A DNA stretch of 64,000 bases from Pseudomonas sp. J452 (GTDB lineage Bacteria; Pseudomonadota; Gammaproteobacteria; Pseudomonadales; Pseudomonadaceae), in the NCBI RefSeq assembly GCF_024666525.1, contig NZ_CP088294.1, positions 4,092,001-4,156,000 on the forward strand. Reading direction: 5' to 3'. The notes under the pieces are model-generated. The model searched no databases, was not told the origin of the DNA, and saw only the letters and a program-made list of their open reading frames with translations. A program made the position numbers and the translations under genes. This document shows, in pieces, positions 1 through 64,000 of this stretch; the first letter of the stretch is position 1; each line of letters begins with the position of its first letter.

Positions 1-1916
<1,916 letters not shown>

Positions 1917-1932
1917 CCTGCGAACTTACCCT

Positions 1933-1990
1933 GTAGGAGCCAGCTTGCTGGCGATCTGGCCCCGCTGATCGCCAGCAAGCTGGCTCCTAC
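1933..1990. repeat. REP-like perfect inverted repeat (24-bp arms)
   Basis: Arms 1933-1956 and 1967-1990 are exact reverse complements, beginning gtaggagccagcttgctgg, with a 10-nt loop. The outer gtaggagc and the cagcttgctgg core match the REP class recalled as abundant between genes in Pseudomonas. It sits in the 138-nt gap after the carboxylase gene and could stabilise or attenuate the transcript. A second copy type with the same ends is at 39434-39500. Confidence 0.8.
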
Positions 1991-2054
1991 AAATGATGCC
2001 CGCACACTCCACGTAAGGGTCTCAACAACAAACAACAAGCCACGGAGCATGAGC

Positions 2055-2873
2055 ATGTCCCTGCAAGGCAAAACCCTGTTTATCACCGGTGCCAGCCGTG
2101 GCATCGGCCGCGAGATCGCCCTCAAGGCCGCCGCCCAGGGCGCCAATATCGTCATTGCCGCCAAAAGCGCCGAGGCCCACGCCAAGCTGCCGGGCACTAT
2201 CCACTCGGTGGCCGCCGAGGTCGAGGCCGCCGGCAGCAAGGCCCTGGCCCTGCAACTGGACGTACGCGACGAGGAAGCGGTGAAAGCCGCCATGGCCCAG
2301 GCCGCCGCCCACTTCGGCGGCATCGACGCGCTGATCAACAACGCCGGCGCCATCCGCCTCAAGGGCGTCGAGCACCTGGAACCCAAGCGCTACGACCTGA
2401 TGTTCCAGATCAACAGCCGCGCGGTGATGGTCTGCAGCCAGGCCGTACTGCCCTACCTCAAGCAGAGCAAGGGTCACATCCTCAGCCTGTCGCCACCGAT
2501 CAACCTCGATCCCAAGTGGTTCGCCAGCTACGGCCCCTACACCACCACCAAGTACGGCATGAGCATGCTCACCCTGGGCATGCACGAGGAATTCAGGAAG
2601 TACGGCATCAGCGTCAACTCACTGTGGCCGAAGACGGTGATCGCCACCGCAGCCATCGAATTCGAAGCCGGCGGCCCGGCGGTGATGAAGGCCGCGCGCC
2701 TGCCGGCAATCATGGCTGACGCCGCGTGCGCCATCCTCGCCAGCAGCGAGCGCACGATCAGCGGCCGCCTGCTGATCGATGAGGAAATCCTGCGCGAACA
2801 GGGCCAGGAAGACTTCGAGCAGTACCGCTACGATCCAAGCGGCAAGCTGATGACCGACCTGTTCGTCGACTGA
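2055..2873 (+). CDS. atuG: Short-chain dehydrogenase/reductase, AtuG-like (HSDL2-like SDR)
   Basis: A 272-aa NAD(P)-dependent oxidoreductase with the Rossmann motif TGASRGIG near the N-terminus, the NNAG motif, and catalytic YTTTK (YxxxK) preceded by the serine region SLSPP. It resembles the HSDL2-like SDR group linked to acyl-CoA metabolism. I chose the ATG at 2055 over the one at 2049 because GGAG at 2044-2047 is 7 nt from 2055 but only 1 nt from 2049. It follows the carboxylase gene on the same strand across a REP-like repeat, the atuF-atuG order of the acyclic-terpene pathway. Its substrate in that pathway is not established to my knowledge. The acyl-CoA synthetase gene (atuH) that I recall following in P. 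aeruginosa is absent here. Confidence 0.8.
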   Translation: MSLQGKTLFITGASRGIGREIALKAAAQGANIVIAAKSAEAHAKLPGTIHSVAAEVEAAGSKALALQLDVRDEEAVKAAMAQAAAHFGGIDALINNAGAIRLKGVEHLEPKRYDLMFQINSRAVMVCSQAVLPYLKQSKGHILSLSPPINLDPKWFASYGPYTTTKYGMSMLTLGMHEEFRKYGISVNSLWPKTVIATAAIEFEAGGPAVMKAARLPAIMADAACAILASSERTISGRLLIDEEILREQGQEDFEQYRYDPSGKLMTDLFVD

Positions 2874-3313
2874 GGCTTATTCCCTTCGCCCGGCAGATCC
2901 TGCCGGGCTTGCTCACGCCCTTATCCATGGCCACGATAGAAAACCGCTGCTTGCCGTCCTCCCCCACCGCCTACCCCGAACACTCCAGAACGCCCTATCT
3001 GGCCCTCCGCCCGAATCGACACGCAGGCCATGCCAGCGCTTATTGGCTGCGCTGCACTAAAAAATAGTTCGCCCTCTTCTGGCGACGCAGCGAAGCACAA
3101 TGCCATTATTCTCCCCTGCTGAACCAAGAGAGTCTGGCCGAACACGCTCGCACATATTCAAGCAGGCAAGTTTTCGCACCAGCACCGAGCCGTTTCGCTA
3201 CACAACTAGCCATCCATAAAACCCAATAAACTTCGGCGGCAGGCCTATGTGCCAGCCAGCCTTTGGCCGCTTGGCCAGGTTCACGTGAGCCACCTGACAA
3301 TCCTGAGGACGTC
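2874..3313. other. Intergenic region upstream of the autotransporter
   Basis: No convincing gene is seen in these 440 bases. Just after the dehydrogenase stop there is an 8-bp GC-rich hairpin (2889-2896 with 2900-2907, loop atc) without a T-run, a weak terminator candidate. The rest is presumably the upstream region of the autotransporter; no clear promoter hexamers could be assigned. Confidence 0.5.
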
Positions 3314-5905
3314 ATGAACACAGCTTTTCGCATCGTATGGAGCCACGCACGCCAGGCATTCGTCGTGACTGATGAACACACCGCCGCGCGCGGTAAATGC
3401 AGTGGCACACGTCGGATCATTGCCGGACTGAGCCTCAGTCTGTTGGCCGGTGGCGCGCATGCAGTCCCTGGCACCTGCTCTGGAGCCAGCACAACGATCA
3501 GCACAGCCGTCACCCACCAGTGCTACCTGCCCAATGGCGGCAGCGTGGCCGTCACCAACAGCGGCAGCATCACTGAGTCAAGTGGCCCGGCCGTCTATGC
3601 CTACAACGATTTCGGCACCATCAGCAACGCCGGCAACATTGTCAGCACATACGGTATAAACAACCTCCTACCTCCCGGCGCAGCCATCCTGCTGCAAGCT
3701 GGCGCTGGTGCGACCAACGGCATCAGCATCACCAACCTGGCCGGTGCGACTATTCATGGCAAAGAAGCAGGTATTCACGCAGATGGGTGGCTTTATGACA
3801 TAACCATCGGCCATATCGACAATGCCGGCACTATTGTCGGTGACATTGCCGGGCTGTCCCTGGTCGGAACCACCGTTATCAATGGCATAACCAACACCGG
3901 CTTAATTGGTGGTGATCTGTACGCTGTGATGTTGGCCTATGGCAGTACCAACCAAATCAACAACGACGGCATCATTAACGGCAATGAGCATGGCGTTGCG
4001 TTGTTCGGCGCAAACGCCGATATGATCAACAACAGTGGCACTATCAACGGCAATACCTACGGCCTCAGTCTGATAGGCGCCTCAAACGTCGGACTGCTCA
4101 ACAATAGCGGGATCATCAGTGCCGGAATGGTTGCCGTTGAAGTCTGGCACAGCTCGCACATCGACCGGCTGATCAACAGCGGTACGATCAGCAGTGACTA
4201 TCTCGCCATTGAAGTAGTCGACGACGGCTCCAGCCTCAGCAATATCGACATCACTGGAACCCAGGCGCGCGTGATTGGGGACGTGTTCGCCCCAGCTAGC
4301 GAATTTACGCTCAAGTCTGGCGCCTCGTTCAGCAATGAAAACGCCTACGAAGTAGGTAGTTTCATCATCGAGAACGGCGCAGTCCTCAACATGGATATTG
4401 GCTCCACCAGCACGGATGAACTCGCTTCAGGTATCACGGCCAGCAATGGCCTGAACAATATTGGTACCTTGCAGCTGGCGGCCGGTGTAACCGGTACCCT
4501 GTACGGCGACTACACCCAGGCCACCACTGGCACCCTGAAGATCGGCGTGGCCAGCGACACCAGCTACGGCAAGCTGGTGGTCGATGGCAGCGCCACCCTG
4601 GCCAGCAACGCCAAGATCGCGGTGGACGTGACCGAGCCCAACTACAGCTTCAGCGTCCAGAGCCTGCAGGACGTACTGAGCGCCACCACCCTGAATAGCG
4701 ACGGCACCTTCGCCGTCAGCGACAACTCGCAGCTGTTCAACTTCGGCGCCATCAAGGATGGCAACACCGTCGACCTGACCCTGGCCAGAGCCGCCAGCGT
4801 ACTGGACAGCGTCCAGAGCACCGGCAACAACCCGGCCGAAGGCGCAGCTCAGGTGCTGGATGAGGTGATCGCCAGCGACCCAACCGGCGAGCTGGCTTCC
4901 CAGTTCGTCGGCCTGAGCAGCGAGCAGGAAGTCTCCGACGCCGTCACTCAGACCCTGCCCCTGCTTACCGGCGGTACCAGCGGCGCTCTTAGCAGCACTC
5001 TGTCCGGCATCAACCGGGTGATTCAGGCCCGCCAGGCCCACAATGGCGGTCTGTCTTCCGGCGACGCGCCACTGTCCGAAGAAAACCTGTGGATCAAGAC
5101 CTTCGGTTCCTGGGCCGACCAGGACGAGCGTAACAACGTCTCAGGCTACGATGCTGACAGCAAGGGCCTGGCCATCGGTGCCGATGCAGCGGTATCCGAG
5201 CAAACTCGCCTAGGCCTGGCCTTTGTCTATGCCCAGACCGACGTCGATAGCGACTCCAGCATCGCTGCGCAGAATGCGCAGATCGATACCTTCCAGCTGA
5301 TCGGCTACGGCAGCTACGCCCTGGCCCCCGATACCGAGTTGAACTTCCAGGTCGATGTGGGACAGAACCGCAACGAAGGCACGCGCCACCTGCCGTTCGC
5401 CGACAGCATCGCCAAGGCCGACTACGACAGCTACAGCGCCCATGCCGGCCTGGGCCTGGAGCACAGCCTGCGCTTCAGCGAACAACTGACCTTCGTGCCA
5501 TCGGTGCGTGCCGACTACACCTGGATCGGCGAGGAGTCGTACCAGGAGAAAGGCGCCGGCACGCTGAACCTCGACGTTGACAGTCGCGATGCCGAGGAGC
5601 TGATCCTCAGCCTCGATGGCAAGCTCGATTACCGCATCAGCGCCAGCACCGTGCTCAGCGCCAACCTGGGTGCAGGCTATGACCTGATCAACGAGCAAAC
5701 CGCCATCACCTCTAGCTATGCTGGGGCAGCAGGTGCGGCCTTCACGACCCATGGTCTCGATCCGGAACCGTGGCGGGGCCATGCCGGCCTGGGTCTGAGC
5801 CACACCCTGGACAACGGCACCGAAGTCAGCCTGCGCTATGACGCCGAGTCGCGCAGCGACTTCCTCAACCAGGGCGCCTCGGTCAAGGCCCGCTGGGCGT
5901 TCTGA
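3314..5905 (+). CDS. Type V autotransporter with extended signal peptide
   Basis: 863 aa. The N-terminus MNTAFRIVWSHARQAFVV is an extended signal peptide region of autotransporters; it is followed by a basic stretch and a hydrophobic core, with likely cleavage after AGGAHA (about residue 50). The passenger (about 51-590) has many short degenerate repeats of the form NSGTI/NAGTI and INNSG, typical of a right-handed parallel beta-helix on the cell surface. The C-terminal 270 residues have the alternating pattern of an outer-membrane beta-barrel and end in WAF, the aromatic terminus recognised by BAM. The ATG at 3314 is chosen because AGGA lies 4 nt upstream and it starts exactly at the ESPR motif; an earlier in-frame start would add 17 unrelated residues. 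The passenger DNA (about 3640-4440) is visibly AT-richer than the barrel. No protease or lipase motif was recognised, so it may be an adhesin. Confidence 0.88.
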   Translation: MNTAFRIVWSHARQAFVVTDEHTAARGKCSGTRRIIAGLSLSLLAGGAHAVPGTCSGASTTISTAVTHQCYLPNGGSVAVTNSGSITESSGPAVYAYNDFGTISNAGNIVSTYGINNLLPPGAAILLQAGAGATNGISITNLAGATIHGKEAGIHADGWLYDITIGHIDNAGTIVGDIAGLSLVGTTVINGITNTGLIGGDLYAVMLAYGSTNQINNDGIINGNEHGVALFGANADMINNSGTINGNTYGLSLIGASNVGLLNNSGIISAGMVAVEVWHSSHIDRLINSGTISSDYLAIEVVDDGSSLSNIDITGTQARVIGDVFAPASEFTLKSGASFSNENAYEVGSFIIENGAVLNMDIGSTSTDELASGITASNGLNNIGTLQLAAGVTGTLYGDYTQATTGTLKIGVASDTSYGKLVVDGSATLASNAKIAVDVTEPNYSFSVQSLQDVLSATTLNSDGTFAVSDNSQLFNFGAIKDGNTVDLTLARAASVLDSVQSTGNNPAEGAAQVLDEVIASDPTGELASQFVGLSSEQEVSDAVTQTLPLLTGGTSGALSSTLSGINRVIQARQAHNGGLSSGDAPLSEENLWIKTFGSWADQDERNNVSGYDADSKGLAIGADAAVSEQTRLGLAFVYAQTDVDSDSSIAAQNAQIDTFQLIGYGSYALAPDTELNFQVDVGQNRNEGTRHLPFADSIAKADYDSYSAHAGLGLEHSLRFSEQLTFVPSVRADYTWIGEESYQEKGAGTLNLDVDSRDAEELILSLDGKLDYRISASTVLSANLGAGYDLINEQTAITSSYAGAAGAAFTTHGLDPEPWRGHAGLGLSHTLDNGTEVSLRYDAESRSDFLNQGASVKARWAF

Positions 5906-5911
5906 CGTTCG

Positions 5912-5940
5912 ACCGACTCATTCTTGCAGGATGAGTCGGT
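5912..5940 (+). terminator. Hairpin downstream of the autotransporter
   Basis: Perfect 10-bp stem (accgactcat at 5912-5921 with atgagtcggt at 5931-5940) and a 9-nt loop, 6 nt after the stop codon. The T-rich tail is weak, so factor-independent termination is plausible but not certain. Confidence 0.55.
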
Positions 5941-6012
5941 GCATTCACCTCTTTGGCCAGGGATCCCCCGCGACCTATGCTGGGTATCCCCTGGTCATGG
6001 CGACTCTGCCTG

Positions 6013-6855
6013 ATGCCTAACCTGCGCATACCCACCCTATTCCTGGCGCTGCTACTCGGGGCTTGCACCTCGGTACCGACAGCGGACATGCGCAGGCAAC
6101 AAGCCATGGGACTGGTTCGCCAGCACGGCTGGCAGAGTATCGAGATCGACACGCCGTCTTTTGCCCTGCAAGCCTTCACCCCTGCACACCTCACCCGCGA
6201 GCGACACCTGACGCTGTATCTCGAAGGCGATGGTTTTGCCTGGCTCAACCGTAGCCAACCCTCAAGCGATCCGACTCCGCTCAATCCGCTCGCCTTACAC
6301 CTGGCGCTGGCTCAGCCGGCTGGCAATGCCGCCTACCTGGCACGCCCCTGTCAGTTTCTGGCAGCTGACCGTGGCACCTGTGCGCAACGTTACTGGACCG
6401 ATGCGCGCTTCGCCGAAGAGGTGGTCGCCAGCCTAGACCTGGCCGTCAGCCAGCTGAAAGCCAGCGCCCATGCCAAGCAACTCACCCTGGTCGGCTACTC
6501 CGGCGGCGCGGCACTGGCCCTGTTGCTCGCCGCACGCCGCGACGATGTGCAACGAGTTATCAGCGTGAGTGGCAATCTCGACCATGCGGCCTGGACCCGT
6601 CACCACAAGGTCCAGCCATTGCGCAGCTCGCTCAATCCGGCAGACCTGCGAACCAGGCTGGTGGAAATCAAGCAGGTGCACCTGGTGGGCAGCGCCGACC
6701 TGGTTACCCCATCTGAACTGACCGAAGGCTTTGTCGCCGGCTATCCGAGCCGAGCCACGGCCAAGGTCTGGGTTCTGCCTGGCTACGATCACGCACACAA
6801 CTGGGCTGAGAACTGGCCAGAGCTTTGGCGCCGCATAGAAACCAGTACGCCCTGA
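6013..6855 (+). CDS. Alpha/beta-hydrolase lipoprotein
   Basis: 280 aa. A lipoprotein signal peptide ends in the lipobox LLGAC (Cys18). The serine-hydrolase elbow GYSGG (Ser163), an aspartate in GSADLV, and a histidine in YDHAHNW are in the order expected of an alpha/beta-hydrolase triad. The ATG at 6013 is chosen because it begins the signal peptide directly; no strong ribosome binding site is visible. It follows the autotransporter after a terminator-like hairpin and ends convergently with the small lipoprotein gene. The substrate is unknown. Confidence 0.72.
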   Translation: MPNLRIPTLFLALLLGACTSVPTADMRRQQAMGLVRQHGWQSIEIDTPSFALQAFTPAHLTRERHLTLYLEGDGFAWLNRSQPSSDPTPLNPLALHLALAQPAGNAAYLARPCQFLAADRGTCAQRYWTDARFAEEVVASLDLAVSQLKASAHAKQLTLVGYSGGAALALLLAARRDDVQRVISVSGNLDHAAWTRHHKVQPLRSSLNPADLRTRLVEIKQVHLVGSADLVTPSELTEGFVAGYPSRATAKVWVLPGYDHAHNWAENWPELWRRIETSTP

Positions 6856-6883
6856 ACAGGGATGGCGTTAGCCGAAAACACAG

Positions 6884-7393
6884 CTAGTTGCGGAACTCGA
6901 ACTGCAGCTCGGCACCTTCCACCGAATCCCAGTAGTCCTCGCTCTGGTCATTGGTGATCAAGCGACCATTGAGCTGGAACGGCCCCGGTTCAGTTGGCTT
7001 TTCCACGAACAACGGTGGCAACAAAGGCTCTGCCGGTAATTCCTCTAGCGGCTCGAATTCCATCTGCTCGACCAGTTCGGCCGGCAGACGCAGATCGAGT
7101 TTGACCGGTGGTAACGGCTGGGGTTTGACCGGCGGCACCTTGGCGGGGGCGGGTTGGTTCTTGTGCGGCTGGCTCTGCGTTGCAGCAGGTTTGGCGCTGA
7201 CGGCCGGCTTGCTGGCAGCCGCTGCGGTGATGGCTGGTTCTGCCGGCACACTGGCCGGCGGTTCGCTCGCCGGAGCGGGCACTGCCTCGGTGCGCGACGG
7301 GGTCGGCAGCGGCGCGGGGGGTTTGGGTGGTTCGTCGCAGGCCGCGAGCAGGCCCAGCGCCAGCACCAGAGCAGTTAAACGAAAAGCTGTCAT
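6884..7393 (-). CDS. Proline/alanine-rich lipoprotein, unknown function
   Basis: 169 aa. The signal peptide starts MTAFRLTALVLALG and ends in lipobox LLAAC, followed by a low-complexity Pro/Ala/Glu linker of about 100 residues and a short C-terminal segment rich in Leu, Glu and Phe. The ATG at 7393 is preferred over an in-frame GTG at 7429 because it directly precedes the hydrophobic core. It is the last gene of a minus-strand group after the 824-aa membrane protein. I recognise no domain; the long linker suggests a surface- or periplasm-spanning tether. Confidence 0.65.
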   Translation of the reverse strand: MTAFRLTALVLALGLLAACDEPPKPPAPLPTPSRTEAVPAPASEPPASVPAEPAITAAAASKPAVSAKPAATQSQPHKNQPAPAKVPPVKPQPLPPVKLDLRLPAELVEQMEFEPLEELPAEPLLPPLFVEKPTEPGPFQLNGRLITNDQSEDYWDSVEGAELQFEFRN

Positions 7394-7474
7394 GGAAGGC
7401 AGGATCGAAACAGGACGCCTTATGCTCACCCCTGCCCGGCGTTATGGCAAGCAGAGCGCCTTGCCCTGATATTG

Positions 7475-9949
7475 CTAGCTAAGGCGCCAGGGCTGCAGAT
7501 GGCTGCTATCCAGGCGCTGCCACTGGCCGGCCCGCACGAGTTCCTCCGGTGGCAGCCACAGCGCACCACGGGCCTCGAACTCGACCGAGGACAACGCCAG
7601 CAGCTGGCTCAGCTCGATGCGCCGTGCCTGCCATTCGCCGGCCGAGTCCTCATGCTCCCAGTCGCTCGGCAGTACGCGCAATTCGATACCGCCGACGTCG
7701 AAACCGAGGAACTGTGGCATGCAGCCGATATGGCTGGCCGTATCGCGCAGGGTGCGCTGCTGTACATCGAGCAGCAGCAGGTGCCACTGATCGGTGTCGA
7801 CCCGCTCGCTGGCTTCCATGCGCCGGATATAGCGAGTCAGGGCCAGGTAGCGGCCATCCTCCGACCAGATCAGCGACGGCCCCAGGTTGGCCAGGCCCAG
7901 GCCGGAAGCGGTCAGTAAACAGCCACCGCCGCGTGGATGACGCTCGCGCAGGTAATGATCGAAAAACTCGCTCTGCGCGCCGAACAGCCACAGTGCATCA
8001 CGGCCGCCCGGCGCCGGCAGGACGAAGTCGCCATCGGCATTGGCCACCTGAGATCGCTCGACCAGGCGCCAGTTCGGCAGCGCCTGCAGATCCTGTTCAA
8101 CGACGCGCAGATCCAGTGGCTGATAATAGGGCCGCGTGCTGGCATCCCCCTCGACAAAGCGCGTGGCGCGCTCGGCGGCCGGGGCGGCCTGGTCGAAACG
8201 GCGCAGCGGCGTATCGTGCTCATCCCGGCCGAAGCGCCCGAGCACCTCGGCCAGGCGCAGCACGCCGCCACGGAAATCCAGTAGACGCGCCACCAGCGGC
8301 TGCCCGGCGTAAGCCAGCAGGCGGCGCTGCTGCAGATCGGCCACATAGACCCGATGCGCCACCGCCGGCGCCTCGGCAAAGGCGACCAGAGCCAGGTAGC
8401 GGCCGCAGTCGGAAACCCGGTGATCGAGCAGCCACTCGCCCTCCAGCTGCCAGTCGCCGATACGGCAGGCATAGGCGCCCAGGCGACCGTCCTGGCTGTC
8501 GCGGCGCCAGTCGAAGCGTGCTGCGACCTCGCCGAGCAGCGGTTGGCTCAACAGCCCCGCTTCACCGCGTACGCCCTGCCCCGCCAGCGGCTGCAGCAGG
8601 GTCAGGCGGCTGCGGCGGTATTCGCCGAGCAGGATGCGCCCCTCGCCATCGTGGCCCACGCCAACCTCGTTATCGCTATAGGTACTGTGCAGGCTGTAAC
8701 CAAAATGCAGGTGATCGAGATAGGGCGCGTTGAAGCTGCCGGCCAGTTGCAACTGCTCCTGATCCAGGCAAATCGGCGCCTCCCAGAACAGATCCGGCTC
8801 GTCTTCGGCCTGGACCCAGCCGGCGGGCAGTTGCTGCCAGCCCTGGTCGGCCTGCCATAGCCACAGCGCGCGCGGCCAACGCCGGGTGGCGGCCAGGGTG
8901 ATGGCGTGGCAGATCAGGGCCTGACCGTCGGCACGCCACAGCGGCTGCTCGTCGGCATCGATCAGCAGTTCGCTCAACGCGCCATCGATCTCCAGGCGCA
9001 GGGCCGGGTAACGCAGCAGTTCGGTGGGGTCGTCCAGCTCACGCAGGTTGTCCGGCAGGTGGCTGATGCCACGCAGGCGATGCTCGCCGGCCGGCGCGGG
9101 GAATGCCTTGTCCGCCGACGCCTGGTGCCAGCCTGGTTCCAGCCACAGGTCGCGTACCGCCACCAGATCGACGCCCTCGCTTTGCGCCAGCAGGTCGGCC
9201 AGCTGCATGCGATAGCCCTGGTTGCCCACCAGCGGGCTGTGCCGACCGCTGATGGCCTGGTCGGTGAACTCGTCGATTTCCCAGAACTCGCCGATCTCGG
9301 CATTGCGGTACACCCGCCGTTCCTGCCGATCGAGGATCAGCAGACCCCAGCCCTCGCGGCTCGGCAAGGGCGCGGCAAAGTAGCGGCCGCTACTGGAAAA
9401 GCGCACAGAGGAACCCAGGCCGTCGAGCAGCACGCCATCGGGAAACAGGTAGGTGCCGTAGGTCGGCCCGCCCATGGCGATCTCGCCCATGGACAGACAA
9501 CGCACCGGCTCGCCCTCAGGAGTCAGCAGATCATCGCCATGCCAGGCGCTGGCCCCGCGCTGCGCGGGCGCCTCGATCGGCTGCGGCTTGGCCTTGGCCA
9601 GCCCCAGGTAGCGCTCGTAGCTGCTCACACAAGCCATGCCGACCAGCAGCAGAATCACGCAGACCGGAATACCCCACCAACTGGACATCCAGTTGAACAC
9701 GGAAAAGCTCAAGCCGATGACCGAGGCAGTCAGCAACCAACTCAGCGCATTGGCAGTTTTCAGCCAATTGAGCCGGGCGCACAGGCCGCTCAGCAGGCCG
9801 AACGACAGCACCACAGCCAGCGCCACCAGAGGATGCAGCAGGGCCACGGCTACAATCGGCACGATCAGCTTGGCCAGTTCCCAGAGCAACATCAGGACGA
9901 TCTTGCTCAGCGATGCCTTGGCCTCTTCCGGGGTTTCTTCGTACGACAC
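7475..9949 (-). CDS. Large inner-membrane protein with a propeller-like soluble domain, unknown function
   Basis: 824 aa. The first ~120 residues hold about four hydrophobic helices and the rest is a large soluble domain. Three spaced segments repeat the pattern GRY(F/L)A ... (L/V)xDxQxR(R/T), around residues 185, 510 and 700. Together with the many Trp/Leu-rich short strands this looks like a WD40/PD40-type beta-propeller, but that is inference. GTG at 9949 is the start: AAGGAG lies 7 nt upstream. It lies 53 nt downstream of the anti-sigma gene on the same strand and may belong to that regulon. No family name recognised. Confidence 0.7.
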   Translation of the reverse strand: MSYEETPEEAKASLSKIVLMLLWELAKLIVPIVAVALLHPLVALAVVLSFGLLSGLCARLNWLKTANALSWLLTASVIGLSFSVFNWMSSWWGIPVCVILLLVGMACVSSYERYLGLAKAKPQPIEAPAQRGASAWHGDDLLTPEGEPVRCLSMGEIAMGGPTYGTYLFPDGVLLDGLGSSVRFSSSGRYFAAPLPSREGWGLLILDRQERRVYRNAEIGEFWEIDEFTDQAISGRHSPLVGNQGYRMQLADLLAQSEGVDLVAVRDLWLEPGWHQASADKAFPAPAGEHRLRGISHLPDNLRELDDPTELLRYPALRLEIDGALSELLIDADEQPLWRADGQALICHAITLAATRRWPRALWLWQADQGWQQLPAGWVQAEDEPDLFWEAPICLDQEQLQLAGSFNAPYLDHLHFGYSLHSTYSDNEVGVGHDGEGRILLGEYRRSRLTLLQPLAGQGVRGEAGLLSQPLLGEVAARFDWRRDSQDGRLGAYACRIGDWQLEGEWLLDHRVSDCGRYLALVAFAEAPAVAHRVYVADLQQRRLLAYAGQPLVARLLDFRGGVLRLAEVLGRFGRDEHDTPLRRFDQAAPAAERATRFVEGDASTRPYYQPLDLRVVEQDLQALPNWRLVERSQVANADGDFVLPAPGGRDALWLFGAQSEFFDHYLRERHPRGGGCLLTASGLGLANLGPSLIWSEDGRYLALTRYIRRMEASERVDTDQWHLLLLDVQQRTLRDTASHIGCMPQFLGFDVGGIELRVLPSDWEHEDSAGEWQARRIELSQLLALSSVEFEARGALWLPPEELVRAGQWQRLDSSHLQPWRLS

Positions 9950-10002
9950 GGCGCGGCTCCTTGCGCGAGAAGGAGCCGCATTTTAGCCGTACGTCAGCGC
10001 CA

Positions 10003-10932
10003 CTAGCGGGAACTGGCCGGCTTTTCCGTCTCGCCCTGCAGACGCTTGAGCTCGGCGTCCAGATCTCGCTGCGGGTATTCCTGCTTGAGCACCGCCAGCA
10101 GCCGATCAGCGTCGGCGTGCATACCCTCCTGACGCAGACGCAGCACATTGTGCAGTTGCAGCTCCAATGGCGGCGCCTCGTCAACAGATGAGTGCCCGAG
10201 GGTCTCCGCCAGTTGATCCTCGCTCAGTGAGTCGCTCAGCCCTCCACCTGCCTGCGCCTGTGCATGGTCCTTGTCTCGCGCCTCGGAAGCGGCCTTGGCC
10301 TTGGCAAACGCCTGGGCGGCGGCCTGGTCTCGAGCCTTTGCACGAGCCATATCCGCTTCGACTGGCGCCGCGGCGGAATCGGCCAGGGCCTCGGCCGGCG
10401 GCGCTGCGGCCGGCTTGGCCGGTGCTGCCTGAGGCTGCAGAGCTGTAACCGGCGGGGAGGCCCTGTAGGCCACGTTGGGGGCGACCGCTCCGGCCATGGA
10501 CTCGGCGGCCTCGGCCTTCTTGCTCGCTGCCTCGGCTTTTTTGTACTCCACCTCGGCAGACGGCTGGTGAGCTTCGCGGGCCACCTGCGGCGCCATTTCA
10601 CCCAGCATGGGTGCTGCCGGCGCCTCGGCAGCGACCGGCGCGGGTATATCGTAGGCAGTGGGCGCCTGTTCCTGGGTGCGCCAGGTCAGGCTCAGGCTGA
10701 TGCCCAGCGTGGCCAGACCGGCAAACGCCACCGACCAGCGGGTACGGCTGCCGCGGCCGAACAGCCAGCCATGCAGGCGCTGGGCGGCGCTCGGCGTAGC
10801 CGGCACGACGGCCTGGCGGGCGGCGGCAAGGATCAGCGCATCCACGGCGGCAGACGGCTCACCCTGGCTGTGCTGGCGGTAATGCTGCAGCAGTTGCTGT
10901 TCCTGCTGCAGGTCTTTGTCTTGGGGGCTCAT
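10003..10932 (-). CDS. sbrR: Membrane anti-sigma factor, SbrR-like
   Basis: 309 aa. A ~65-residue cytoplasmic N-terminus is followed by one transmembrane helix (about 67-83), then a long Ala/Pro/Lys/Glu-rich periplasmic stalk with repeats such as KKAEAA, and a C-terminal helical segment. Its ATG overlaps the sigma-factor stop by four bases (ATGA), indicating translational coupling. ECF sigma gene plus coupled single-pass membrane protein is the standard sigma/anti-sigma arrangement. The SbrR name follows the recalled P. aeruginosa order (sbrI, sbrR and a membrane protein close to the atu genes), where the pair controls swarming and biofilm formation. No classical zinc-binding HxxxCxxC motif is visible. 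Confidence 0.68.
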   Translation of the reverse strand: MSPQDKDLQQEQQLLQHYRQHSQGEPSAAVDALILAAARQAVVPATPSAAQRLHGWLFGRGSRTRWSVAFAGLATLGISLSLTWRTQEQAPTAYDIPAPVAAEAPAAPMLGEMAPQVAREAHQPSAEVEYKKAEAASKKAEAAESMAGAVAPNVAYRASPPVTALQPQAAPAKPAAAPPAEALADSAAAPVEADMARAKARDQAAAQAFAKAKAASEARDKDHAQAQAGGGLSDSLSEDQLAETLGHSSVDEAPPLELQLHNVLRLRQEGMHADADRLLAVLKQEYPQRDLDAELKRLQGETEKPASSR

Positions 10933-11501
10933 GCGGATACCTCCTCGGCCGAAGCCGGATCGGCCAGCAGCCGACGCAACTTGTTCAACGCGTAACGCAG
11001 ACGACTCTTCACGGTTTCCGCCGGGGTCTGGGTGAGGTCGGCGATCTCGTGCAGTTCCAGATCACCATGGGCGCGTAGCAGGAACACCTCCCGCTGCTCC
11101 TCGGGCAGGTCGGCCAGGGCTGCCTGCAGGCGCTCCTGGTCACGACTGAGCAGCAGTTGCTGCTCGGGGCCGGGGCCCGGATCGGCGCTGGCGTGCTGCT
11201 GCTCGTCGTACTCATCGAGCTTTCCCTGGTGGCGACCGGACTTGCGCCAGTGGTCGATCAGGCGGTTACGCGCGATCTGGTACAGCCAGGTCTTGAACAA
11301 CACCGCCTCGCGTTGCTCGCTGGCGCTGCGGATCAGGCTCATCCAGGTGTCCTGGAACACCTCCTCGGCCAGGGCATGGTCGCCACACAGGCCCAGCAGG
11401 AAACGAAACAGGCCGAGGCGATGGCGCTCGTACAGCTGCGCAAAGGCCCCGGCATCACCTTGGCGATAACGCCGCAGCAGCGCGGCGTCATCGTCCTTCA
11501 T
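10929..11501 (-). CDS. sbrI: ECF RNA polymerase sigma factor, SbrI-like
   Basis: 190 aa. It has sigma-70 region 2 (LLRRYRQGDAGAFAQLYERH through FQDTWMSLI and FKTWLYQIARNRLIDHWR) and region 4 (LPEEQREVFLLR ... AETVKSRLRYALNKLRRLL), with an acidic/Gln-rich linker. ATG at 11501 is chosen because the protein then begins MKDDDAALLRRY, the usual start of this family; in-frame starts further upstream add unrelated residues. It is coupled to the anti-sigma gene. The sbrI assignment is by gene order and type; the ECF family is certain. Confidence 0.8.
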   Translation of the reverse strand: MKDDDAALLRRYRQGDAGAFAQLYERHRLGLFRFLLGLCGDHALAEEVFQDTWMSLIRSASEQREAVLFKTWLYQIARNRLIDHWRKSGRHQGKLDEYDEQQHASADPGPGPEQQLLLSRDQERLQAALADLPEEQREVFLLRAHGDLELHEIADLTQTPAETVKSRLRYALNKLRRLLADPASAEEVSA

Positions 11502-11557
11502 GGGTAGGTTCAAGCACGTATGCTCATACATGTGAATGGAGGCTCGGGCAAAACTGA

Positions 11558-11585
11558 GCGAAGCGCCCCTGACTAGGCGCTTCGC
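11558..11585 (-). terminator. Hairpin between the VWA gene and the ECF sigma gene
   Basis: Perfect 10-bp stem (gcgaagcgcc at 11558-11567 with ggcgcttcgc at 11576-11585), 8-nt loop. On the minus strand a TTTT run follows after six bases. It may terminate or attenuate transcription coming from the VWA gene, which would give the sigma gene its own promoter. Confidence 0.45.
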
Positions 11586-11626
11586 CGCAGGCAGTAGACC
11601 GACTACGACAAGGCGGAGCAACAACG

Positions 11627-13393
11627 TCAGGGCAGTTTTGCATGGGCCTCCGGAGTTTGCAGGCTTTGCGCCAGTTCGACCAGCTGTACGAACTCGGCAC
11701 GCAGGCCGTAGCGGTCTTCACCCTTGGCTCCACGGGCCAGCTTAGCGCTATCCGCCAGGCCGAACTCGCCGGTGTACTTGCCCTCTTTTAGCTGCTGGGC
11801 GAAGGCGGCCACGGCGGCGGCGAAGCGCAGGTCCTCGCTGGCCTGGGCGATCGGGGTCACGCCCTCGCCCTTATCGATCGGCACCTCAACCAGTTTGCTG
11901 CTGCCGCCCTCTGGCGCCTTGTAGCGCAGGCGCAGCCAGGCGATCTCGCCGGGTTTGCCCGCGGCCTTGCCGGCCTCGGCGTAGCGCAGCGGCTCCAGCC
12001 AGCCCTTGGCGCCGACCGGAACGATTTCATACAGCGCGGTAACCGTATGCCCGGCACCGATCTCGCCGGCGTCGATCTTGTCGTTGCTGAAATCCTCGCG
12101 CTTCAGCGCGCGGTTCTCGTAGCCGAGCAGGCGGTATTCGCTGACTTCGGCCGGGTTGAATTCGACCTGGATCTTCACGTCCTTGGCCACCACGGCCAGG
12201 GTCGAGCTGAGCTGATCCACCAGCACCTTGCGTGCCTCGCGCAGGTTGTCGATGTAGGCGTAGTTGCCGTCGCCGGCGTCGGCCAGCTGCTCCATCAACT
12301 GCTCGTTATAGTTATCGGTGCCGAAGCCCAGGGTGGTCAGCGACACGCCGGTCTTGCGCTTGTCGGCGGCCAGCTGCTTGAGGGTTTCGAAGTCGCTGAT
12401 GCCGACGTTGAAGTCGCCATCGGTAGCCAGCAGGATGCGGTTGATACCGTCCTTGAGCAGGCCCTTCTGCGCTTCCTGATAGGCCAGCTGGATACCCGAT
12501 TCGCCAGCAGTGGAGCCGCCGGCGCTGAGCTGGTCGATGGCCGCGCGGATCTTGGCTTTCTCGCTGCCGGCAGTGGACTCCAGTACCACGCTGGAGGTGC
12601 CGGCATAGGTGACCAGGGCCACGCGGTCCTGCGGGCGCAACTGATCGACCAGCAGCTTGAGGGTGCTCTGCACCATCGGCAGGCCTTCGCGGCGATCCAT
12701 GGAGCCGGACACGTCGACCAGGAACACCAGGTTGGCCGGCGGCAGGTCGGCGGCCTGCATATCGGAGGCCTTGATCGCCACCCGTAGCAGGCGGGTCTGC
12801 GGGTTCCACGGTGAGCTGGCTAGCTCGGTGCCAACGCCGAATGGGGTGTCGCCACTCGGTTGCGGGTAGGCATAGGGGAAGTAGTTGACCAGCTCCTCCA
12901 GGCGCACCGCCTCCTTGGGCGGCAGGCTGCCGTCGTTAAGGAAGCGCCGCACGTTGGCGTAGCTGCCGGTATCGACGTCGATGCTGAAGGTCGACACCGG
13001 CTGCTCGGCCACGGCATGCACCGGGTTGTCGGCGACTTTCTGGTACTGCTCGCGGTACACGTCCTGATAGCCAAACTGGGCGCTGTCGGCCAGCGGCGCC
13101 GGCGCGATCATCGGCATGCTCTGCGGCATCATCTTGCGCGCCTCCATGGCGCCGGCGACGCTGACCGCTTCGGCCTTGATCTTGGCCGGCGCGCGATAGG
13201 CTGCATTGGCGTCCACTTCTTCATGCAGCACGTGCTGCTGCACGACCGGTTCGATCGGTTTGGCCGCGGCTTTTTTCTCGGCGTCGCCAGGGGCGTCGTT
13301 ATTGGCGGCACTGCAGGCGGCCAGCGCCAGAGCCAGGCCGGCGCTGAAACCGGCGAGCAGGGGTTGGCGGATCAGGGTGCTGAGGTCGGACAT
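11627..13393 (-). CDS. VWA-domain lipoprotein (YfbK-like)
   Basis: 588 aa. Lipoprotein signal with lipobox LAAC (Cys27), a linker, a VWA N-terminal region (about 105-200), a von Willebrand A domain with intact MIDAS DVSGSM (227-232) and downstream threonine/aspartate motifs (ATDGDFNVG), and a C-terminal YfbK-type domain. This is the Pseudomonas/E. coli YfbK family; its role is not firmly known, but the VWA metal site implies protein binding in the periplasm. ATG 13393 has GGAG 9 nt upstream. It is directly upstream of the ECF sigma/anti-sigma genes on the same strand, which suggests a link to envelope sensing or the same regulon. Confidence 0.85.
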   Translation of the reverse strand: MSDLSTLIRQPLLAGFSAGLALALAACSAANNDAPGDAEKKAAAKPIEPVVQQHVLHEEVDANAAYRAPAKIKAEAVSVAGAMEARKMMPQSMPMIAPAPLADSAQFGYQDVYREQYQKVADNPVHAVAEQPVSTFSIDVDTGSYANVRRFLNDGSLPPKEAVRLEELVNYFPYAYPQPSGDTPFGVGTELASSPWNPQTRLLRVAIKASDMQAADLPPANLVFLVDVSGSMDRREGLPMVQSTLKLLVDQLRPQDRVALVTYAGTSSVVLESTAGSEKAKIRAAIDQLSAGGSTAGESGIQLAYQEAQKGLLKDGINRILLATDGDFNVGISDFETLKQLAADKRKTGVSLTTLGFGTDNYNEQLMEQLADAGDGNYAYIDNLREARKVLVDQLSSTLAVVAKDVKIQVEFNPAEVSEYRLLGYENRALKREDFSNDKIDAGEIGAGHTVTALYEIVPVGAKGWLEPLRYAEAGKAAGKPGEIAWLRLRYKAPEGGSSKLVEVPIDKGEGVTPIAQASEDLRFAAAVAAFAQQLKEGKYTGEFGLADSAKLARGAKGEDRYGLRAEFVQLVELAQSLQTPEAHAKLP

Positions 13394-13475
13394 GATGGCG
13401 GTCTCCTGGGGCGAAAGGTTCATTCGCTCAGGTAGACGAAGCCATCAAATCATTCGGGTTAAGGCGGGTGAAGAA

Positions 13476-14915
13476 TCAGTGGTTCGCCGCGGCCTCCTGG
13501 CACAGCTGCCCGGCGAGCATACCGAGGGTCATCATCGCCCGCTCGGCCTCGCGATTCCACGGCACGCCGCAGGTCAGGCGCAGGCAGTTGTTGAACTGCT
13601 CGGTGTTGCTGAAGATCAGCCCCGGCGCCACGCTGATGCCCTGCTGCAAGGCCCGCACATGCAATTCCTTGGCACTGACCCGCCCGGGCAGGCTGACCCA
13701 GAGGATGAAGCCGCCATGCGGGCGGGTCATCTGCGTGCCTTCCGGGAAGTACTGCTGCACCGCCAGCTGGTAGGCGGTCATGTTCTTGCGGTACTCCTGG
13801 CGGATATGACGCAGATGGCGGTCATAGCCACCATTCTCCAGGTAGGCGGCCACACCCATCTGGGTGACGCTGCAGGCCGAGTGGGTGCTGAAGGTCTGCA
13901 GGCGCTCGATCTCGTCCTGGTGACGCCCGGCGATGATCCAGCCGATGCGCACGCCCGGCGAGATGGTCTTGGAGAAGCTTGAGCAGTACACCACCTGATC
14001 CTCGCGATCGTAGGCCTTGAGCGCCTTGATCCGGCCAGGCTCGAACAGCAGCTCGCCGTAGATATCGTCCTCGATCACCTGGATGCCGTAGTCGGCGGTG
14101 AACTTGAGCAGCTGCTTCTGGCGCTCCTCGGGCATGCTGCCGCCCATGGGGTTGCTCAGCCGCGAAGTCAGCACCAGTGCCTTGATCGGCCACTGGTTGG
14201 CCGCCAGTTGCAGGGCTTCCAGGCTCATCCCGGTAGTCGGGTCGCAGGGAATCTCGATCACCTTGAGACCGAGCAACTCGGCCAGTTGCAGCAGGCCGTA
14301 GTAGGTCGGCGACTCGGCGGCAATCAGGTCACCGGGTTTGGTCAGCACGCGCAGGGCCATGTGGATGGCATCCACGCAACCATGGGTGATCACCACTTCC
14401 GACGGATCGACGACCACTCCGGCATCGCGCATGCGGATCGCCACCTGGCGACGCAGCGGCTCGAAGCCAGGGCTGAACATGTAACTGAAGGCACGCGGGC
14501 TGTGGAAACGGGTGACCTTGGCCAACTGCTGGTGCAGCGCCCGCGCCGGCAGGTAATCGACGTGCGGCACGGCGGCGCCCAGCGGAAACACGCCGTCCTG
14601 ACGCGAGTCGGTGAGCACCTGGCTGATGATGCTGCTGCGGGTGACCAGACTCGGTAGCTCGACCCGCGCGATGTCCGGTGTCGAGGCGGTCAGCGCGGCA
14701 CTCTGGTGCACGTAGAAGCCGGATTGCGGACGGGCGCGGATCAGCCCCTGGTCTTCCAGATTGGCGTAGGCCTGCAACACGGTGGCGTGGCTGACGCTGA
14801 GTTGCGAGCTCATCTTGCGTACCGAGGGCACGCGCTCGCCAGGCTGGTAGACGCCGCGGCGGATATCCTCGGCGAGCTGCTGGGCGATGCGTTGGTAAAG
14901 CAACAAACTGGTCAT
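13476..14915 (-). CDS. MocR/PdxR-type GntR regulator with aminotransferase domain
   Basis: 479 aa. An N-terminal GntR winged helix (about residues 1-70; GERVPSVRKMSSQLSVSHAT is the recognition region) is joined to a fold-type I PLP aminotransferase-like domain. The PLP lysine lies in SSFSKTISPGVR and the cofactor aspartate region is EDDIYGEL. MocR proteins sense PLP or amino-compounds through the aminotransferase domain and control neighbouring metabolic genes; the target here is not evident. ATG 14915 is preferred over GTG 14924. Confidence 0.88.
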   Translation of the reverse strand: MTSLLLYQRIAQQLAEDIRRGVYQPGERVPSVRKMSSQLSVSHATVLQAYANLEDQGLIRARPQSGFYVHQSAALTASTPDIARVELPSLVTRSSIISQVLTDSRQDGVFPLGAAVPHVDYLPARALHQQLAKVTRFHSPRAFSYMFSPGFEPLRRQVAIRMRDAGVVVDPSEVVITHGCVDAIHMALRVLTKPGDLIAAESPTYYGLLQLAELLGLKVIEIPCDPTTGMSLEALQLAANQWPIKALVLTSRLSNPMGGSMPEERQKQLLKFTADYGIQVIEDDIYGELLFEPGRIKALKAYDREDQVVYCSSFSKTISPGVRIGWIIAGRHQDEIERLQTFSTHSACSVTQMGVAAYLENGGYDRHLRHIRQEYRKNMTAYQLAVQQYFPEGTQMTRPHGGFILWVSLPGRVSAKELHVRALQQGISVAPGLIFSNTEQFNNCLRLTCGVPWNREAERAMMTLGMLAGQLCQEAAANH

Positions 14916-15068
14916 GGCGAACACTCACTGAGTTTCTGTACCAGAACAGTAGCCGAACATGGGCAATATCGATGGGTACAGTTAGCGCTTTTCTCGACCG
15001 TACAGCACAGTCGCGCTCGTATAGCGCAGGCAACTGTTCCGCCCGCCCCGCCCGCTGCGCGCAGACAG

Positions 15069-15101
15069 AAAAAACCCCGGTGCCTCGCGGCTACCGGGGT
15101 T
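15069..15101 (-). terminator. Rho-independent terminator of the OmpA-like operon
   Basis: A 9-bp stem (aaccccggt at 15073-15081 with accggggtt at 15093-15101) followed on the minus strand by a T-run, about 20 nt after the stop of the OmpA-like gene. Confidence 0.88.
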
Positions 15102-15120
15102 GTGTCGAGTCTTGCGTGGC

Positions 15121-15930
15121 TCAGCGACCGGGTTGCAGCTGGCCGGTTTCATCAGAAAAGACGATCTCCACCCGGCGATTCTGCGCACGCCCACGGCTGG
15201 AGGCGTTATCCGCGACCGGATAGGCCTCGCCAAACCCCTTCACGCTGATGCGCTGGCTGTCGATGCCCAGGTCGACCAGCACATCGGCCACGGCTTGCGC
15301 GCGGGCACGGGACAACTCGAGGTTTTCCTTGGCATCGCCACGCCCGTCGGTGTAACCCTCGATGCGCACAATGCGCCGCGGGTTGAGCTGGAGGAACTGC
15401 ACCAGCTTGAGCACCGTACGGTTGGCCGACGCCTTGAGCTCGGCCCGCCCGGCATCGAACAGGACATCGCCCAGAGTCATCACCAGACCACGATCGGTCT
15501 CGGTTGCCGCCAGGTTGTTGGCCATCTGCTCATCGAACCACTGGCCGTGTTGCTGCAGGCTGAGCAGCTTGGCTTCGCGCAGGGCCAGCTGCAGGCGCTG
15601 GCGCTCCAGCTCCAGTTGGACCGCACGTTCCTGGTTCAGGCTCAGCTCGCTGTGCTGGCTGGCGATAGCGCTGTAGCGCTGGCTGAGATAGGCGTAGTGC
15701 AGCACATCATCGTTGCTGCCCCAGTAGCTGGACAGGCGCTGCGCACGCGCCAGGGATTCGCCGGCGCGGATCACGTCCTTCGGCGCACTGCGCAGTACGT
15801 CCGGGTTTTCCTTGACCTTCTGGAAGCTCGCTTCGGCGGCAGTCAACGCTTCGACGCTGTCCTGGCTGGCACAGCCACCGAGCAGGGTCAGGGACAGCAA
15901 CACGCTGGCCAGGCCATGAGTACGGGTCAC
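15121..15930 (-). CDS. OmpA-family lipoprotein with DUF4398-like N-terminus
   Basis: 269 aa. Lipobox LLGGC near residue 20, a helical/coiled-coil DUF4398-like segment, then a C-terminal OmpA-like peptidoglycan-binding domain (GDVLFDAGRAELK ... IEGYTDGRGDAKENLELSRARAQAV ... GFGEAYPVADN ... RRVEIVF). It would be anchored to the outer membrane and grip peptidoglycan. GTG at 15930 overlaps the stop of the preceding DUF4398 gene (GTGA), so the two are translationally coupled. Confidence 0.9.
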   Translation of the reverse strand: MTRTHGLASVLLSLTLLGGCASQDSVEALTAAEASFQKVKENPDVLRSAPKDVIRAGESLARAQRLSSYWGSNDDVLHYAYLSQRYSAIASQHSELSLNQERAVQLELERQRLQLALREAKLLSLQQHGQWFDEQMANNLAATETDRGLVMTLGDVLFDAGRAELKASANRTVLKLVQFLQLNPRRIVRIEGYTDGRGDAKENLELSRARAQAVADVLVDLGIDSQRISVKGFGEAYPVADNASSRGRAQNRRVEIVFSDETGQLQPGR

Positions 15931-16280
15931 TGCTGATCTCCCAGTTGCTTGCGCAGACGCGTGATGCGGGTATTCAACTCGTCCAGTTGCGCCTGACTCT
16001 TCTGCGTCAGCACCTTGGCCTCGGCCAGGCGCGCATCCAGTTCGGCCTGTTCGGCGAACACCCGGGCTCGCTTGAAATCTTCCTCGCCCATGTTCTTTTC
16101 CGCGCGGGCGAGTTTTTTCTCGGCCAGCTGCATTTCGACTATCTGCTCATCGGCACCTACCGCACGGGCCTGTTCCACAGCCTTGACGGTGAGTCCCATC
16201 TGGGCGGTCGGTGCAGGGTCGTTGGCACAGCCGACCAGAAGCAGCGAGGCCAGGGCGGCGCTTGCAATTAGCTTGTTCAC
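15927..16280 (-). CDS. DUF4398 lipoprotein
   Basis: 117 aa. Signal peptide VNKLIASAALASLLLVGC with the lipobox LVGC, then a charged, helix-rich segment (AEKKLARAEKN, RARVFAEQAELDARLAEAK) predicted to form a coiled coil. GTG at 16280 is chosen because AGGAA lies 7 nt upstream and it starts exactly at the signal peptide; an earlier in-frame start adds 22 polar residues that would spoil it. It lies between a solute-binding protein gene and a coupled OmpA-like gene, suggesting one envelope-stability operon. Confidence 0.85.
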   Translation of the reverse strand: MNKLIASAALASLLLVGCANDPAPTAQMGLTVKAVEQARAVGADEQIVEMQLAEKKLARAEKNMGEEDFKRARVFAEQAELDARLAEAKVLTQKSQAQLDELNTRITRLRKQLGDQQ

Positions 16281-16290
16281 TGAACGGTTC

Positions 16291-17118
16291 CTACTCACTC
16301 GGCGGGACACTGGCGGGTTGCAGCTGCTGGCTTTTCCAACGCTCAAGATTGCGTTGCAACAAGGTTTCCGGCAGCCCGGTGGCGGTCAATTCTGTCATTT
16401 TTTTCGCCAACTGTCCGCGCAGCCAGGGATCGTTGCAGGCGGAGTTGTGCGACAGGGTAAGGAACAGGCCCTCACTGGAAATTGGCGGTTCCAGCGCCTG
16501 CAGATCTTCCATCAGACCAAGGGTATTGGCCAAGGCCACTCCGGGGTAGCGTTCGTAGAGCACATATTCGGTGCGCCCGAGCAGCAGTTTCTGGAAGGCC
16601 TGGGTCAGGCTGGGCACGCTCTCCAGGGTCAGGTTGGCCTTGGCGAAGGCATCGAACTGCTGGCCGAAGCTGTTGTTGACCAGGGTCCCGCCAACGCGAC
16701 CGCGCAGGTCCTCCCAGCCGCTGTAAGGAAACTCGTGACCCTTGCGCACCCAGACCATGCTCGGCGTGACATAGAAAGCCGGATGCACGTAATCCATGCT
16801 TTCCAGGCGTGGCAAGGTGAGGAAGGCGCCGGCCAACAGATCGACGCGACCGGTGCGCACTTCATCCTGGGCCCGCGACCAGGGACCGGTGTGCATGACC
16901 TCAATCTCGACGCCGATCTGCTCGCCGATCTGCTGCAACAGATCGGCATTGGCGCCGATCAGCTTCTGGGGGTTCTGTGGATCTCGCCAGAGGTAAGGCG
17001 GGTACTCCGGATTACCTGTCGCCACCAGGCGCTCGCACTTGCCTGCCGCCCCGGCCAGCATCGGGGCCAGCAGACTCAGCAGAAGCAGCGAAGACGTAAC
17101 AAACGACGGAGCGCGCAT
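16291..17118 (-). CDS. Periplasmic family-3 solute-binding protein
   Basis: 275 aa. Sec signal peptide (hydrophobic SSLLLLSLLAPMLAGA), then a bacterial extracellular solute-binding fold (PPYLW, ANADLLQQIGEQIGVEIEV, GRVDLLAGAFLT, GGTLVNNSFGQQFD). There is no permease or ATPase gene beside it, so it may act as an orphan sensor or binding protein rather than as part of an ABC transporter. ATG 17118 is preferred over TTG 17124. It precedes the DUF4398 and OmpA-like genes by only 10 nt, so they are probably co-transcribed. Confidence 0.85.
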   Translation of the reverse strand: MRAPSFVTSSLLLLSLLAPMLAGAAGKCERLVATGNPEYPPYLWRDPQNPQKLIGANADLLQQIGEQIGVEIEVMHTGPWSRAQDEVRTGRVDLLAGAFLTLPRLESMDYVHPAFYVTPSMVWVRKGHEFPYSGWEDLRGRVGGTLVNNSFGQQFDAFAKANLTLESVPSLTQAFQKLLLGRTEYVLYERYPGVALANTLGLMEDLQALEPPISSEGLFLTLSHNSACNDPWLRGQLAKKMTELTATGLPETLLQRNLERWKSQQLQPASVPPSE

Positions 17119-17180
17119 GGGCAATGTCCCGGCTTGATGTTCAAAGAGGCATGCGTCATATCTGACAGCCCGGAAGCGTA

Positions 17181-17328
17181 TTAACAGGCTGTTGAAAAAC
17201 TACCTGCGTTGTCATCGCGGCGTTAAAAACAGGCTCAAAATGCTCATTTACAGCTCGTAAACTGCGCTTTTTCGCCTGTTTTTGCCTTGCGCTGGCTGCC
17301 TCGCCAACGTTTTTCAACAGCCTGTTAA
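17181..17328. mobile_element. MITE-like element with 20-bp terminal inverted repeats
   Basis: 148-bp non-coding element. The terminal repeats are perfect: ttaacaggctgttgaaaaac at 17181-17200 and its reverse complement at 17309-17328. The interior is itself partly palindromic around 17252-17262. Its core (17217-17290, read on the minus strand) aligns without gaps over 74 bp with the core of the element at 56002-56147, although the two have different ends. No obvious target-site duplication was identified. It lies between the solute-binding protein gene and the hydrolase gene. Confidence 0.75.
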
Positions 17329-17376
17329 TGCTAGCCTAAAGCCAACCTAAATAATTATTAGCGATAAGGATTCGCC

Positions 17377-18306
17377 ATGAAAAAACTCCTATTCGGTCTC
17401 ATTTTACTGCTGGCTGCGGGTGCCGGGGCGCTTTACGTGTCGCCGAGCGCACTGATCGGTAGCGTGCAGCTGGTCGAACGTGGCCTGGCCGGCCTCTCCT
17501 CCAAACAAGTCCAGGTCGCTAACGGGCAGATCACCTACTACGAGGGTGGCCCGGCAGACGCGGAGACCATCGTGATGATCCATGGTTTCGGCGCCAATCG
17601 CGACAACTGGCTGCGCTTCGCCCGTCACTTCACTGACCGCTATCACGTCATCGCCCTCGACCTGCCCGGCTTCGGTGAAAGCAGCAAGCAGGATGCCAAT
17701 TATGACGTCGGCTCTCAGACCGAACGCCTGCAGGCCTTTCTCAAGGCCCTGAACATCGAACAGGCCCACCTCATCGGCAACTCCATGGGCGGGCACATTG
17801 CGGCGCTCTACGCCGCGCGCCACCCGAAACAGGTTGTGACCCTGGCCCTGCTGGACAACTCCGGCGTGACCTCGCCGAAGAAAAGCGAGATGTTCGAGCG
17901 TATCGAGCGCGGCGAACCCAACCCGCTGGTGGTACGCAAAGCCGAGGACTTCGAGACGCTGATGAACTTCGTCTTCGTCAGCCCACCGCCCCTGCCCGAC
18001 TCGCTGAAGCGCCACTTCGCCGAGCAGTCGATGGCCAATCAGGAGCACTACGACCGAATCTTCGCGCAGCTGCGTGAGCGCTATATCCCGCTGGAGCCGG
18101 AACTGCAGAAGATTTCAGCCCCAACCCTGCTGCTCTGGGGTGAGCAGGATCGTGTACTGGACGTGTCCAGCATCGCGGTGATGAAGCCACTGCTGCGCCA
18201 ACCCAGCGTGGTAATCATGAAGGATTGCGGGCATGCGCCAATGATTGAGCGCCCCGAAGAGACGGCCCGGCACTATCAGGCCTTCCTCGAGAGCAAGCGC
18301 TACTAA
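17377..18306 (+). CDS. Membrane-anchored alpha/beta hydrolase (lipase/esterase-like)
   Basis: 309 aa. An N-terminal hydrophobic helix (MKKLLFGLILLLAAGAGAL) acts as signal or anchor. The hydrolase fold shows the oxyanion loop HGFGAN, nucleophile elbow GNSMGG (Ser137), acid residue in GEQDRVLD and catalytic histidine in GHAPMIERP, so the triad is complete. From memory a probable lipase gene (PA2949) stands close to etfAB in P. aeruginosa, matching this position. The substrate is unknown. Confidence 0.85.
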   Translation: MKKLLFGLILLLAAGAGALYVSPSALIGSVQLVERGLAGLSSKQVQVANGQITYYEGGPADAETIVMIHGFGANRDNWLRFARHFTDRYHVIALDLPGFGESSKQDANYDVGSQTERLQAFLKALNIEQAHLIGNSMGGHIAALYAARHPKQVVTLALLDNSGVTSPKKSEMFERIERGEPNPLVVRKAEDFETLMNFVFVSPPPLPDSLKRHFAEQSMANQEHYDRIFAQLRERYIPLEPELQKISAPTLLLWGEQDRVLDVSSIAVMKPLLRQPSVVIMKDCGHAPMIERPEETARHYQAFLESKRY

Positions 18307-18314
18307 AAGGCAAC

Positions 18315-18343
18315 AAAAAACCCGCTCGATGAGCGGGTTTTTT
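18315..18343. terminator. Bidirectional terminator between the hydrolase gene and etfA
   Basis: 13-bp stem (aaaaaacccgctc with gagcgggtttttt, loop gat). A- and T-runs on both sides let it serve the plus-strand hydrolase gene and the minus-strand etfBA operon, which converge here. Confidence 0.93.
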
Positions 18344-18362
18344 GTGGGAGCGGGAAGCTGGC

Positions 18363-19292
18363 TTACACCAGTTTTTCCAGTTCCGGTACGGCTTCGAACA
18401 GGTCAGCGACCAGGCCGTAGTCAGCCACCTGGAAGATCGGGGCTTCTTCGTCCTTGTTGATCGCGACGATCACTTTGGAGTCTTTCATGCCCGCCAGGTG
18501 CTGGATGGCACCGGAGATGCCGACCGCGATGTACAGCTGCGGTGCGACGATCTTGCCGGTCTGGCCAACCTGCATGTCGTTCGGTACGAAACCGGCGTCG
18601 ACAGCAGCGCGCGAGGCACCCACAGCAGCGCCCAGCTTGTCGGCCAGGGCATACAGGTGCTTGAAGTTGTCACCGTTCTGCATGCCACGACCGCCGGAAA
18701 CGACGATCTTGGCAGCGGTCAGTTCCGGACGATCGGACTTGGCCAGCTCTTCGCCAACGAAGGCGGATTTGCCAGCGTCAGCCGCACCGCTCACTGCTTC
18801 AACAGCAGCAGAACCGCCTTCGGCGGCAACCGGGTCGAAACCGGTGGAGCGCACGGTGATCACTTTCACGGCAGCCGAAGACTGCACGGTAGCGATGGCG
18901 TTACCGGCATAGATCGGGCGCTTGAAGGTGTCGGCGCTTTCAACGGCGATGATCTCGGAGATCTGATCGACGTCCAGCTGGGCAGCAACGCGCGGCAGCA
19001 CGTTCTTACCGTTGCTGGTGGCGGCAGCCAGGATGTGGCTGTAGCCCTTGCCCAGTTCGGCAACCAGCGGCGCAACGTTTTCCGGCAGCTGATGAGCGTA
19101 GGCAGCGTTGTCGGCAACCAGAACCTTGGCCACGCCAGCGATCTTGGCAGCGGCTTCGGCAGCAGCGCCGCAAGCGGCGCCAGCAACCAGAACGTGGATG
19201 TCGCCACCGATTTTCGCGGCAGCGGCAACGGTGTTCAGCGTGGCAGGCGCCAGGGCAGCATTGGTGTGTTCAGCGATAACCAGGATAGTCAT
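18363..19292 (-). CDS. etfA: Electron transfer flavoprotein alpha subunit
   Basis: 309 aa, normal length. It has the N-terminal ETF domain (MTILVIAEH) and the C-terminal FAD-binding domain ([51 protein letters not shown]). With EtfB it carries electrons from acyl-CoA dehydrogenases to ETF-ubiquinone oxidoreductase. The start ATG abuts the etfB stop with no gap; AAGG lies 8 nt upstream inside etfB. Confidence 0.96.
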
Positions 19293-20042
19293 TTAGATTA
19301 CCTTCGCCTCGTTCTTCAGTTTCTCGACCAGTTCAGCCACGGACTTGACCTTGATGCCGGCGCTGCGGGCAGCAGGCGCTTCGACTTTCAGGGTCTTGAC
19401 GGTGGAAGCGGTGGAAACACCCAGGGCGTCCGGGGTAACCACGTCCAGCGGCTTCTTCTTGGCTTTCATGATGTTCGGCAGCGATGCGTAGCGCGGTTCG
19501 TTCAGGCGCAGGTCAGTAGTGACGATTGCCGGCAGATTCAGCGCAACGGTCTGCAGACCGCCGTCGATTTCGCGAGTCACGTTGACTTTGTCACCAGCCA
19601 CTTCGACTTTCGAAGCGAAGGTGCCTTGGCCGTAACCGGTCAGAGCGCCCAGCATCTGGCCGGTCTGGTTGTTGTCGCTGTCGATGGCTTGCTTGCCCAG
19701 GATGACCAGCTGCGGCTGCTCTTTATCAACCACGGCTTTCAGCAATTTGGCCACGGCCAGAGAGTTCAGCTCGTCGTTGGACTCGACCAGAATGGCACGA
19801 TCAGCACCCAGAGCCAGTGCGGTACGCAGCTGCTCCTGAGCGGTGTTCGGGCCGATGGTGACGACGACGATTTCGCTCGCAACACCCTTTTCTTTCAGGC
19901 GTACGGCTTCTTCCACGGCGATTTCGCAGAAGGGGTTCATCGACATCTTGACGTTGGCGAGGTCGACGCCGGAGTTGTCCGCTTTGACGCGAACTTTGAC
20001 GTTGTAGTCGACCACTCGTTTGACAGCTACAAGAACCTTCAT
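19293..20042 (-). CDS. etfB: Electron transfer flavoprotein beta subunit
   Basis: 249 aa, normal length. Begins [20 protein letters not shown] and contains the ETF-beta signature region ([14 protein letters not shown]) and the AMP-binding loops of the family. It is the first gene of the etfBA operon; AGGA lies 5 nt before the ATG. It is divergent from the ETF-QO gene, with a 325-nt shared upstream region carrying a PsrA-like operator. Confidence 0.96.
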
Positions 20043-20242
20043 GGATTCCTCGTTACTCTCCGGTGAATAAGAATGTCGCCAAGTCGAGCCTGGCCGGTGA
20101 TGCAGGTCGGCCGGAACCGACGGTCAGCCCATACGGCGAACGCAAAACCGCCCGTATCTTGACCGCAACGCCTTTTTCGGTCAACACGAAAAACCGCCCT
20201 TCCATCCGCCGCCAAGCCTTGTCCTGCCGGGGTTTAACAAAA

Positions 20243-20260
20243 TTCAAACAAACGTTTGTA
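20243..20260. promoter_or_regulatory. Predicted PsrA operator
   Basis: The sequence ttcaaacaaacgtttgta contains CAAAC-N4-GTTTG and an inner perfect palindrome caaacgtttg. This matches the G/CAAAC-N(2-4)-GTTTG/C consensus known for PsrA, the TetR-family fatty-acid-responsive regulator of Pseudomonas. It ends one base before the -35 hexamer of the ETF-QO promoter. Control of etf genes by PsrA fits their role in beta-oxidation; the assignment is by motif and context only. Confidence 0.65.
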
Positions 20261-20289
20261 TTGGACGTGCCCGAGGCTGTAGATATAAT
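20261..20289 (+). promoter_or_regulatory. Sigma-70 promoter of ETF-QO
   Basis: -35 TTGGAC (20261-20266), 17-nt spacer, perfect -10 TATAAT (20284-20289). Transcription would begin near 20296, about 70 nt before the GTG start of the ETF-QO gene. Confidence 0.8.
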
Positions 20290-20367
20290 GCCCACGCGCA
20301 GGCCAGAGAAAGCCTAGCCCCAAAGCAAAAATCAATAACACCGAAGAGCCTTGAGTAGGAGATTTCT

Positions 20368-22032
20368 GTGGAACGCGAATTTATGGAATTCGACGTCGTC
20401 ATCGTCGGTGCCGGCCCGTCCGGTCTGTCCGCCGCCTGCCGACTGAAGCAGAAGGCCGCCGACGCCGGCAAAGAGATCAGCGTCTGCGTGGTCGAGAAGG
20501 GCTCCGAAGTCGGCGCTCACATCCTCTCCGGCGCGGTGTTCGAGCCGCGCGCGCTGAACGAGCTGTTCCCCAACTGGCAGGAGCTCGGCGCCCCGCTGAA
20601 CACGCCGGTCAAGCGCGACGACATCTACATGCTGAAGAGCGCCGAAGGCGCTATCAAAGTCCCCGACCTGTTCGTGCCGAAGACCATGCACAACGAGGGC
20701 AACTACATCATCTCCCTGGGCAACCTGTGCCGCTGGCTGGCCCAGCAGGCCGAGGCCCTGGGCGTCGAGATCTACCCGGGCTTCGCCGCCCAGGAAGCGC
20801 TGATCGACGAAAATGGCGTGGTGCGCGGCATCGTCACCGGTGACCTGGGTGTCGACCGCGAAGGCCATCCGAAGGAAGGCTACTACACCCCCGGCATGGA
20901 ACTGCGTGGCAAGTACACCCTGTTCGCCGAAGGCTGCCGTGGCCATATCGGCAAGCAACTGATCCAGAAGTACAACCTGGACAGCGAAGCCGATGCCCAG
21001 CACTACGGCATCGGCATCAAGGAAATCTGGGACATCGACCCGGCCAAACACGAGCAGGGCCTGGTGGTGCACACCGCCGGCTGGCCGCTGGACGTGGTCG
21101 GCACCGAGAACACCGGTGGCTCCTTCCTCTATCACCTGGAAAACAACCAGGTGGTGGTCGGCCTGATCGTCGACCTGTCCTACGGCAACCCTTACCTGTC
21201 GCCGTTCGACGAGTTCCAGCGTTACAAGCACCACCCGGTGATCAAGCAGTACCTGGAAGGCGGCAAGCGCGTGGCCTATGGCGCTCGCGCCATCTGCAAA
21301 GGCGGCCTGAACTCGCTGCCGAAGATGGTCTTCCCGGGCGGCGCCCTGATCGGTTGCGATCTCGGCACCCTGAACTTCGCCAAGATCAAGGGCAGCCACA
21401 CCGCCATGAAGTCCGGCATGCTGGCTGCAGAAGCGGTAGCCGACGTGCTGCTGGCCGACGGTCAGGGCGGCGACCTGCTGAATGGCTACGTCGATGGCTT
21501 CAAGGCCAGCTGGCTGTACGACGAGCTGTTCCGCAGCCGTAACTTCGGCCCGGCCCTGCACAAGTTCGGCCCGCTGATCGGTGGTGGCATCAACTGGCTG
21601 GACCAGAACATCTTCGGTGGCAAGATCCCCTTCACCCTGCACGACACCAAGCCGGACTATGCCTGCCTGAAGCCCGCTGCAGAATCGAAGCGTATCGACT
21701 ATCCGAAGCCGGACGGCAAGCTGAGCTTCGACAAACTTTCCTCGGTGTTCCTCTCCAACACCAACCACGAGGAAGAGCAGCCTTGCCACCTGAAACTGGC
21801 CGACGCCAGTATTCCGCTGAGCAAGAACCTGCCGCTGTACGACGAGCCGGCACAGCGTTACTGCCCGGCTGGCGTGTACGAGATCGTCACCCAGGAAGAC
21901 GGCGAGAAGAAGTTCCAGATCAACGCGCAGAACTGTGTGCACTGCAAGACCTGTGACATCAAGGACCCGGCCCAGAACATCACCTGGATCGCTCCGGAAG
22001 GCACTGGCGGCCCGAACTACCCCAACATGTAA
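20368..22032 (+). CDS. Electron transfer flavoprotein-ubiquinone oxidoreductase
   Basis: 554 aa, full length. The N-terminal FAD motif is VIVGAGPSGLSAACRLKQ and the C-terminal 4Fe-4S region is CVHCKTCDIKDP, with an upstream cysteine in RYCPAGVYE. This membrane-associated enzyme oxidises reduced ETF and reduces ubiquinone, linking beta-oxidation to the respiratory chain. GTG 20368 is the start: TAGGAG lies 6 nt upstream, much better than the context of the ATG at 20383. It is divergent from etfBA. Confidence 0.96.
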   Translation: MEREFMEFDVVIVGAGPSGLSAACRLKQKAADAGKEISVCVVEKGSEVGAHILSGAVFEPRALNELFPNWQELGAPLNTPVKRDDIYMLKSAEGAIKVPDLFVPKTMHNEGNYIISLGNLCRWLAQQAEALGVEIYPGFAAQEALIDENGVVRGIVTGDLGVDREGHPKEGYYTPGMELRGKYTLFAEGCRGHIGKQLIQKYNLDSEADAQHYGIGIKEIWDIDPAKHEQGLVVHTAGWPLDVVGTENTGGSFLYHLENNQVVVGLIVDLSYGNPYLSPFDEFQRYKHHPVIKQYLEGGKRVAYGARAICKGGLNSLPKMVFPGGALIGCDLGTLNFAKIKGSHTAMKSGMLAAEAVADVLLADGQGGDLLNGYVDGFKASWLYDELFRSRNFGPALHKFGPLIGGGINWLDQNIFGGKIPFTLHDTKPDYACLKPAAESKRIDYPKPDGKLSFDKLSSVFLSNTNHEEEQPCHLKLADASIPLSKNLPLYDEPAQRYCPAGVYEIVTQEDGEKKFQINAQNCVHCKTCDIKDPAQNITWIAPEGTGGPNYPNM

Positions 22033-22050
22033 TTCGAGCCGTAGTGAAAG

Positions 22051-22073
22051 AGCCGCCGCGAGGCGGCTTTTTC
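22051..22073 (+). terminator. Terminator of ETF-QO
   Basis: 7-bp GC stem (agccgcc / ggcggct, loop gcga) followed by a T-rich tail, 18 nt after the stop codon. Confidence 0.9.
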
Positions 22074-22642
22074 TTGCCTGCGATTTGGTGCGCACCGATA
22101 TGCCCCTCGCCCGCCATCCGGCAGCGGCAAGCGTGCTGGATAGACGCATACCATCCATGGCGTTAGAGGGTGCGCCGTATGCATTTGATGGCTCCGAGGA
22201 CACCCTGCCGAGCTGATTGCCGAGCGGGCTGATGGTTTGGGTTTCGCCCACCCGCACGAGTCACTTTCCCTTGCTCGCACAAGAGAAAGTAACCAAAGAG
22301 AAGTGCGCCCCGGCATCCGGCCCTGCGCTTCGCTCCAGGTTCCCTCCCTCCGGCGCTGCTCCGGGGGCCGGCTTACAAGGGCCATCCATGGCCCTTTAAG
22401 CCTCTCGCCGCATCCCTGCGCTGCGCTCGCCCTGCGGGCCAACCTACGGCTGTTACTCCGCTTCGCTACGTTTCGGCCTCCTGACGGGGACTCGGGCTCC
22501 GAGCTGCTTGATGGCTCTTTTTCTTGCCGCTACGCGGATTTGCTTTCCACCCTGCAAACCATGGAGCTGCACACCACACGCTAGTGGTACATCGCCAACA
22601 AAAAGGGCTCCCGAAGGAGCCCTCTTGTACAGCGCTACAAGA
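22074..22642. repeat. Long non-coding region resembling a dispersed Pseudomonas repeat
   Basis: About 570 nt with no credible gene. It includes an imperfect 14-bp hairpin (22260-22273 with 22280-22293, arms gtcactttcccttg and caagagaaagtaac), followed by GC-rich text with phrases such as cctccggcgctgctccggg and cgctacgtttcggcctcctg. I recall very similar blocks scattered between genes of many Pseudomonas genomes, where they produce spurious predicted proteins. Just before the transporter stop there is also a short hairpin, ggctcccgaaggagcc (22607-22622). The repeat assignment is by memory. Confidence 0.5.
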
Positions 22643-25030
22643 TCAGTGCGCGAACAGCGAACCACCGACCTTGCCGGCGAGTTTCTCCGGTTTGATCAGG
22701 AAGCGCGCCAGGGCTGGCAGCAGCCACAGGGCACCGAACATGTTCCACAGCAGCATGAAGGTCAGCATCAGACCCATGTCGGCCTGGAACTTGATCGCCG
22801 AGAAGATCCAGGTCACCACACCGATGGCCAGGCACAGACCGGTGAACAGTACGGCCTTACCGGTGGACTTCAGGGTCTGGTAGTAGGCTTCCTGCAGGGT
22901 CATGCCGGCACGCAGGAAACTCTCCAGGCGGCTGTAGATGTAGATGCCGTAGTCGACACCGATACCCACACCCAGCGCGATCACCGGCAGGGTCGCCACC
23001 TTCACACCGATACCCAGCCAGGCCATCAGGGCGTTACCCAGGATGGAGGTGAGGATCAGCGGCAGGATGATGCACAGCATGGCGCCAAACGAACGGAAGG
23101 TGATCAGACACATCACCGCCACGCAGACGTACACCAGCACCAGGATGATCAGCTCGGACTTGGCGATGACCTCGTTGGTTGCCGCCTCGATACCGGCGTT
23201 ACCGGCTGCCAGGATGAACTCCAGGCCGTCCTTGTTGTGCTCCTTGGCGAACTCCTGAGCCACGCCCACGGCGCGCTTGAGGGTTTCCGCCTTGTGGTCG
23301 TTGAGGAACACCAGCACCGGCGCCAGCGAGCAATCGGCGTTGTACAGGCCATCGGCACGCGCGATGGAGTTGTTCAGCACGTCCGGGTTGCGCGACAGGG
23401 TTTCCCATTTCAGGTTGCCCTCGTTCATGCCCTTGATCACCTGCTTGGACACGCTGACCATGGAAATGGCCGACTGCACGCCCTCGGTGTTCTCCATGCG
23501 CCACATCAGCTCATCCATCGGCGCCAGGGTGCCGTGGGTCGAGCAGCCTTCGTTCGGCGTCTTAACCATCACCACCAGTACGTCGGAACTGGTCGAATAG
23601 TTGCTGATGATGAAGTTGTTGTCCTGGTTGTAACGCGAGTCCGAACGCAGTTCCGGCGCACCCTGATCGAGGTCACCGATCTGCAGGTTGGCCTTCTGGT
23701 ACCAGAAGCCACCAATACCCGCCGTCAGCGCGATGACTACCGAGATCGGCGCCACCACCGGATGGGCGAAGTTGGACAGCAGGCGCCAGAACGGATGCTC
23801 GCGGCAGGCGTCCTTCTTGCTGCGCTCGACCGCCTTCTTGCTGATACCGATGTAGGAAATCGCTACCGGCAGCAGAATCAGGTTGGTGAAGACGATCACG
23901 CCGACACCGATGGAAGCGCCAATGGCCAGCTCGCGGATTACGCCGATATCGATCACCAGCAGGGTGATGAAGCCGACGGCGTCCACCAGGATGGCAATCA
24001 TCCCCGGCAGGAACAGCTGGCGGAACGTACGACGTGCGGCGGTCAGGGCGTTGTCCGCATCACTCGATTGCAGGGCGATACCGTTGATCTTCTGCACGCC
24101 ATGGGAAATACCGATGGCGAAGATCAGGAACGGCACCAGCATCGAGTAGGGGTCGAGACCGAAGCCGACCAGGTGCATCAGGCCCAGCTGCCAGATCACC
24201 GCGATCAGGGTGGTCGAGACCACCGAGATGGTGGAACGGATACACCAGCTGAACCAGTACAGCAGGACCAGGGTGATGACCAGGGCGATACCGAAGAACG
24301 CCACGACCATGATCAGGCCATCGATCAGGTCACCGACCTTCTTGGCAAAACCGACAATGTGGATCTGCACATTGGGGTTCTGTGCCTGGAACTTGGTGCG
24401 GATCTTGTCTTCCAGCTCGTGGGAGAACTGGCGATAGTCGAGCTTGAGCAGCTCGCTCTGGTTTTCCGGGTTCGGGTAGGACTCCAGCAGCGGCACATCG
24501 ACGATGCTGGACTTGAAGTTGTTCGCCACCAGGCGACCGACCTGACCGGACTTGAGCACGTTGCCGCGCAACTCTTCCAGGCTCTGCGGCGAACCGTCGT
24601 AGGTCTGCGGGATCACTTCGCCGCCATCGAAGCCCTCTTCGGTCACCTCGGTCCAGCGCACGCTGGGACTCCACAGCGACTTCAAGCCGGAACGATCGAC
24701 GCCGGAGATGTAGAACACCTCGTCATGGATCTGCTTGAGCGTCTCCATGTATTCCTTGCTGAAGATGTCACCATCCTTGGCTTCCACGGAAATACGCACG
24801 GTATTACCGAGGTTGGCCAGGTCGTTGCGGTGCTCCATCATCTTCTGGATGAAGGGGTGATCCAGCGGAATCATCTTCTCGAAACTGGTCGAGGGACGAA
24901 TCATCGAGGCCTGCCAGAGCAGGAGCGCAGTGACCAGCAGACAGAGCGTGATCACTATCGGCCGGTTGTTGAAAATCAGGCGTTCCAGAAAGGTTGCCTT
25001 GTCCTGGTGATGGTTACTCATCGTACTCAT
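22643..25030 (-). CDS. RND/MMPL-family inner-membrane transporter
   Basis: 795 aa with the RND layout: one N-terminal transmembrane helix, a large periplasmic loop, a block of five or six helices (about 245-405), a second periplasmic loop, and a second helix block near the C-terminus (about 620-780). It is shorter than tripartite drug pumps (about 1,030 aa) and resembles the MMPL/HpnN group that moves lipids or hydrophobic molecules. Conserved-looking acidic residues lie in the GVGIGVDYGIYIYSR helix. Starts at 25030 or at the second ATG, 25021, are both possible; AGGG is 1 nt from the first and 10 nt from the second. It follows the YCF48 gene by 17 nt. Confidence 0.88.
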   Translation of the reverse strand: MSTMSNHHQDKATFLERLIFNNRPIVITLCLLVTALLLWQASMIRPSTSFEKMIPLDHPFIQKMMEHRNDLANLGNTVRISVEAKDGDIFSKEYMETLKQIHDEVFYISGVDRSGLKSLWSPSVRWTEVTEEGFDGGEVIPQTYDGSPQSLEELRGNVLKSGQVGRLVANNFKSSIVDVPLLESYPNPENQSELLKLDYRQFSHELEDKIRTKFQAQNPNVQIHIVGFAKKVGDLIDGLIMVVAFFGIALVITLVLLYWFSWCIRSTISVVSTTLIAVIWQLGLMHLVGFGLDPYSMLVPFLIFAIGISHGVQKINGIALQSSDADNALTAARRTFRQLFLPGMIAILVDAVGFITLLVIDIGVIRELAIGASIGVGVIVFTNLILLPVAISYIGISKKAVERSKKDACREHPFWRLLSNFAHPVVAPISVVIALTAGIGGFWYQKANLQIGDLDQGAPELRSDSRYNQDNNFIISNYSTSSDVLVVMVKTPNEGCSTHGTLAPMDELMWRMENTEGVQSAISMVSVSKQVIKGMNEGNLKWETLSRNPDVLNNSIARADGLYNADCSLAPVLVFLNDHKAETLKRAVGVAQEFAKEHNKDGLEFILAAGNAGIEAATNEVIAKSELIILVLVYVCVAVMCLITFRSFGAMLCIILPLILTSILGNALMAWLGIGVKVATLPVIALGVGIGVDYGIYIYSRLESFLRAGMTLQEAYYQTLKSTGKAVLFTGLCLAIGVVTWIFSAIKFQADMGLMLTFMLLWNMFGALWLLPALARFLIKPEKLAGKVGGSLFAH

Positions 25031-25047
25031 ACCCTAAAAAGCCCGGC

Positions 25048-26127
25048 TTATTGTTGTTGGCCCGCTGTGGCGCCATTCTCTGTCGCGAGCAGCGCGCCAC
25101 CTTGACCGACGAGGACCAGGTTGCCTGCCGCATCATCCGTCACACCGGCCAGCGAGGCACGATCGGAACGGTTGACCACGGAGAAGCTGCGCCCGGCATC
25201 CGTGCTCTTCAGCACGCTGCCACCATGCCCAACGATGACCACGGAGCCATCCTTGAGCAGGCTGCTGCCAGCCAGACCGAATTCCAGCACGCCGGAGTCG
25301 GAGCGCAGCTGCAGGGCTTGCCAGGTATTACCGAAGTCGGCCGAGCGGAACAGATTGCCACGCAGGCCATAGACCAGCAGGGTGTTCGGGCTGGTCGTGC
25401 CTTGCGCGCCAAACAGCGAACCTTCATACGGGCCGGTCACGCGTTCCCAGGTCTGCCCCCAGTCGGCGGAGCGGAACATGCTGCCCTGCTCGCCCACCAC
25501 GAACAGGCCGGCATCCTTGACGGCGGCAATGCCGTTCAGGTGATAGCCGTCTTCGTTGTCCAGGCGATCACTGACATCGTTCCAGGTCTTGCCGGCATCG
25601 CTGGTTTCCAGCAACGCACCATAGGCACCCACGGCATAGCCACGGTTCTCATCCTGGAACCAGATATCCAGCAACGGCGCTTCACGCTCGAGGTCTTCGT
25701 GCTGCAGGGTCCAGTTGGCACCACCGTCGGTGGTCGCGAGGATCTGCGCATCGTGACCGACGGCCCAGCCTTTCTTGTCATCGACAAAGAACACACCGGT
25801 GAGCATCTGCCGGGACGGCACACGGGCCTGCACCCAGTTGCGTCCGGAGTCGTCGGAAAACAGGATATGACCACGATCACCTACCGCCACCAGACGCTTG
25901 CCGGCATGGGCGATGTCCAGCAGCAGGCTGCTGACAGCCTTGGGCGATTCGATGGAGAACACCGCCGAAGCTTCCGCTGCGACGGCCTGCATAGGTGCGG
26001 TCAACGCCAGAGCGGAGACGACACCGAGCAAAGACAAAGCCTTTGCCAGCGGTGATAGAAGACGGTTGGAAACCTGAACGGAGTGCAGGTTGCCGGAGCG
26101 GGTGGGCCGCAGAGCGGGCTCACGCAT
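25048..26127 (-). CDS. YCF48-type beta-propeller protein, periplasmic
   Basis: 359 aa. The basic N-terminal region is followed by a hydrophobic helix ending TAPMQAVAAEA, a Sec signal. The mature protein has six Asp-box repeats of the S/T-x-D-x-G-x-x-W/F type (SDDSGRNW, TTDGGANW, TSDAGKTW, SADWGQTW, SADFGNTW, STDAGRSF), so a sialidase-like or YCF48 propeller is near certain. YCF48/HCF136 is known as a photosystem II assembly factor in phototrophs; in this non-phototroph it more likely acts as a scaffold for the adjacent transporter. ATG 26127 is chosen because GGGGA stands 6 nt upstream. Confidence 0.88.
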   Translation of the reverse strand: MREPALRPTRSGNLHSVQVSNRLLSPLAKALSLLGVVSALALTAPMQAVAAEASAVFSIESPKAVSSLLLDIAHAGKRLVAVGDRGHILFSDDSGRNWVQARVPSRQMLTGVFFVDDKKGWAVGHDAQILATTDGGANWTLQHEDLEREAPLLDIWFQDENRGYAVGAYGALLETSDAGKTWNDVSDRLDNEDGYHLNGIAAVKDAGLFVVGEQGSMFRSADWGQTWERVTGPYEGSLFGAQGTTSPNTLLVYGLRGNLFRSADFGNTWQALQLRSDSGVLEFGLAGSSLLKDGSVVIVGHGGSVLKSTDAGRSFSVVNRSDRASLAGVTDDAAGNLVLVGQGGALLATENGATAGQQQ

Positions 26128-26280
26128 AAAACTTCCCCCTTTATTCTTATAGGTGGGTGCATGCCTTATTGGCAGACCCCGCATGCTATACGGCTTTGGA
26201 AAAATCTGACAATCGGCGTGACGTTATGTTTTGTTAAGCGCCCTGCCCCGCGCCTCTGCGCAGTTCCGCAGCTTATATGA

Positions 26281-26310
26281 CAAAGGCCGCTACAACTGTA
26301 GCGGCCTTTG
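26281..26310. terminator. Strong hairpin between DUF1329 copy A and the YCF48 gene
   Basis: Near-perfect 14-bp stem (caaaggccgctaca with tgtagcggcctttg) and a minimal loop, 16 nt after the DUF1329 stop on the minus strand. The short T-tract suggests termination or strong attenuation before the YCF48-RND pair. Confidence 0.75.
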
Positions 26311-26326
26311 TGCCTGCCGTGGATGT

Positions 26327-27685
26327 TCAACGCGTACCGAGGCGCCGCAGGGTTGCCACCGAGAAGTGACTGGCTTGCGGCGTGGGCTGACTGAAGTCAC
26401 TGGTGCCGCGCTCTTCGTTATCCAGGTTCTGCACGTAATAGCGCCCGGATTGCAGATCATGGAACACATCCAGCGCCGACCAGGTGGTCGGCAACTCGTA
26501 GTAGTTCTTCAGATAGGCCAGCGAGACGCGCCACAGTTCGCCGCGACTGTCGTACTGGTCGACGGCGGCGGCCTGCCAGCTGTCCTCGTCGAGGTACAGA
26601 GTCCGCTTGCCATACACATGGCGGGCGCCCGCCTTCAGCTTGCCCTCGACCACCCAGACCCGGTGCAACTCGTAACGGGTGTACTGCGGATTGAGATGAC
26701 CCGGCTTGATCAGCTGCTCGTACTTCACCTGTGGGCTGGACAGTCGGTAGTTGTTGTACGGAATGTAGATCTCGCGCTTGCCCAGCAACTGCCAGTCGTA
26801 ACGATCCGGCGAGCCGTTGAACATATCCTTGTCGTCGGCGGTCATCAGGTTGTCGGCGGTGGTCAGCGGGGTGTCATACGCCACGTTCGGCGCCCGCCGC
26901 ACGCGCCGCTGACCGGCGGCATAGGCCCAGGCCTGACGCGCCTGAGTGACCTGATCCAGGGTCTCATGCACCAGCAAAGCGCCACCGGCCAGACGCGCCG
27001 GCGCCTTGGTCTCTGCCATGTAATAGAACAGCAGATTGTCCAGATCGGCGACCGAGCCGTTCTGCAGGTAGTAATTGAACAACGCCTCCTGGCGCACGGT
27101 CACCAGGCCGTAGCTGCCGTTGCGCTGCACGCTGGCATCCGAGGACTGACGCACCGCATAGGTGCCGCGATAACGCGCGATATGGTTCCACAGCGCTTCG
27201 ACGCCATTCTGGGCAATCGGAAAGGGAATGCCGCCGTAAGCGCCGGAGAAACCGTTGCCGTCCTTCAACAGGGTGGCTGCGCTGGCGTTCTTGCGCGTGT
27301 TGTCATACACCCACTGCGGCGCCGACGCAGTGCGGCGGCTCGGGTAGACCGGAATCTGGAAGCTGTCCGGATAAGCCTTGAACAGGGCGATCTGGCCCGC
27401 GGTCAGATTAGCCTTGTACTGTTCCAGATTGGCCTGGGTGATGGTGAACAGCGGCTTATCGTCCGCAAACGGATCGACATGGTGCTGCCCGGCGCCGGCG
27501 TAACTGGCCGGCGGCTGGGTAATGCCACCGTTCCAGGCGGGGATGGTGCCTGCGGCATTCGCTGCCTTCTCGCCACCCAGCGGCATCAAGCTGACCCCAA
27601 GCTTGTCCGCTTCCTGCGGCGACACGGCCGCCATGACATTCGACAGGCACACCAGCAGGCCCGCCGCGAAAATTCCTTTCAACAT
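26327..27685 (-). CDS. DUF1329 protein (copy A)
   Basis: 452 aa. Signal peptide MLKGIFAAGLLVCLSNVMA, then a full DUF1329 domain with motifs such as NAAGTIPAW, HHVDPF, DKPLFTIT, PDSFQ, GGIPFPI, GVEALWNH, GQRRVRRAP, YIPYNNY and LYLDEDSWQ. To my knowledge DUF1329 is related to the LolA/LolB lipoprotein-carrier fold, so a periplasmic or outer-membrane lipid-binding role is likely. It is about two-thirds identical by eye to the copy at 28070-29440. GGGAG lies 7 nt before the ATG. Hairpins on both sides suggest an independent transcript or differential expression. Confidence 0.88.
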   Translation of the reverse strand: MLKGIFAAGLLVCLSNVMAAVSPQEADKLGVSLMPLGGEKAANAAGTIPAWNGGITQPPASYAGAGQHHVDPFADDKPLFTITQANLEQYKANLTAGQIALFKAYPDSFQIPVYPSRRTASAPQWVYDNTRKNASAATLLKDGNGFSGAYGGIPFPIAQNGVEALWNHIARYRGTYAVRQSSDASVQRNGSYGLVTVRQEALFNYYLQNGSVADLDNLLFYYMAETKAPARLAGGALLVHETLDQVTQARQAWAYAAGQRRVRRAPNVAYDTPLTTADNLMTADDKDMFNGSPDRYDWQLLGKREIYIPYNNYRLSSPQVKYEQLIKPGHLNPQYTRYELHRVWVVEGKLKAGARHVYGKRTLYLDEDSWQAAAVDQYDSRGELWRVSLAYLKNYYELPTTWSALDVFHDLQSGRYYVQNLDNEERGTSDFSQPTPQASHFSVATLRRLGTR

Positions 27686-28069
27686 TCCGTTGCTCCCTTC
27701 GTTCAGGCCAGCTGAGCCAGCCGCTTCTACTCATCACCGCCAGGCTGCGGCGGAAAAACCCATGCGTTCCGGAAAACCTGCCGCGCTACAAGGCGCGCGC
27801 ATGGTACAGGGCATGGTCGGTGATGACCCAGTGACAAGCTGGCAACCTGCCAGCTCGACCGCGGCGCAGTTAAGCAGATTGGCAGCGGCAAAAGCGCCGA
27901 GCAGCGCACGCGCAAAGGCAGCGACCAGAAGGTCCGAAACAGGCTGTTAGGTCAGGAGGAAAAATGTCGGCACGGTCACAGACCGTGCCGCAAAGGGCCA
28001 CTCGAACGAGCGGCCGGAGTAGCACGTGGACGCGACGCAGGCCAGGCCTGCGCCGGAGGGCAGGAAAAC
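27686..28069. other. Intergenic region between the two DUF1329 copies
   Basis: 384 nt without a gene; the two paralogues are read on the minus strand on either side. It contains the terminator of copy B (27957-27990) and, closer to 27686, presumably a promoter for copy A. No exact repeat of coding sequence is seen, so the duplication is not recent. Confidence 0.55.
27957..27990 (-). terminator. Terminator after DUF1329 copy B
   Basis: Perfect 10-bp stem (cggcacggtc 27968-27977 with gaccgtgccg 27981-27990, loop aca), followed on the minus strand by ACATTTTT. Confidence 0.85.
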
Positions 28070-29440
28070 TCAGCGGGTACCGCGGCGACGCAGGGCGGAA
28101 GGCGTGAACTGACTGTCCTCGGGGACTTTCTGGAAGAAATCGACGGTGCCCGGCTCCTCGCTATCGAGGTTCTGCACGTGGTAACGGCGCCCCTGCAGGT
28201 CGTGGTAGGCCTCCATCGCCGACCAGGTGGTGGGCAGGTCGTAGTAGTTCTTCAGGTAGGCGATCGACACGCGCCACAGCTCGTTGCGCCCGTCGTACTG
28301 GTCGACCACCGCGGCCTGCCAGCTGTCCTCGTCGAGGTACAGGGTGCGCTTGGAGTAGATGTGCCGCGCACCGGGCTTCAGCGTGCCCTCGACCACCCAG
28401 ACCCGGTGCAGCTCGTTGCGCGTCAGTGCCGGATTGACGTGACCGACCTGCAGCAGGTCGCTGTACTTCACCTCCGGGCTGGAGATCTTGTAGTTGTTGT
28501 AGGGAATGTAGATTTCCTTCTTGCCCAGCAGCTTCCAGTCGTAGCGATCCGGCGCACCGTTGAACATGTCGGTGTCATCGGCGGTACGCAGCCCCTCGGA
28601 GGCGGCAATCGGCGTGTCGTAGGCCAGGTTCGGCGCACGCCGCACACGGCGCTGACCGGCGCTGTAGGCCCAGGCCTGGCGCTGTTCCTTGACCTGATCG
28701 AGGGTCTCGTGGACCAGCGCCGCACCACCGGCCAGGCGCGCCGGGCTCTTGGTGAAGGACAGGTAATAGAACAGGATGTTGTCCAGCTCGGCGTAGGCGC
28801 TTTTCGGGTCGTAGTAGCGGAACAACGCCTCCTGCTCGGACACCACCGGCGAATAGGCGCCATTGCGCTGCACCGCCACTTCCGCCGAGCGACGCACGAT
28901 ATAGCTGCCGCGATAGCGCACGATATGGTTCCACAGCGCCTCGACGCCGCTCTGCGGAATCGGGAAGGGAATGCCACCGTAGGCATCGGCGAAACCGTTG
29001 CCACCCTCGACCAGCTTGGCAGTGGCGGCATTCTTGATGCTGTTGTCGTACACCCACTGCGGCGCCGAGCCCGAGCGCCGGGTCGGGTAGATCGGCATCT
29101 GGAAGCTGTCCGGATAGTTGTTGAACAGGGCGATCTGCCCCGCCGTCAGCTGGTCCTTGTACTGCTCCAGATTGGCCTTGGTGATGGTGAACAGCGGCTT
29201 ATCGTCCGGGAACGGATCGACATGGTGCTTGCCCTTGCCCGCGTACCCAGCCGGGGCCTGGGTGATGCCGCCGGTCCATGCGGGAATGGTGCCGGCGGCG
29301 TTGCCGGCCTTCTCTGCCCCGAAGGGGGTCAGGCTGGAACCCAGCTTGGCGATATCCTGCGGTGCGACTGCAGCCAGCGCACCGCCTGCGTACAGGGTCA
29401 GGGCCACCGCCGCGCCGATCAGCGAGCGTTTCTTCAACAT
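28070..29440 (-). CDS. DUF1329 protein (copy B)
   Basis: 456 aa. Signal peptide MLKKRSLIGAAVALTLYAGG with cleavage near GGALA, followed by a complete DUF1329 domain with the same motif series as copy A (NAAGTIPAW, HHVDPF, GGIPFPI, GVEALWNH, GQRRVRRAP, YIPYNNY, LYLDEDSWQ). It lies 61 nt downstream of the DUF1302 barrel gene, the usual pairing of these two families in Pseudomonas and related bacteria. GGAG lies 7 nt before the ATG. The predicted role is that of a soluble partner delivering a hydrophobic ligand to or from the barrel; this is inference. Confidence 0.88.
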   Translation of the reverse strand: MLKKRSLIGAAVALTLYAGGALAAVAPQDIAKLGSSLTPFGAEKAGNAAGTIPAWTGGITQAPAGYAGKGKHHVDPFPDDKPLFTITKANLEQYKDQLTAGQIALFNNYPDSFQMPIYPTRRSGSAPQWVYDNSIKNAATAKLVEGGNGFADAYGGIPFPIPQSGVEALWNHIVRYRGSYIVRRSAEVAVQRNGAYSPVVSEQEALFRYYDPKSAYAELDNILFYYLSFTKSPARLAGGAALVHETLDQVKEQRQAWAYSAGQRRVRRAPNLAYDTPIAASEGLRTADDTDMFNGAPDRYDWKLLGKKEIYIPYNNYKISSPEVKYSDLLQVGHVNPALTRNELHRVWVVEGTLKPGARHIYSKRTLYLDEDSWQAAVVDQYDGRNELWRVSIAYLKNYYDLPTTWSAMEAYHDLQGRRYHVQNLDSEEPGTVDFFQKVPEDSQFTPSALRRRGTR

Positions 29441-29501
29441 TGCAATTCTCCGTTAGCGTGCCAACGGCCAGGCCTCTGGAGCCTGACCGCTGCGAAAGGG
29501 G

Positions 29502-31430
29502 TTAGAAGGAATACTTGACGTTGATCCCGACGTTGTCGCGATCACGGCCACTGTTGTTCTGCCCGCCGCCGTAGAACTCGGTGTACTGCAGCTCTGCTTC
29601 CAGGCTGTTGAGGTAACTGGCACTCATGCCGACCGTGTAGGCCATGGCCCCTTCGACGAAGTTGCCGGTCTGGTGCGAGTTGCCCTGGAAGTTGTTCTTG
29701 AACACGGCGAAAGGCGACAGGTTGACCCCGGCATAGACGTCGTTCCAGGTGCCGTACAGGGCCATGGTGTAGCCATAGGCATCACGGCTGATCTGATCCG
29801 CGTCGTCGTAACCGGACACGTAGGCACCATTGGGCCGCCCGGCGAAACCACGTTCGGAGCCGTCGTAGGCGGTGTAGCTCAGGCTACTGGCACGCACATG
29901 CTCGGAGGCCAGTTCGGCCACGCCGAACAGCGAGTCGAAACTCAGCCCCGCGCCAAAGTTGTAGATGGTGCCCAGCGAAGCGTTGTAAGCCTCGACCCGT
30001 TCGTAGTTATGGAAGATCGGGCTGCGGCACAACTGTTTACCGGAGATAGCCGCACAGGCCTGGTCACCCGATACGCCGCCATCGTAGATGTTGGTCTGGC
30101 CGAAGAAGCCCTGCCCCAGCAGGTCACCCAGCAGGTCGTTGGTGGCGCTCAGGCCAACCGGCAGATTGGGCCGGTAAGCCAGCTCGCCGAATACCGACGC
30201 CTCGCCGATGGTGGTGTTGAAGCTGAAGCCGTAGACGCGGACGTCTTCGACATACTCGCGGCGGGCGATGGCATTGCTGGCGGCGTCGAGGGTGGCGACC
30301 GCCGGGGCGAACGGCCCCTGCGCGGCACCCAGGGCAGCCATGTCGACGCCCTGATAGTCGCCCATGTCCACCGCAATCTGCGGCTCCTTGGCGTGGTAAT
30401 TGATGTAGTAGAAGCCGAACTCGGTCAGGTTCAGCTCCTCGGCCACATAGCGCAGGGCGAAGCCGTACTGGCCGTCATTCTTGGCGTTGATGTCGCCGCC
30501 GACATTGGCCACTTTGAACGTATTGGTAGTGGAATTCAGATAAGCATTCGGCCCGAAGGGTCCGTTGCCCACCAGGCCGGAGGCGGTCTCTGCCTGGTAA
30601 GCGGCCATCACTGTGCTGACCAGCGGGTTGTCATACACGGTGTAGGCGGTACTGCCGCCCGCGGCGAACAGATCGGTCTCGGAGAAGTAGGTACCGACCG
30701 GGTCGATCGCACTCTCCTTCCAGTTCCACTGGTAGAAGGACTCCAGCGACAGGTTGTCGGTCAGGCCGATATTGAAGTTGAAGGCCTCGACCGGCACCAG
30801 CACTTCTTTCAGCTCTGCGCCCGGCAGGCGGAACTTGGCCGCATCCACCGGGTTGGTGGTGTTGATCCCGCCACGGTAGAAGATGCCCTCGCCCCAGTTG
30901 AACACCTGGCTGCCGACCTTGACGGTCAGCGGCATATCACCCACATCCCAGTTGCCATACACATAGGCATCGAGGATCTGCGCATCGCGCCCGGCCTTGT
31001 GCCGGGTCTCATCGGTGAAGTGGTTGTTGTTCGGGTAACCCTGGCTGGGCCGGTAGTCGTCGTTGTCGTTGCGCTTGTCCATGATCTGCGTGTCATAGAA
31101 CGCCGTGCCACGCACGAACAGACCGTAGTTCTGGTAGTTGGCTTCCAGCTCGGAGGTGAGCTTGAACACCTCGGAAACCAGACCGGTATCGAAGTTGCGG
31201 TTACCGTCGTTGCCGTTGGTGTCGTCGTTGCTCTTGTCCTGACCCTGCACCCGGTACAGCTGGCCATAGGAAACCGTGGTGTCCAGCGAACCGCTGATTT
31301 CGTCGTCGGCGACGCTGAATTCCACTGCCTGCGCCGGCACTGCCAGTAGAAAAGGTAAGAGTCCCGCCAGGGCGAAACCCGCACTGGCAGGCGCCAGGCT
31401 CAGTGAAGATTTGCGCAAAGGCATATCCAT
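29502..31430 (-). CDS. DUF1302 outer-membrane beta-barrel protein
   Basis: 642 aa. Signal peptide with hydrophobic core and AVPAQA cleavage site. The mature protein is rich in alternating, aromatic-bounded strands (for example SGSLDTTVSYGQLYRV, YGFALRYVAEELNLTEFGFYYINY), contains GGINTTNPVDAAKFRLPGAE typical of DUF1302, and ends in the aromatic residue expected of an outer-membrane barrel (NVKYSF). ATG 31430 is supported by GGAG 6 nt upstream; the in-frame TTG at 31442 is less likely. It is the first gene of the envelope cluster. FadL-like transport of hydrophobic compounds is a reasonable guess, not shown. Confidence 0.88.
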   Translation of the reverse strand: MDMPLRKSSLSLAPASAGFALAGLLPFLLAVPAQAVEFSVADDEISGSLDTTVSYGQLYRVQGQDKSNDDTNGNDGNRNFDTGLVSEVFKLTSELEANYQNYGLFVRGTAFYDTQIMDKRNDNDDYRPSQGYPNNNHFTDETRHKAGRDAQILDAYVYGNWDVGDMPLTVKVGSQVFNWGEGIFYRGGINTTNPVDAAKFRLPGAELKEVLVPVEAFNFNIGLTDNLSLESFYQWNWKESAIDPVGTYFSETDLFAAGGSTAYTVYDNPLVSTVMAAYQAETASGLVGNGPFGPNAYLNSTTNTFKVANVGGDINAKNDGQYGFALRYVAEELNLTEFGFYYINYHAKEPQIAVDMGDYQGVDMAALGAAQGPFAPAVATLDAASNAIARREYVEDVRVYGFSFNTTIGEASVFGELAYRPNLPVGLSATNDLLGDLLGQGFFGQTNIYDGGVSGDQACAAISGKQLCRSPIFHNYERVEAYNASLGTIYNFGAGLSFDSLFGVAELASEHVRASSLSYTAYDGSERGFAGRPNGAYVSGYDDADQISRDAYGYTMALYGTWNDVYAGVNLSPFAVFKNNFQGNSHQTGNFVEGAMAYTVGMSASYLNSLEAELQYTEFYGGGQNNSGRDRDNVGINVKYSF

Positions 31431-31869
31431 CTTCGGCTCCAATGGTGTGTTGTTCTTGTTATGGGCAGATGACGCCTGCAGCTAGTGCGCGATGAACACG
31501 TCGCGTGCAGGCAAGCGGAGTAGCCAATACAAGATCGATACCAGAAGCGCCGAAACCATCGGTGTTTTTTCCAGGCATGGCGAAGGCTGCAGAAGACCCG
31601 AAAAAGCCGATCAAAAAATGATCGCCGCCAAAAAATCAGGCGGCTTTGTCCCGATTCGCCCGTGCACTTGGCGCAATCGAACCTTGAGTAATCGAGGGCT
31701 TTTTAAGGCGGAGGAAAGCCAGTAAAACCGGGCTTCAGAGGGGATAAAACTGATCAGGCGGAAAGGAAACAGAATGGCGTGTAGCGGTAACAGATAGCGC
31801 TACCAAGCAAGCGCTAGGTAACACTCTTTGCGACCCTTCCCTGCCGGCAGGAAAGGGCCGCAAACAGCA
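31431..31869. other. Intergenic region upstream of the DUF1302 cluster
   Basis: 439 nt with no gene supported. It contains two tandem small hairpins with A6 loops (31609-31623, gatca/tgatc; 31624-31644, gccgcc/ggcggc), an inverted repeat tagcgct/agcgcta (31795-31801 with 31810-31816), and the pepN terminator. These could be operators or terminators for the cluster promoter on the minus strand. Confidence 0.5.
31827..31864 (-). terminator. Terminator of pepN
   Basis: A 19-bp stem (31827-31845 with 31846-31864) with two G-U-type mismatches; it ends 6 nt past the pepN stop. A poly-T tail is weak. Confidence 0.75.
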
Positions 31870-34527
31870 TCAGGCGAGGCTCTTGCTGACCACCTCGAAG
31901 ACATCGCTGGACAGCTCGCCGGAGGCCAGGATGCGCTCCAGTTCAGCCTTCATCAGTGCCTGGCGCGAGGCGTCGTACTTGCGCCAGCGCGTCAGCGGGC
32001 CCAACTGACGCGAGGCGATCTGCGGGTTCGAGGCATTCAGGCTGATCACCTGGTCGGCCAGGAAGCGATAACCGCTGCCGTCGGCCGCATGGAAGTTGAT
32101 CAGGTTCTGCCCGGCGAAGGCGCCGATCAGCGCACGCACCTTGTTCGGGTTCTTCATGGTGAAGGCCGGGTGCTGCATCAGCGCCTGCACCCGCGCCAGG
32201 CCACCCGGCAAGGTGCTGGCGGCTTGCACGCTGAACCACTGATCCATGACCAGGGCGTTGTCCTTGAAGTGCTCGGCGAAACTCTGCAGCGCCGCGTCAC
32301 GCTCGCTGGTGAACGACGAGTTGACCAGCACGGCCAGGGCGGCAAGGCGCTCGGTCATGTTGTCGCAGACTTCGAACTGCTCCAGGCAGGCCGCCAGCAC
32401 CTCGGCCTTGCCGGTCAGCATCAGGTAGGACAACGCGATGTTCTGCAGGCTGCGCCGGGCGAAATGGGTCGACTCGGCGACATAGGCGGTGCTGCGCGAC
32501 AGCTCGCGGTTGGCCTGGTAGCGCGCCCATAGCGGCGCGAACAGTGCGCTAGCCAGCTCGCTACGAGCGAATTCGCGGGCGGCGTGGATGGCGTCGACAT
32601 CGGCCACTTCGCTGATTTCGGTGAGGTAGCCCTCGCCCGGCAGCGAGAGCATTTCGGCGACCATGGCCTGATCCAGGCTGGCGTTCTCCAGCACGCTGCG
32701 CAGCGCCGTGACCAGGCGCTGATCCAGCACCAGTGCCTCGCCACGCTGATGCTGGCCGATCAGCTCCTGCAGCACCTGCACGGCCAGCTGTTGGCCGGCT
32801 TCCCAACGATTAAACCCATCCGAATCGTGCTGCATAAGGAACATCAGCTGATCGCGGCTGTAGGGGAAGCTCAGCTTGACCGGCGCACTGAAGCCGCGCA
32901 GCAGCGACGGCAGCGGCTTGTCGGCCAGGTTTACGAAGGTGAAGGCCTGCTCGGCCTGGGTCACCTGCAGCACGCGACTGCTGCCTACCGGCTGGTCCTC
33001 GCCTACAAGCTGCAGCGGCAGCTCGCGGCCCTCGGCATCCAGCAGCGACAGCTCGACCGGGATAACGAACGGCAGCTTCTCGGCTTGCCCCGGCGTGGCC
33101 GGGCAGCTCTGGCGGAATTGCAGGCGGTAAGTGTTGGCCGCCGCGTCGTAGCTTTCGCTGACTTCCAGGCGCGGCGTGCCGGCCTGGGTGTACCAACGCT
33201 TGAACTGGCTCAGATCGACGCCACTGGCGTCTTCCATGGCCTGGACGAAATCATCGCAGGTCACCGCCTGGCCGTCGTGGCGCTCGAAATACAGGTCCGA
33301 ACCCTTGCGGAAGGTCTCCGCGCCGAGCAGGGTGTGGATCATGCGCAGCACTTCGGAACCCTTCTCGTAGATGGTCAGGGTGTAGAAGTTGGAGATCTCC
33401 ATGTACGCATCCGGGCGCACCGGGTGGGCCATCGGGCCGGCGTCCTCGGCGAACTGGTGGGTACGCAGGTAGGCCACGTCCTCGATGCGCTTGACCGTGC
33501 GCGAGTTCATGTCGGCGCTGAATTCGCTGTCGCGGAACACGGTGAAGCCTTCCTTGAGCGACAGCTGGAACCAGTCGCGGCAGGTCACGCGGTTGCCCGA
33601 CCAGTTGTGGAAGTATTCGTGGGCCACCACCGCTTCCACGCGCTGGTGCGCGGCATCGGTAGCGGTCTCGGCACGGGCCAGCACGCAGCTGGAGTTGAAG
33701 ATGTTGAGGCCCTTGTTCTCCATGGCGCCCATGTTGAAGTCGTTGACCGCGACGATCATGAAGATGTCCAGGTCGTACTCGCGGCCGTACACCTGCTCGT
33801 CCCACTTCATCGACTTCTTCAGGCTGTCCATGGCGTGCTGCACCTTGTCGATGTTCTCCGGTTCGACATAGATGCGCAGGGTGACTTCACGACTGCTCAT
33901 GGTGGTGAAGCGGTCTTCCACGCACCAGAGGTCGCCGGCGACCAGGGCGAACAGGTAGGCCGGTTTCATGAACGGGTCTTCCCAGGTCGCCCAGTGGCGG
34001 CCATCGCCTTCGCTGCCGGTGGCGATCGGGTTGCCGTTGGACAGCAGTACCGGGTAGCTGTGCTGCTCGGCGCTGACGGTCGTGGTGAACTTGCTCATCA
34101 CGTCCGGGCGGTCGAGGTAATAGGTGATCTTGCGGAAACCTTCGGCCTCGCACTGGGTGCAGAACATGCCACTGGACTTGTACAGACCTTCCAGCGCGGT
34201 GTTGCTTTCCGGGTGGATGCGCACGCTGCTGTCGATGACGAAGCGTTCCTGGGTCGGCTGCAGGGTCAGGTGGCTGTCGTCCAGCTGGTAGTCGGCGGCC
34301 GTCAGCTCACGGTCATCCAGGGCCAGGCTCAGCAGCTCCAGCTGCTGACCATCCAGCACCAGCGGCGGCAGGCCGGCGCCGCAAGCCGGGTTGCGGCGCA
34401 TCACCAACTGGGCATGCACCAGGGTGTGATCCTCGTACAGCTCGAAGGTCAGATGGGTCTCGTCGATCAGGTAGTCGGGGGCCTGATAGTCCTTGAGGTA
34501 GATCATTTTCGGCTGTTCGGTACGCAT
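31870..34527 (-). CDS. pepN: Aminopeptidase N (M1 zinc metallopeptidase)
   Basis: 885 aa, normal length. The exopeptidase motif GAMEN (NMGAMENKGLNIFN) and the zinc site HEYFHNW with the third ligand glutamate 18 residues later (LKEGFTVFRD) are intact. It cleaves N-terminal residues from peptides in the cytoplasm. ATG 34527 is 14 nt past the DUF2797 stop, so the two may be co-transcribed. Confidence 0.97.
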   Translation of the reverse strand: MRTEQPKMIYLKDYQAPDYLIDETHLTFELYEDHTLVHAQLVMRRNPACGAGLPPLVLDGQQLELLSLALDDRELTAADYQLDDSHLTLQPTQERFVIDSSVRIHPESNTALEGLYKSSGMFCTQCEAEGFRKITYYLDRPDVMSKFTTTVSAEQHSYPVLLSNGNPIATGSEGDGRHWATWEDPFMKPAYLFALVAGDLWCVEDRFTTMSSREVTLRIYVEPENIDKVQHAMDSLKKSMKWDEQVYGREYDLDIFMIVAVNDFNMGAMENKGLNIFNSSCVLARAETATDAAHQRVEAVVAHEYFHNWSGNRVTCRDWFQLSLKEGFTVFRDSEFSADMNSRTVKRIEDVAYLRTHQFAEDAGPMAHPVRPDAYMEISNFYTLTIYEKGSEVLRMIHTLLGAETFRKGSDLYFERHDGQAVTCDDFVQAMEDASGVDLSQFKRWYTQAGTPRLEVSESYDAAANTYRLQFRQSCPATPGQAEKLPFVIPVELSLLDAEGRELPLQLVGEDQPVGSSRVLQVTQAEQAFTFVNLADKPLPSLLRGFSAPVKLSFPYSRDQLMFLMQHDSDGFNRWEAGQQLAVQVLQELIGQHQRGEALVLDQRLVTALRSVLENASLDQAMVAEMLSLPGEGYLTEISEVADVDAIHAAREFARSELASALFAPLWARYQANRELSRSTAYVAESTHFARRSLQNIALSYLMLTGKAEVLAACLEQFEVCDNMTERLAALAVLVNSSFTSERDAALQSFAEHFKDNALVMDQWFSVQAASTLPGGLARVQALMQHPAFTMKNPNKVRALIGAFAGQNLINFHAADGSGYRFLADQVISLNASNPQIASRQLGPLTRWRKYDASRQALMKAELERILASGELSSDVFEVVSKSLA

Positions 34528-34541
34528 CGGCTTGTGGCCTC

Positions 34542-35384
34542 TTATTCGGTGAGTACGGCGACCTGGTAGGCCGTGTATTTGCGCAGGTTGATCACGCCCG
34601 TGTCGAGAATCAGGTACTGGCCCTTGATGCCCTTGAGGATACCCTCGACCACCGGGGTCTTTTCCAGATCATGGCTGGCGACTTTGCTCGGATAAGCATC
34701 GACCGGATAGCGAATTTCCAGCACCTCGACATCGCTGACCGGCTGAATGGCCTGCAAGCCGAAGCGCTGCTGCAGCGCAGCGATGCCTTCGGCGCAGCTG
34801 CTCATCAGCTGCTCGCGCACGCCGGCGAGGTCGACGGGCTCGGCATCACCCTTGAGCAAGGCGCGCCAGTTGGTCTTGTCCGCTACCTGGCTGCGTAGCA
34901 GGTCTTCGACGAAGCCGGACTGCTGGCGAGTGGCCACGCGGAAGATCGGCAGCGCCTGGCTGGCGCCCTGGTCCAGCCAGCGCGTGGGAATCTGGCTGGC
35001 GCGGGTGATGCCGACCTTGATCCCCGAGGAGTTGGCCAGGTACACCACATGGTCGGTCATGCAGAACTGCTCGCCCCACTGCGGCTCGCGACAGGTGCCG
35101 GCGTCGTAGTGGCAGCGCTCGGGGCTCATGATGCAGCTGTCGCACTGCGCCAGCTTGGTGAAGCACGGATAGCAGTAGCCCTGGGCGAAGCTCTTCTTGG
35201 TCTTGCGCCCGCAGTGGCTGCAATGGATCGCGCCGAGAAACTCCAGGCGGATGCGCTTGCCCAGCAGCGGATTGACCGGCACTTCCTGCTCATCCAGGCG
35301 GAAGGCGTACTGCGCCGTCTCGCCCAGGCGTATGGTCATCTTGCTCAGTGCGCCGCGGCCCAACTCGTTCATGGTCTGGGTCAT
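34542..35384 (-). CDS. DUF2797 cysteine-rich protein
   Basis: 280 aa. It contains a run of cysteine motifs (CSHCGRKTKKSFAQGYCYPCF, then CDSC, CHYDAGTCREP) consistent with structural metal binding, followed by a helical region and a C-terminal beta-rich domain. Function not known. The ATG at 35384 shares one base with the stop of the DUF1315 gene (TGATG), so the pair is translationally coupled. In-frame starts further upstream would run through the DUF1315 gene and are rejected. Confidence 0.85.
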   Translation of the reverse strand: MTQTMNELGRGALSKMTIRLGETAQYAFRLDEQEVPVNPLLGKRIRLEFLGAIHCSHCGRKTKKSFAQGYCYPCFTKLAQCDSCIMSPERCHYDAGTCREPQWGEQFCMTDHVVYLANSSGIKVGITRASQIPTRWLDQGASQALPIFRVATRQQSGFVEDLLRSQVADKTNWRALLKGDAEPVDLAGVREQLMSSCAEGIAALQQRFGLQAIQPVSDVEVLEIRYPVDAYPSKVASHDLEKTPVVEGILKGIKGQYLILDTGVINLRKYTAYQVAVLTE

Positions 35385-35647
35385 CAGTGCAGGGTGTCGC
35401 TGGACTTGAACAACAGGTTCGGGATCGGTTCGGCATGCGACTGGCATTCCTGCGGGCCCATGTAGCCGGTGCGCTGCTCTTCGGGCAGGTTCTGCACTTC
35501 CCAGGCGATCATCGCCTGCAGCGACAGCTCCTTCTGTTCCTGGGTCAGCTTGCGGCCGTCCGGCCATTTGCCGATTTCCACCGCCAGTTTGAGGCTCTGG
35601 TAGATATCGGGGGTGATGTTTTCAATCATTTCGGCAAACGAGGACAT
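35384..35647 (-). CDS. DUF1315 protein (YeaC-like)
   Basis: 87 aa. Begins MSSFAEMIENITPDIYQSLK and contains WPDGRKLTQEQKELSLQAMI, typical of the small DUF1315 family found beside DUF2797 genes. The role is unknown. ATG 35647 is chosen because GGAG lies 6 nt upstream; a longer frame would run into the rhomboid gene. Confidence 0.88.
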   Translation of the reverse strand: MSSFAEMIENITPDIYQSLKLAVEIGKWPDGRKLTQEQKELSLQAMIAWEVQNLPEEQRTGYMGPQECQSHAEPIPNLLFKSSDTLH

Positions 35648-35687
35648 CGCAAACTCCAACAGCAGGAGGCTAGAACAGGCAGGCAGT

Positions 35688-36548
35688 TTACCGACGCACG
35701 CGCGCCAGTGCACCGCCCAACAGGCCGGTGGCGCAGCCGGCGAGCAGGCCACCAACATGGGCGGCGTTGGCGATGGCGCCAAAACCGAGCAGGTCGACAG
35801 CGCCGCTCAGGCACACCAGCAGCCAGATCAGCATCATCACCAGCACACCGCGCGGCAATTGATAGGCGGCACTCGGCGCCAGCAGCTGGAAGATCCAGCA
35901 GTAGCCGAGCAAGCCGTAGAGCACGCCGGAAAGACCGCCAAACCTACCGGAACCTTCAAACCAGAATTGGGCCAAGTTGGATAGCAGACCAAATAGCAAC
36001 GTAAGACCGAGCAGTCCCAAACGCCCTTGACGGTATTCGATACGCCTACCCAGCTCCCAGTACCACAATCCATTCATGGCAAGATGCAGCCAGTTCAAAT
36101 GCAGCAACATGGGGCTAAACAAACGCCACCATTCACCTGCCTTAAGACTGTCGAGCCAGGGCACGAAATAGGCGTATTCGCCATGCACCTGATAGTCCAC
36201 GAATGTGATCCAGTGAGTGACGGCATGGTTGTCACCAAACTGACTCAACAAGGTCACCACAAGAGTCAGGAGCAGCACCAGCGCGGTCATCCAGCTGACC
36301 CGCAGCTGCAAGAAAAAGCCCCGCTGCGTCGGTTGCTCGGGGATCGGAACATCATCCTCCGCGGCGCCCTGCGGATAGCTCAGGTACAGCGCACGCACCT
36401 GCTCGGCAAAGGACTCGGCCGGCACCCAAAGCACCTGGGTATCGCGCTCCTCGCTAACCCGGTGCGGTACCTGCAGGCGGCGCAGCAGGGCGACGAAGCC
36501 GCTGAGGTCTTCCTGCAACGGCAGGCGCAGCGCCTCCACCGGGCTCAT
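35688..36548 (-). CDS. Rhomboid-family intramembrane serine protease
   Basis: 286 aa. A ~85-residue cytoplasmic N-terminus precedes about six or seven transmembrane helices. The catalytic serine motif GGLSGVLYG and histidine in the last helix (ANAAHVGGLLAG) are both present, so it should be an active GlpG-type protease. Its ATG overlaps the stop of the metallophosphoesterase gene (ATGA). The middle of the gene (about 35935-36290) is visibly AT-richer than its surroundings, suggesting local recombination. Confidence 0.9.
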   Translation of the reverse strand: MSPVEALRLPLQEDLSGFVALLRRLQVPHRVSEERDTQVLWVPAESFAEQVRALYLSYPQGAAEDDVPIPEQPTQRGFFLQLRVSWMTALVLLLTLVVTLLSQFGDNHAVTHWITFVDYQVHGEYAYFVPWLDSLKAGEWWRLFSPMLLHLNWLHLAMNGLWYWELGRRIEYRQGRLGLLGLTLLFGLLSNLAQFWFEGSGRFGGLSGVLYGLLGYCWIFQLLAPSAAYQLPRGVLVMMLIWLLVCLSGAVDLLGFGAIANAAHVGGLLAGCATGLLGGALARVRR

Positions 36549-37516
36549 CGTGGCGCCTCCGGTGGCTCGACCTCGACCCAGACGAACTTGTGCGGGTCGA
36601 TCTGGGTTTCCTGATCCAGGCGGTAAGCCACCAGCTTGCCGGCCATCACCGCGCTGTAGTCCAGGCAGGCCAGGTTGGGGCGGATCGGCGCCGGCAGGCC
36701 ACGCCGCCAGTAGTGGCCGACAAACAGCATCGGCTGATCCAGGCCGTATTGCAGCAGGCGGTTGCGATCATCCGGCGACAGCGGTGTGCGCGCTACCTCA
36801 TCGGGCAGGGCATCGGGCTGGAACACCACATCGCCATAGGTTTGCGGGTTGTCTTCCCAGAATTTGGTACGGAAGAAGGCGCGGGTAAAACCTTCCTCGC
36901 TGGTCAGGGTCAGGCCCTGCGGCAGACGCATGTCGGTGCCGCGCAGCAGGCGTTCGAAGACCCGGTTGGCGAAGCTGCCGGGCACGCCCGAGGCCTTGAC
37001 GAAGGCCTCGTCGATGCGGCCATCGCTATGTTCGGCGCGCAGGGCAGCAATCAGCCCGGCATCCCAGCAGGCGTGCACCATACGGAAACGTCCGGCATCG
37101 AGAAACAGCGGCAGCTGGTAGAACCAGCCGAGAAAATCCTGCCAGTCAGCCGGGTGGCCCTCGAACTGCAGCAGGGTCTGCTCCAGCAGGCGCTCGTGGC
37201 GCGGCGTGTGCTCACGGACGAACTGCTTGCCGCTACCTTCCAGCGCCGGGGTACACCAGCCCAGGGCGTTGTATTCGTGGTTGCCCATGATGCACAGCGC
37301 CTGGCCAGCGGCGACCATGTCGTGGACCAGGTGCAGGGTCTCGCGGATGCGCGGGCCACGGTCGATCAGGTCGCCAAGGAACAGCGCCATGCGCTGCGGA
37401 TGACGCCAGACGCCAGCATGCCGCTGGTAGCCCAGCTGTTCGAGCAGGCGCGCCAGGCTATGGGCACAACCGTGCACATCGCCAATCAGGTCATAGCCGC
37501 GCGCGGGGTCGAGCAT
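36545..37516 (-). CDS. Metallophosphoesterase (diadenosine tetraphosphatase-like)
   Basis: 323 aa. All three calcineurin-type motifs are visible: GDVHG, GDLIDRG and GNHE, with a later GHYW. It resembles symmetrical Ap4A hydrolase/PPP phosphatases, but the exact substrate cannot be read from sequence. The ATG follows the nadK stop with no gap, and its stop overlaps the rhomboid start, making a nadK-phosphatase-rhomboid operon. Confidence 0.9.
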   Translation of the reverse strand: MLDPARGYDLIGDVHGCAHSLARLLEQLGYQRHAGVWRHPQRMALFLGDLIDRGPRIRETLHLVHDMVAAGQALCIMGNHEYNALGWCTPALEGSGKQFVREHTPRHERLLEQTLLQFEGHPADWQDFLGWFYQLPLFLDAGRFRMVHACWDAGLIAALRAEHSDGRIDEAFVKASGVPGSFANRVFERLLRGTDMRLPQGLTLTSEEGFTRAFFRTKFWEDNPQTYGDVVFQPDALPDEVARTPLSPDDRNRLLQYGLDQPMLFVGHYWRRGLPAPIRPNLACLDYSAVMAGKLVAYRLDQETQIDPHKFVWVEVEPPEAPR

Positions 37517-38404
37517 CTAGTCGTTGCCCCCCAGCCGGCTGCCCCAGCCCAGCTTGGTGCGGCAAGCCTCGTAGTAGTTATGGTCGAGCGGGTGGATCAG
37601 GCGCAGCTTGTGCGGCTTCTTGGCCACCGTGATGGTGTCGCCGGGGGCGCAGGTGAAGTGGTTCTGCCCATCGCAGGAAACCAGCGGGTAGATCGGCAGG
37701 TCATCCGCCACCACGACCTTCAACTCGCTGTTGCCATCGACCACGATCGGCCGGCTGGACAGGGTGTGCGGGTACATCGGCACGATGACCATGGCATCCA
37801 GCTTGGGGTGCATGATCGGCCCGCCGGCGGACAGCGAATAAGCGGTAGAGCCGGTCGGCGTGGCGATGATCAGGCCGTCGGCCTTCTGGCTGCAGACGAA
37901 CTGGCCGTCGATATACAGCTCGAACTCGATCATCTTGGTCGACTTGCCCGGGTGCAGCACCACGTCGTTGAGCGCATCGCCCTGGCCGATGGCTTCGCCG
38001 TGGCGGCGTACCTCGGCTTCCAGAAGGAAGCGGCTCTCCTCGAGGAAATTGCCCTCAAGCACCTCGGCGACCTTCACTTCCAGCTCGTCCGGGCGGATAT
38101 CGGTGAGAAAGCCCAGGCTGCCACGGTTGATGCCGAGCACCGGAATCTTGTGCCGGGCCAGGGCGCGGGCGGCGCCGAGCATACTGCCATCGCCACCGAC
38201 CACGATGACCAGGTCGCAGACCTCGCCGAGGATCTTCCGCGAGCTGGTCTGCAGGCCGTGGCCCGGCAGCACTTCAGCGATGGTGTCTTCGAGAATCACA
38301 TGCAGGTGACGCTCGATGAGGAATTTTTTCAGGCGGCGAATGGTATCCAGCACCTGCGCGCTACCCAGACGACCGATGATGCCGATATTGCGAAATTGCT
38401 CCAT
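37517..38404 (-). CDS. nadK: NAD kinase
   Basis: 295 aa, normal length. The GGDGS phosphate-binding motif (VVGGDGSMLGAAR), the NE/D-type region LNDVVLHPG, and TPTGSTAYSLSAGGPI are present. It phosphorylates NAD to NADP. First gene of a tight minus-strand group with the metallophosphoesterase and rhomboid genes. Confidence 0.97.
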   Translation of the reverse strand: MEQFRNIGIIGRLGSAQVLDTIRRLKKFLIERHLHVILEDTIAEVLPGHGLQTSSRKILGEVCDLVIVVGGDGSMLGAARALARHKIPVLGINRGSLGFLTDIRPDELEVKVAEVLEGNFLEESRFLLEAEVRRHGEAIGQGDALNDVVLHPGKSTKMIEFELYIDGQFVCSQKADGLIIATPTGSTAYSLSAGGPIMHPKLDAMVIVPMYPHTLSSRPIVVDGNSELKVVVADDLPIYPLVSCDGQNHFTCAPGDTITVAKKPHKLRLIHPLDHNYYEACRTKLGWGSRLGGND

Positions 38405-38489
38405 GGGGCGCTCTGCAACGGGAGGAATTGCCCGGATTATGGGCGAAAGGCCGGCACAGCGGCAAACCGGCCTCGGCTATGCTCGGCAA

Positions 38490-39437
38490 ATGCACAGCCA
38501 ACCCCACCTCGACGAGCTGCTCGACCAACTACGCCAACCCCAGGTACGCGACCTGGCCTGGGCCCTGCTCGCCCCGCCGTTGCTGCAGGACAGCGCCGCC
38601 TTGCCGCTGCGCCATCCGCTGACGGCCAGCCGCTGGCTGCGCGAGCCGCAGCGACTCAGTGACTGGCTGCAGGGCCTGGAACGCGACAGTCATGCCCTGC
38701 AACAGTTTCTCGCCAGCGGTTCCAGTCGCCTTGGCCGTTATTACGAGCGTCTCTGGCAATTCGCCCTACAGGCGGCGCCGGATGTGCAGGTGCTGGCGGC
38801 TAATCTGCCCATCCGCACCCAGGGCCGCACCCTCGGCGAACTGGACCTGCTGCTGCGTGATGCTGACGGTGTTCACCATCTGGAACTGGCAATCAAGCTC
38901 TACCTCGGCCCACGCCGCCATCCCGGCACCGATGCCGGGCACTGGCTGGGCCCGGCCAGCGACGACCGCCTGGGCCTCAAACTGCAGCACATGGCCGCGC
39001 ACCAGTTGCCGCTATCGGCCACGCCGCAGGCGCGCAGCGCATTGGCCGGCATCTGCGAGCAACCTGCGCAGCCAGGCATGTGGCTAAGCGGCTACCTGTT
39101 CTATCCCCAGGCAACACCCTGCCATGCGCCAACCGGCGCCAATCCGCAGCACCTGCGCGGACGCTGGCTGCACCGGCGCGAGTGGGCGGACTTCACCGCG
39201 CAGGATCAAGAGGCGCACTGGCAGGTCTTGCCGCGCCAGGCCTGGTTGGCGCCGGCGCGCCTGGCCACAGATCAGCTCTGCTCATCCGAGCAACAGCGCA
39301 GTTGGCTGGAGAGCCTGGCGCCAACGGCAGCGGCGCAACTGCTGGTGCGCCTGCAGGCAGGTGCGGAGGGTGACTGGCACGAAGCCGAGCGGGTCTTTCT
39401 GGTCAGAGATGACTGGCCGAAGCCAGCCTCCCCGTAG
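38490..39437 (+). CDS. DUF1853 protein
   Basis: 315 aa. Contains the DUF1853 hallmarks LGRYYERLWQF, TLGELDLLLRD and HLELAIKLYLG, in which ExD...ExK spacing suggests a restriction-endonuclease-like nuclease fold; function unknown. ATG 38490 is chosen from the family's start (MHSQPHLDELLDQLR). Divergent from nadK. The TAG stop codon is the start of an adjoining REP-like repeat. Confidence 0.8.
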   Translation: MHSQPHLDELLDQLRQPQVRDLAWALLAPPLLQDSAALPLRHPLTASRWLREPQRLSDWLQGLERDSHALQQFLASGSSRLGRYYERLWQFALQAAPDVQVLAANLPIRTQGRTLGELDLLLRDADGVHHLELAIKLYLGPRRHPGTDAGHWLGPASDDRLGLKLQHMAAHQLPLSATPQARSALAGICEQPAQPGMWLSGYLFYPQATPCHAPTGANPQHLRGRWLHRREWADFTAQDQEAHWQVLPRQAWLAPARLATDQLCSSEQQRSWLESLAPTAAAQLLVRLQAGAEGDWHEAERVFLVRDDWPKPASP

Positions 39438-39500
39438 GAGCGAGCTCTGCTCGCGAAGCAAGCCACGTCGCGGCCCTTCGCGAGCAGAGCTCGCTCATAC
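39434..39500. repeat. REP-like inverted repeat (24-bp arms, one mismatch)
   Basis: Arms 39434-39457 and 39477-39500, both carrying gcgagctctgctcgcgaa, with a 19-nt spacer. The outer gtaggagc is shared with the repeat at 1933-1990. It overlaps the end of the DUF1853 gene and supplies its stop codon. Confidence 0.78.
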
Positions 39501-39524
39501 GGGAAAACGCATCCCACGATAAGC

Positions 39525-39540
39525 GCCCGCCAAGGCGGGC
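39525..39540 (-). terminator. Short GC hairpin after the cNMP-rhodanese gene
   Basis: Perfect 7-bp stem gcccgcc/ggcgggc with a two-base loop, immediately past the gene's stop on the minus strand. There is no T-run, so this is a weak candidate. Confidence 0.45.
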
Positions 39541-39545
39541 ACGCT

Positions 39546-40655
39546 TCAGTGACTGCGTTCGGTGCGTCCGCCGGAGCGGGCCAGGTAGCCGGGGCCGTTT
39601 TCGCAGAGCAGGGCATCACGCTGGATCGGCGGCAACGCATCCAGGCCATCGCGCAGGGCGTAGGCGCTGAAGCCCAGCTGGGAGAGGAGGAACACCGCAC
39701 TGGCGCTGCGCTTGCCGCTGTCGCAGTAACACAGGTAGGTCTTGCCCTTGTCCAGCAGACGCGTCTTCAGGCGCAGCAGCTGCAACGGCATGTTCAGGGA
39801 GTGCTGGGCATGGGAGCGTTCGTACTCGTCCTGCAAACGCACATCCAGCCACTGCGCGCCATTACCCAGCAGACGCGCCGCCTCACCGAAGGAGACTTCG
39901 TCGACCACCGGCGCCTTGAGTAGGGAAAAGAAATCCTGGCGATCCAGACGCAGCACCACCCCGGCTTCGATCATGGTGACACTGGCATTGCGGGGCTGAT
40001 CGGAAAGCAGCGCCTCCTCGCCAAAACAGGCCCCAATCTCCAGTTCGGCCAGTACCTGGCGCGCGCTGTCGGCACCGCGAATCACCTCGGCACGGCCACT
40101 CTTGAGGAAATAGCAGCAATCGCCACTCTCGCCCTCGACCAGCACACGACTGTCGGCCGGCAGATCGATCGGGTGCAGGCGTTCGAGCATGGCGCGCACG
40201 TTGGCCGGCGGCACCTTGGTGAACAACGGGTTTTCCAGCAGCCGCTCCAGCCATTCGGTGTCTTCACCGTTACCCGCCAGTTCCAGCAGCAGGTCCTGGT
40301 AGGCCAGACGCCAGGTCAGCAAGCGCCCGAGGGTCGCGCTATCCAGTGCCAGCACGCTGGCATCGCTGAGCGCACGCGCCTCATGCAGGCGCGGCAGGCT
40401 CGGTGAAAGCGGGTGACAGCTGGCTGCAGTGCCGGCCTGCAGGCGCTCTTCCTGGCCATCGGCGCCGCACAACAGCAGCTCGCCGGACAGCAGGTAGTAG
40501 GTGGTGCGGGCCTGGTCGCCCTGGCGAAACAGCAACTGCCCGGCCAGCAGGTGCTGCGGCACCAACTGGCTACGCAACTCCCGCCATTGCTGTTCGGACA
40601 GCACATTGAGCGGGGTGAAACTGCGCAACTGTTCGGGATTCAGGGGCTCACTCAT
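39546..40655 (-). CDS. Cyclic-nucleotide-binding and rhodanese fusion protein
   Basis: 369 aa. Two cyclic nucleotide-binding-like folds are visible (about 20-125 and 145-255, the second with FGEEALLSDQPRNASV), followed by a C-terminal rhodanese domain with active-site loop CDSGKRSAS. It would couple ligand sensing to sulfur transfer or thiol chemistry; no DNA-binding domain is present. The role is unknown. Confidence 0.88.
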   Translation of the reverse strand: MSEPLNPEQLRSFTPLNVLSEQQWRELRSQLVPQHLLAGQLLFRQGDQARTTYYLLSGELLLCGADGQEERLQAGTAASCHPLSPSLPRLHEARALSDASVLALDSATLGRLLTWRLAYQDLLLELAGNGEDTEWLERLLENPLFTKVPPANVRAMLERLHPIDLPADSRVLVEGESGDCCYFLKSGRAEVIRGADSARQVLAELEIGACFGEEALLSDQPRNASVTMIEAGVVLRLDRQDFFSLLKAPVVDEVSFGEAARLLGNGAQWLDVRLQDEYERSHAQHSLNMPLQLLRLKTRLLDKGKTYLCYCDSGKRSASAVFLLSQLGFSAYALRDGLDALPPIQRDALLCENGPGYLARSGGRTERSH

Positions 40656-40694
40656 CAGAACCTATCCTTTGATTATTCTTGCCGGCATCACTGC

Positions 40695-41639
40695 TCATGG
40701 CACAGCCAATTCCTGCATGCGACCCGCGTGAGCCCTGCGCCCCTGCAAACCACCGGTGTGCAGAAACAACAGGCGCGCGCCTCGCGCAAAGTAACCGGCC
40801 TCAACCTCGCTGCGCAATGCCAGCAATGCCTTGGCGGTATAGACCGGCTCCAGCGGCACGCCAGATTCGGCTTGCGCCTCGTCGATGAATATCGCCAAGT
40901 CGGCGTCCACACGGGCGAAACCGCCGCGACTGGCATCCAGCAGACGATAACCGCCAGCCGCCTGCCCGGCCTCAGCCAGCAGGCTGGCCACTGTATTTTC
41001 CACCCCCTGCCCCGGCGGCACGGCCAGCGCTCCATACACGGGATGCCGCCCCGCCTCAGCCAGCACCAGTCCGGCCAGGGTCGTCCCGGTACCGGCCGCC
41101 AACCACCAGCCCTGATAATCGTTCCAGCCCAGTTGCGCCAGCTGCGTTTGTGCCATCTCGACTATCGCGGCGCAGGCCCGCGCTGCCGGCAACCCGGCGC
41201 CACCTTCCGCCACGGGATACAGGTGTGGATAGCGAGCCAGCCAGGGCTCCCAAAAGCCCGCCTGATGGCGCGCGCGATAACCACCGTAACCCAGCCAGTG
41301 CAGGTGCATGCCCATGGCCTGCAAATCATCAGTGGTCGGGGTGTCCTGGGGCTCGCCACGCAGCAAGCCTACTGTCGGAAAAGCGAAGCGCTGCCCAGCC
41401 GCCGCCAGCGCATGCAAATGATTGGAGTGGGCGCCGCCCAGGCTGATCAGCCCATCGGCCCCGGCTGCTTCGGCAGCCGCCAGATGCGGGAGTAACTTGA
41501 ACCACTTGTTGCCAGAAACCAGAGGGTCGAGCAGATCGAGACGCAGCACCGCCACCTCGACACCCGCAGTCACCAGCCAGCCCAGCGACAACCGCTGCAG
41601 GGGCGCACTCGGCGCCCAGTGCGGAACGCGCAGCGTCAC
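40695..41639 (-). CDS. PLP-dependent D-cysteine desulfhydrase/ACC deaminase-family enzyme
   Basis: 314 aa. Fold-type II PLP enzyme with the lysine motif SGNKWFKL and the serine/histidine motif LGGAHSNHLHA, as in D-cysteine desulfhydrase and ACC deaminase. The glycine-rich phosphate loop AAGTGTTLAGL is present. Substrate specificity cannot be decided. GTG 41639 overlaps the TAG stop of the preceding coiled-coil gene by one base. Confidence 0.85.
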   Translation of the reverse strand: MTLRVPHWAPSAPLQRLSLGWLVTAGVEVAVLRLDLLDPLVSGNKWFKLLPHLAAAEAAGADGLISLGGAHSNHLHALAAAGQRFAFPTVGLLRGEPQDTPTTDDLQAMGMHLHWLGYGGYRARHQAGFWEPWLARYPHLYPVAEGGAGLPAARACAAIVEMAQTQLAQLGWNDYQGWWLAAGTGTTLAGLVLAEAGRHPVYGALAVPPGQGVENTVASLLAEAGQAAGGYRLLDASRGGFARVDADLAIFIDEAQAESGVPLEPVYTAKALLALRSEVEAGYFARGARLLFLHTGGLQGRRAHAGRMQELAVP

Positions 41640-43009
41640 TAGCTGACGGTACGCAAGCGGCTACCCGCCTTGTGCCGGGCGCAGCAGTTGGAATCGCCGA
41701 TGACGAAGCGGCTGGGGGTTTCCACCCGGTCGATCGGCATCGCGCAGCGATCACCGGAGGGCAAGGTCGCCTCGCAGGTGGGCTGCTGGTAATGACTCAG
41801 CCACTGCCGATACTGCGCCTCGGAGACAAAGCACTTGGCCGCGGCATAGCTCATCGGGTTGTCCTGGTAACGGGCAATATCCTGCAGCGGGATGGTCAGG
41901 TGCCCGGCGCCCGGGTGATAGACCACGAACACCACACCGAGCTTGGAAAGGCGCTCGAGAATCTGCCCGCCGCCCTGGCTGGCGAACTCGTCGCGCTCGC
42001 GCTTGAGGCGCTCCAGTTCCTGTTGCAGCTGGGTGTCCTGCTCAGTGCGATAGGCCAGTTCGACATCACGAATGGCCACCTGCTCTTTATATTCGGCCAC
42101 CGACGCCGCCACCTTGGCCTGCAACTCACTCTCGAACTGCGAGCGCAGGATATCCACTTCGGTTCGCCCGTGACGCTCCAGGGCACGCAGCTGCTGGGTC
42201 ATTTCCTCGCGGCTTTTCTGCAGTGTCGCACCCTGCCCGTTCAGCTGCTCTTTCAGGCTGGCGTTCAACTCTTCCTGCTGACGCAGGGCCTGGTGCAGGT
42301 TGTGCACTTCGGTCTGCAGGCTGCGCAGACGCTCTTCGCCGGCCAGCTTGAGGCGGGCCACTTCTTCTTCGTACTGTTTGCCCAGGGTGGTGATGCGCAG
42401 CCGCTGCTGCTTGATCAGCTGGGCAGTCTTCAGGCGGTGCTCCTGATCCTTCTGCTCGACCTGTTGTTGCGCCGCCTCACGCACGGCATCAGGCGCCTGC
42501 CACTTGTCCTCGGCCACCATCTGCAGGCGCTCGGGCGATACCATCGCGGCGGAATCATCCTCCACCAGCAGGCCCAGGGCGTTGCGCTTGACCGCATCAC
42601 GCAGCAGCACCAGATCATTCTTGCCCGGCGCCAGGCTCGGATCCCACAGGTGCATCTGGTGCCAAGACACCGGGCACTGGCTGCGACAGGCCAGGCGGAT
42701 CGGACCGGCGCCCAGGTCGGGGCCGCGCCCGGCGTTGTCGGCCAGATGACGCAACGGCAGGTTCCAGCCCGTATCGGCAGCGCCTTTTTCGTCGAAATCC
42801 AGGTAGAAGAACACCACGGAGCGGATCAGCAGGCGCGGGTTAATCAGCAGGTAGGCCATGCGTACCTGCTCGTCGGCGAACTCCGGCATGTTGACCACGC
42901 CGTCGAGCAATGCCTCGAACTCGGGAAAGAACATTTCCTTGCAGATACCGCGTTGTTCATTGAAGAACATCACGGCTTCGACCATCTGCGGTTTGTTCTG
43001 CATGCTCAT
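41639..43009 (-). CDS. Coiled-coil protein with a C-terminal cysteine cluster, unknown
   Basis: 456 aa. The N-terminal ~170 residues form a globular domain. They are followed by ~190 residues of charged heptad-like helix, and a C-terminal region with Cys/His motifs (CEATLPSGDRC and CCARH) that look like a zinc site. ATG 43009 has AGGA about 5 nt upstream; longer in-frame starts lack support. Similar Pseudomonas proteins have been labelled chromosome-partitioning proteins, but no ParA/ParB motif is visible. Coupled to the downstream PLP-enzyme gene. Confidence 0.72.
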   Translation of the reverse strand: MSMQNKPQMVEAVMFFNEQRGICKEMFFPEFEALLDGVVNMPEFADEQVRMAYLLINPRLLIRSVVFFYLDFDEKGAADTGWNLPLRHLADNAGRGPDLGAGPIRLACRSQCPVSWHQMHLWDPSLAPGKNDLVLLRDAVKRNALGLLVEDDSAAMVSPERLQMVAEDKWQAPDAVREAAQQQVEQKDQEHRLKTAQLIKQQRLRITTLGKQYEEEVARLKLAGEERLRSLQTEVHNLHQALRQQEELNASLKEQLNGQGATLQKSREEMTQQLRALERHGRTEVDILRSQFESELQAKVAASVAEYKEQVAIRDVELAYRTEQDTQLQQELERLKRERDEFASQGGGQILERLSKLGVVFVVYHPGAGHLTIPLQDIARYQDNPMSYAAAKCFVSEAQYRQWLSHYQQPTCEATLPSGDRCAMPIDRVETPSRFVIGDSNCCARHKAGSRLRTVS

Positions 43010-43216
43010 GACTTTCCTCGCGACACCTGGCTGACACGTGCTGTCTTGCGAGCCATCTTCCTGGGCACGCGAAACCGGTAAAACAGGCATCACTCCCTGC
43101 CTCAGGCAAGTCTAGGGGAAAATGCAAAGCGGGCAATGTGACTGGGTTGGCAGTCACCTGCCGCCAGCCGCAGATGCGCCGGTGGCAGGATCAAACTGTG
43201 ATGGGGTTTTGCCCAA

Positions 43217-43648
43217 TCAGGCCGGTTTGGCCGCCAGGAAAGGGGCCAGACGCCTGCCCATCTCCTCACCGAGGACCTGCAGGCCGCTCATCGGCCGAAT
43301 CATCACCTCGAACTCGACAATCTTGCCGGCCTCGTCGAAGCGGATCATGTCGATGCCCTTGAGCTCGCGCTCACCGACCTTGGCGCTGAATTCCAGCACC
43401 ACGTTGAGGCCATCTTCACTGGCCAGTTCGCGGTGGTAGACGAAGTCGACGAACACCTTGCTCACGGTATTGAGAATCAGCGAGACCATGGGCGCGCCGG
43501 CATAGGGCTTGTGCGCCATGGGCGAGCGGAATACCGCTTGCGGGTGCAGCAGAGCTGGCAGCTGACTGAGGTCATTGCGCTGCATCAGGCCATGCCACTG
43601 CGCGAGGGTGGTGGCGGCTGCCGGTTGTAGTTGAACGTTATCAGACAC
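43217..43648 (-). CDS. SnoaL-like/NTF2-fold protein
   Basis: 143 aa. Pattern of the NTF2-like superfamily: LLHPQAVFRSPM, a central helix, then strands LNVVLEFSAKVGE and GIDMIRFDEAGKIVEFEVMIRP. These act as small enzymes or ligand-binding folds; substrate unknown. GTG 43648 has AAGGAG 6 nt upstream, a strong site, and starts the conserved part. It lies just downstream of fadH beyond a terminator. Confidence 0.85.
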   Translation of the reverse strand: MSDNVQLQPAAATTLAQWHGLMQRNDLSQLPALLHPQAVFRSPMAHKPYAGAPMVSLILNTVSKVFVDFVYHRELASEDGLNVVLEFSAKVGERELKGIDMIRFDEAGKIVEFEVMIRPMSGLQVLGEEMGRRLAPFLAAKPA

Positions 43649-43680
43649 GGGCTTCTCCTTGTTGTTGTCAGCCAGATGCA

Positions 43681-43707
43681 AAACGCCCCGCACTAGGCGG
43701 GGCGTTT
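43681..43707 (-). terminator. Terminator of fadH
   Basis: 11-bp stem (aaacgccccgc with gcggggcgttt, loop actag) and minus-strand T-run, 5 nt past the fadH stop. Confidence 0.93.
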
Positions 43708-43712
43708 ATCGG

Positions 43713-45809
<2,097 letters not shown>

Positions 45810-45949
45810 TTATGGGGCAGACGATAAAGAGCAGCCACGCGCCGCTCAATGATCGAAACTAACAACTTATTGATCAAAGCTAGCAGCCCGACTTGGCTTT
45901 GTCGGCTCGCTCCCCTACCCTGATCGACGAATCCCTCACCAGCATAGCC

Positions 45950-46870
45950 ATGCGTACCCAGCTCTCCCTGCTCCTCGTCGCCCTCCTGCTCGGCCTCGCC
46001 GGCAGCTACCTGTTCTGGCTGCGCGACGCGCCACCCGGCCACTACCTCACCGATCTGCGCACCGATATCGCAGAGCTGGGCGGGCCTGCGGACTGGCACG
46101 GCAACCTCCTGACCCTCAACCCCGCCCTGTACCCCAGCGACTACAGCAGCCCGCAACAGCTCAGCCGCAAGCTCGACAGCATCCTGCTACAGGCACGCGA
46201 CAACGCCCTGCTGACGCCGGAGACGGTGGTGATCCTGCCCGCCCAGATCGGCACCTGGCTGTTGCTCAGCCACGAAAAACCGCAGGTCTACAGCGCCCGC
46301 AGCCTCGACGAGGTGAAACTGCAACTGGCGCTGAACAATCCGCTCAGCCTGCTGCGCACCTGGCTGTTCACCGATGGCGCCTCCTGGAACGAACTGCTGC
46401 TGCGCATGAAGGCGCAACAGGCGGCCGACGACTACCTCAAGGTCTTCGCCCACCTGGCGCGCAAGCACGCCGTGACCCTGCATGCCGGCAGCATCACCCT
46501 ACCCTCACCGCAACTGCTCGATGGCCGCATCGTCACCGGCTATGGCGAGTTGCAGGCGTTCGGTCTGACCTTCGCCAGCGATGGCAGCATCCTCGGCCCG
46601 CCACGCAGCCAGAGCCTGCTGGCCAGCAGCGTTGCACCCCAGCTCATCGAGCAGACCCTGGGCGAGGATCTGCTCAGCACCCAGGGCAATGGCGGCAATG
46701 GCCCGCCGCTCGAAATCGTCACCTTGCGGCGTAACCAGAGTATTGCGACCAGCGTGACATTCCTGCGCGGCCGGCTCTGGCCGGTGCAAACCGATCAGCT
46801 CAACCTGCGGCTCACAGCAACGATGTCTGACAGCCCCAGCCAGCTGCAGAATTTCTGGATCACCCCATGA
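45950..46870 (+). CDS. Membrane-anchored protein, possibly degenerate carbon-nitrogen hydrolase
   Basis: 306 aa. One N-terminal transmembrane helix (MRTQLSLLLVALLLGLAG), then a soluble domain. A stretch LTLNPALYPSDYSSPQQLSRKL followed by LPAQIGTWLL resembles the start of nitrilase-superfamily proteins, but the expected catalytic glutamate position reads Gln and no clear catalytic cysteine is seen. The function is therefore unassigned. Its stop overlaps the AraC start (ATGA), so the two are translationally coupled. Divergent from fadH. Confidence 0.65.
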   Translation: MRTQLSLLLVALLLGLAGSYLFWLRDAPPGHYLTDLRTDIAELGGPADWHGNLLTLNPALYPSDYSSPQQLSRKLDSILLQARDNALLTPETVVILPAQIGTWLLLSHEKPQVYSARSLDEVKLQLALNNPLSLLRTWLFTDGASWNELLLRMKAQQAADDYLKVFAHLARKHAVTLHAGSITLPSPQLLDGRIVTGYGELQAFGLTFASDGSILGPPRSQSLLASSVAPQLIEQTLGEDLLSTQGNGGNGPPLEIVTLRRNQSIATSVTFLRGRLWPVQTDQLNLRLTATMSDSPSQLQNFWITP

Positions 46871-47904
46871 AAAGCCAGCGCGTGCGCCTGGGCGACCTGT
46901 CTGTGGGTTTCATTCACGGCCTGATCGCCGCCGTGCGCGAAGCCGGCCAGGACCCCGCCCCCCTGCTCGCCCAGTTCGGCCTGGATGCCGCACGCCTGGC
47001 CGAACCCCAGGGGCGCCTGTCGATTCCGCGCTACATGCGCTTGGGCCACGCCGCCATGCAGCTATGCAACGACCCGGCCCTGGGCCTGGCCATGGGCCGC
47101 CTGAGCCATCTCGGCCAGCTCGGCCTGGCCGGTGTCACCGCTGCCCAGGCACCGACCCTGCGCGAAGCAGCACGCACCCTGACCCGCTTCGAACCACTTT
47201 ATGCGCACAACTACCGTGGCCAATCGAGCTTCCACGAAGACAATAAGGGCGCCTGGCTGCGCTTCTATTCGATCAGCCCGTACAACGCCTACAACCGCTT
47301 CGTGGTCGACTCGGTGCTGGCAGGCTGGCACAGCCACCTGAGCCAACTGGCCGGCGTGGCGTTGAAGGTGGAAAAGGTCGAGATCGAATTCGCCGCACCC
47401 AGCTATGCCGAACGCTACAGCGAGGCCTTCGGCTGCCCGGTGGAATTCTCCGCCAGCGCTAACCAGCTGCGCCTTGGCTTGCCGACCCTGGCCCTGCGCG
47501 GCCAGGCGCACTGCCCGAGCACCTGGCAGCAACTGCTGGCACTGGGCGAACGCGAACTGGAACAGCTGACCCGCACGCGCAGCCTGCGCGAGCGCATCAC
47601 GCGCCTGCTAGGACCATTGCTGCATGGCCGGGAACCGGATCTGGAGGAAGTGGCGGCACGCCTGCAACTGCCGGTGTGGACACTGCGGCGCAAGCTGGCG
47701 GAAGAAGGAACGCAATACCGGGCGATTCTCAACGATACCCGGCGCGATCTGGCGATGGCTTACATCAGGGACACCGAACTGGCGTTCGGCGAAATTGCCT
47801 ATCTGCTCGGCTTTGCCTCGGCAGAGGCTTTTCAGCGGGCCTTCAAGCGCTGGAGCGGGCAGACTCCGGGGGAGTTCCGCCGCCACCAGCGCCTACAGCC
47901 CTGA
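46867..47904 (+). CDS. AraC-family transcriptional regulator
   Basis: 345 aa. An N-terminal arabinose-binding-type domain of the OruR/PhpR/ArgR style (LSIPRYMRLGHAAMQLC) is followed by a C-terminal AraC double helix-turn-helix (LPVWTLRRKLAEEGTQYRAIL and IAYLLGFASAEAFQRAFKRWSGQTPGEFRR). The ligand is unknown. It is coupled to the upstream membrane-anchored protein and stands beside fadH, which may be its target. Confidence 0.93.
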   Translation: MKSQRVRLGDLSVGFIHGLIAAVREAGQDPAPLLAQFGLDAARLAEPQGRLSIPRYMRLGHAAMQLCNDPALGLAMGRLSHLGQLGLAGVTAAQAPTLREAARTLTRFEPLYAHNYRGQSSFHEDNKGAWLRFYSISPYNAYNRFVVDSVLAGWHSHLSQLAGVALKVEKVEIEFAAPSYAERYSEAFGCPVEFSASANQLRLGLPTLALRGQAHCPSTWQQLLALGERELEQLTRTRSLRERITRLLGPLLHGREPDLEEVAARLQLPVWTLRRKLAEEGTQYRAILNDTRRDLAMAYIRDTELAFGEIAYLLGFASAEAFQRAFKRWSGQTPGEFRRHQRLQP

Positions 47905-47910
47905 AAGCAT

Positions 47911-47997
47911 TCACAGCTCGGTGGCGTCTTCGGCGGGTTCTGCCGGATCGCGCTCATCGGCGTGGCAGTCGAGCAGTTCTTCTACGTAATCATCCAT
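47911..47997 (-). CDS. Short acidic ORF (28 aa)
   Basis: Encodes MDDYVEELLDCHADERDP and a short acidic tail ending in EL. AGGAG is 8 nt upstream of the ATG, a strong site. It faces the end of the AraC gene (convergent, 6 nt apart). Rich in Asp/Glu with one cysteine. It is too short for homology reading, but its start context and composition are unlike random sequence. Confidence 0.5.
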   Translation of the reverse strand: MDDYVEELLDCHADERDPAEPAEDATEL

Positions 47998-48104
47998 TGG
48001 GCTTTCTCCTGTTGTGACGGCATGACCTAAACAAAGACCATGCCAACAGCCTGAAGATTCCCTGTGACAAAGACGTTACGTGAAAAATTTTTCCGCCAGA
48101 TGCG

Positions 48105-48133
48105 AAAAACCCCCAGCTCTTGCGAGCTGAGGG
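48105..48133 (-). terminator. Terminator of the tRNA operon
   Basis: 10-bp stem (cccccagctc 48110-48119 with gagctgaggg 48124-48133), followed on the minus strand by GTTTTTC; ends 11 nt after the tRNA-Asp gene. Confidence 0.85.
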
Positions 48134-48144
48134 CTTCTCTAATA

Positions 48145-48221
48145 TGGCGCAGCGGACGGGACTCGAACCCGCGACCCCCGGCGTGACAGGCCGGTATTCT
48201 AACCGACTGAACTACCGCTGC
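48145..48221 (-). tRNA. tRNA-Asp (GTC)
   Basis: 77 nt with the CCA encoded. The acceptor 7-mer GCAGCGG pairs with CCGCTGC, the anticodon loop is CTGTCAC with anticodon GTC, and the T-arm is GGGTTCGAGTCCC. It is transcribed after tRNA-Val from the same promoter. Confidence 0.96.
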
Positions 48222-48242
48222 GCGTCGGTTCTCGCAAGAGAC

Positions 48243-48318
48243 TGGTGGGTGATGACGGGATCGAACCGCCGACCCTCTGCTTGTAAGGCAGATGCTCTCC
48301 CGGCTGAGCTAATCACCC
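48243..48318 (-). tRNA. tRNA-Val (TAC)
   Basis: 76 nt with CCA encoded. Acceptor GGGTGAT pairs with ATCACCC, the anticodon loop is CTTACAA (anticodon TAC), and the T-loop is GGTTCGATCC. First gene of the two-tRNA operon. Confidence 0.96.
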
Positions 48319-48340
48319 GAGTAGCCTTGCGAGGTGGCGA

Positions 48341-48369
48341 AATTTACGCAGCTGGCTCACCTAAGTCAA
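48341..48369 (-). promoter_or_regulatory. Promoter of the tRNA-Val/tRNA-Asp operon
   Basis: On the minus strand TTGACT (48369-48364), a 17-nt spacer, and TAAATT (48346-48341); the tRNA begins about 22 nt downstream. Confidence 0.85.
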
Positions 48370-48516
48370 CACCCTGCTTGAAGTTTTTTTCTTGGAGGTG
48401 GTTTTAGCGAGCTTTTCCCCGCCCCGCCATCAGGCACGCAGTCGCTGCAGACGGGCGCTATAAGCCCGCCCATTTTTAGTGCAAAGACTGCTGGCAATGC
48501 CTCCTGACGGTGATCT

Positions 48517-49041
48517 TCAGGCGCCACTGCGCAGCAACAGCCGACTGCTCACCAGCTCCTTGTCGGCCCGCTCCAGGCCGGCCTCGTCGACCCGCACGCC
48601 CTGCTCTTCCAGGCTCACCAGCCAGCGCAGCAAACGACTGAATTCGGCAGGCTGCAGGCTGACCTGCACGGCACCGTCGCCCTGGCTGTCCAGGCGCTCG
48701 ACATTCAGGCCATGGCTGCTGGCGCTGGCGGTGACCAGGCCCTGCAGCTGCGCCGGATCGACGCTGACCTGCGGTTTGCCGCTCTGCGCACGCAGCTGCG
48801 GCGCATGCTCCTGCAGGTACTGGTGCAAGGCACGCTGCTGCTGCAGGTAGGCACGCGCCTGCACCACCTGCTGCGCCGCCGGGCGCCAGAGCGCCAGGTA
48901 GAGCAATGCCAGCAGCAGAAACAGGCCGAGCAGGCCCAGGGCCAGGCGATCACGCGACGGCAGGCCGCGCCAGTACGGCAGCAGGCCAAGCTGCTCCAGA
49001 CGTGTCCGCAGTGGCTCAGTCAGTCGATTGAAACGGCTCAT
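48517..49041 (-). CDS. xcpZ: Type II secretion protein M (XcpZ/GspM)
   Basis: 174 aa. One transmembrane helix (LALGLLGLFLLLALLYLALW) separates a short cytoplasmic tail from the periplasmic ferredoxin-like domain. GspM binds GspL and GspC in the inner-membrane platform. Last gene of the minus-strand xcp operon; its start overlaps the xcpY stop by 4 bases. Confidence 0.93.
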   Translation of the reverse strand: MSRFNRLTEPLRTRLEQLGLLPYWRGLPSRDRLALGLLGLFLLLALLYLALWRPAAQQVVQARAYLQQQRALHQYLQEHAPQLRAQSGKPQVSVDPAQLQGLVTASASSHGLNVERLDSQGDGAVQVSLQPAEFSRLLRWLVSLEEQGVRVDEAGLERADKELVSSRLLLRSGA

Positions 49042-50183
49042 CCATTACCCCCGATCACCAGGCGCGCACTGACGCCATTGTCCTCGCGACTGGCCGAGCC
49101 CATCTCGACCGCCAGTCCAGCCTGCTGCAGGCGCGTACGCAAACGCTCCAGCGCGGCGAAATCCTGGGCCTGCAGGTTCAACGCCAGGTCGCCACGCTGG
49201 GAATTGAAATCCAGCTGTTCGACGCGCACCTGTGCGCCCTCGGCGTTGATCGCCTGCGCCGCCTGATCGAGCAGGCCGAGCAACAGGTTCTGCCCACTGC
49301 CTTCGGCCTCGGCCAGGTGCTGATCGAACTGCGCACGCAGGTTGATCAGCTTGTTGTCATCCGGGAACAGCTCGCGGTACAGCGCCTCGCTGGCGCTGGC
49401 GTAGCCCTCGGCCTCGCGTTGCAACTGCCAGCCCTGCACCAGGTTGAAGCCCCACTGCAGCACCAGCCACAGGCCGAGCAGCGCCAGCAGCGGACGCCAG
49501 CGCCCCAGATCATTTGTCGCCTCGCGGCGGGCGAAGGCACCCTGAGCCAGGTTGCCGCCCGCTTTCTGCTGGGCCAGCCAGACATAGGGCTGAGTCAGCT
49601 CGTGGCACTCGTCGACCTGCGCCGGTACGGCCTGACCAACCGCCACATGTGCCACCCTTGGCGCCGGACAGAGTGCCTGCAGCTGCGGCCAATCCTGTGC
49701 CTGCAGGGCCAGGCGCGCCTCGCCGCTGCCGCCGAGCAGCCAACGTTCGCCCAGGCAGAGCAACTGACTGCCTTCACCACCGAGCAAGTCGGCATCCACC
49801 TCGATTCGCTGCGGCAGACAGGCACCGCAGAGCGCCAGCCAGGCGCCCAGCCAGTCGCGGCGCAGGGCATACACTCGCTGACGGCCATCGGCCAGGGTCT
49901 CGCCGACGCACAGATGGAACAGCTCGACATCCTCGGCCAGCAGCTCTTCCACGGCGAACGGCAGCGCCTTCTGCAGCCAGCGCGCCTTGGTGGTCGGCAA
50001 CTGCACGACACACACGGTCACCGCCTCCACCGGCAGGATCAGGCGCCAGGCCTGGTCCGCCGCCGGTACGGCTTTGGCAAACGGCAACTGCTCGACCGCA
50101 CCACTCTGCACGCGCCGCACCTGCAGCTCGGGGTCGACGGCAGAACAGGCCGTCGGCGGCAGAAACACACAAAGCGCACTCAT
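49038..50183 (-). CDS. xcpY: Type II secretion protein L (XcpY/GspL)
   Basis: 381 aa. An actin-like cytoplasmic domain (about 1-225) is followed by one transmembrane helix (about 230-248, WRPLLALLGLWLVLQWGF) and a periplasmic ferredoxin-like domain. It recruits the GspE ATPase to the membrane. Overlaps xcpX and xcpZ by 4 bases each. Confidence 0.94.
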   Translation of the reverse strand: MSALCVFLPPTACSAVDPELQVRRVQSGAVEQLPFAKAVPAADQAWRLILPVEAVTVCVVQLPTTKARWLQKALPFAVEELLAEDVELFHLCVGETLADGRQRVYALRRDWLGAWLALCGACLPQRIEVDADLLGGEGSQLLCLGERWLLGGSGEARLALQAQDWPQLQALCPAPRVAHVAVGQAVPAQVDECHELTQPYVWLAQQKAGGNLAQGAFARREATNDLGRWRPLLALLGLWLVLQWGFNLVQGWQLQREAEGYASASEALYRELFPDDNKLINLRAQFDQHLAEAEGSGQNLLLGLLDQAAQAINAEGAQVRVEQLDFNSQRGDLALNLQAQDFAALERLRTRLQQAGLAVEMGSASREDNGVSARLVIGGNG

Positions 50184-51163
50184 TGCTTGGACTCCTTGGT
50201 GAGCTCAGGCGGCGCAATGCCGCTCTGCCCCAGATCACGCGCCAGCACACGCACGCGCCCATCATTGCCACGTTGCAGATAACTGACCAGCACCTGGCGG
50301 CGCTCGCCCAGGCTCGCCTCGCTGATCACCTGAAAATACTGACTGCCGATATCCAAACCCGCTGTCCCCGCTGTCCCCGCTGTATCCGCCGGCACGCCAA
50401 GCTGCTGGGCAAAACCGGCGAGGTCACGATAGCCACCGCGTTTCTGCATGGCCACCACCCCATCCAGCGCCGACGCTGAAATATTCTCGCCCAGGCTGGC
50501 CAGCACCTGGGCGCTGGCGGTATTCACATTCAGCTTGGCCTCGACCGGCAAGGCGCAGACGAAAGGCAGCAGACGCCGGTACTCGGCCTCCTTCATACCC
50601 AGCAGCAGGCGCAGCTCGGACACCTCGCGAATCAGCCCCGGCCCGGTGCGATAGGGCGGTTGCAGCAGCAGGTACTGGGCATCCTCGGCGCCATTGCCGC
50701 CTAGGTTTTCCTGGTCCTGATCCAGCCAGTCCTGCAGGCGCTCGGCATATTCGACCGGCATCTGCAGCTGCAGCAGCAGGCGACGCAAACGCTGCAGGGC
50801 AATGTCGGCGGTGGTACTGCCGTTGGCCAGGCTATTGAGATTGAAGCGCCCGGACAGGTCGACGATGCGCAGGCGCAGCTCGCCGCCTTCATCCAGGGGA
50901 AAACTCAGTTTCGGGTTGGCCCAGGGCTCGCCCAGATGATCCAGCGGCTGGCGCGGATCGCCCTCGCGCAGGTCGCGCTGCAGGATCGCCTTGGCCAGCA
51001 GCTCGCCGCCCTCGGCGTAGTACTGCGCCTGGCGCACCAGCAACTGGTTGCCGGTGCTGCGGATGGCCAGCTGCTGGCGCAGTACCAGGCCGGTGCAGAC
51101 CACGCTGACCAGGGCCACCACCAGCAGCACGGTGATCAGTGCCACCCCACGCTGGCGACTCAT
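50180..51163 (-). CDS. xcpX: Type II secretion minor pseudopilin K (XcpX/GspK)
   Basis: 327 aa. Prepilin leader MSRQRG followed by hydrophobic VALITVLLVVALVSVV, and no glutamate at +5, as usual for GspK at the pseudopilus tip. A large globular domain follows. A 9-bp unit (cccgctgtc) is repeated three times at 50358-50384, giving the in-frame TAGTAGTAG segment. Overlaps neighbouring xcp genes. Confidence 0.94.
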   Translation of the reverse strand: MSRQRGVALITVLLVVALVSVVCTGLVLRQQLAIRSTGNQLLVRQAQYYAEGGELLAKAILQRDLREGDPRQPLDHLGEPWANPKLSFPLDEGGELRLRIVDLSGRFNLNSLANGSTTADIALQRLRRLLLQLQMPVEYAERLQDWLDQDQENLGGNGAEDAQYLLLQPPYRTGPGLIREVSELRLLLGMKEAEYRRLLPFVCALPVEAKLNVNTASAQVLASLGENISASALDGVVAMQKRGGYRDLAGFAQQLGVPADTAGTAGTAGLDIGSQYFQVISEASLGERRQVLVSYLQRGNDGRVRVLARDLGQSGIAPPELTKESKQ

Positions 51164-51858
51164 GCTGACGGCTCCGGCGCGGGCTCTTCAGGCAGCAACT
51201 CGCCGCCGTCACCGCCGTCGCCACCGGGCACGCCCTGTTGCCCCTGTTCGGCGGTTTCCGGCAGACGCCAGAGGCGGCGCAGCTCGCCGTAATGACGCTG
51301 TTCGATAACCAGTTCGACAGCCTTGGGCAACAAGGTCAGTGACTCATCGCTGCTGCTATTGGCGGGCGGCCAGTTCTGCAACCAGCGCCCCTCATCATCG
51401 AGAAAGCGCAGTTCGAAACGCTGCACCCCGCCAAGCGCCTGCTGCACCCGCGGCTGGCTGTCCTGCGCCTGATCCAGCACCGCCCAGTAACTGCGCTGCC
51501 ATTGCTCGCCCTGCAGCTGCCAGCGCACCCGCTGCAAGGTGGCGCGATTCAGGCCCAGCGGATTGCGCCAGCCATTGCGGGTGAACTCCAGGTTGCTGGC
51601 CGTGCCGCTGTCACCGAGCATGCTCGGCTGCACGTCGCCCAGCGGATCGCGCACCGGCCGCCGCCACACCTGCAGCAGGTCGCGCTCGAAAGCCGCCATG
51701 GCGCGGGTCAGTTCGCGCAGGCGCTGCTCCTGGGCACGCTGGCTGCGGTCGGCCTGCATCACGCTGTCGAACATGCGGTAGGTGGCCAGGCCGAGCAGCG
51801 CAAAAATGGCGATGGCGATCAGCAGTTCGAGCAGGGTGAAGCCGCCACTGCGCCTCAT
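51160..51858 (-). CDS. xcpW: Type II secretion minor pseudopilin J (XcpW/GspJ)
   Basis: 232 aa. Prepilin leader MRRSGG then FTLLELLIAIAIF, with the conserved glutamate at +5. ATG 51858 overlaps the xcpV stop (ATGA); earlier in-frame starts would read through xcpV and lack the leader. It has a Gly/Glu/Pro-rich C-terminal tail (GVPGGDGGDGGELLPEE). Confidence 0.93.
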   Translation of the reverse strand: MRRSGGFTLLELLIAIAIFALLGLATYRMFDSVMQADRSQRAQEQRLRELTRAMAAFERDLLQVWRRPVRDPLGDVQPSMLGDSGTASNLEFTRNGWRNPLGLNRATLQRVRWQLQGEQWQRSYWAVLDQAQDSQPRVQQALGGVQRFELRFLDDEGRWLQNWPPANSSSDESLTLLPKAVELVIEQRHYGELRRLWRLPETAEQGQQGVPGGDGGDGGELLPEEPAPEPSA

Positions 51859-52244
51859 GGCTCGCTCCCGAGGAAGCCGCTGAGGGTCACCAGCGCCTGC
51901 TCCTCGACCTTGCCGCGCAAGCCACTCTCGGGGCGCAAGGCCACCCAGATGGTGACGCGGCGCATGCCCGGATCGCTGGTCGCCTGCACCTGGCTCTGCC
52001 ACAGCCAGCGCCGCCCGGCGTAGGTTTCTTCGCCCTTCTCGCTGCCGTCGTCCGGCGGCGTCTCGGCCAGTTGCAGCTCCTGCAGGCGGTTGTCCGCCAG
52101 CCACAGGGCGAAGGTCTTGTCTTCCAGGCGCGCGGCGGTCTGCAATGAACGCGCAGTGGCGGTCAGCACGCTGGCGGCGACCAGGGCGAAGATGCCCAGG
52201 GCCACCAGCACTTCCAGCAGGGTAAAACCGCGCGCGCGCTTCAT
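51855..52244 (-). CDS. xcpV: Type II secretion minor pseudopilin I (XcpV/GspI)
   Basis: 129 aa. Leader MKRARG, then FTLLEVLVALGIFALVAASV with Glu at +5. GspI nucleates the tip complex with GspJ and GspK. Overlaps xcpU and xcpW by 4 bases. Confidence 0.94.
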   Translation of the reverse strand: MKRARGFTLLEVLVALGIFALVAASVLTATARSLQTAARLEDKTFALWLADNRLQELQLAETPPDDGSEKGEETYAGRRWLWQSQVQATSDPGMRRVTIWVALRPESGLRGKVEEQALVTLSGFLGSEP

Positions 52245-52777
52245 GGCGCCTTACCCGACGACTTTTCCGCCTCGATCAGCGGCTCGCTGAAGCCGTCGCT
52301 GGAAATCAGCAGCGCCGGCCCACCGCGCTCGTTCCCGGACAGGCGCAGGCGGAACGGGCTGAGCTCGCCGCTGGAGAGGATCAGCAATTGCGGCACCGGC
52401 ATCTTCGCCGCGCCCTTGCCGGTAGGGCTGGGCAGGGTCAGGGCCTGTTCGTCCAGCTCGATGCTCAGCTCCACCCAGTCGGGCAGGCCGTGCACCCTGG
52501 CGTCGTCTTCCAGCGCCTGCCACTGACCACGCTGCGGCTCGTAACGCAGCACCTGGTAGGACTGGCGCTCGAAGCGCACACCGTATTCGCGGTTATCCAG
52601 CACGGCTTCGTCGAGCAACACGCGCAGCAGGCCGGCCAGGCGCTCGGCCTCGTCGTTCAGCTGGCGCGCCGGGCTGGCGGCCATGCCGCTGCCAAGCACG
52701 GCCATGCCGGTCAGGGCGCCGAGTATCACCAGCACCACCAGCAGCTCGACCAGGGTGAAGCCGTGCGCCCGGCGCAT
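52241..52777 (-). CDS. xcpU: Type II secretion minor pseudopilin H (XcpU/GspH)
   Basis: 178 aa. Leader MRRAHG, then FTLVELLVVLVILGALTGM with Glu at +5, and the GspH globular domain. Begins 6 nt after xcpT. Confidence 0.93.
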   Translation of the reverse strand: MRRAHGFTLVELLVVLVILGALTGMAVLGSGMAASPARQLNDEAERLAGLLRVLLDEAVLDNREYGVRFERQSYQVLRYEPQRGQWQALEDDARVHGLPDWVELSIELDEQALTLPSPTGKGAAKMPVPQLLILSSGELSPFRLRLSGNERGGPALLISSDGFSEPLIEAEKSSGKAP

Positions 52778-52783
52778 GGACGA

Positions 52784-53215
52784 TCAGAGTTCCCAGTTGC
52801 CAATATCGGCGTCGCCGCCCTCGCCGCCTTCCTGGCCGTCGGCGCCCAGGGAGTAGAGGTCGATCTTGCCGTGGGTGCCCGGCGCCAAATACAGGTAGGT
52901 GTTGCCCCACGGGTCGACCGGCAGCTTCTTCAGGTAGCCCTCGGCGTTCCAGTTCTTCGCCGGCGGGTTGCCGGTGGGTTTCTTCACCAGTGCCTCGAGG
53001 CCCTGCTGGGTGCTCGGGTAGTTCTGGTTGTCCAGCTTGTACATGTCCAGCGCGGCGCCGATGGCACGGATATCGTTCTGCGCCACGGTGACCTTGGCCT
53101 GGTCCGGCCGACCCATCACCTGCGGCACCACCAGCGCGGCGAGGATGCCGAGGATCACCACCACCACCATGATCTCGATCAGGGTGAAGCCACCTTGTTT
53201 GCCCAGCTTGTTCAT
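52784..53215 (-). CDS. xcpT: Type II secretion major pseudopilin G (XcpT/GspG)
   Basis: 143 aa. Leader MNKLGKQGG, then FTLIEIMVVVVILGILAAL with Glu at +5, followed by the calcium-binding C-terminal region (YLKKLPVDPWGNTYLYLAPG). ATG 53215 is preferred; the only earlier in-frame start is TTG 53224, overlapping the xcpS stop. The tail GADGQEGGEGGDADIGNWEL is normal for the family. Confidence 0.96.
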   Translation of the reverse strand: MNKLGKQGGFTLIEIMVVVVILGILAALVVPQVMGRPDQAKVTVAQNDIRAIGAALDMYKLDNQNYPSTQQGLEALVKKPTGNPPAKNWNAEGYLKKLPVDPWGNTYLYLAPGTHGKIDLYSLGADGQEGGEGGDADIGNWEL

Positions 53216-53220
53216 CGTTT

Positions 53221-54435
53221 TCAACCCACCAGTTGGTTCAAAGACAGAATCGGCAGGAGGATGGCCAGCACGATCACCAGCACCACCGCCCCCATAAAGA
53301 CCAGCATGAACGGCTCGAACAACCCGACCAGCAGGCCGATGGTGGCCGCCAGGTCGTTTTCCTGATTGCGCGCGGTGCGCGCCAGCATCTGGTCCAGCTC
53401 GCCGGAGCGTTCGCCGCTGGCGATCATGTGCAGCATCATCGGCGGAAACTGCCGGCTGGCCTCCAGCGCCCGCGACAGGCTGCCGCCCTCGCGCACGCGC
53501 TGGGTGGCCTGGATCACGTCATGACGGATCACCCGGTTGACCACCACTTCGCTGCCAATCGCCAGCGCCTCGACCAGCGGCACACCGCTGCGTACCAGGA
53601 TCGCCAGGGTCGAGGCGAAGCGCGCGGTCTCGGTGGCGCGGATCAGCCCGCCGACCAGCGGCACGCGCAGGACGAAGCCGTGCCAGCGCTGACGCATGCC
53701 CTCCTCGCGCACCGCGCGGCGAAAGCCCAGCACGCCGAGCACGATCAGGATCAGCGCCAGCCAGCCCCAGCCCTTGACCAGCTCGCTGACCAGGATCAGG
53801 CCACGGGTCAGCGCCGGCAGGGTCTGCCCGGAGTCGATGAACACCCGCACCACATCCGGCACTACGTAGCCGAGCAGGAAGCCGACGATGATCAGCGAGG
53901 TGATCATCAGGATCAGTGGATAGAGCAGCGCCAGCTGTACCTTCTGCCGCGACTGCTGGCGTTGCTCGGTGTAGTCGGCCAGCTGTTCCAGCACCGGACC
54001 CAGGTGCCCGGCATGCTCACCGGCGGCCACGGTGGCGCGGTACAGCTCGGGAAACGCCGCCGGAAACGCCGCCAGGCTGGCAGCCAGACCGTGGCCTTCG
54101 AGCACGCGGGCGCGCACGGCCAGCAGCATCGACTGGATCCGCGGCTGGCGCGACTGCGCGGCGGCGGCGCGCAAGGCTTCCTCGATCGGCAGCGCGGCGC
54201 TGATCAGGGTCGCCAGCTGGCGGGTGACCAGGGCCAGGTCGCGCGCGGCCAGGCCACGACGCAGGCTGAAGCCACTGCCCTGCGGCGCCTCGCGGCTGCG
54301 CATGGCTTCTACCTGCAGCGGTGCCAGTTGCTTCTCGCGCAGCAGCTGGCGCACCTGGCGGGCGCTATCGGCTTCCAGTACGCCTTTCTGCTGGCGGCCC
54401 TTGGCGTCGAGGGCGATGTATTCGAAGGCGGCCAT
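53221..54435 (-). CDS. xcpS: Type II secretion inner-membrane platform protein F (XcpS/GspF)
   Basis: 404 aa. Two GspF domains, each with TxQLATLI/FASTLAIL-type cores (VTRQLATLISAALPIEEAL and FASTLAILVRSGVPLVEAL), and three transmembrane helices. It couples the GspE ATPase to pseudopilus assembly. Follows xcpR by 16 nt. Confidence 0.96.
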   Translation of the reverse strand: MAAFEYIALDAKGRQQKGVLEADSARQVRQLLREKQLAPLQVEAMRSREAPQGSGFSLRRGLAARDLALVTRQLATLISAALPIEEALRAAAAQSRQPRIQSMLLAVRARVLEGHGLAASLAAFPAAFPELYRATVAAGEHAGHLGPVLEQLADYTEQRQQSRQKVQLALLYPLILMITSLIIVGFLLGYVVPDVVRVFIDSGQTLPALTRGLILVSELVKGWGWLALILIVLGVLGFRRAVREEGMRQRWHGFVLRVPLVGGLIRATETARFASTLAILVRSGVPLVEALAIGSEVVVNRVIRHDVIQATQRVREGGSLSRALEASRQFPPMMLHMIASGERSGELDQMLARTARNQENDLAATIGLLVGLFEPFMLVFMGAVVLVIVLAILLPILSLNQLVG

Positions 54436-54451
54436 CAGTCTGTCCTAGCCA

Positions 54452-55963
54452 TCAGTCTTCTCGGGTGACGCGCAGCACTTCTTCCAGGGTGGTCACCCCT
54501 TCCAGCACCTTGCGCCGGCCATCTTCGCGGATGCCGGGGCCGAGGCTGCGCGCGTGGCGGGTCAGTTCCTGTTCGCCGGCGCCGTTGTGCACCAGGGTGC
54601 GCATCTGCTCGTCGAAGATCACCAGTTCATAGATACCGGTACGCCCGCGGTAGCCCTGTTGATGGCATTCGCTGCAACCCTGGGCGTGGTAGATGGTCGG
54701 TGCGGCCTGCGGCTCGAGGCCGAGCAGGCTGCATTCGGCCGCGTCGGCCGGACGCGCTTCGCGGCAGTGCGGGCAGAGCACGCGCACCAGGCGCTGGGCC
54801 AGCACGCCGAGCAGGGAGGAAGACAGCAGGAACGGCTCGACGCCCATATCGACCAGGCGGGTGACGGCGCCGACTGCGCTGTTGGTGTGCAGGGTCGAGA
54901 GCACCAGGTGACCGGTGAGCGAGGCCTGCACGGCGATGTCGGCGGTTTCCTGGTCGCGGATTTCGCCGACCATCACCACGTCCGGGTCCTGCCGGAGGAT
55001 GGCGCGCAGGCCGCGGGCGAAGGTCATGTCGACGCGCGGGTTGACCTGGGTCTGGCCGATGCCTTCGAGGTAGTACTCGATCGGGTCTTCGACGGTGAGG
55101 ATGTTGCGCGTGCGGTCATTCAGGGTGACCAGGCCGGCGTACAGCGTGGTGGTCTTGCCCGAGCCGGTGGGGCCGGTGACCAGCAGGATGCCGTGGGGCT
55201 TGCGCAGGTTTTCGTCGAGCAAGCGGCGGTCGCGCTCACTCATGCCCAGGTGGGTGAGCGACAGGCGCCCGGCCTGCTTGTCGAGCAGGCGCAGTACCAC
55301 CCGCTCGCCGTTGGCCGAGGGCAAGGTGGAGACGCGGATGTCGACTTCACGGCCGCCGACCTTGAGCGAGATACGCCCGTCCTGCGGCACGCGCTTCTCG
55401 GCGATATCCAGCCGCGCCATGACCTTGACCCGCGAGACCAGCAATGCCGCCAGCTCGCGGCGTGGCTCGATCACTTCGCGGAGGATGCCGTCGACGCGAA
55501 AGCGTACGACCAGGCGTTTTTCGAAGGTTTCCAGGTGGATGTCGGAGGCGCCGGCCTTGATCGCCTCACCGAGGATGGCGTTGATCAGGCGGATGATCGG
55601 CGCGTCGTCTTCCTGCTCCAGCAGGTCGCCGGATTCCGGAGTCATTTCCGCCAGGCTGGCCAGGTCCAGCTCGGCGCCGAGGCCTTCGGCCATCAGGCGC
55701 ACTTCCGAGGAGTCGCGCTGGTAGGCGGTGGTCAGTGCCTGTTCGAATTCGGCGGGGCTCAGCCAGTGCAGCGGCAGCACCTGGCGGGCAAAGCGCTGGG
55801 CTTCCTGCAGGGCGGCCAGGGTCGCGCCTTCGCGCAGACACAGGCTGACCTGGCCGGCGTCTTCGCGCAGCAGCACGCCGTGGCGTTTGGCAAAGGCGAA
55901 AGGCAGCGGGCGCAGGGGCACGACTGCCGGAGCCGCTAGTGCGGCGTGAATATCGCTGGACAT
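54452..55963 (-). CDS. xcpR: Type II secretion ATPase E (XcpR/GspE)
   Basis: 503 aa. Walker [11 protein letters not shown], Asp-box, Walker B region ([19 protein letters not shown]) and the tetracysteine zinc motif (CPHC ... CSEC) are all present. ATG 55963 ([12 protein letters not shown]) is chosen; a longer in-frame start at 56041 would begin inside the repeat element. First gene of the xcpR-Z operon. The element at 56002-56147 lies only 38 nt upstream and may have displaced or altered the native promoter. Confidence 0.96.
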
Positions 55964-56001
55964 GCGCGGGCCCGTTCCTGAATGGCGAATTGCATCGGTT
56001 C

Positions 56002-56147
56002 TTAGAACCTGTTTGGGGTCTTTTGAGCTAGAGCCAGGCAAGGCGAAATTGGCCGAGGACGCGGAATTTACAAGGTGTAAATGAGCAGTCCGAGGCCAAT
56101 TTCAACGCAGCATGGCCGACGGTCAAGAGATCCGAGACAGGTTCTTA
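56002..56147. mobile_element. MITE-like element with imperfect terminal inverted repeats
   Basis: 146 bp, non-coding. The ends are ttagaacctgtt (56002-56013) and gacaggttctta (56136-56147), 10 of 12 pairing. The 74-bp core (56038-56111, containing tttac and tgtaaatgagca) aligns without gaps to that of the element at 17181-17328. I recall close copies in other Pseudomonas genomes. It is directly upstream of xcpR. Confidence 0.7.
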
Positions 56148-56256
56148 TTGTTATATGGCGCAATGGAGCGGCCAAGTTAACGGATTCAGTGGAAAAATAA
56201 AGGCCCGTGATTACGCTTTGTCGCGACAGTGCGGGCAATCACAGAACGGCACTGGA

Positions 56257-56286
56257 TAAAAAAGGCCCCGGCATAAGCCAGGGCCT
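56257..56286 (-). terminator. Terminator of the haem-dioxygenase gene
   Basis: 10-bp stem (aggccccggc with gccagggcct, one G-U pair), followed on the minus strand by a run of six T. Confidence 0.92.
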
Positions 56287-56315
56287 GATTTTGCTGGGTA
56301 GCTTACGCCACCGGT

Positions 56316-59057
56316 TTACTTGTCTTCGTGGCGCTGGTGCTTGAAGAACACCCCGCTGTCACCGAACGCCGAGGCGATCAGCGGCGAGGTCAGCTCCAGC
56401 TCGCCCACTTTCACCGCACTGCTGCGGCGTTGCTGGGCGTAGGTGCGGCTGGTGGACGGGATGATGGAGGTCTTGATCTCCATCGAGGTGGCGTACACGT
56501 CATACAGCTTGGTACCGGCGGTCAGAGTCACCAGATCGTTGCGGAAGTCGTGAGCGGCCGTGGAGAAACGGCTGCGCAGCTCGCTTTTCGGCACGAAGTA
56601 GATCTGCGTCGGTGCCTTGGGCGTGGTCACGGCCTGACCGTTCTGCGCGACCTTGGCGAAGTCGTCAACGCGCAGCAGGGTCGGCTTCAGGCTCACCGCC
56701 GAGAACAGGATGGTGGTGCCCAGGGTGTCATTGACTTCCGGCACCACGTACTGCGAGAGCTCGTTGGCGAAGAAGTTGTAGTTGCTGCCCTGACCGCTGA
56801 GGCTGTACAGCGCGGAGACGTTCTGCGACGGCTTGCCGTTGACGAAGGCCTTCCACGCCAACCCCGGCTGGAAGCCGTTCTTGGCCGGATCACCGGCTAC
56901 CGACAGGCGCAGCAGGCCGCTGTCGGCACCCTGGAACAGACCGGTGTAGGGGTTGCCCGCGACCGGAATGAACTTGACCTTGGCCATCACGCCATTCGGG
57001 TGCATGGCCTTCTCATGGCCCACCGGGGCGACGTCGGTGCGCTCCTGCACCTTTTTCCACAGCACCGAGCCAATCAGCCCACCGACATCCACCGGCGGGA
57101 TCACCGGCAACTGGCCTTCGGCGTACTGGGTGCGCAGTGCACCGTTGACCCACAGGTTGTCCTGTTTGGCCTGGGCCGGCCAGTTTTCGTAGTCGGCCGG
57201 GATGTTCAGACCCCAGGGCTTGAAGGCGTTTTCCACGCCCAGCAGGCTGCTGTCCAGCTGCGGGTTGTGACGCTTGAGCACGTCGACCATGGTGGTGTTC
57301 TCCACCCAGGCCAGGCCTTCGGCGGTGTACACCTCGGGACGGTAGTCCTTGGTGAAGAAGCGGTCGGTCATCAGGCGGCGCGAGGCGTTCATGATGAAGA
57401 TCTGGAACGCCGTTTCACCGAAGGCGAAGCCGTCCGGACGCACGGTTTCGGCGAGCATGCCGACCAGGGTGTCGATCTTCTCGATGTCGTTGCCGTAGAC
57501 CCGCTTGAGGTTGGCCAGGGCCACCGGCTCAGTGGTCAGGTCCTCGAACTTGGTGATCGGGTTGAGGCCGATCTCGCGGCGGAACTCGTTGTAGCGCGGC
57601 ACACCACGCTCACGATCACGCAGCACGTCGACGGTCGCCAGGTCGATGTTGCCGACCAGCGGGATCGACAGGTTGCGCAGGAAGTTCGGGTAGTTGTTGA
57701 GGGTCAGCGAACCCGGGTTGGTGATACCGAAGGAGTACCACAGGCGCTCCGGGCTTTCGCTGGACAGCAGGTCCTCGGCGTCACCGTCACGGGTATTGGG
57801 CAGCGGGATTGAGTTGGCGATCACGTTCGAGCCGATGTCGTAGACATCCACCTTGTCGCGCATCAGCGGGTGCATGCGGTACACGGCGACGAACTCTTCG
57901 GTGAGGGTGTACGGCACGCCGTAGTTGTTCGGATTGGTCGAACCGACGATACCGGCCAGGGCGTGGTCGATGGCCGAGCTGCCGGCCTGGCTGCCGTCGA
58001 TGCCGAGGATGCGCAGGACGAAGGAGTTGGAGCTGGCCAGGTCCTCCTGCAGCATGCGCGCCTCATCCTGGTACTTGTCGCGGTTCGGCCCGGAACCCAG
58101 CAGGCCCCACCAGTTGGCGTACATGGCACGCTCGGTGACCGGGTTGGCGATCACCGCCGGGGTCCATTCCACGGTGTGGATCTTGGCCATCAGCGCCGAG
58201 TTGGCCAGGCGCGCGCGGTCATACAGCCACTGGTCGCTCTGGCTCGGGTACTTCTGCTTGAGCATGCTGGCGATGGCGTTGTGTTCCTTGGTGAACAGCT
58301 GGTGCAGCATGCTCAGACCGACCCACCAGTTCTCGTTGACGCCGGTGATCGGCTTGCCGCTGAGAAACTCGCTGGGCAGGGTGCCATCGGCGTTGATCTT
58401 CAGCTTGCCATCGACGAAGGAACGCACCTTGTCGTTGGTTTCCTTGCTGCTGCCGTACAGCTGCGAGCCGTCCCACCAGTGGGTGTTGTGGTTGCGGTAG
58501 GTCTGCGGCTTGCCGGCTTCGGCGGCGGTGCGGGTCGGATCGAGCTGGGTGCGGCGTACCGACAGCGCGCCGCTGCCGAAGGCGTCGCCGGCCGGCAGCG
58601 GAATCTGGATCGGGTTGTCTTCGGCGTTAGGGCCGTGGTCGACCCAGTCATGGACCATGAACTGGATCCACGAGGCGGCGATGAAGTTGAGGCTCGGCGC
58701 CGGCTTGAACTCGCCACGGGCCATCAGCAGGTTACTGACTTCACGCGGATTGGGGCTGAGCAGGGTGTCTGCTTCGGTTTCACCCTGGGTGACCGTCGGG
58801 TCGACGTTACGCCCGAAACGCCGGTAGACAGAGCCTTCGGCCGGGTTGGCGAGGATGTTACAGGTGCCATCCTCGGTGCGTGCGCCCTGACTGCGCGCAT
58901 CGCAGGTGAGGTTGGCGTTGGCCGCCGGCAGGTTGTCGACGTCGAACAGGTTGTTCTTGAACAGCACATCGCGCTCGAGCGCGAGCGTGATCAGGCCGGC
59001 ATAAATGCCCAGGGTGCCGAGTTTGACCAGACTCGGCCATGTGACCCAAACAGACAT
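56316..59057 (-). CDS. Haem peroxidase/fatty-acid dioxygenase-like protein with a catalase-like C-terminal domain
   Basis: 913 aa. The first ~650 residues match the animal-peroxidase/cyclooxygenase/alpha-dioxygenase superfamily: distal HDW (His136) in FMVHDWVDH, KEHN (257-260), KIHTVEWTP (292-300), and TLTEEFVAVYRMHPL with Tyr393 three residues before proximal His396, the cyclooxygenase spacing. Plant alpha-dioxygenases share these blocks. The last ~230 residues contain MHPNGVMAKVKF, GLFQGADSGLLRLS and NFFANELSQY, which resemble the haem-pocket region of catalase-related proteins, but no proximal catalase tyrosine motif is seen. It probably oxygenates fatty acids. The N-terminus has a hydrophobic stretch but no clean signal peptide. 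GGAG lies 9 nt before the ATG. It interrupts the xcp locus and is downstream of a LuxR regulator gene. Confidence 0.82.
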   Translation of the reverse strand: MSVWVTWPSLVKLGTLGIYAGLITLALERDVLFKNNLFDVDNLPAANANLTCDARSQGARTEDGTCNILANPAEGSVYRRFGRNVDPTVTQGETEADTLLSPNPREVSNLLMARGEFKPAPSLNFIAASWIQFMVHDWVDHGPNAEDNPIQIPLPAGDAFGSGALSVRRTQLDPTRTAAEAGKPQTYRNHNTHWWDGSQLYGSSKETNDKVRSFVDGKLKINADGTLPSEFLSGKPITGVNENWWVGLSMLHQLFTKEHNAIASMLKQKYPSQSDQWLYDRARLANSALMAKIHTVEWTPAVIANPVTERAMYANWWGLLGSGPNRDKYQDEARMLQEDLASSNSFVLRILGIDGSQAGSSAIDHALAGIVGSTNPNNYGVPYTLTEEFVAVYRMHPLMRDKVDVYDIGSNVIANSIPLPNTRDGDAEDLLSSESPERLWYSFGITNPGSLTLNNYPNFLRNLSIPLVGNIDLATVDVLRDRERGVPRYNEFRREIGLNPITKFEDLTTEPVALANLKRVYGNDIEKIDTLVGMLAETVRPDGFAFGETAFQIFIMNASRRLMTDRFFTKDYRPEVYTAEGLAWVENTTMVDVLKRHNPQLDSSLLGVENAFKPWGLNIPADYENWPAQAKQDNLWVNGALRTQYAEGQLPVIPPVDVGGLIGSVLWKKVQERTDVAPVGHEKAMHPNGVMAKVKFIPVAGNPYTGLFQGADSGLLRLSVAGDPAKNGFQPGLAWKAFVNGKPSQNVSALYSLSGQGSNYNFFANELSQYVVPEVNDTLGTTILFSAVSLKPTLLRVDDFAKVAQNGQAVTTPKAPTQIYFVPKSELRSRFSTAAHDFRNDLVTLTAGTKLYDVYATSMEIKTSIIPSTSRTYAQQRRSSAVKVGELELTSPLIASAFGDSGVFFKHQRHEDK

Positions 59058-59200
59058 GGCTATATCTCCCGATTTTTATTGTATTAGCTACGGTAGGGGG
59101 CCGGATTTTCCGGCTGCCGGGAGAGTAGGGATTTGCGCCGCCCCCTCCCCCCCTCCGTGGGAGGGGAAAGTGGCGATTCGACTGCCGTTGGTCGCGGTGA

Positions 59201-61828
59201 TCAGCTACGGGGATGCTGGCTGAGGATGGCTTCGGTGCGGCTGGAGAGGTTGAGCTTCGAGTAGATGTTCTTCAGGTGCCACTTGGTGGTGGACAGGGCG
59301 ATGCCCATGCGTGCGCTGATTTCCGTGTTGGACAGGCCGCTGAGCAGGCAGTCGAAGATCTCCACCTCCTTGCCGGTCAGCAGACTGGTCAGATCCGGCG
59401 CGGGCGCCGGTGCGGTGCTCTCGGCCAGAAGGAACTCGGCATAGGTCTCGCGGTACTTTTCCGGCACGTCCAGCTGCCCCGACTGCAGCAGGCCGAGTAC
59501 CGCTTCGGCGAAGCCGGGCGCCTCGTCGAACACCGAGCGGTTGATGTTGACGATGCCGTAGTGCTGCACCAGTTGCAGCAGCGCGCGCAGCTGCTCGTCC
59601 TTGCTCAGTTGCGGCGCGCTGAGGACCAGCAGGTTGGCCTCGACCACCAGGGTGCGCGCCTTCATCTCGCTGCGCCGCAATGACTCGGCGAGTACCTTGA
59701 GGATGCGACAGGCGCGCGGCTGGGCGCCACGCTGCACCAGCCAGTACACGGCGGCCAGGCCATAGCGTTCCCAGCATTCATCGTAGGACCGCGCCCGCTC
59801 CCACTCCCCCGCCGCCAGCCGCTCTTCGATGCCCAGGCGCTGGGCCAGGGCATCCAGCGCCGCCGGACGACCGCCGAGGAAGGCCTGACGCATGCTCTCC
59901 TGCGCCACCTGGCTGGCGAAGCGGGCGTAGTTGCCCAGCTGCAGAATGCGTGACAGCTGTTCCAGCAGGCGCCCGGCGCGGCCATCGGACTGGCGCCGAT
60001 AGAGCAGGCGCGACAGGGTGATGTGCACGGTGGCGATGGTCTCGGTGGCCGAAGACGAGCTGACCACGGCCATCAGGTCCTCGCACAGCTGCTGGGCCGC
60101 GGCCAGCTGGTTCTGTTCATAGAGCGCCACCACCATGGCCGTGGCCCGGTTGACCCAGGCCGGCGAGGAGCGCTCGGTGCGCTGGTAGTCGTGGTAGACA
60201 TCCTTGCGCGCGCTGGTGGCGCGACAGGCGTTGCGGTTGCACAGGGCGATGATCAGGTCGGCGTAGCTTTCCAGAAAGCTCTGTCCGGTCTGCTCCAGCA
60301 GCGCCTTGGCCTCCAGCGCCATGCTGATGGCCTGCTGCAGGCGGGCGTTGAGCAGGTGGTGATAAGACAGGATGGTCAGCGCCAGCGCGCGGATCTCCGG
60401 CGGCACCCCAGCGGCCAGCAGGTCGGACCAGCGTTCGCCGGGGGTGAAACCGAGATCGAACTGGAACAGCTCCAGATTGAGTGCCAGCAACTGCCGGGTC
60501 AGCACATCCACCGTCGGCTCGCGACTGGCGCGCGCGCCCAGCTCGTCCAGGCAATAGCGCGCCTGGTGGAAGCGCCGCGACAGGGTCAGCGCGTAGACCA
60601 TCGGCACCAGCAGGCGTGGGCTGGCGAACAGTTCGCTTTCGCTGAGCGGCTCCAGCCACTTGAGCACCTCGGCGAAATGCCCGGAACGCACCCACTGCTC
60701 GCAAGCCTCCTCCAGCATGCGTCGAAACAGTTCCGCATCATTGCTGCGCTGGGCGTGCTGCAGGGCCTGCTCGAGATCGCCGCGCTGCTGGAAGCAGTGC
60801 GCCGCACGGCGGTTGAGCGCACCGATGCTCTGCGGCTGCTCGACTGCCAGGCGCGCGGCGAGGAAGTCATGCAGCAAGGCATGGTAGCGATACCAGCCCG
60901 GCTGATTGTCCACCGGCAGCATGAACAGCTCGCGCACGGCGATATCTTCCAGCAACAGCGCCGAGCCACTGCGCTCCAGCACGTGATCACACAGGTCGCC
61001 ATCGAAGCGCTCGAAGATCGCGCTGCACAGGAAGAAGTCGCGCAGGTGCGGCGACAGGCGCTTGAGCACCACATGGCCGAAGTAGTCGACAATCTCCGGC
61101 TGGCTGCCATTGAAGCGTTCCAGGGCGATGGTGCCGAAGCGGGCATAGGCCAGCAGCGCCACCTTGACCCCGGCGACCCAGCCCTCGGTCATGGCCATCA
61201 GGCTGTCGACGTAGGTCGAGCTGAGGCTCGGCCCGCCGAGGTGGGCATTGAGCTGCTGGATCTGCGCCGCCGACATGCGCAGGTCGTGCTGGTCGATGCA
61301 CAGCAGCTTGTTTTCCAGCTTCAGCCGGCTGAGGGAGAATCCCGGATGGTTGCGGCTGGAGAGGATCACCCGGGTATCGCCGGACAACCGTTCGAGCATC
61401 GCCGACAGCACGTCGAGAATGGTTGGCTGACTGATGTGTTGGAAGTCGTCGAGGACGATGTACAAGCCGCCGGCAATCCGCTCCAGGGCATCGGCCAGGT
61501 ATTCACCGACTACTTCGGGCGCCTGGTGCATCTCGGCGGCGAAGGGGTTGAACCAGGAGATGTCGAAGTCCTCGACCTGGCCGCGAATGGTCTCCGCCAG
61601 GCGGCGAAAGAAACGCACGGGATCATTGTCACGCGCCTGCAGCGGGTAGTAGACCACCCTGCGCCGGGTATCCCCGGCCTGCCAGTGGGCCAGCAGGGTC
61701 GATTTGCCCGAGCCCGCAGGCGCCAGCAGCAGCGTCAGGGGGAAATGCTCGCAGTGGCTGAGCAGCTCCAGCAGTTCCTCGCGGGCGAATCCAGGAGGAA
61801 TGACGGAGGAAGGCTTGCGGTCTTCCAT
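59201..61828 (-). CDS. MalT-type LuxR-family transcriptional regulator
   Basis: 875 aa, a LAL/MalT size. Walker A is APAGSGKST (36-44), Walker B is IVLDDFQHI, there is a long helical-repeat sensor region, and the C-terminal LuxR helix-turn-helix is LTGKEVEIFDCLLSGLSNTEI with ISARMGIALSTTKWHLKNIY. It likely activates target genes in response to an ATP-dependent signal. It precedes the dioxygenase gene on the same strand with a 143-nt gap, so the dioxygenase is the obvious candidate target. It is divergent from xcpP. Confidence 0.92.
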   Translation of the reverse strand: MEDRKPSSVIPPGFAREELLELLSHCEHFPLTLLLAPAGSGKSTLLAHWQAGDTRRRVVYYPLQARDNDPVRFFRRLAETIRGQVEDFDISWFNPFAAEMHQAPEVVGEYLADALERIAGGLYIVLDDFQHISQPTILDVLSAMLERLSGDTRVILSSRNHPGFSLSRLKLENKLLCIDQHDLRMSAAQIQQLNAHLGGPSLSSTYVDSLMAMTEGWVAGVKVALLAYARFGTIALERFNGSQPEIVDYFGHVVLKRLSPHLRDFFLCSAIFERFDGDLCDHVLERSGSALLLEDIAVRELFMLPVDNQPGWYRYHALLHDFLAARLAVEQPQSIGALNRRAAHCFQQRGDLEQALQHAQRSNDAELFRRMLEEACEQWVRSGHFAEVLKWLEPLSESELFASPRLLVPMVYALTLSRRFHQARYCLDELGARASREPTVDVLTRQLLALNLELFQFDLGFTPGERWSDLLAAGVPPEIRALALTILSYHHLLNARLQQAISMALEAKALLEQTGQSFLESYADLIIALCNRNACRATSARKDVYHDYQRTERSSPAWVNRATAMVVALYEQNQLAAAQQLCEDLMAVVSSSSATETIATVHITLSRLLYRRQSDGRAGRLLEQLSRILQLGNYARFASQVAQESMRQAFLGGRPAALDALAQRLGIEERLAAGEWERARSYDECWERYGLAAVYWLVQRGAQPRACRILKVLAESLRRSEMKARTLVVEANLLVLSAPQLSKDEQLRALLQLVQHYGIVNINRSVFDEAPGFAEAVLGLLQSGQLDVPEKYRETYAEFLLAESTAPAPAPDLTSLLTGKEVEIFDCLLSGLSNTEISARMGIALSTTKWHLKNIYSKLNLSSRTEAILSQHPRS

Positions 61829-62196
61829 GGCAGTGTCCCGTCGGGCTTATTTTTATTGTTGAACGGAAAGCGCTTGGCGGCCGATGATAACGGCCGGGGG
61901 GCGGGAAAATCCGAAGCAGATCACGCTTCTGGCAGCAAAACTGCCCAGTCGCTGACTGACGCAGCGGTACCTTTTATCGTGCCTGGCGGCGCGGACTGCG
62001 GAAAACGTCCGGCTGCGCGCTTGTTCACCGCACTGTCAGGGATTTCTGGCTGAATCCCCGAGTGCATGACGGAGCGCGCACAGCCCGAACAGTTGCGGTA
62101 TGGTTGGCGCTGCTCCGCGCATGATGGGGCGAGCAGGCGCAGCGCGAATACGCCACCTGACTGCATAGAATAAGAAAATCATTGGGGGATGATGCA
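61829..62196. other. Divergent promoter region of the LuxR gene and xcpPQ
   Basis: 368 nt with no credible gene. It contains an inverted repeat ggcag-N5-ctgcc (61931-61935 with 61941-61945) and a second larger hairpin-prone stretch around 62108-62142. GGGGG (62184-62188) is the ribosome binding site of xcpP. No quorum-sensing operator could be established; the inverted repeat does not fit the usual las/rhl spacing. Confidence 0.5.
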
Positions 62197-62865
62197 TTGA
62201 GCGCAACAGGCACCCGCCTTCCTGGCTGGCTGCAACGCCATGGCGTGAGCGGCCTTTGCCTGCTCGTGGTGGCAGGCATGAGCCTGAGCCTCTCCTGGCA
62301 GATTGTCGATCTGCGGCGTCTGCTGCACAGCCCGGCGCCAGCGGCCGACAGCGCCCCCGCTGCCAACCAGAGCCAGCCCCTTGCGGTAGAACCCCTGCAG
62401 GGCCTGTTCGGTACGCCCGTACAGCAGAATGGTGATCAACCGGCGCCGCCTACCAACCTGCAGCTGACCCTGCTGGGCAGCTTCGTCAATCCGGACAGCA
62501 AACGCTCGACGGCGATTATCCTGGTGGCCGGTGGCAAACCCCGGCGCCTGACCGTCGGCGATGAAATCAATAGCGGCGTGCGCCTGCAGGCTGTGCACCA
62601 GGATCATGTGGTGCTGAGCCGCAACGGCCGTGAAGAAAGCCTGCACTTCCCTCGCCTGCGCACGGCGACAGCTGCAGCAGCCACCTACAGCGAACAGTAC
62701 GATCCGCAGTATGACGCTGCGGAGCCGACCGCCGAACAGCTTGAGCACCTGCAGAGCGAAGACGTTCAGCAGTTGCAACAGCGCATGGAAGTTCTCCGTC
62801 AACAAATGGAAGGCGATGGCACCACGCCGCCGACCGAAGCGCCAGAAGCCGAAATCAGCCAATGA
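62197..62865 (+). CDS. xcpP: Type II secretion protein C (XcpP/GspC)
   Basis: 222 aa. Cytoplasmic tail, one transmembrane helix (GLCLLVVAGMSLSLSWQIVDL), a homology region domain (LQLTLLGSFVNPDSKRSTAIILVAGG), and a C-terminal coiled-coil segment instead of PDZ, as in XcpP. The TTG at 62197 is chosen as start: GGGGG stands 8 nt upstream and no ATG or GTG precedes the transmembrane helix in frame. It links the inner-membrane platform to the secretin. Overlaps xcpQ by 4 bases. Confidence 0.9.
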   Translation: MSATGTRLPGWLQRHGVSGLCLLVVAGMSLSLSWQIVDLRRLLHSPAPAADSAPAANQSQPLAVEPLQGLFGTPVQQNGDQPAPPTNLQLTLLGSFVNPDSKRSTAIILVAGGKPRRLTVGDEINSGVRLQAVHQDHVVLSRNGREESLHFPRLRTATAAAATYSEQYDPQYDAAEPTAEQLEHLQSEDVQQLQQRMEVLRQQMEGDGTTPPTEAPEAEISQ

Positions 62866-64000
62866 CCCACTTCAGATCCGCATCGCCAAAACACCTACCT
62901 CTCGCCCTGCTCCTGGCCATGAGCTGCCTGGGCAATCCGCTGCCTGTCGCCCTGGCCAACCAGCCCGCTGGCATCACCAGCGAACAGGGGGAAACCTGGA
63001 CGATCAACATGAAAGATGCGGACATCCGCGACTTCATCGAACAGGTCTCCAGCATCAGTGGCCAGACCTTCGTCGTCGACCCCCGCGTCAAGGGCCAGGT
63101 TACCGTGGTATCGCAGGCGCCACTGGGCCTCAGCGAGGTCTACCAGCTGTTCCTTTCGGTGATGAGCACCCATGGGTTCTCGGTGGTCGCCCAGGGTGAT
63201 CAGGCGCGTATCGTGCCGAATACCGAAGCCCGCGCCGATGGTTCCCTGGAGGGCAGCGCCGCGAACACCCTGGAAACCCGGGTGATCCAGGTGCAGCAGA
63301 ACGCCGTTAATGAACTGATCCCGCTGATTCGCCCGCTGGTCCCGCAGTATGGCCATCTGGCTGCCGTGGCCTCGGCCAATACGCTGATCATCAGCGACCG
63401 CCCGGCCAACATCACCCGCATCGAGCAGGTGGTGCGCCAGCTGGACCAGGCCAACCAGCAGGATTACACGGTCTACGACATGCGCCACGCCTGGGTCATG
63501 GATGCCGCCGAGGTACTCAACAGCACCCTCAATCGCGGCCAGGCCAAAGGCACCGGCGGCGCCACCCAGGTGGTTGCCGACAGCCGTACCAATCGCCTGA
63601 TCCTGCTCGGCCCGCCGGAGGCCCGAGCGAAGATGCTGGCCCTGGCCAAGTCCATCGACACGCCCTCCTCGCGCTCGGCCAATACCCGCGTGATTCGCCT
63701 GCGCCACAACGACGCGAAAAGCATGGCGGAGACCCTCGGCGAGATCGGTGAAGGCCTAAAGTCGAGCGAAGGTGGCGGCGAAGCCGGCGCCGGCAAGCCC
63801 AAGCAGATGCTGATCCGCGCCGACGAGAGCCTCAACGCCCTGGTGATCCTCGCCGACCCGGACACCGTGAGCATGCTCGAAGACATCGTCCGTCAACTGG
63901 ACGTGCCGCGCGCCCAGGTACTGGTCGAGGCGGCCATCGTCGAAATTTCCGGTGACATCCGTGATGCCCTCGGCGTGCAGTGGGCAGCCAGGGGCGGCGA
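62862..64000 (+). CDS. xcpQ: Type II secretion outer-membrane secretin D (XcpQ/GspD), 3' partial
   Basis: 379 complete codons are in the window and the frame runs open to its end. There is a signal peptide (HLPLALLLAMSCLGNPLPVALA), the N0 domain (INMKDADIRDFIEQVSSISG) and the N1-N3 repeats (VIQVQQNAVNELIPLIRPL, VYDMRHAWVMDAAEVLNSTL, VIRLRHNDAKSMAETLGEI); the secretin core lies beyond the window. The ATG overlaps the xcpP stop (ATGA). Confidence 0.96.
   Translation, partial: MTHFRSASPKHLPLALLLAMSCLGNPLPVALANQPAGITSEQGETWTINMKDADIRDFIEQVSSISGQTFVVDPRVKGQVTVVSQAPLGLSEVYQLFLSVMSTHGFSVVAQGDQARIVPNTEARADGSLEGSAANTLETRVIQVQQNAVNELIPLIRPLVPQYGHLAAVASANTLIISDRPANITRIEQVVRQLDQANQQDYTVYDMRHAWVMDAAEVLNSTLNRGQAKGTGGATQVVADSRTNRLILLGPPEARAKMLALAKSIDTPSSRSANTRVIRLRHNDAKSMAETLGEIGEGLKSSEGGGEAGAGKPKQMLIRADESLNALVILADPDTVSMLEDIVRQLDVPRAQVLVEAAIVEISGDIRDALGVQWAARGG

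Follow-up and report, generated by a model that had tools for sequence, protein, structure and literature searches.

Organization of the region between xcpR and xcpP

We analysed a 64,000-nucleotide stretch of the genome of Pseudomonas sp. J452, referred to as the window. The gap between xcpR and xcpP is filled by two open reading frames on the minus strand, a 913-aa haem dioxygenase gene and an 875-aa LuxR gene (Table 1). An earlier note on this DNA had described a dioxygenase-like gene and a MalT-type LuxR gene, both on the minus strand, in this gap, and coordinates and Pfam matches agree with that description. The MITE-like element that it placed at 56002-56147 proved to be a dispersed repeat with imperfect inverted ends and at least 46 matches in its own genome (the element itself and fragments counted; 40 of 158 first-look candidates were scored). 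Judged by gap length, the repeat is absent from the same site in the close relatives L001 and L010. Given its place between the promoter block and the likely start of xcpR, the leader of this gene may be altered in the window strain.

Table 1. Features of the xcpR-xcpP region (positions within the window)
Feature	Position	Strand	Basis or remark
Two-domain haem dioxygenase gene, 913 aa	56316..59057	-	Pfam An_peroxidase E 5e-108, alignments, fold
LAL (MalT-type) LuxR regulator gene, 875 aa	59201..61828	-	Pfam AAA_22 and GerE; MalT-like N-terminal half
xcpR (gspE), type II secretion ATPase	54452..56041	-	Pfam T2SSE; likely ATG 55963, by eye
xcpP (gspC)	62182..62865	+	Pfam T2SSC
Palindromic candidate operator CCCCTCC-N3-GGAGGGG	59149..59167 (exact core 59150-59166)	.	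Motif scoring; genome search
-10-like hexamer TACTCT	59122..59127	-	Read from sequence; 31 nt from palindrome centre
Intrinsic terminator-like stem, 3' of dioxygenase gene	56263..56286	-	Stem search; aligned loci
Conserved xcpR promoter block AATCCGTTAACTTGG	56172..56186	-	Alignment; unlike dioxygenase operator
Dispersed 146-bp MITE-like repeat	56002..56147	.	Between xcpR promoter block and likely xcpR start

The N-terminal domain has the fold and residues of an alpha-dioxygenase

Residues 1-619 of the enzyme are, as judged from their fold and catalytic residues, a fatty acid alpha-dioxygenase (alpha-DOX). Fold comparison placed this part closer to alpha-DOX than to cyclooxygenases or peroxidases, and its N-terminal helix matches the alpha-DOX fold from residue 1. 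Alignment with the rice enzyme (4kvj) identified Y393 as the catalytic residue, H136 and H396 as the distal and proximal residues and H294 and R561 as substrate residues, matching rice Tyr379, His157, His382, His311 and Arg559, respectively; the equivalences were counted by hand, and the roles are those given in the accessible text of PMC8720084 and in the title of 4kvl. All five residues are invariant across 36 sequences. As an alpha-dioxygenase, the enzyme would be expected to yield a 2-hydroperoxide or the C(n-1) aldehyde.

The plant and cyanobacterial alpha-DOX (OsaDOX 4kvj, AtaDOX 4hhr, CalDOX, LepDOX) have the same fold, haem ligands, catalytic tyrosine and substrate histidine and arginine, as far as described in the accessible part of PMC8720084. 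In contrast to these, the protein studied here has about 300 extra residues forming a second domain, and its gene adjoins that of a LAL regulator. In the published alpha-DOX phylogeny N- and C-terminal extensions were trimmed from the alignment, and a search of the main text of that paper for 'catalase' gave no occurrence (PMC8720084). The accessible literature that we searched yielded no description of this fusion or of the luxR-dioxygenase gene pair. Bacterial oxylipin chemistry is also carried out by 10S-DOX and 7,10-diol synthase of P. aeruginosa (PA2077, PA2078); according to the accessible text of PMC4496055, these are periplasmic, belong to the di-haem cytochrome c peroxidase family and carry two CXXCH motifs, whereas reading by eye revealed no CXXCH haem motif in the translation of the dioxygenase. 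Alpha-DOX frames without the C-terminal domain were found in G398 (590 aa) and in G382 (625 aa, with a stop inside the matched stretch).

The C-terminal domain resembles catalases in its predicted fold

Residues from about 605 to 913 had no accepted match in Pfam or NCBIfam. According to structure prediction, this part probably folds like a catalase-related protein and would contain the catalase core fold. The full-length model was of moderate quality (pLDDT 72.8). Foldseek returned one match at E 0.001 or better, with the coral fusion structure 3dy5 in third place (E 0.052), and the superposition was loose (TM 0.37, rmsd 11.8). With shallow as well as deep alignments, hhalign gave a probability of 0.4-0.5% against catalases and of 0.2% against small catalase-like proteins. 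A profile search of solved-structure sequences with the domain yielded no catalase, the best match being an unrelated lumazine synthase (3.5e-4).

H686, R717, S719, N746 and H907 are invariant in the C-terminal domain, and they remain so in standalone relatives that are 33% identical. In the hhalign comparisons HxxG and RLS segments were paired with catalase segments, below significance, and the asparagine was matched by eye. No counterpart of the proximal tyrosine ligand of catalases was found in the fusion proteins or in the standalone relatives printed. The final residue of the domain aligns with residue 354 of bovine catalase and thus lies before the ligand tyrosine, which we take to be Tyr357. 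Residue 910 is variable (H, N, S, V, D, Y and others), and the conserved Y852 and the nearly conserved Y855 lie upstream of the catalase ligand position.

Standalone relatives of the domain have about 325 residues (e.g. L097:1333-2358) and belong to no Pfam family; several of those printed start with a lipoprotein-like N-terminus, as judged by eye. Those printed stop shortly past the same C-terminal histidine, except P0249 and P0338, which have a longer tail. The domain is a conserved protein family lacking a Pfam or NCBIfam model and occurring also as standalone (lipo)proteins, and its predicted fold would suggest hydroperoxide chemistry. The description in the earlier note can be sharpened in that the enzyme is an alpha-dioxygenase with a second, putatively catalase-fold domain that had been overlooked.

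The regulator and a palindromic candidate operator

The LuxR protein shows the architecture of LAL regulators, an N-terminal ATPase and a C-terminal GerE domain in a protein of the class of about 900 aa. This organization is shared by MalT, AlkS and OrfV of P. alcaligenes; in contrast to these, the window regulator appears to have a single alpha-DOX gene as its target. A plasmid search for AlkS gave only matches below 60% identity (27% for the best one listed), none of them named AlkS. Presumably, the window regulator gene is OrfV of P. alcaligenes, which would have OrfX as its neighbour. The accessible text of PMC4589675 describes OrfV as a LAL protein of P. alcaligenes from a study of Xcp and lipase (Gerritse et al., 1998). 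Should OrfV be this gene, the regulator would have been published in 1998; our literature searches did not turn up the operator, the identity of the neighbour as an alpha-DOX or the second domain.

An intergenic alignment of the window and 39 loci revealed a palindrome, CCCCCTCC-N2-5-GGAGGGGG, between luxR and the dioxygenase gene, about 100-160 bp 5' of the start codon. It was scored in 78 of the 80 loci fetched from other genomes; L065 and L079, in which the N-terminus of the enzyme is absent, were left out. All 54 loci with a co-directional neighbouring luxR, 15 of them outside the derivation set, scored 14-16 of 16. When the neighbouring luxR was divergent, five of six loci scored 13 or 14 (L036 scored 8), and the four loci with luxR further off scored 13-15. 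L074, with a weak luxR match, scored 11, and among the 13 loci with no luxR in the fetched stretch four scored 12-15 and nine 7-10. Random pieces from the same loci reached 13 in 12 of 4000 cases. The distance from the palindrome centre to a -10-like hexamer TAnnnT was 30-31 nt in 47 of 54 loci and 26 or 29.5 nt in two; in the other five no such hexamer was found.

The exact core occurs once in the window genome, at the dioxygenase promoter. It was present anywhere in 41 of 298 genomes of the genus, against 11 for the backward control pattern (counted from the listing). Coordinate comparison placed it at the dioxygenase promoter in 13 of the 16 enzyme carriers; G109 and G118 are without it, and G266 has one only elsewhere. 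Among the 282 genomes without the enzyme, 27 have the core somewhere.

Upstream of xcpP and xcpR, the best palindrome scores in 17 loci were 9-12, which equals background, and these regions carry conserved blocks of their own. The terminator-like stem lies between the dioxygenase gene and xcpR, and a similar stem is found in 16 aligned loci of the xcpP-xcpR group. With no operator in the xcp promoters and a terminator-like stem of its own behind the dioxygenase gene, co-regulation of the pair with xcp is not borne out. The palindrome looks as a dedicated operator would. Since it is absent from nine regulator-less loci and from the xcpP and xcpR promoters and its exact core has a single copy in the window genome, the regulator most likely serves the dioxygenase alone.

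Distribution and gene order

Of the 80 fetched loci, 17 have the pair in the gap that separates xcpP from xcpR; in L002, which has this arrangement, about 3 kb of other DNA precede xcpR. In an enzyme tree of 77 sequences all 17 fall into one clade (support 0.999). In 13 further loci luxR and the dioxygenase gene are followed by a convergent xcpQ and, on contigs that reach far enough, by xcpP and xcpR. A similar xcpQ-side arrangement, with extra DNA between, is seen in two Atopomonas loci, and L065 also resembles it. The block is flanked by metZ in both arrangements (L001 versus L012, L028, L034 and L035), and none was seen in L030. Of five enzyme-less pseudomonad stretches, three (L145, L146, L148) have the order metZ-xcpQ-xcpP-xcpR without the pair; the stretch taken for L147 contains no metZ, and L149 has another gene order.

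Within the genus, the enzyme was detected in 16 of 298 genomes (the window genome and two with a fragmented gene included) and the dioxygenase gene directly upstream of xcpR in 10 of 298 (the window genome included). With these genomes and the 17 fetched loci, the placement seen in the window is no product of chance. The comparison of xcp loci across Pseudomonas that the earlier note had called for thus finds the pair in some of them only. The enzyme is carried by 16 of the 44 genomes in which xcpR is full-length and at least 77% identical, a set from which G270 was left out for its partial gene. At the 30 best xcpR loci, the window included, the upstream gene was the dioxygenase in 10, gspC in 19 and neither in one; in five of the 19, the genome carries the enzyme elsewhere beside xcp. 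We take xcpPQ and xcpR-Z to be directly divergent in PAO1. In a control, PF03098 had no match in 14 named genomes.

Stretches fetched from Alcanivorax and Marinobacter contain the luxR-dioxygenase pair without xcp genes. More generally, for carriers other than Pseudomonas and Atopomonas the stretches fetched showed no xcp genes, except for a distant GspE-like gene in five. The idea that the pair was inserted into the xcp locus does not fit these data, with the same pair lying beyond xcpQ in related pseudomonads and standing free of xcp elsewhere. With metZ flanking both arrangements, the history that we consider most likely is a single exchange of places between the pair and xcpQP within one interval, rather than the insertion of a module into a divergent promoter.

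Seven loci (L020:4284-6776, L033, L058:11985-14435, L038, L072, L027 and L031) from Moraxellaceae, Alcanivoracaceae and Teredinibacter encode, near luxR or the dioxygenase gene, a protein of about 800 aa that has two CxxCH motifs. Its similarity to di-haem cytochrome c peroxidases is weak and does not reach the NCBIfam cut-off; in L058 its gene is separated from the dioxygenase gene by one for a GMC oxidoreductase. Since the pair stands without xcp in the stretches from Alcanivorax and Marinobacter and a protein weakly like di-haem peroxidases, a kind of enzyme that makes oxylipins in P. aeruginosa (PMC4496055), is encoded near it in the seven loci, a lipid-oxidation module is favoured. Its product may serve as a signal, as a defence compound or in the degradation of fatty acids.

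Other neighbours were also recorded. In L059, L060, L063, L064 and L075, which are Thalassolituus- and Oceanobacter-type loci, a gene for a GspE/PilB-like ATPase (with an MshEN domain in L059, where this was tested) and a small gene directly precede the dioxygenase gene, and neither regulator nor palindrome is present. A word search of the accessible text of a Thalassolituus proteomics paper gave no peroxidase or dioxygenase; that of an Oleispira proteomics paper mentions peroxidase only as KatG or in general; neither gave anything on this enzyme. The Atopomonas locus L028 has, at 9696-12728, a gene for an HD- and GAF-domain protein that separates the dioxygenase gene from xcpQ, and members of the same cluster lie upstream of luxR in L034 and L039.

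A proposed activator-enzyme pair and its alternatives

The computed domain identities, residue conservation, co-occurrence of operator and regulator, terminator-like stem and synteny are consistent with a dedicated activator-enzyme pair, which we consider the probable reading. The LAL/LuxR protein, with a fatty acid or a derivative as its putative ligand, would bind the palindrome, whose centre some 31 nt upstream of the -10 hexamer would correspond to a position near -42. We infer activation rather than repression, and the regulator would act on the dioxygenase gene only, which would end in its own terminator. The N-terminal domain, with its haem and Tyr393, would insert O2 at the C2 position of a free fatty acid, yielding the 2-hydroperoxide, and the fused catalase-fold domain would turn this into the C(n-1) aldehyde and CO2 or into a 2-hydroxy acid, by analogy to the coral allene oxide synthase and hydroperoxide lyase domains that process lipoxygenase products. 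The neighbouring xcp genes would be transcribed from other promoters, and they are probably mere neighbours of the pair, linked to it by position only. The self-contained oxylipin-type module envisaged in the earlier note gains support from the alpha-DOX fold and residues and from the co-occurrence of the palindrome with the adjacent regulator.

It is a serious possibility that the C-terminal domain is non-enzymatic and devoid of haem, acting as a lipid-binding, membrane or dimerisation module, and that the alpha-DOX domain is the only active one, its 2-hydroperoxides decaying to aldehydes unaided. The lack of a tyrosine at the catalase ligand position in the fusions and the printed standalone relatives, the lack of a significant sequence relation to catalases and the frames of G398 and G382 that do without the domain all fit such a role. 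However, the distal His, Arg and Ser of catalase pair with residues that are invariant even at 33% identity, as are the candidate Asn and the C-terminal His, which a purely structural function would not obviously require. We only tentatively suggest, and hold to be rather doubtful, the more specific version in which the protein is a widespread bacterial bienzyme, its alpha-dioxygenase handing a 2-hydroperoxy fatty acid to a new type of catalase-fold haem domain whose axial ligand would differ from the catalase tyrosine (candidate H907), under a single-target LAL activator.

As to the regulator, it is unlikely that the LuxR protein, probably OrfV of the P. alcaligenes xcp literature, mainly controls type II secretion or lipase with the dioxygenase as a passenger. 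The pair does lie inside xcp in 17 of 80 loci, and PMC4589675, in its accessible text, cites Gerritse and co-workers (Gerritse et al., 1998) as proposing positive feedback for OrfV; but the regions upstream of xcpP and xcpR score at background, the window genome has a single exact site, the pair occurs without xcp in the stretches fetched from Alcanivorax and Marinobacter, and the dioxygenase gene has its own terminator-like stem. Very improbable is a dioxygenase that is a substrate of the type II apparatus or functionally tied to it, even though two arrangements, 17 loci between xcpP and xcpR and 13 beside xcpQ, keep the pair next to xcp: linkage to the same metZ-xcp interval can be explained by shared ancestry, xcpP is directly divergent in 14 of the 30 best xcpR loci, all from genomes without the enzyme, and the stretches from carriers outside Pseudomonas and Atopomonas are free of xcp save for the five GspE-like genes. 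Export by the xcp apparatus, once considered for the enzyme, also lacks support, as its N-terminal segment aligns with the alpha-DOX fold from the first residue and no signal peptide was evident by reading. Finally, we give hardly any credence to the palindrome being an RNA hairpin or terminator of luxR instead of an operator. In favour of this, it follows luxR in the 54 co-directional loci and is capable of forming a strong stem, yet it has no T-run, was not called as a terminator in the window, is found also in five of six loci with a divergent luxR and keeps a near-fixed spacing to the -10-like hexamer.

Should the bienzyme version of the activator-enzyme pair be true, it would join coral AOS-LOX and fungal DOX-P450 as a third independent fusion of a lipid dioxygenase with a hydroperoxide-converting domain. 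The coral AOS-LOX and HPL-LOX proteins are alike in logic, with a domain that makes hydroperoxides fused to one of catalase fold, but their dioxygenase partner is a lipoxygenase, the domain order is reversed, and their proximal Tyr353, as given in the accessible text of PMC5617202, has no counterpart that we could find in the window protein. In fungal DOX-P450 of the linoleate diol synthase type, a COX-like dioxygenase is fused to another domain that acts in the same pathway (accessible text of PMC13049297), which is a cytochrome P450, unlike the catalase-fold domain proposed here. With the conserved two-domain form, the regulator and a defined candidate operator, induction, ligand and products can be tested with one gene pair and one promoter. 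The data also suggest re-reading the regulator gene of the P. alcaligenes xcp locus as one for lipid oxidation rather than secretion.

A second gsp cluster

A second gsp cluster is present in the same genome (L144, G000:C1:3553000-3572500), where it follows a 1878-aa open reading frame with RTX-like repeats (by eye). Its gspE-gspF DNA shares 96.9% identity with the xcp copy across 2706 bp, its gspG is 88.9% identical over 594, and the gspH-M proteins are merely 42-58% identical to their xcp counterparts, a pattern as might be left by partial gene conversion or recombination. Among the 298 genomes listed, only the window genome had two gspE matches at E 1e-160.
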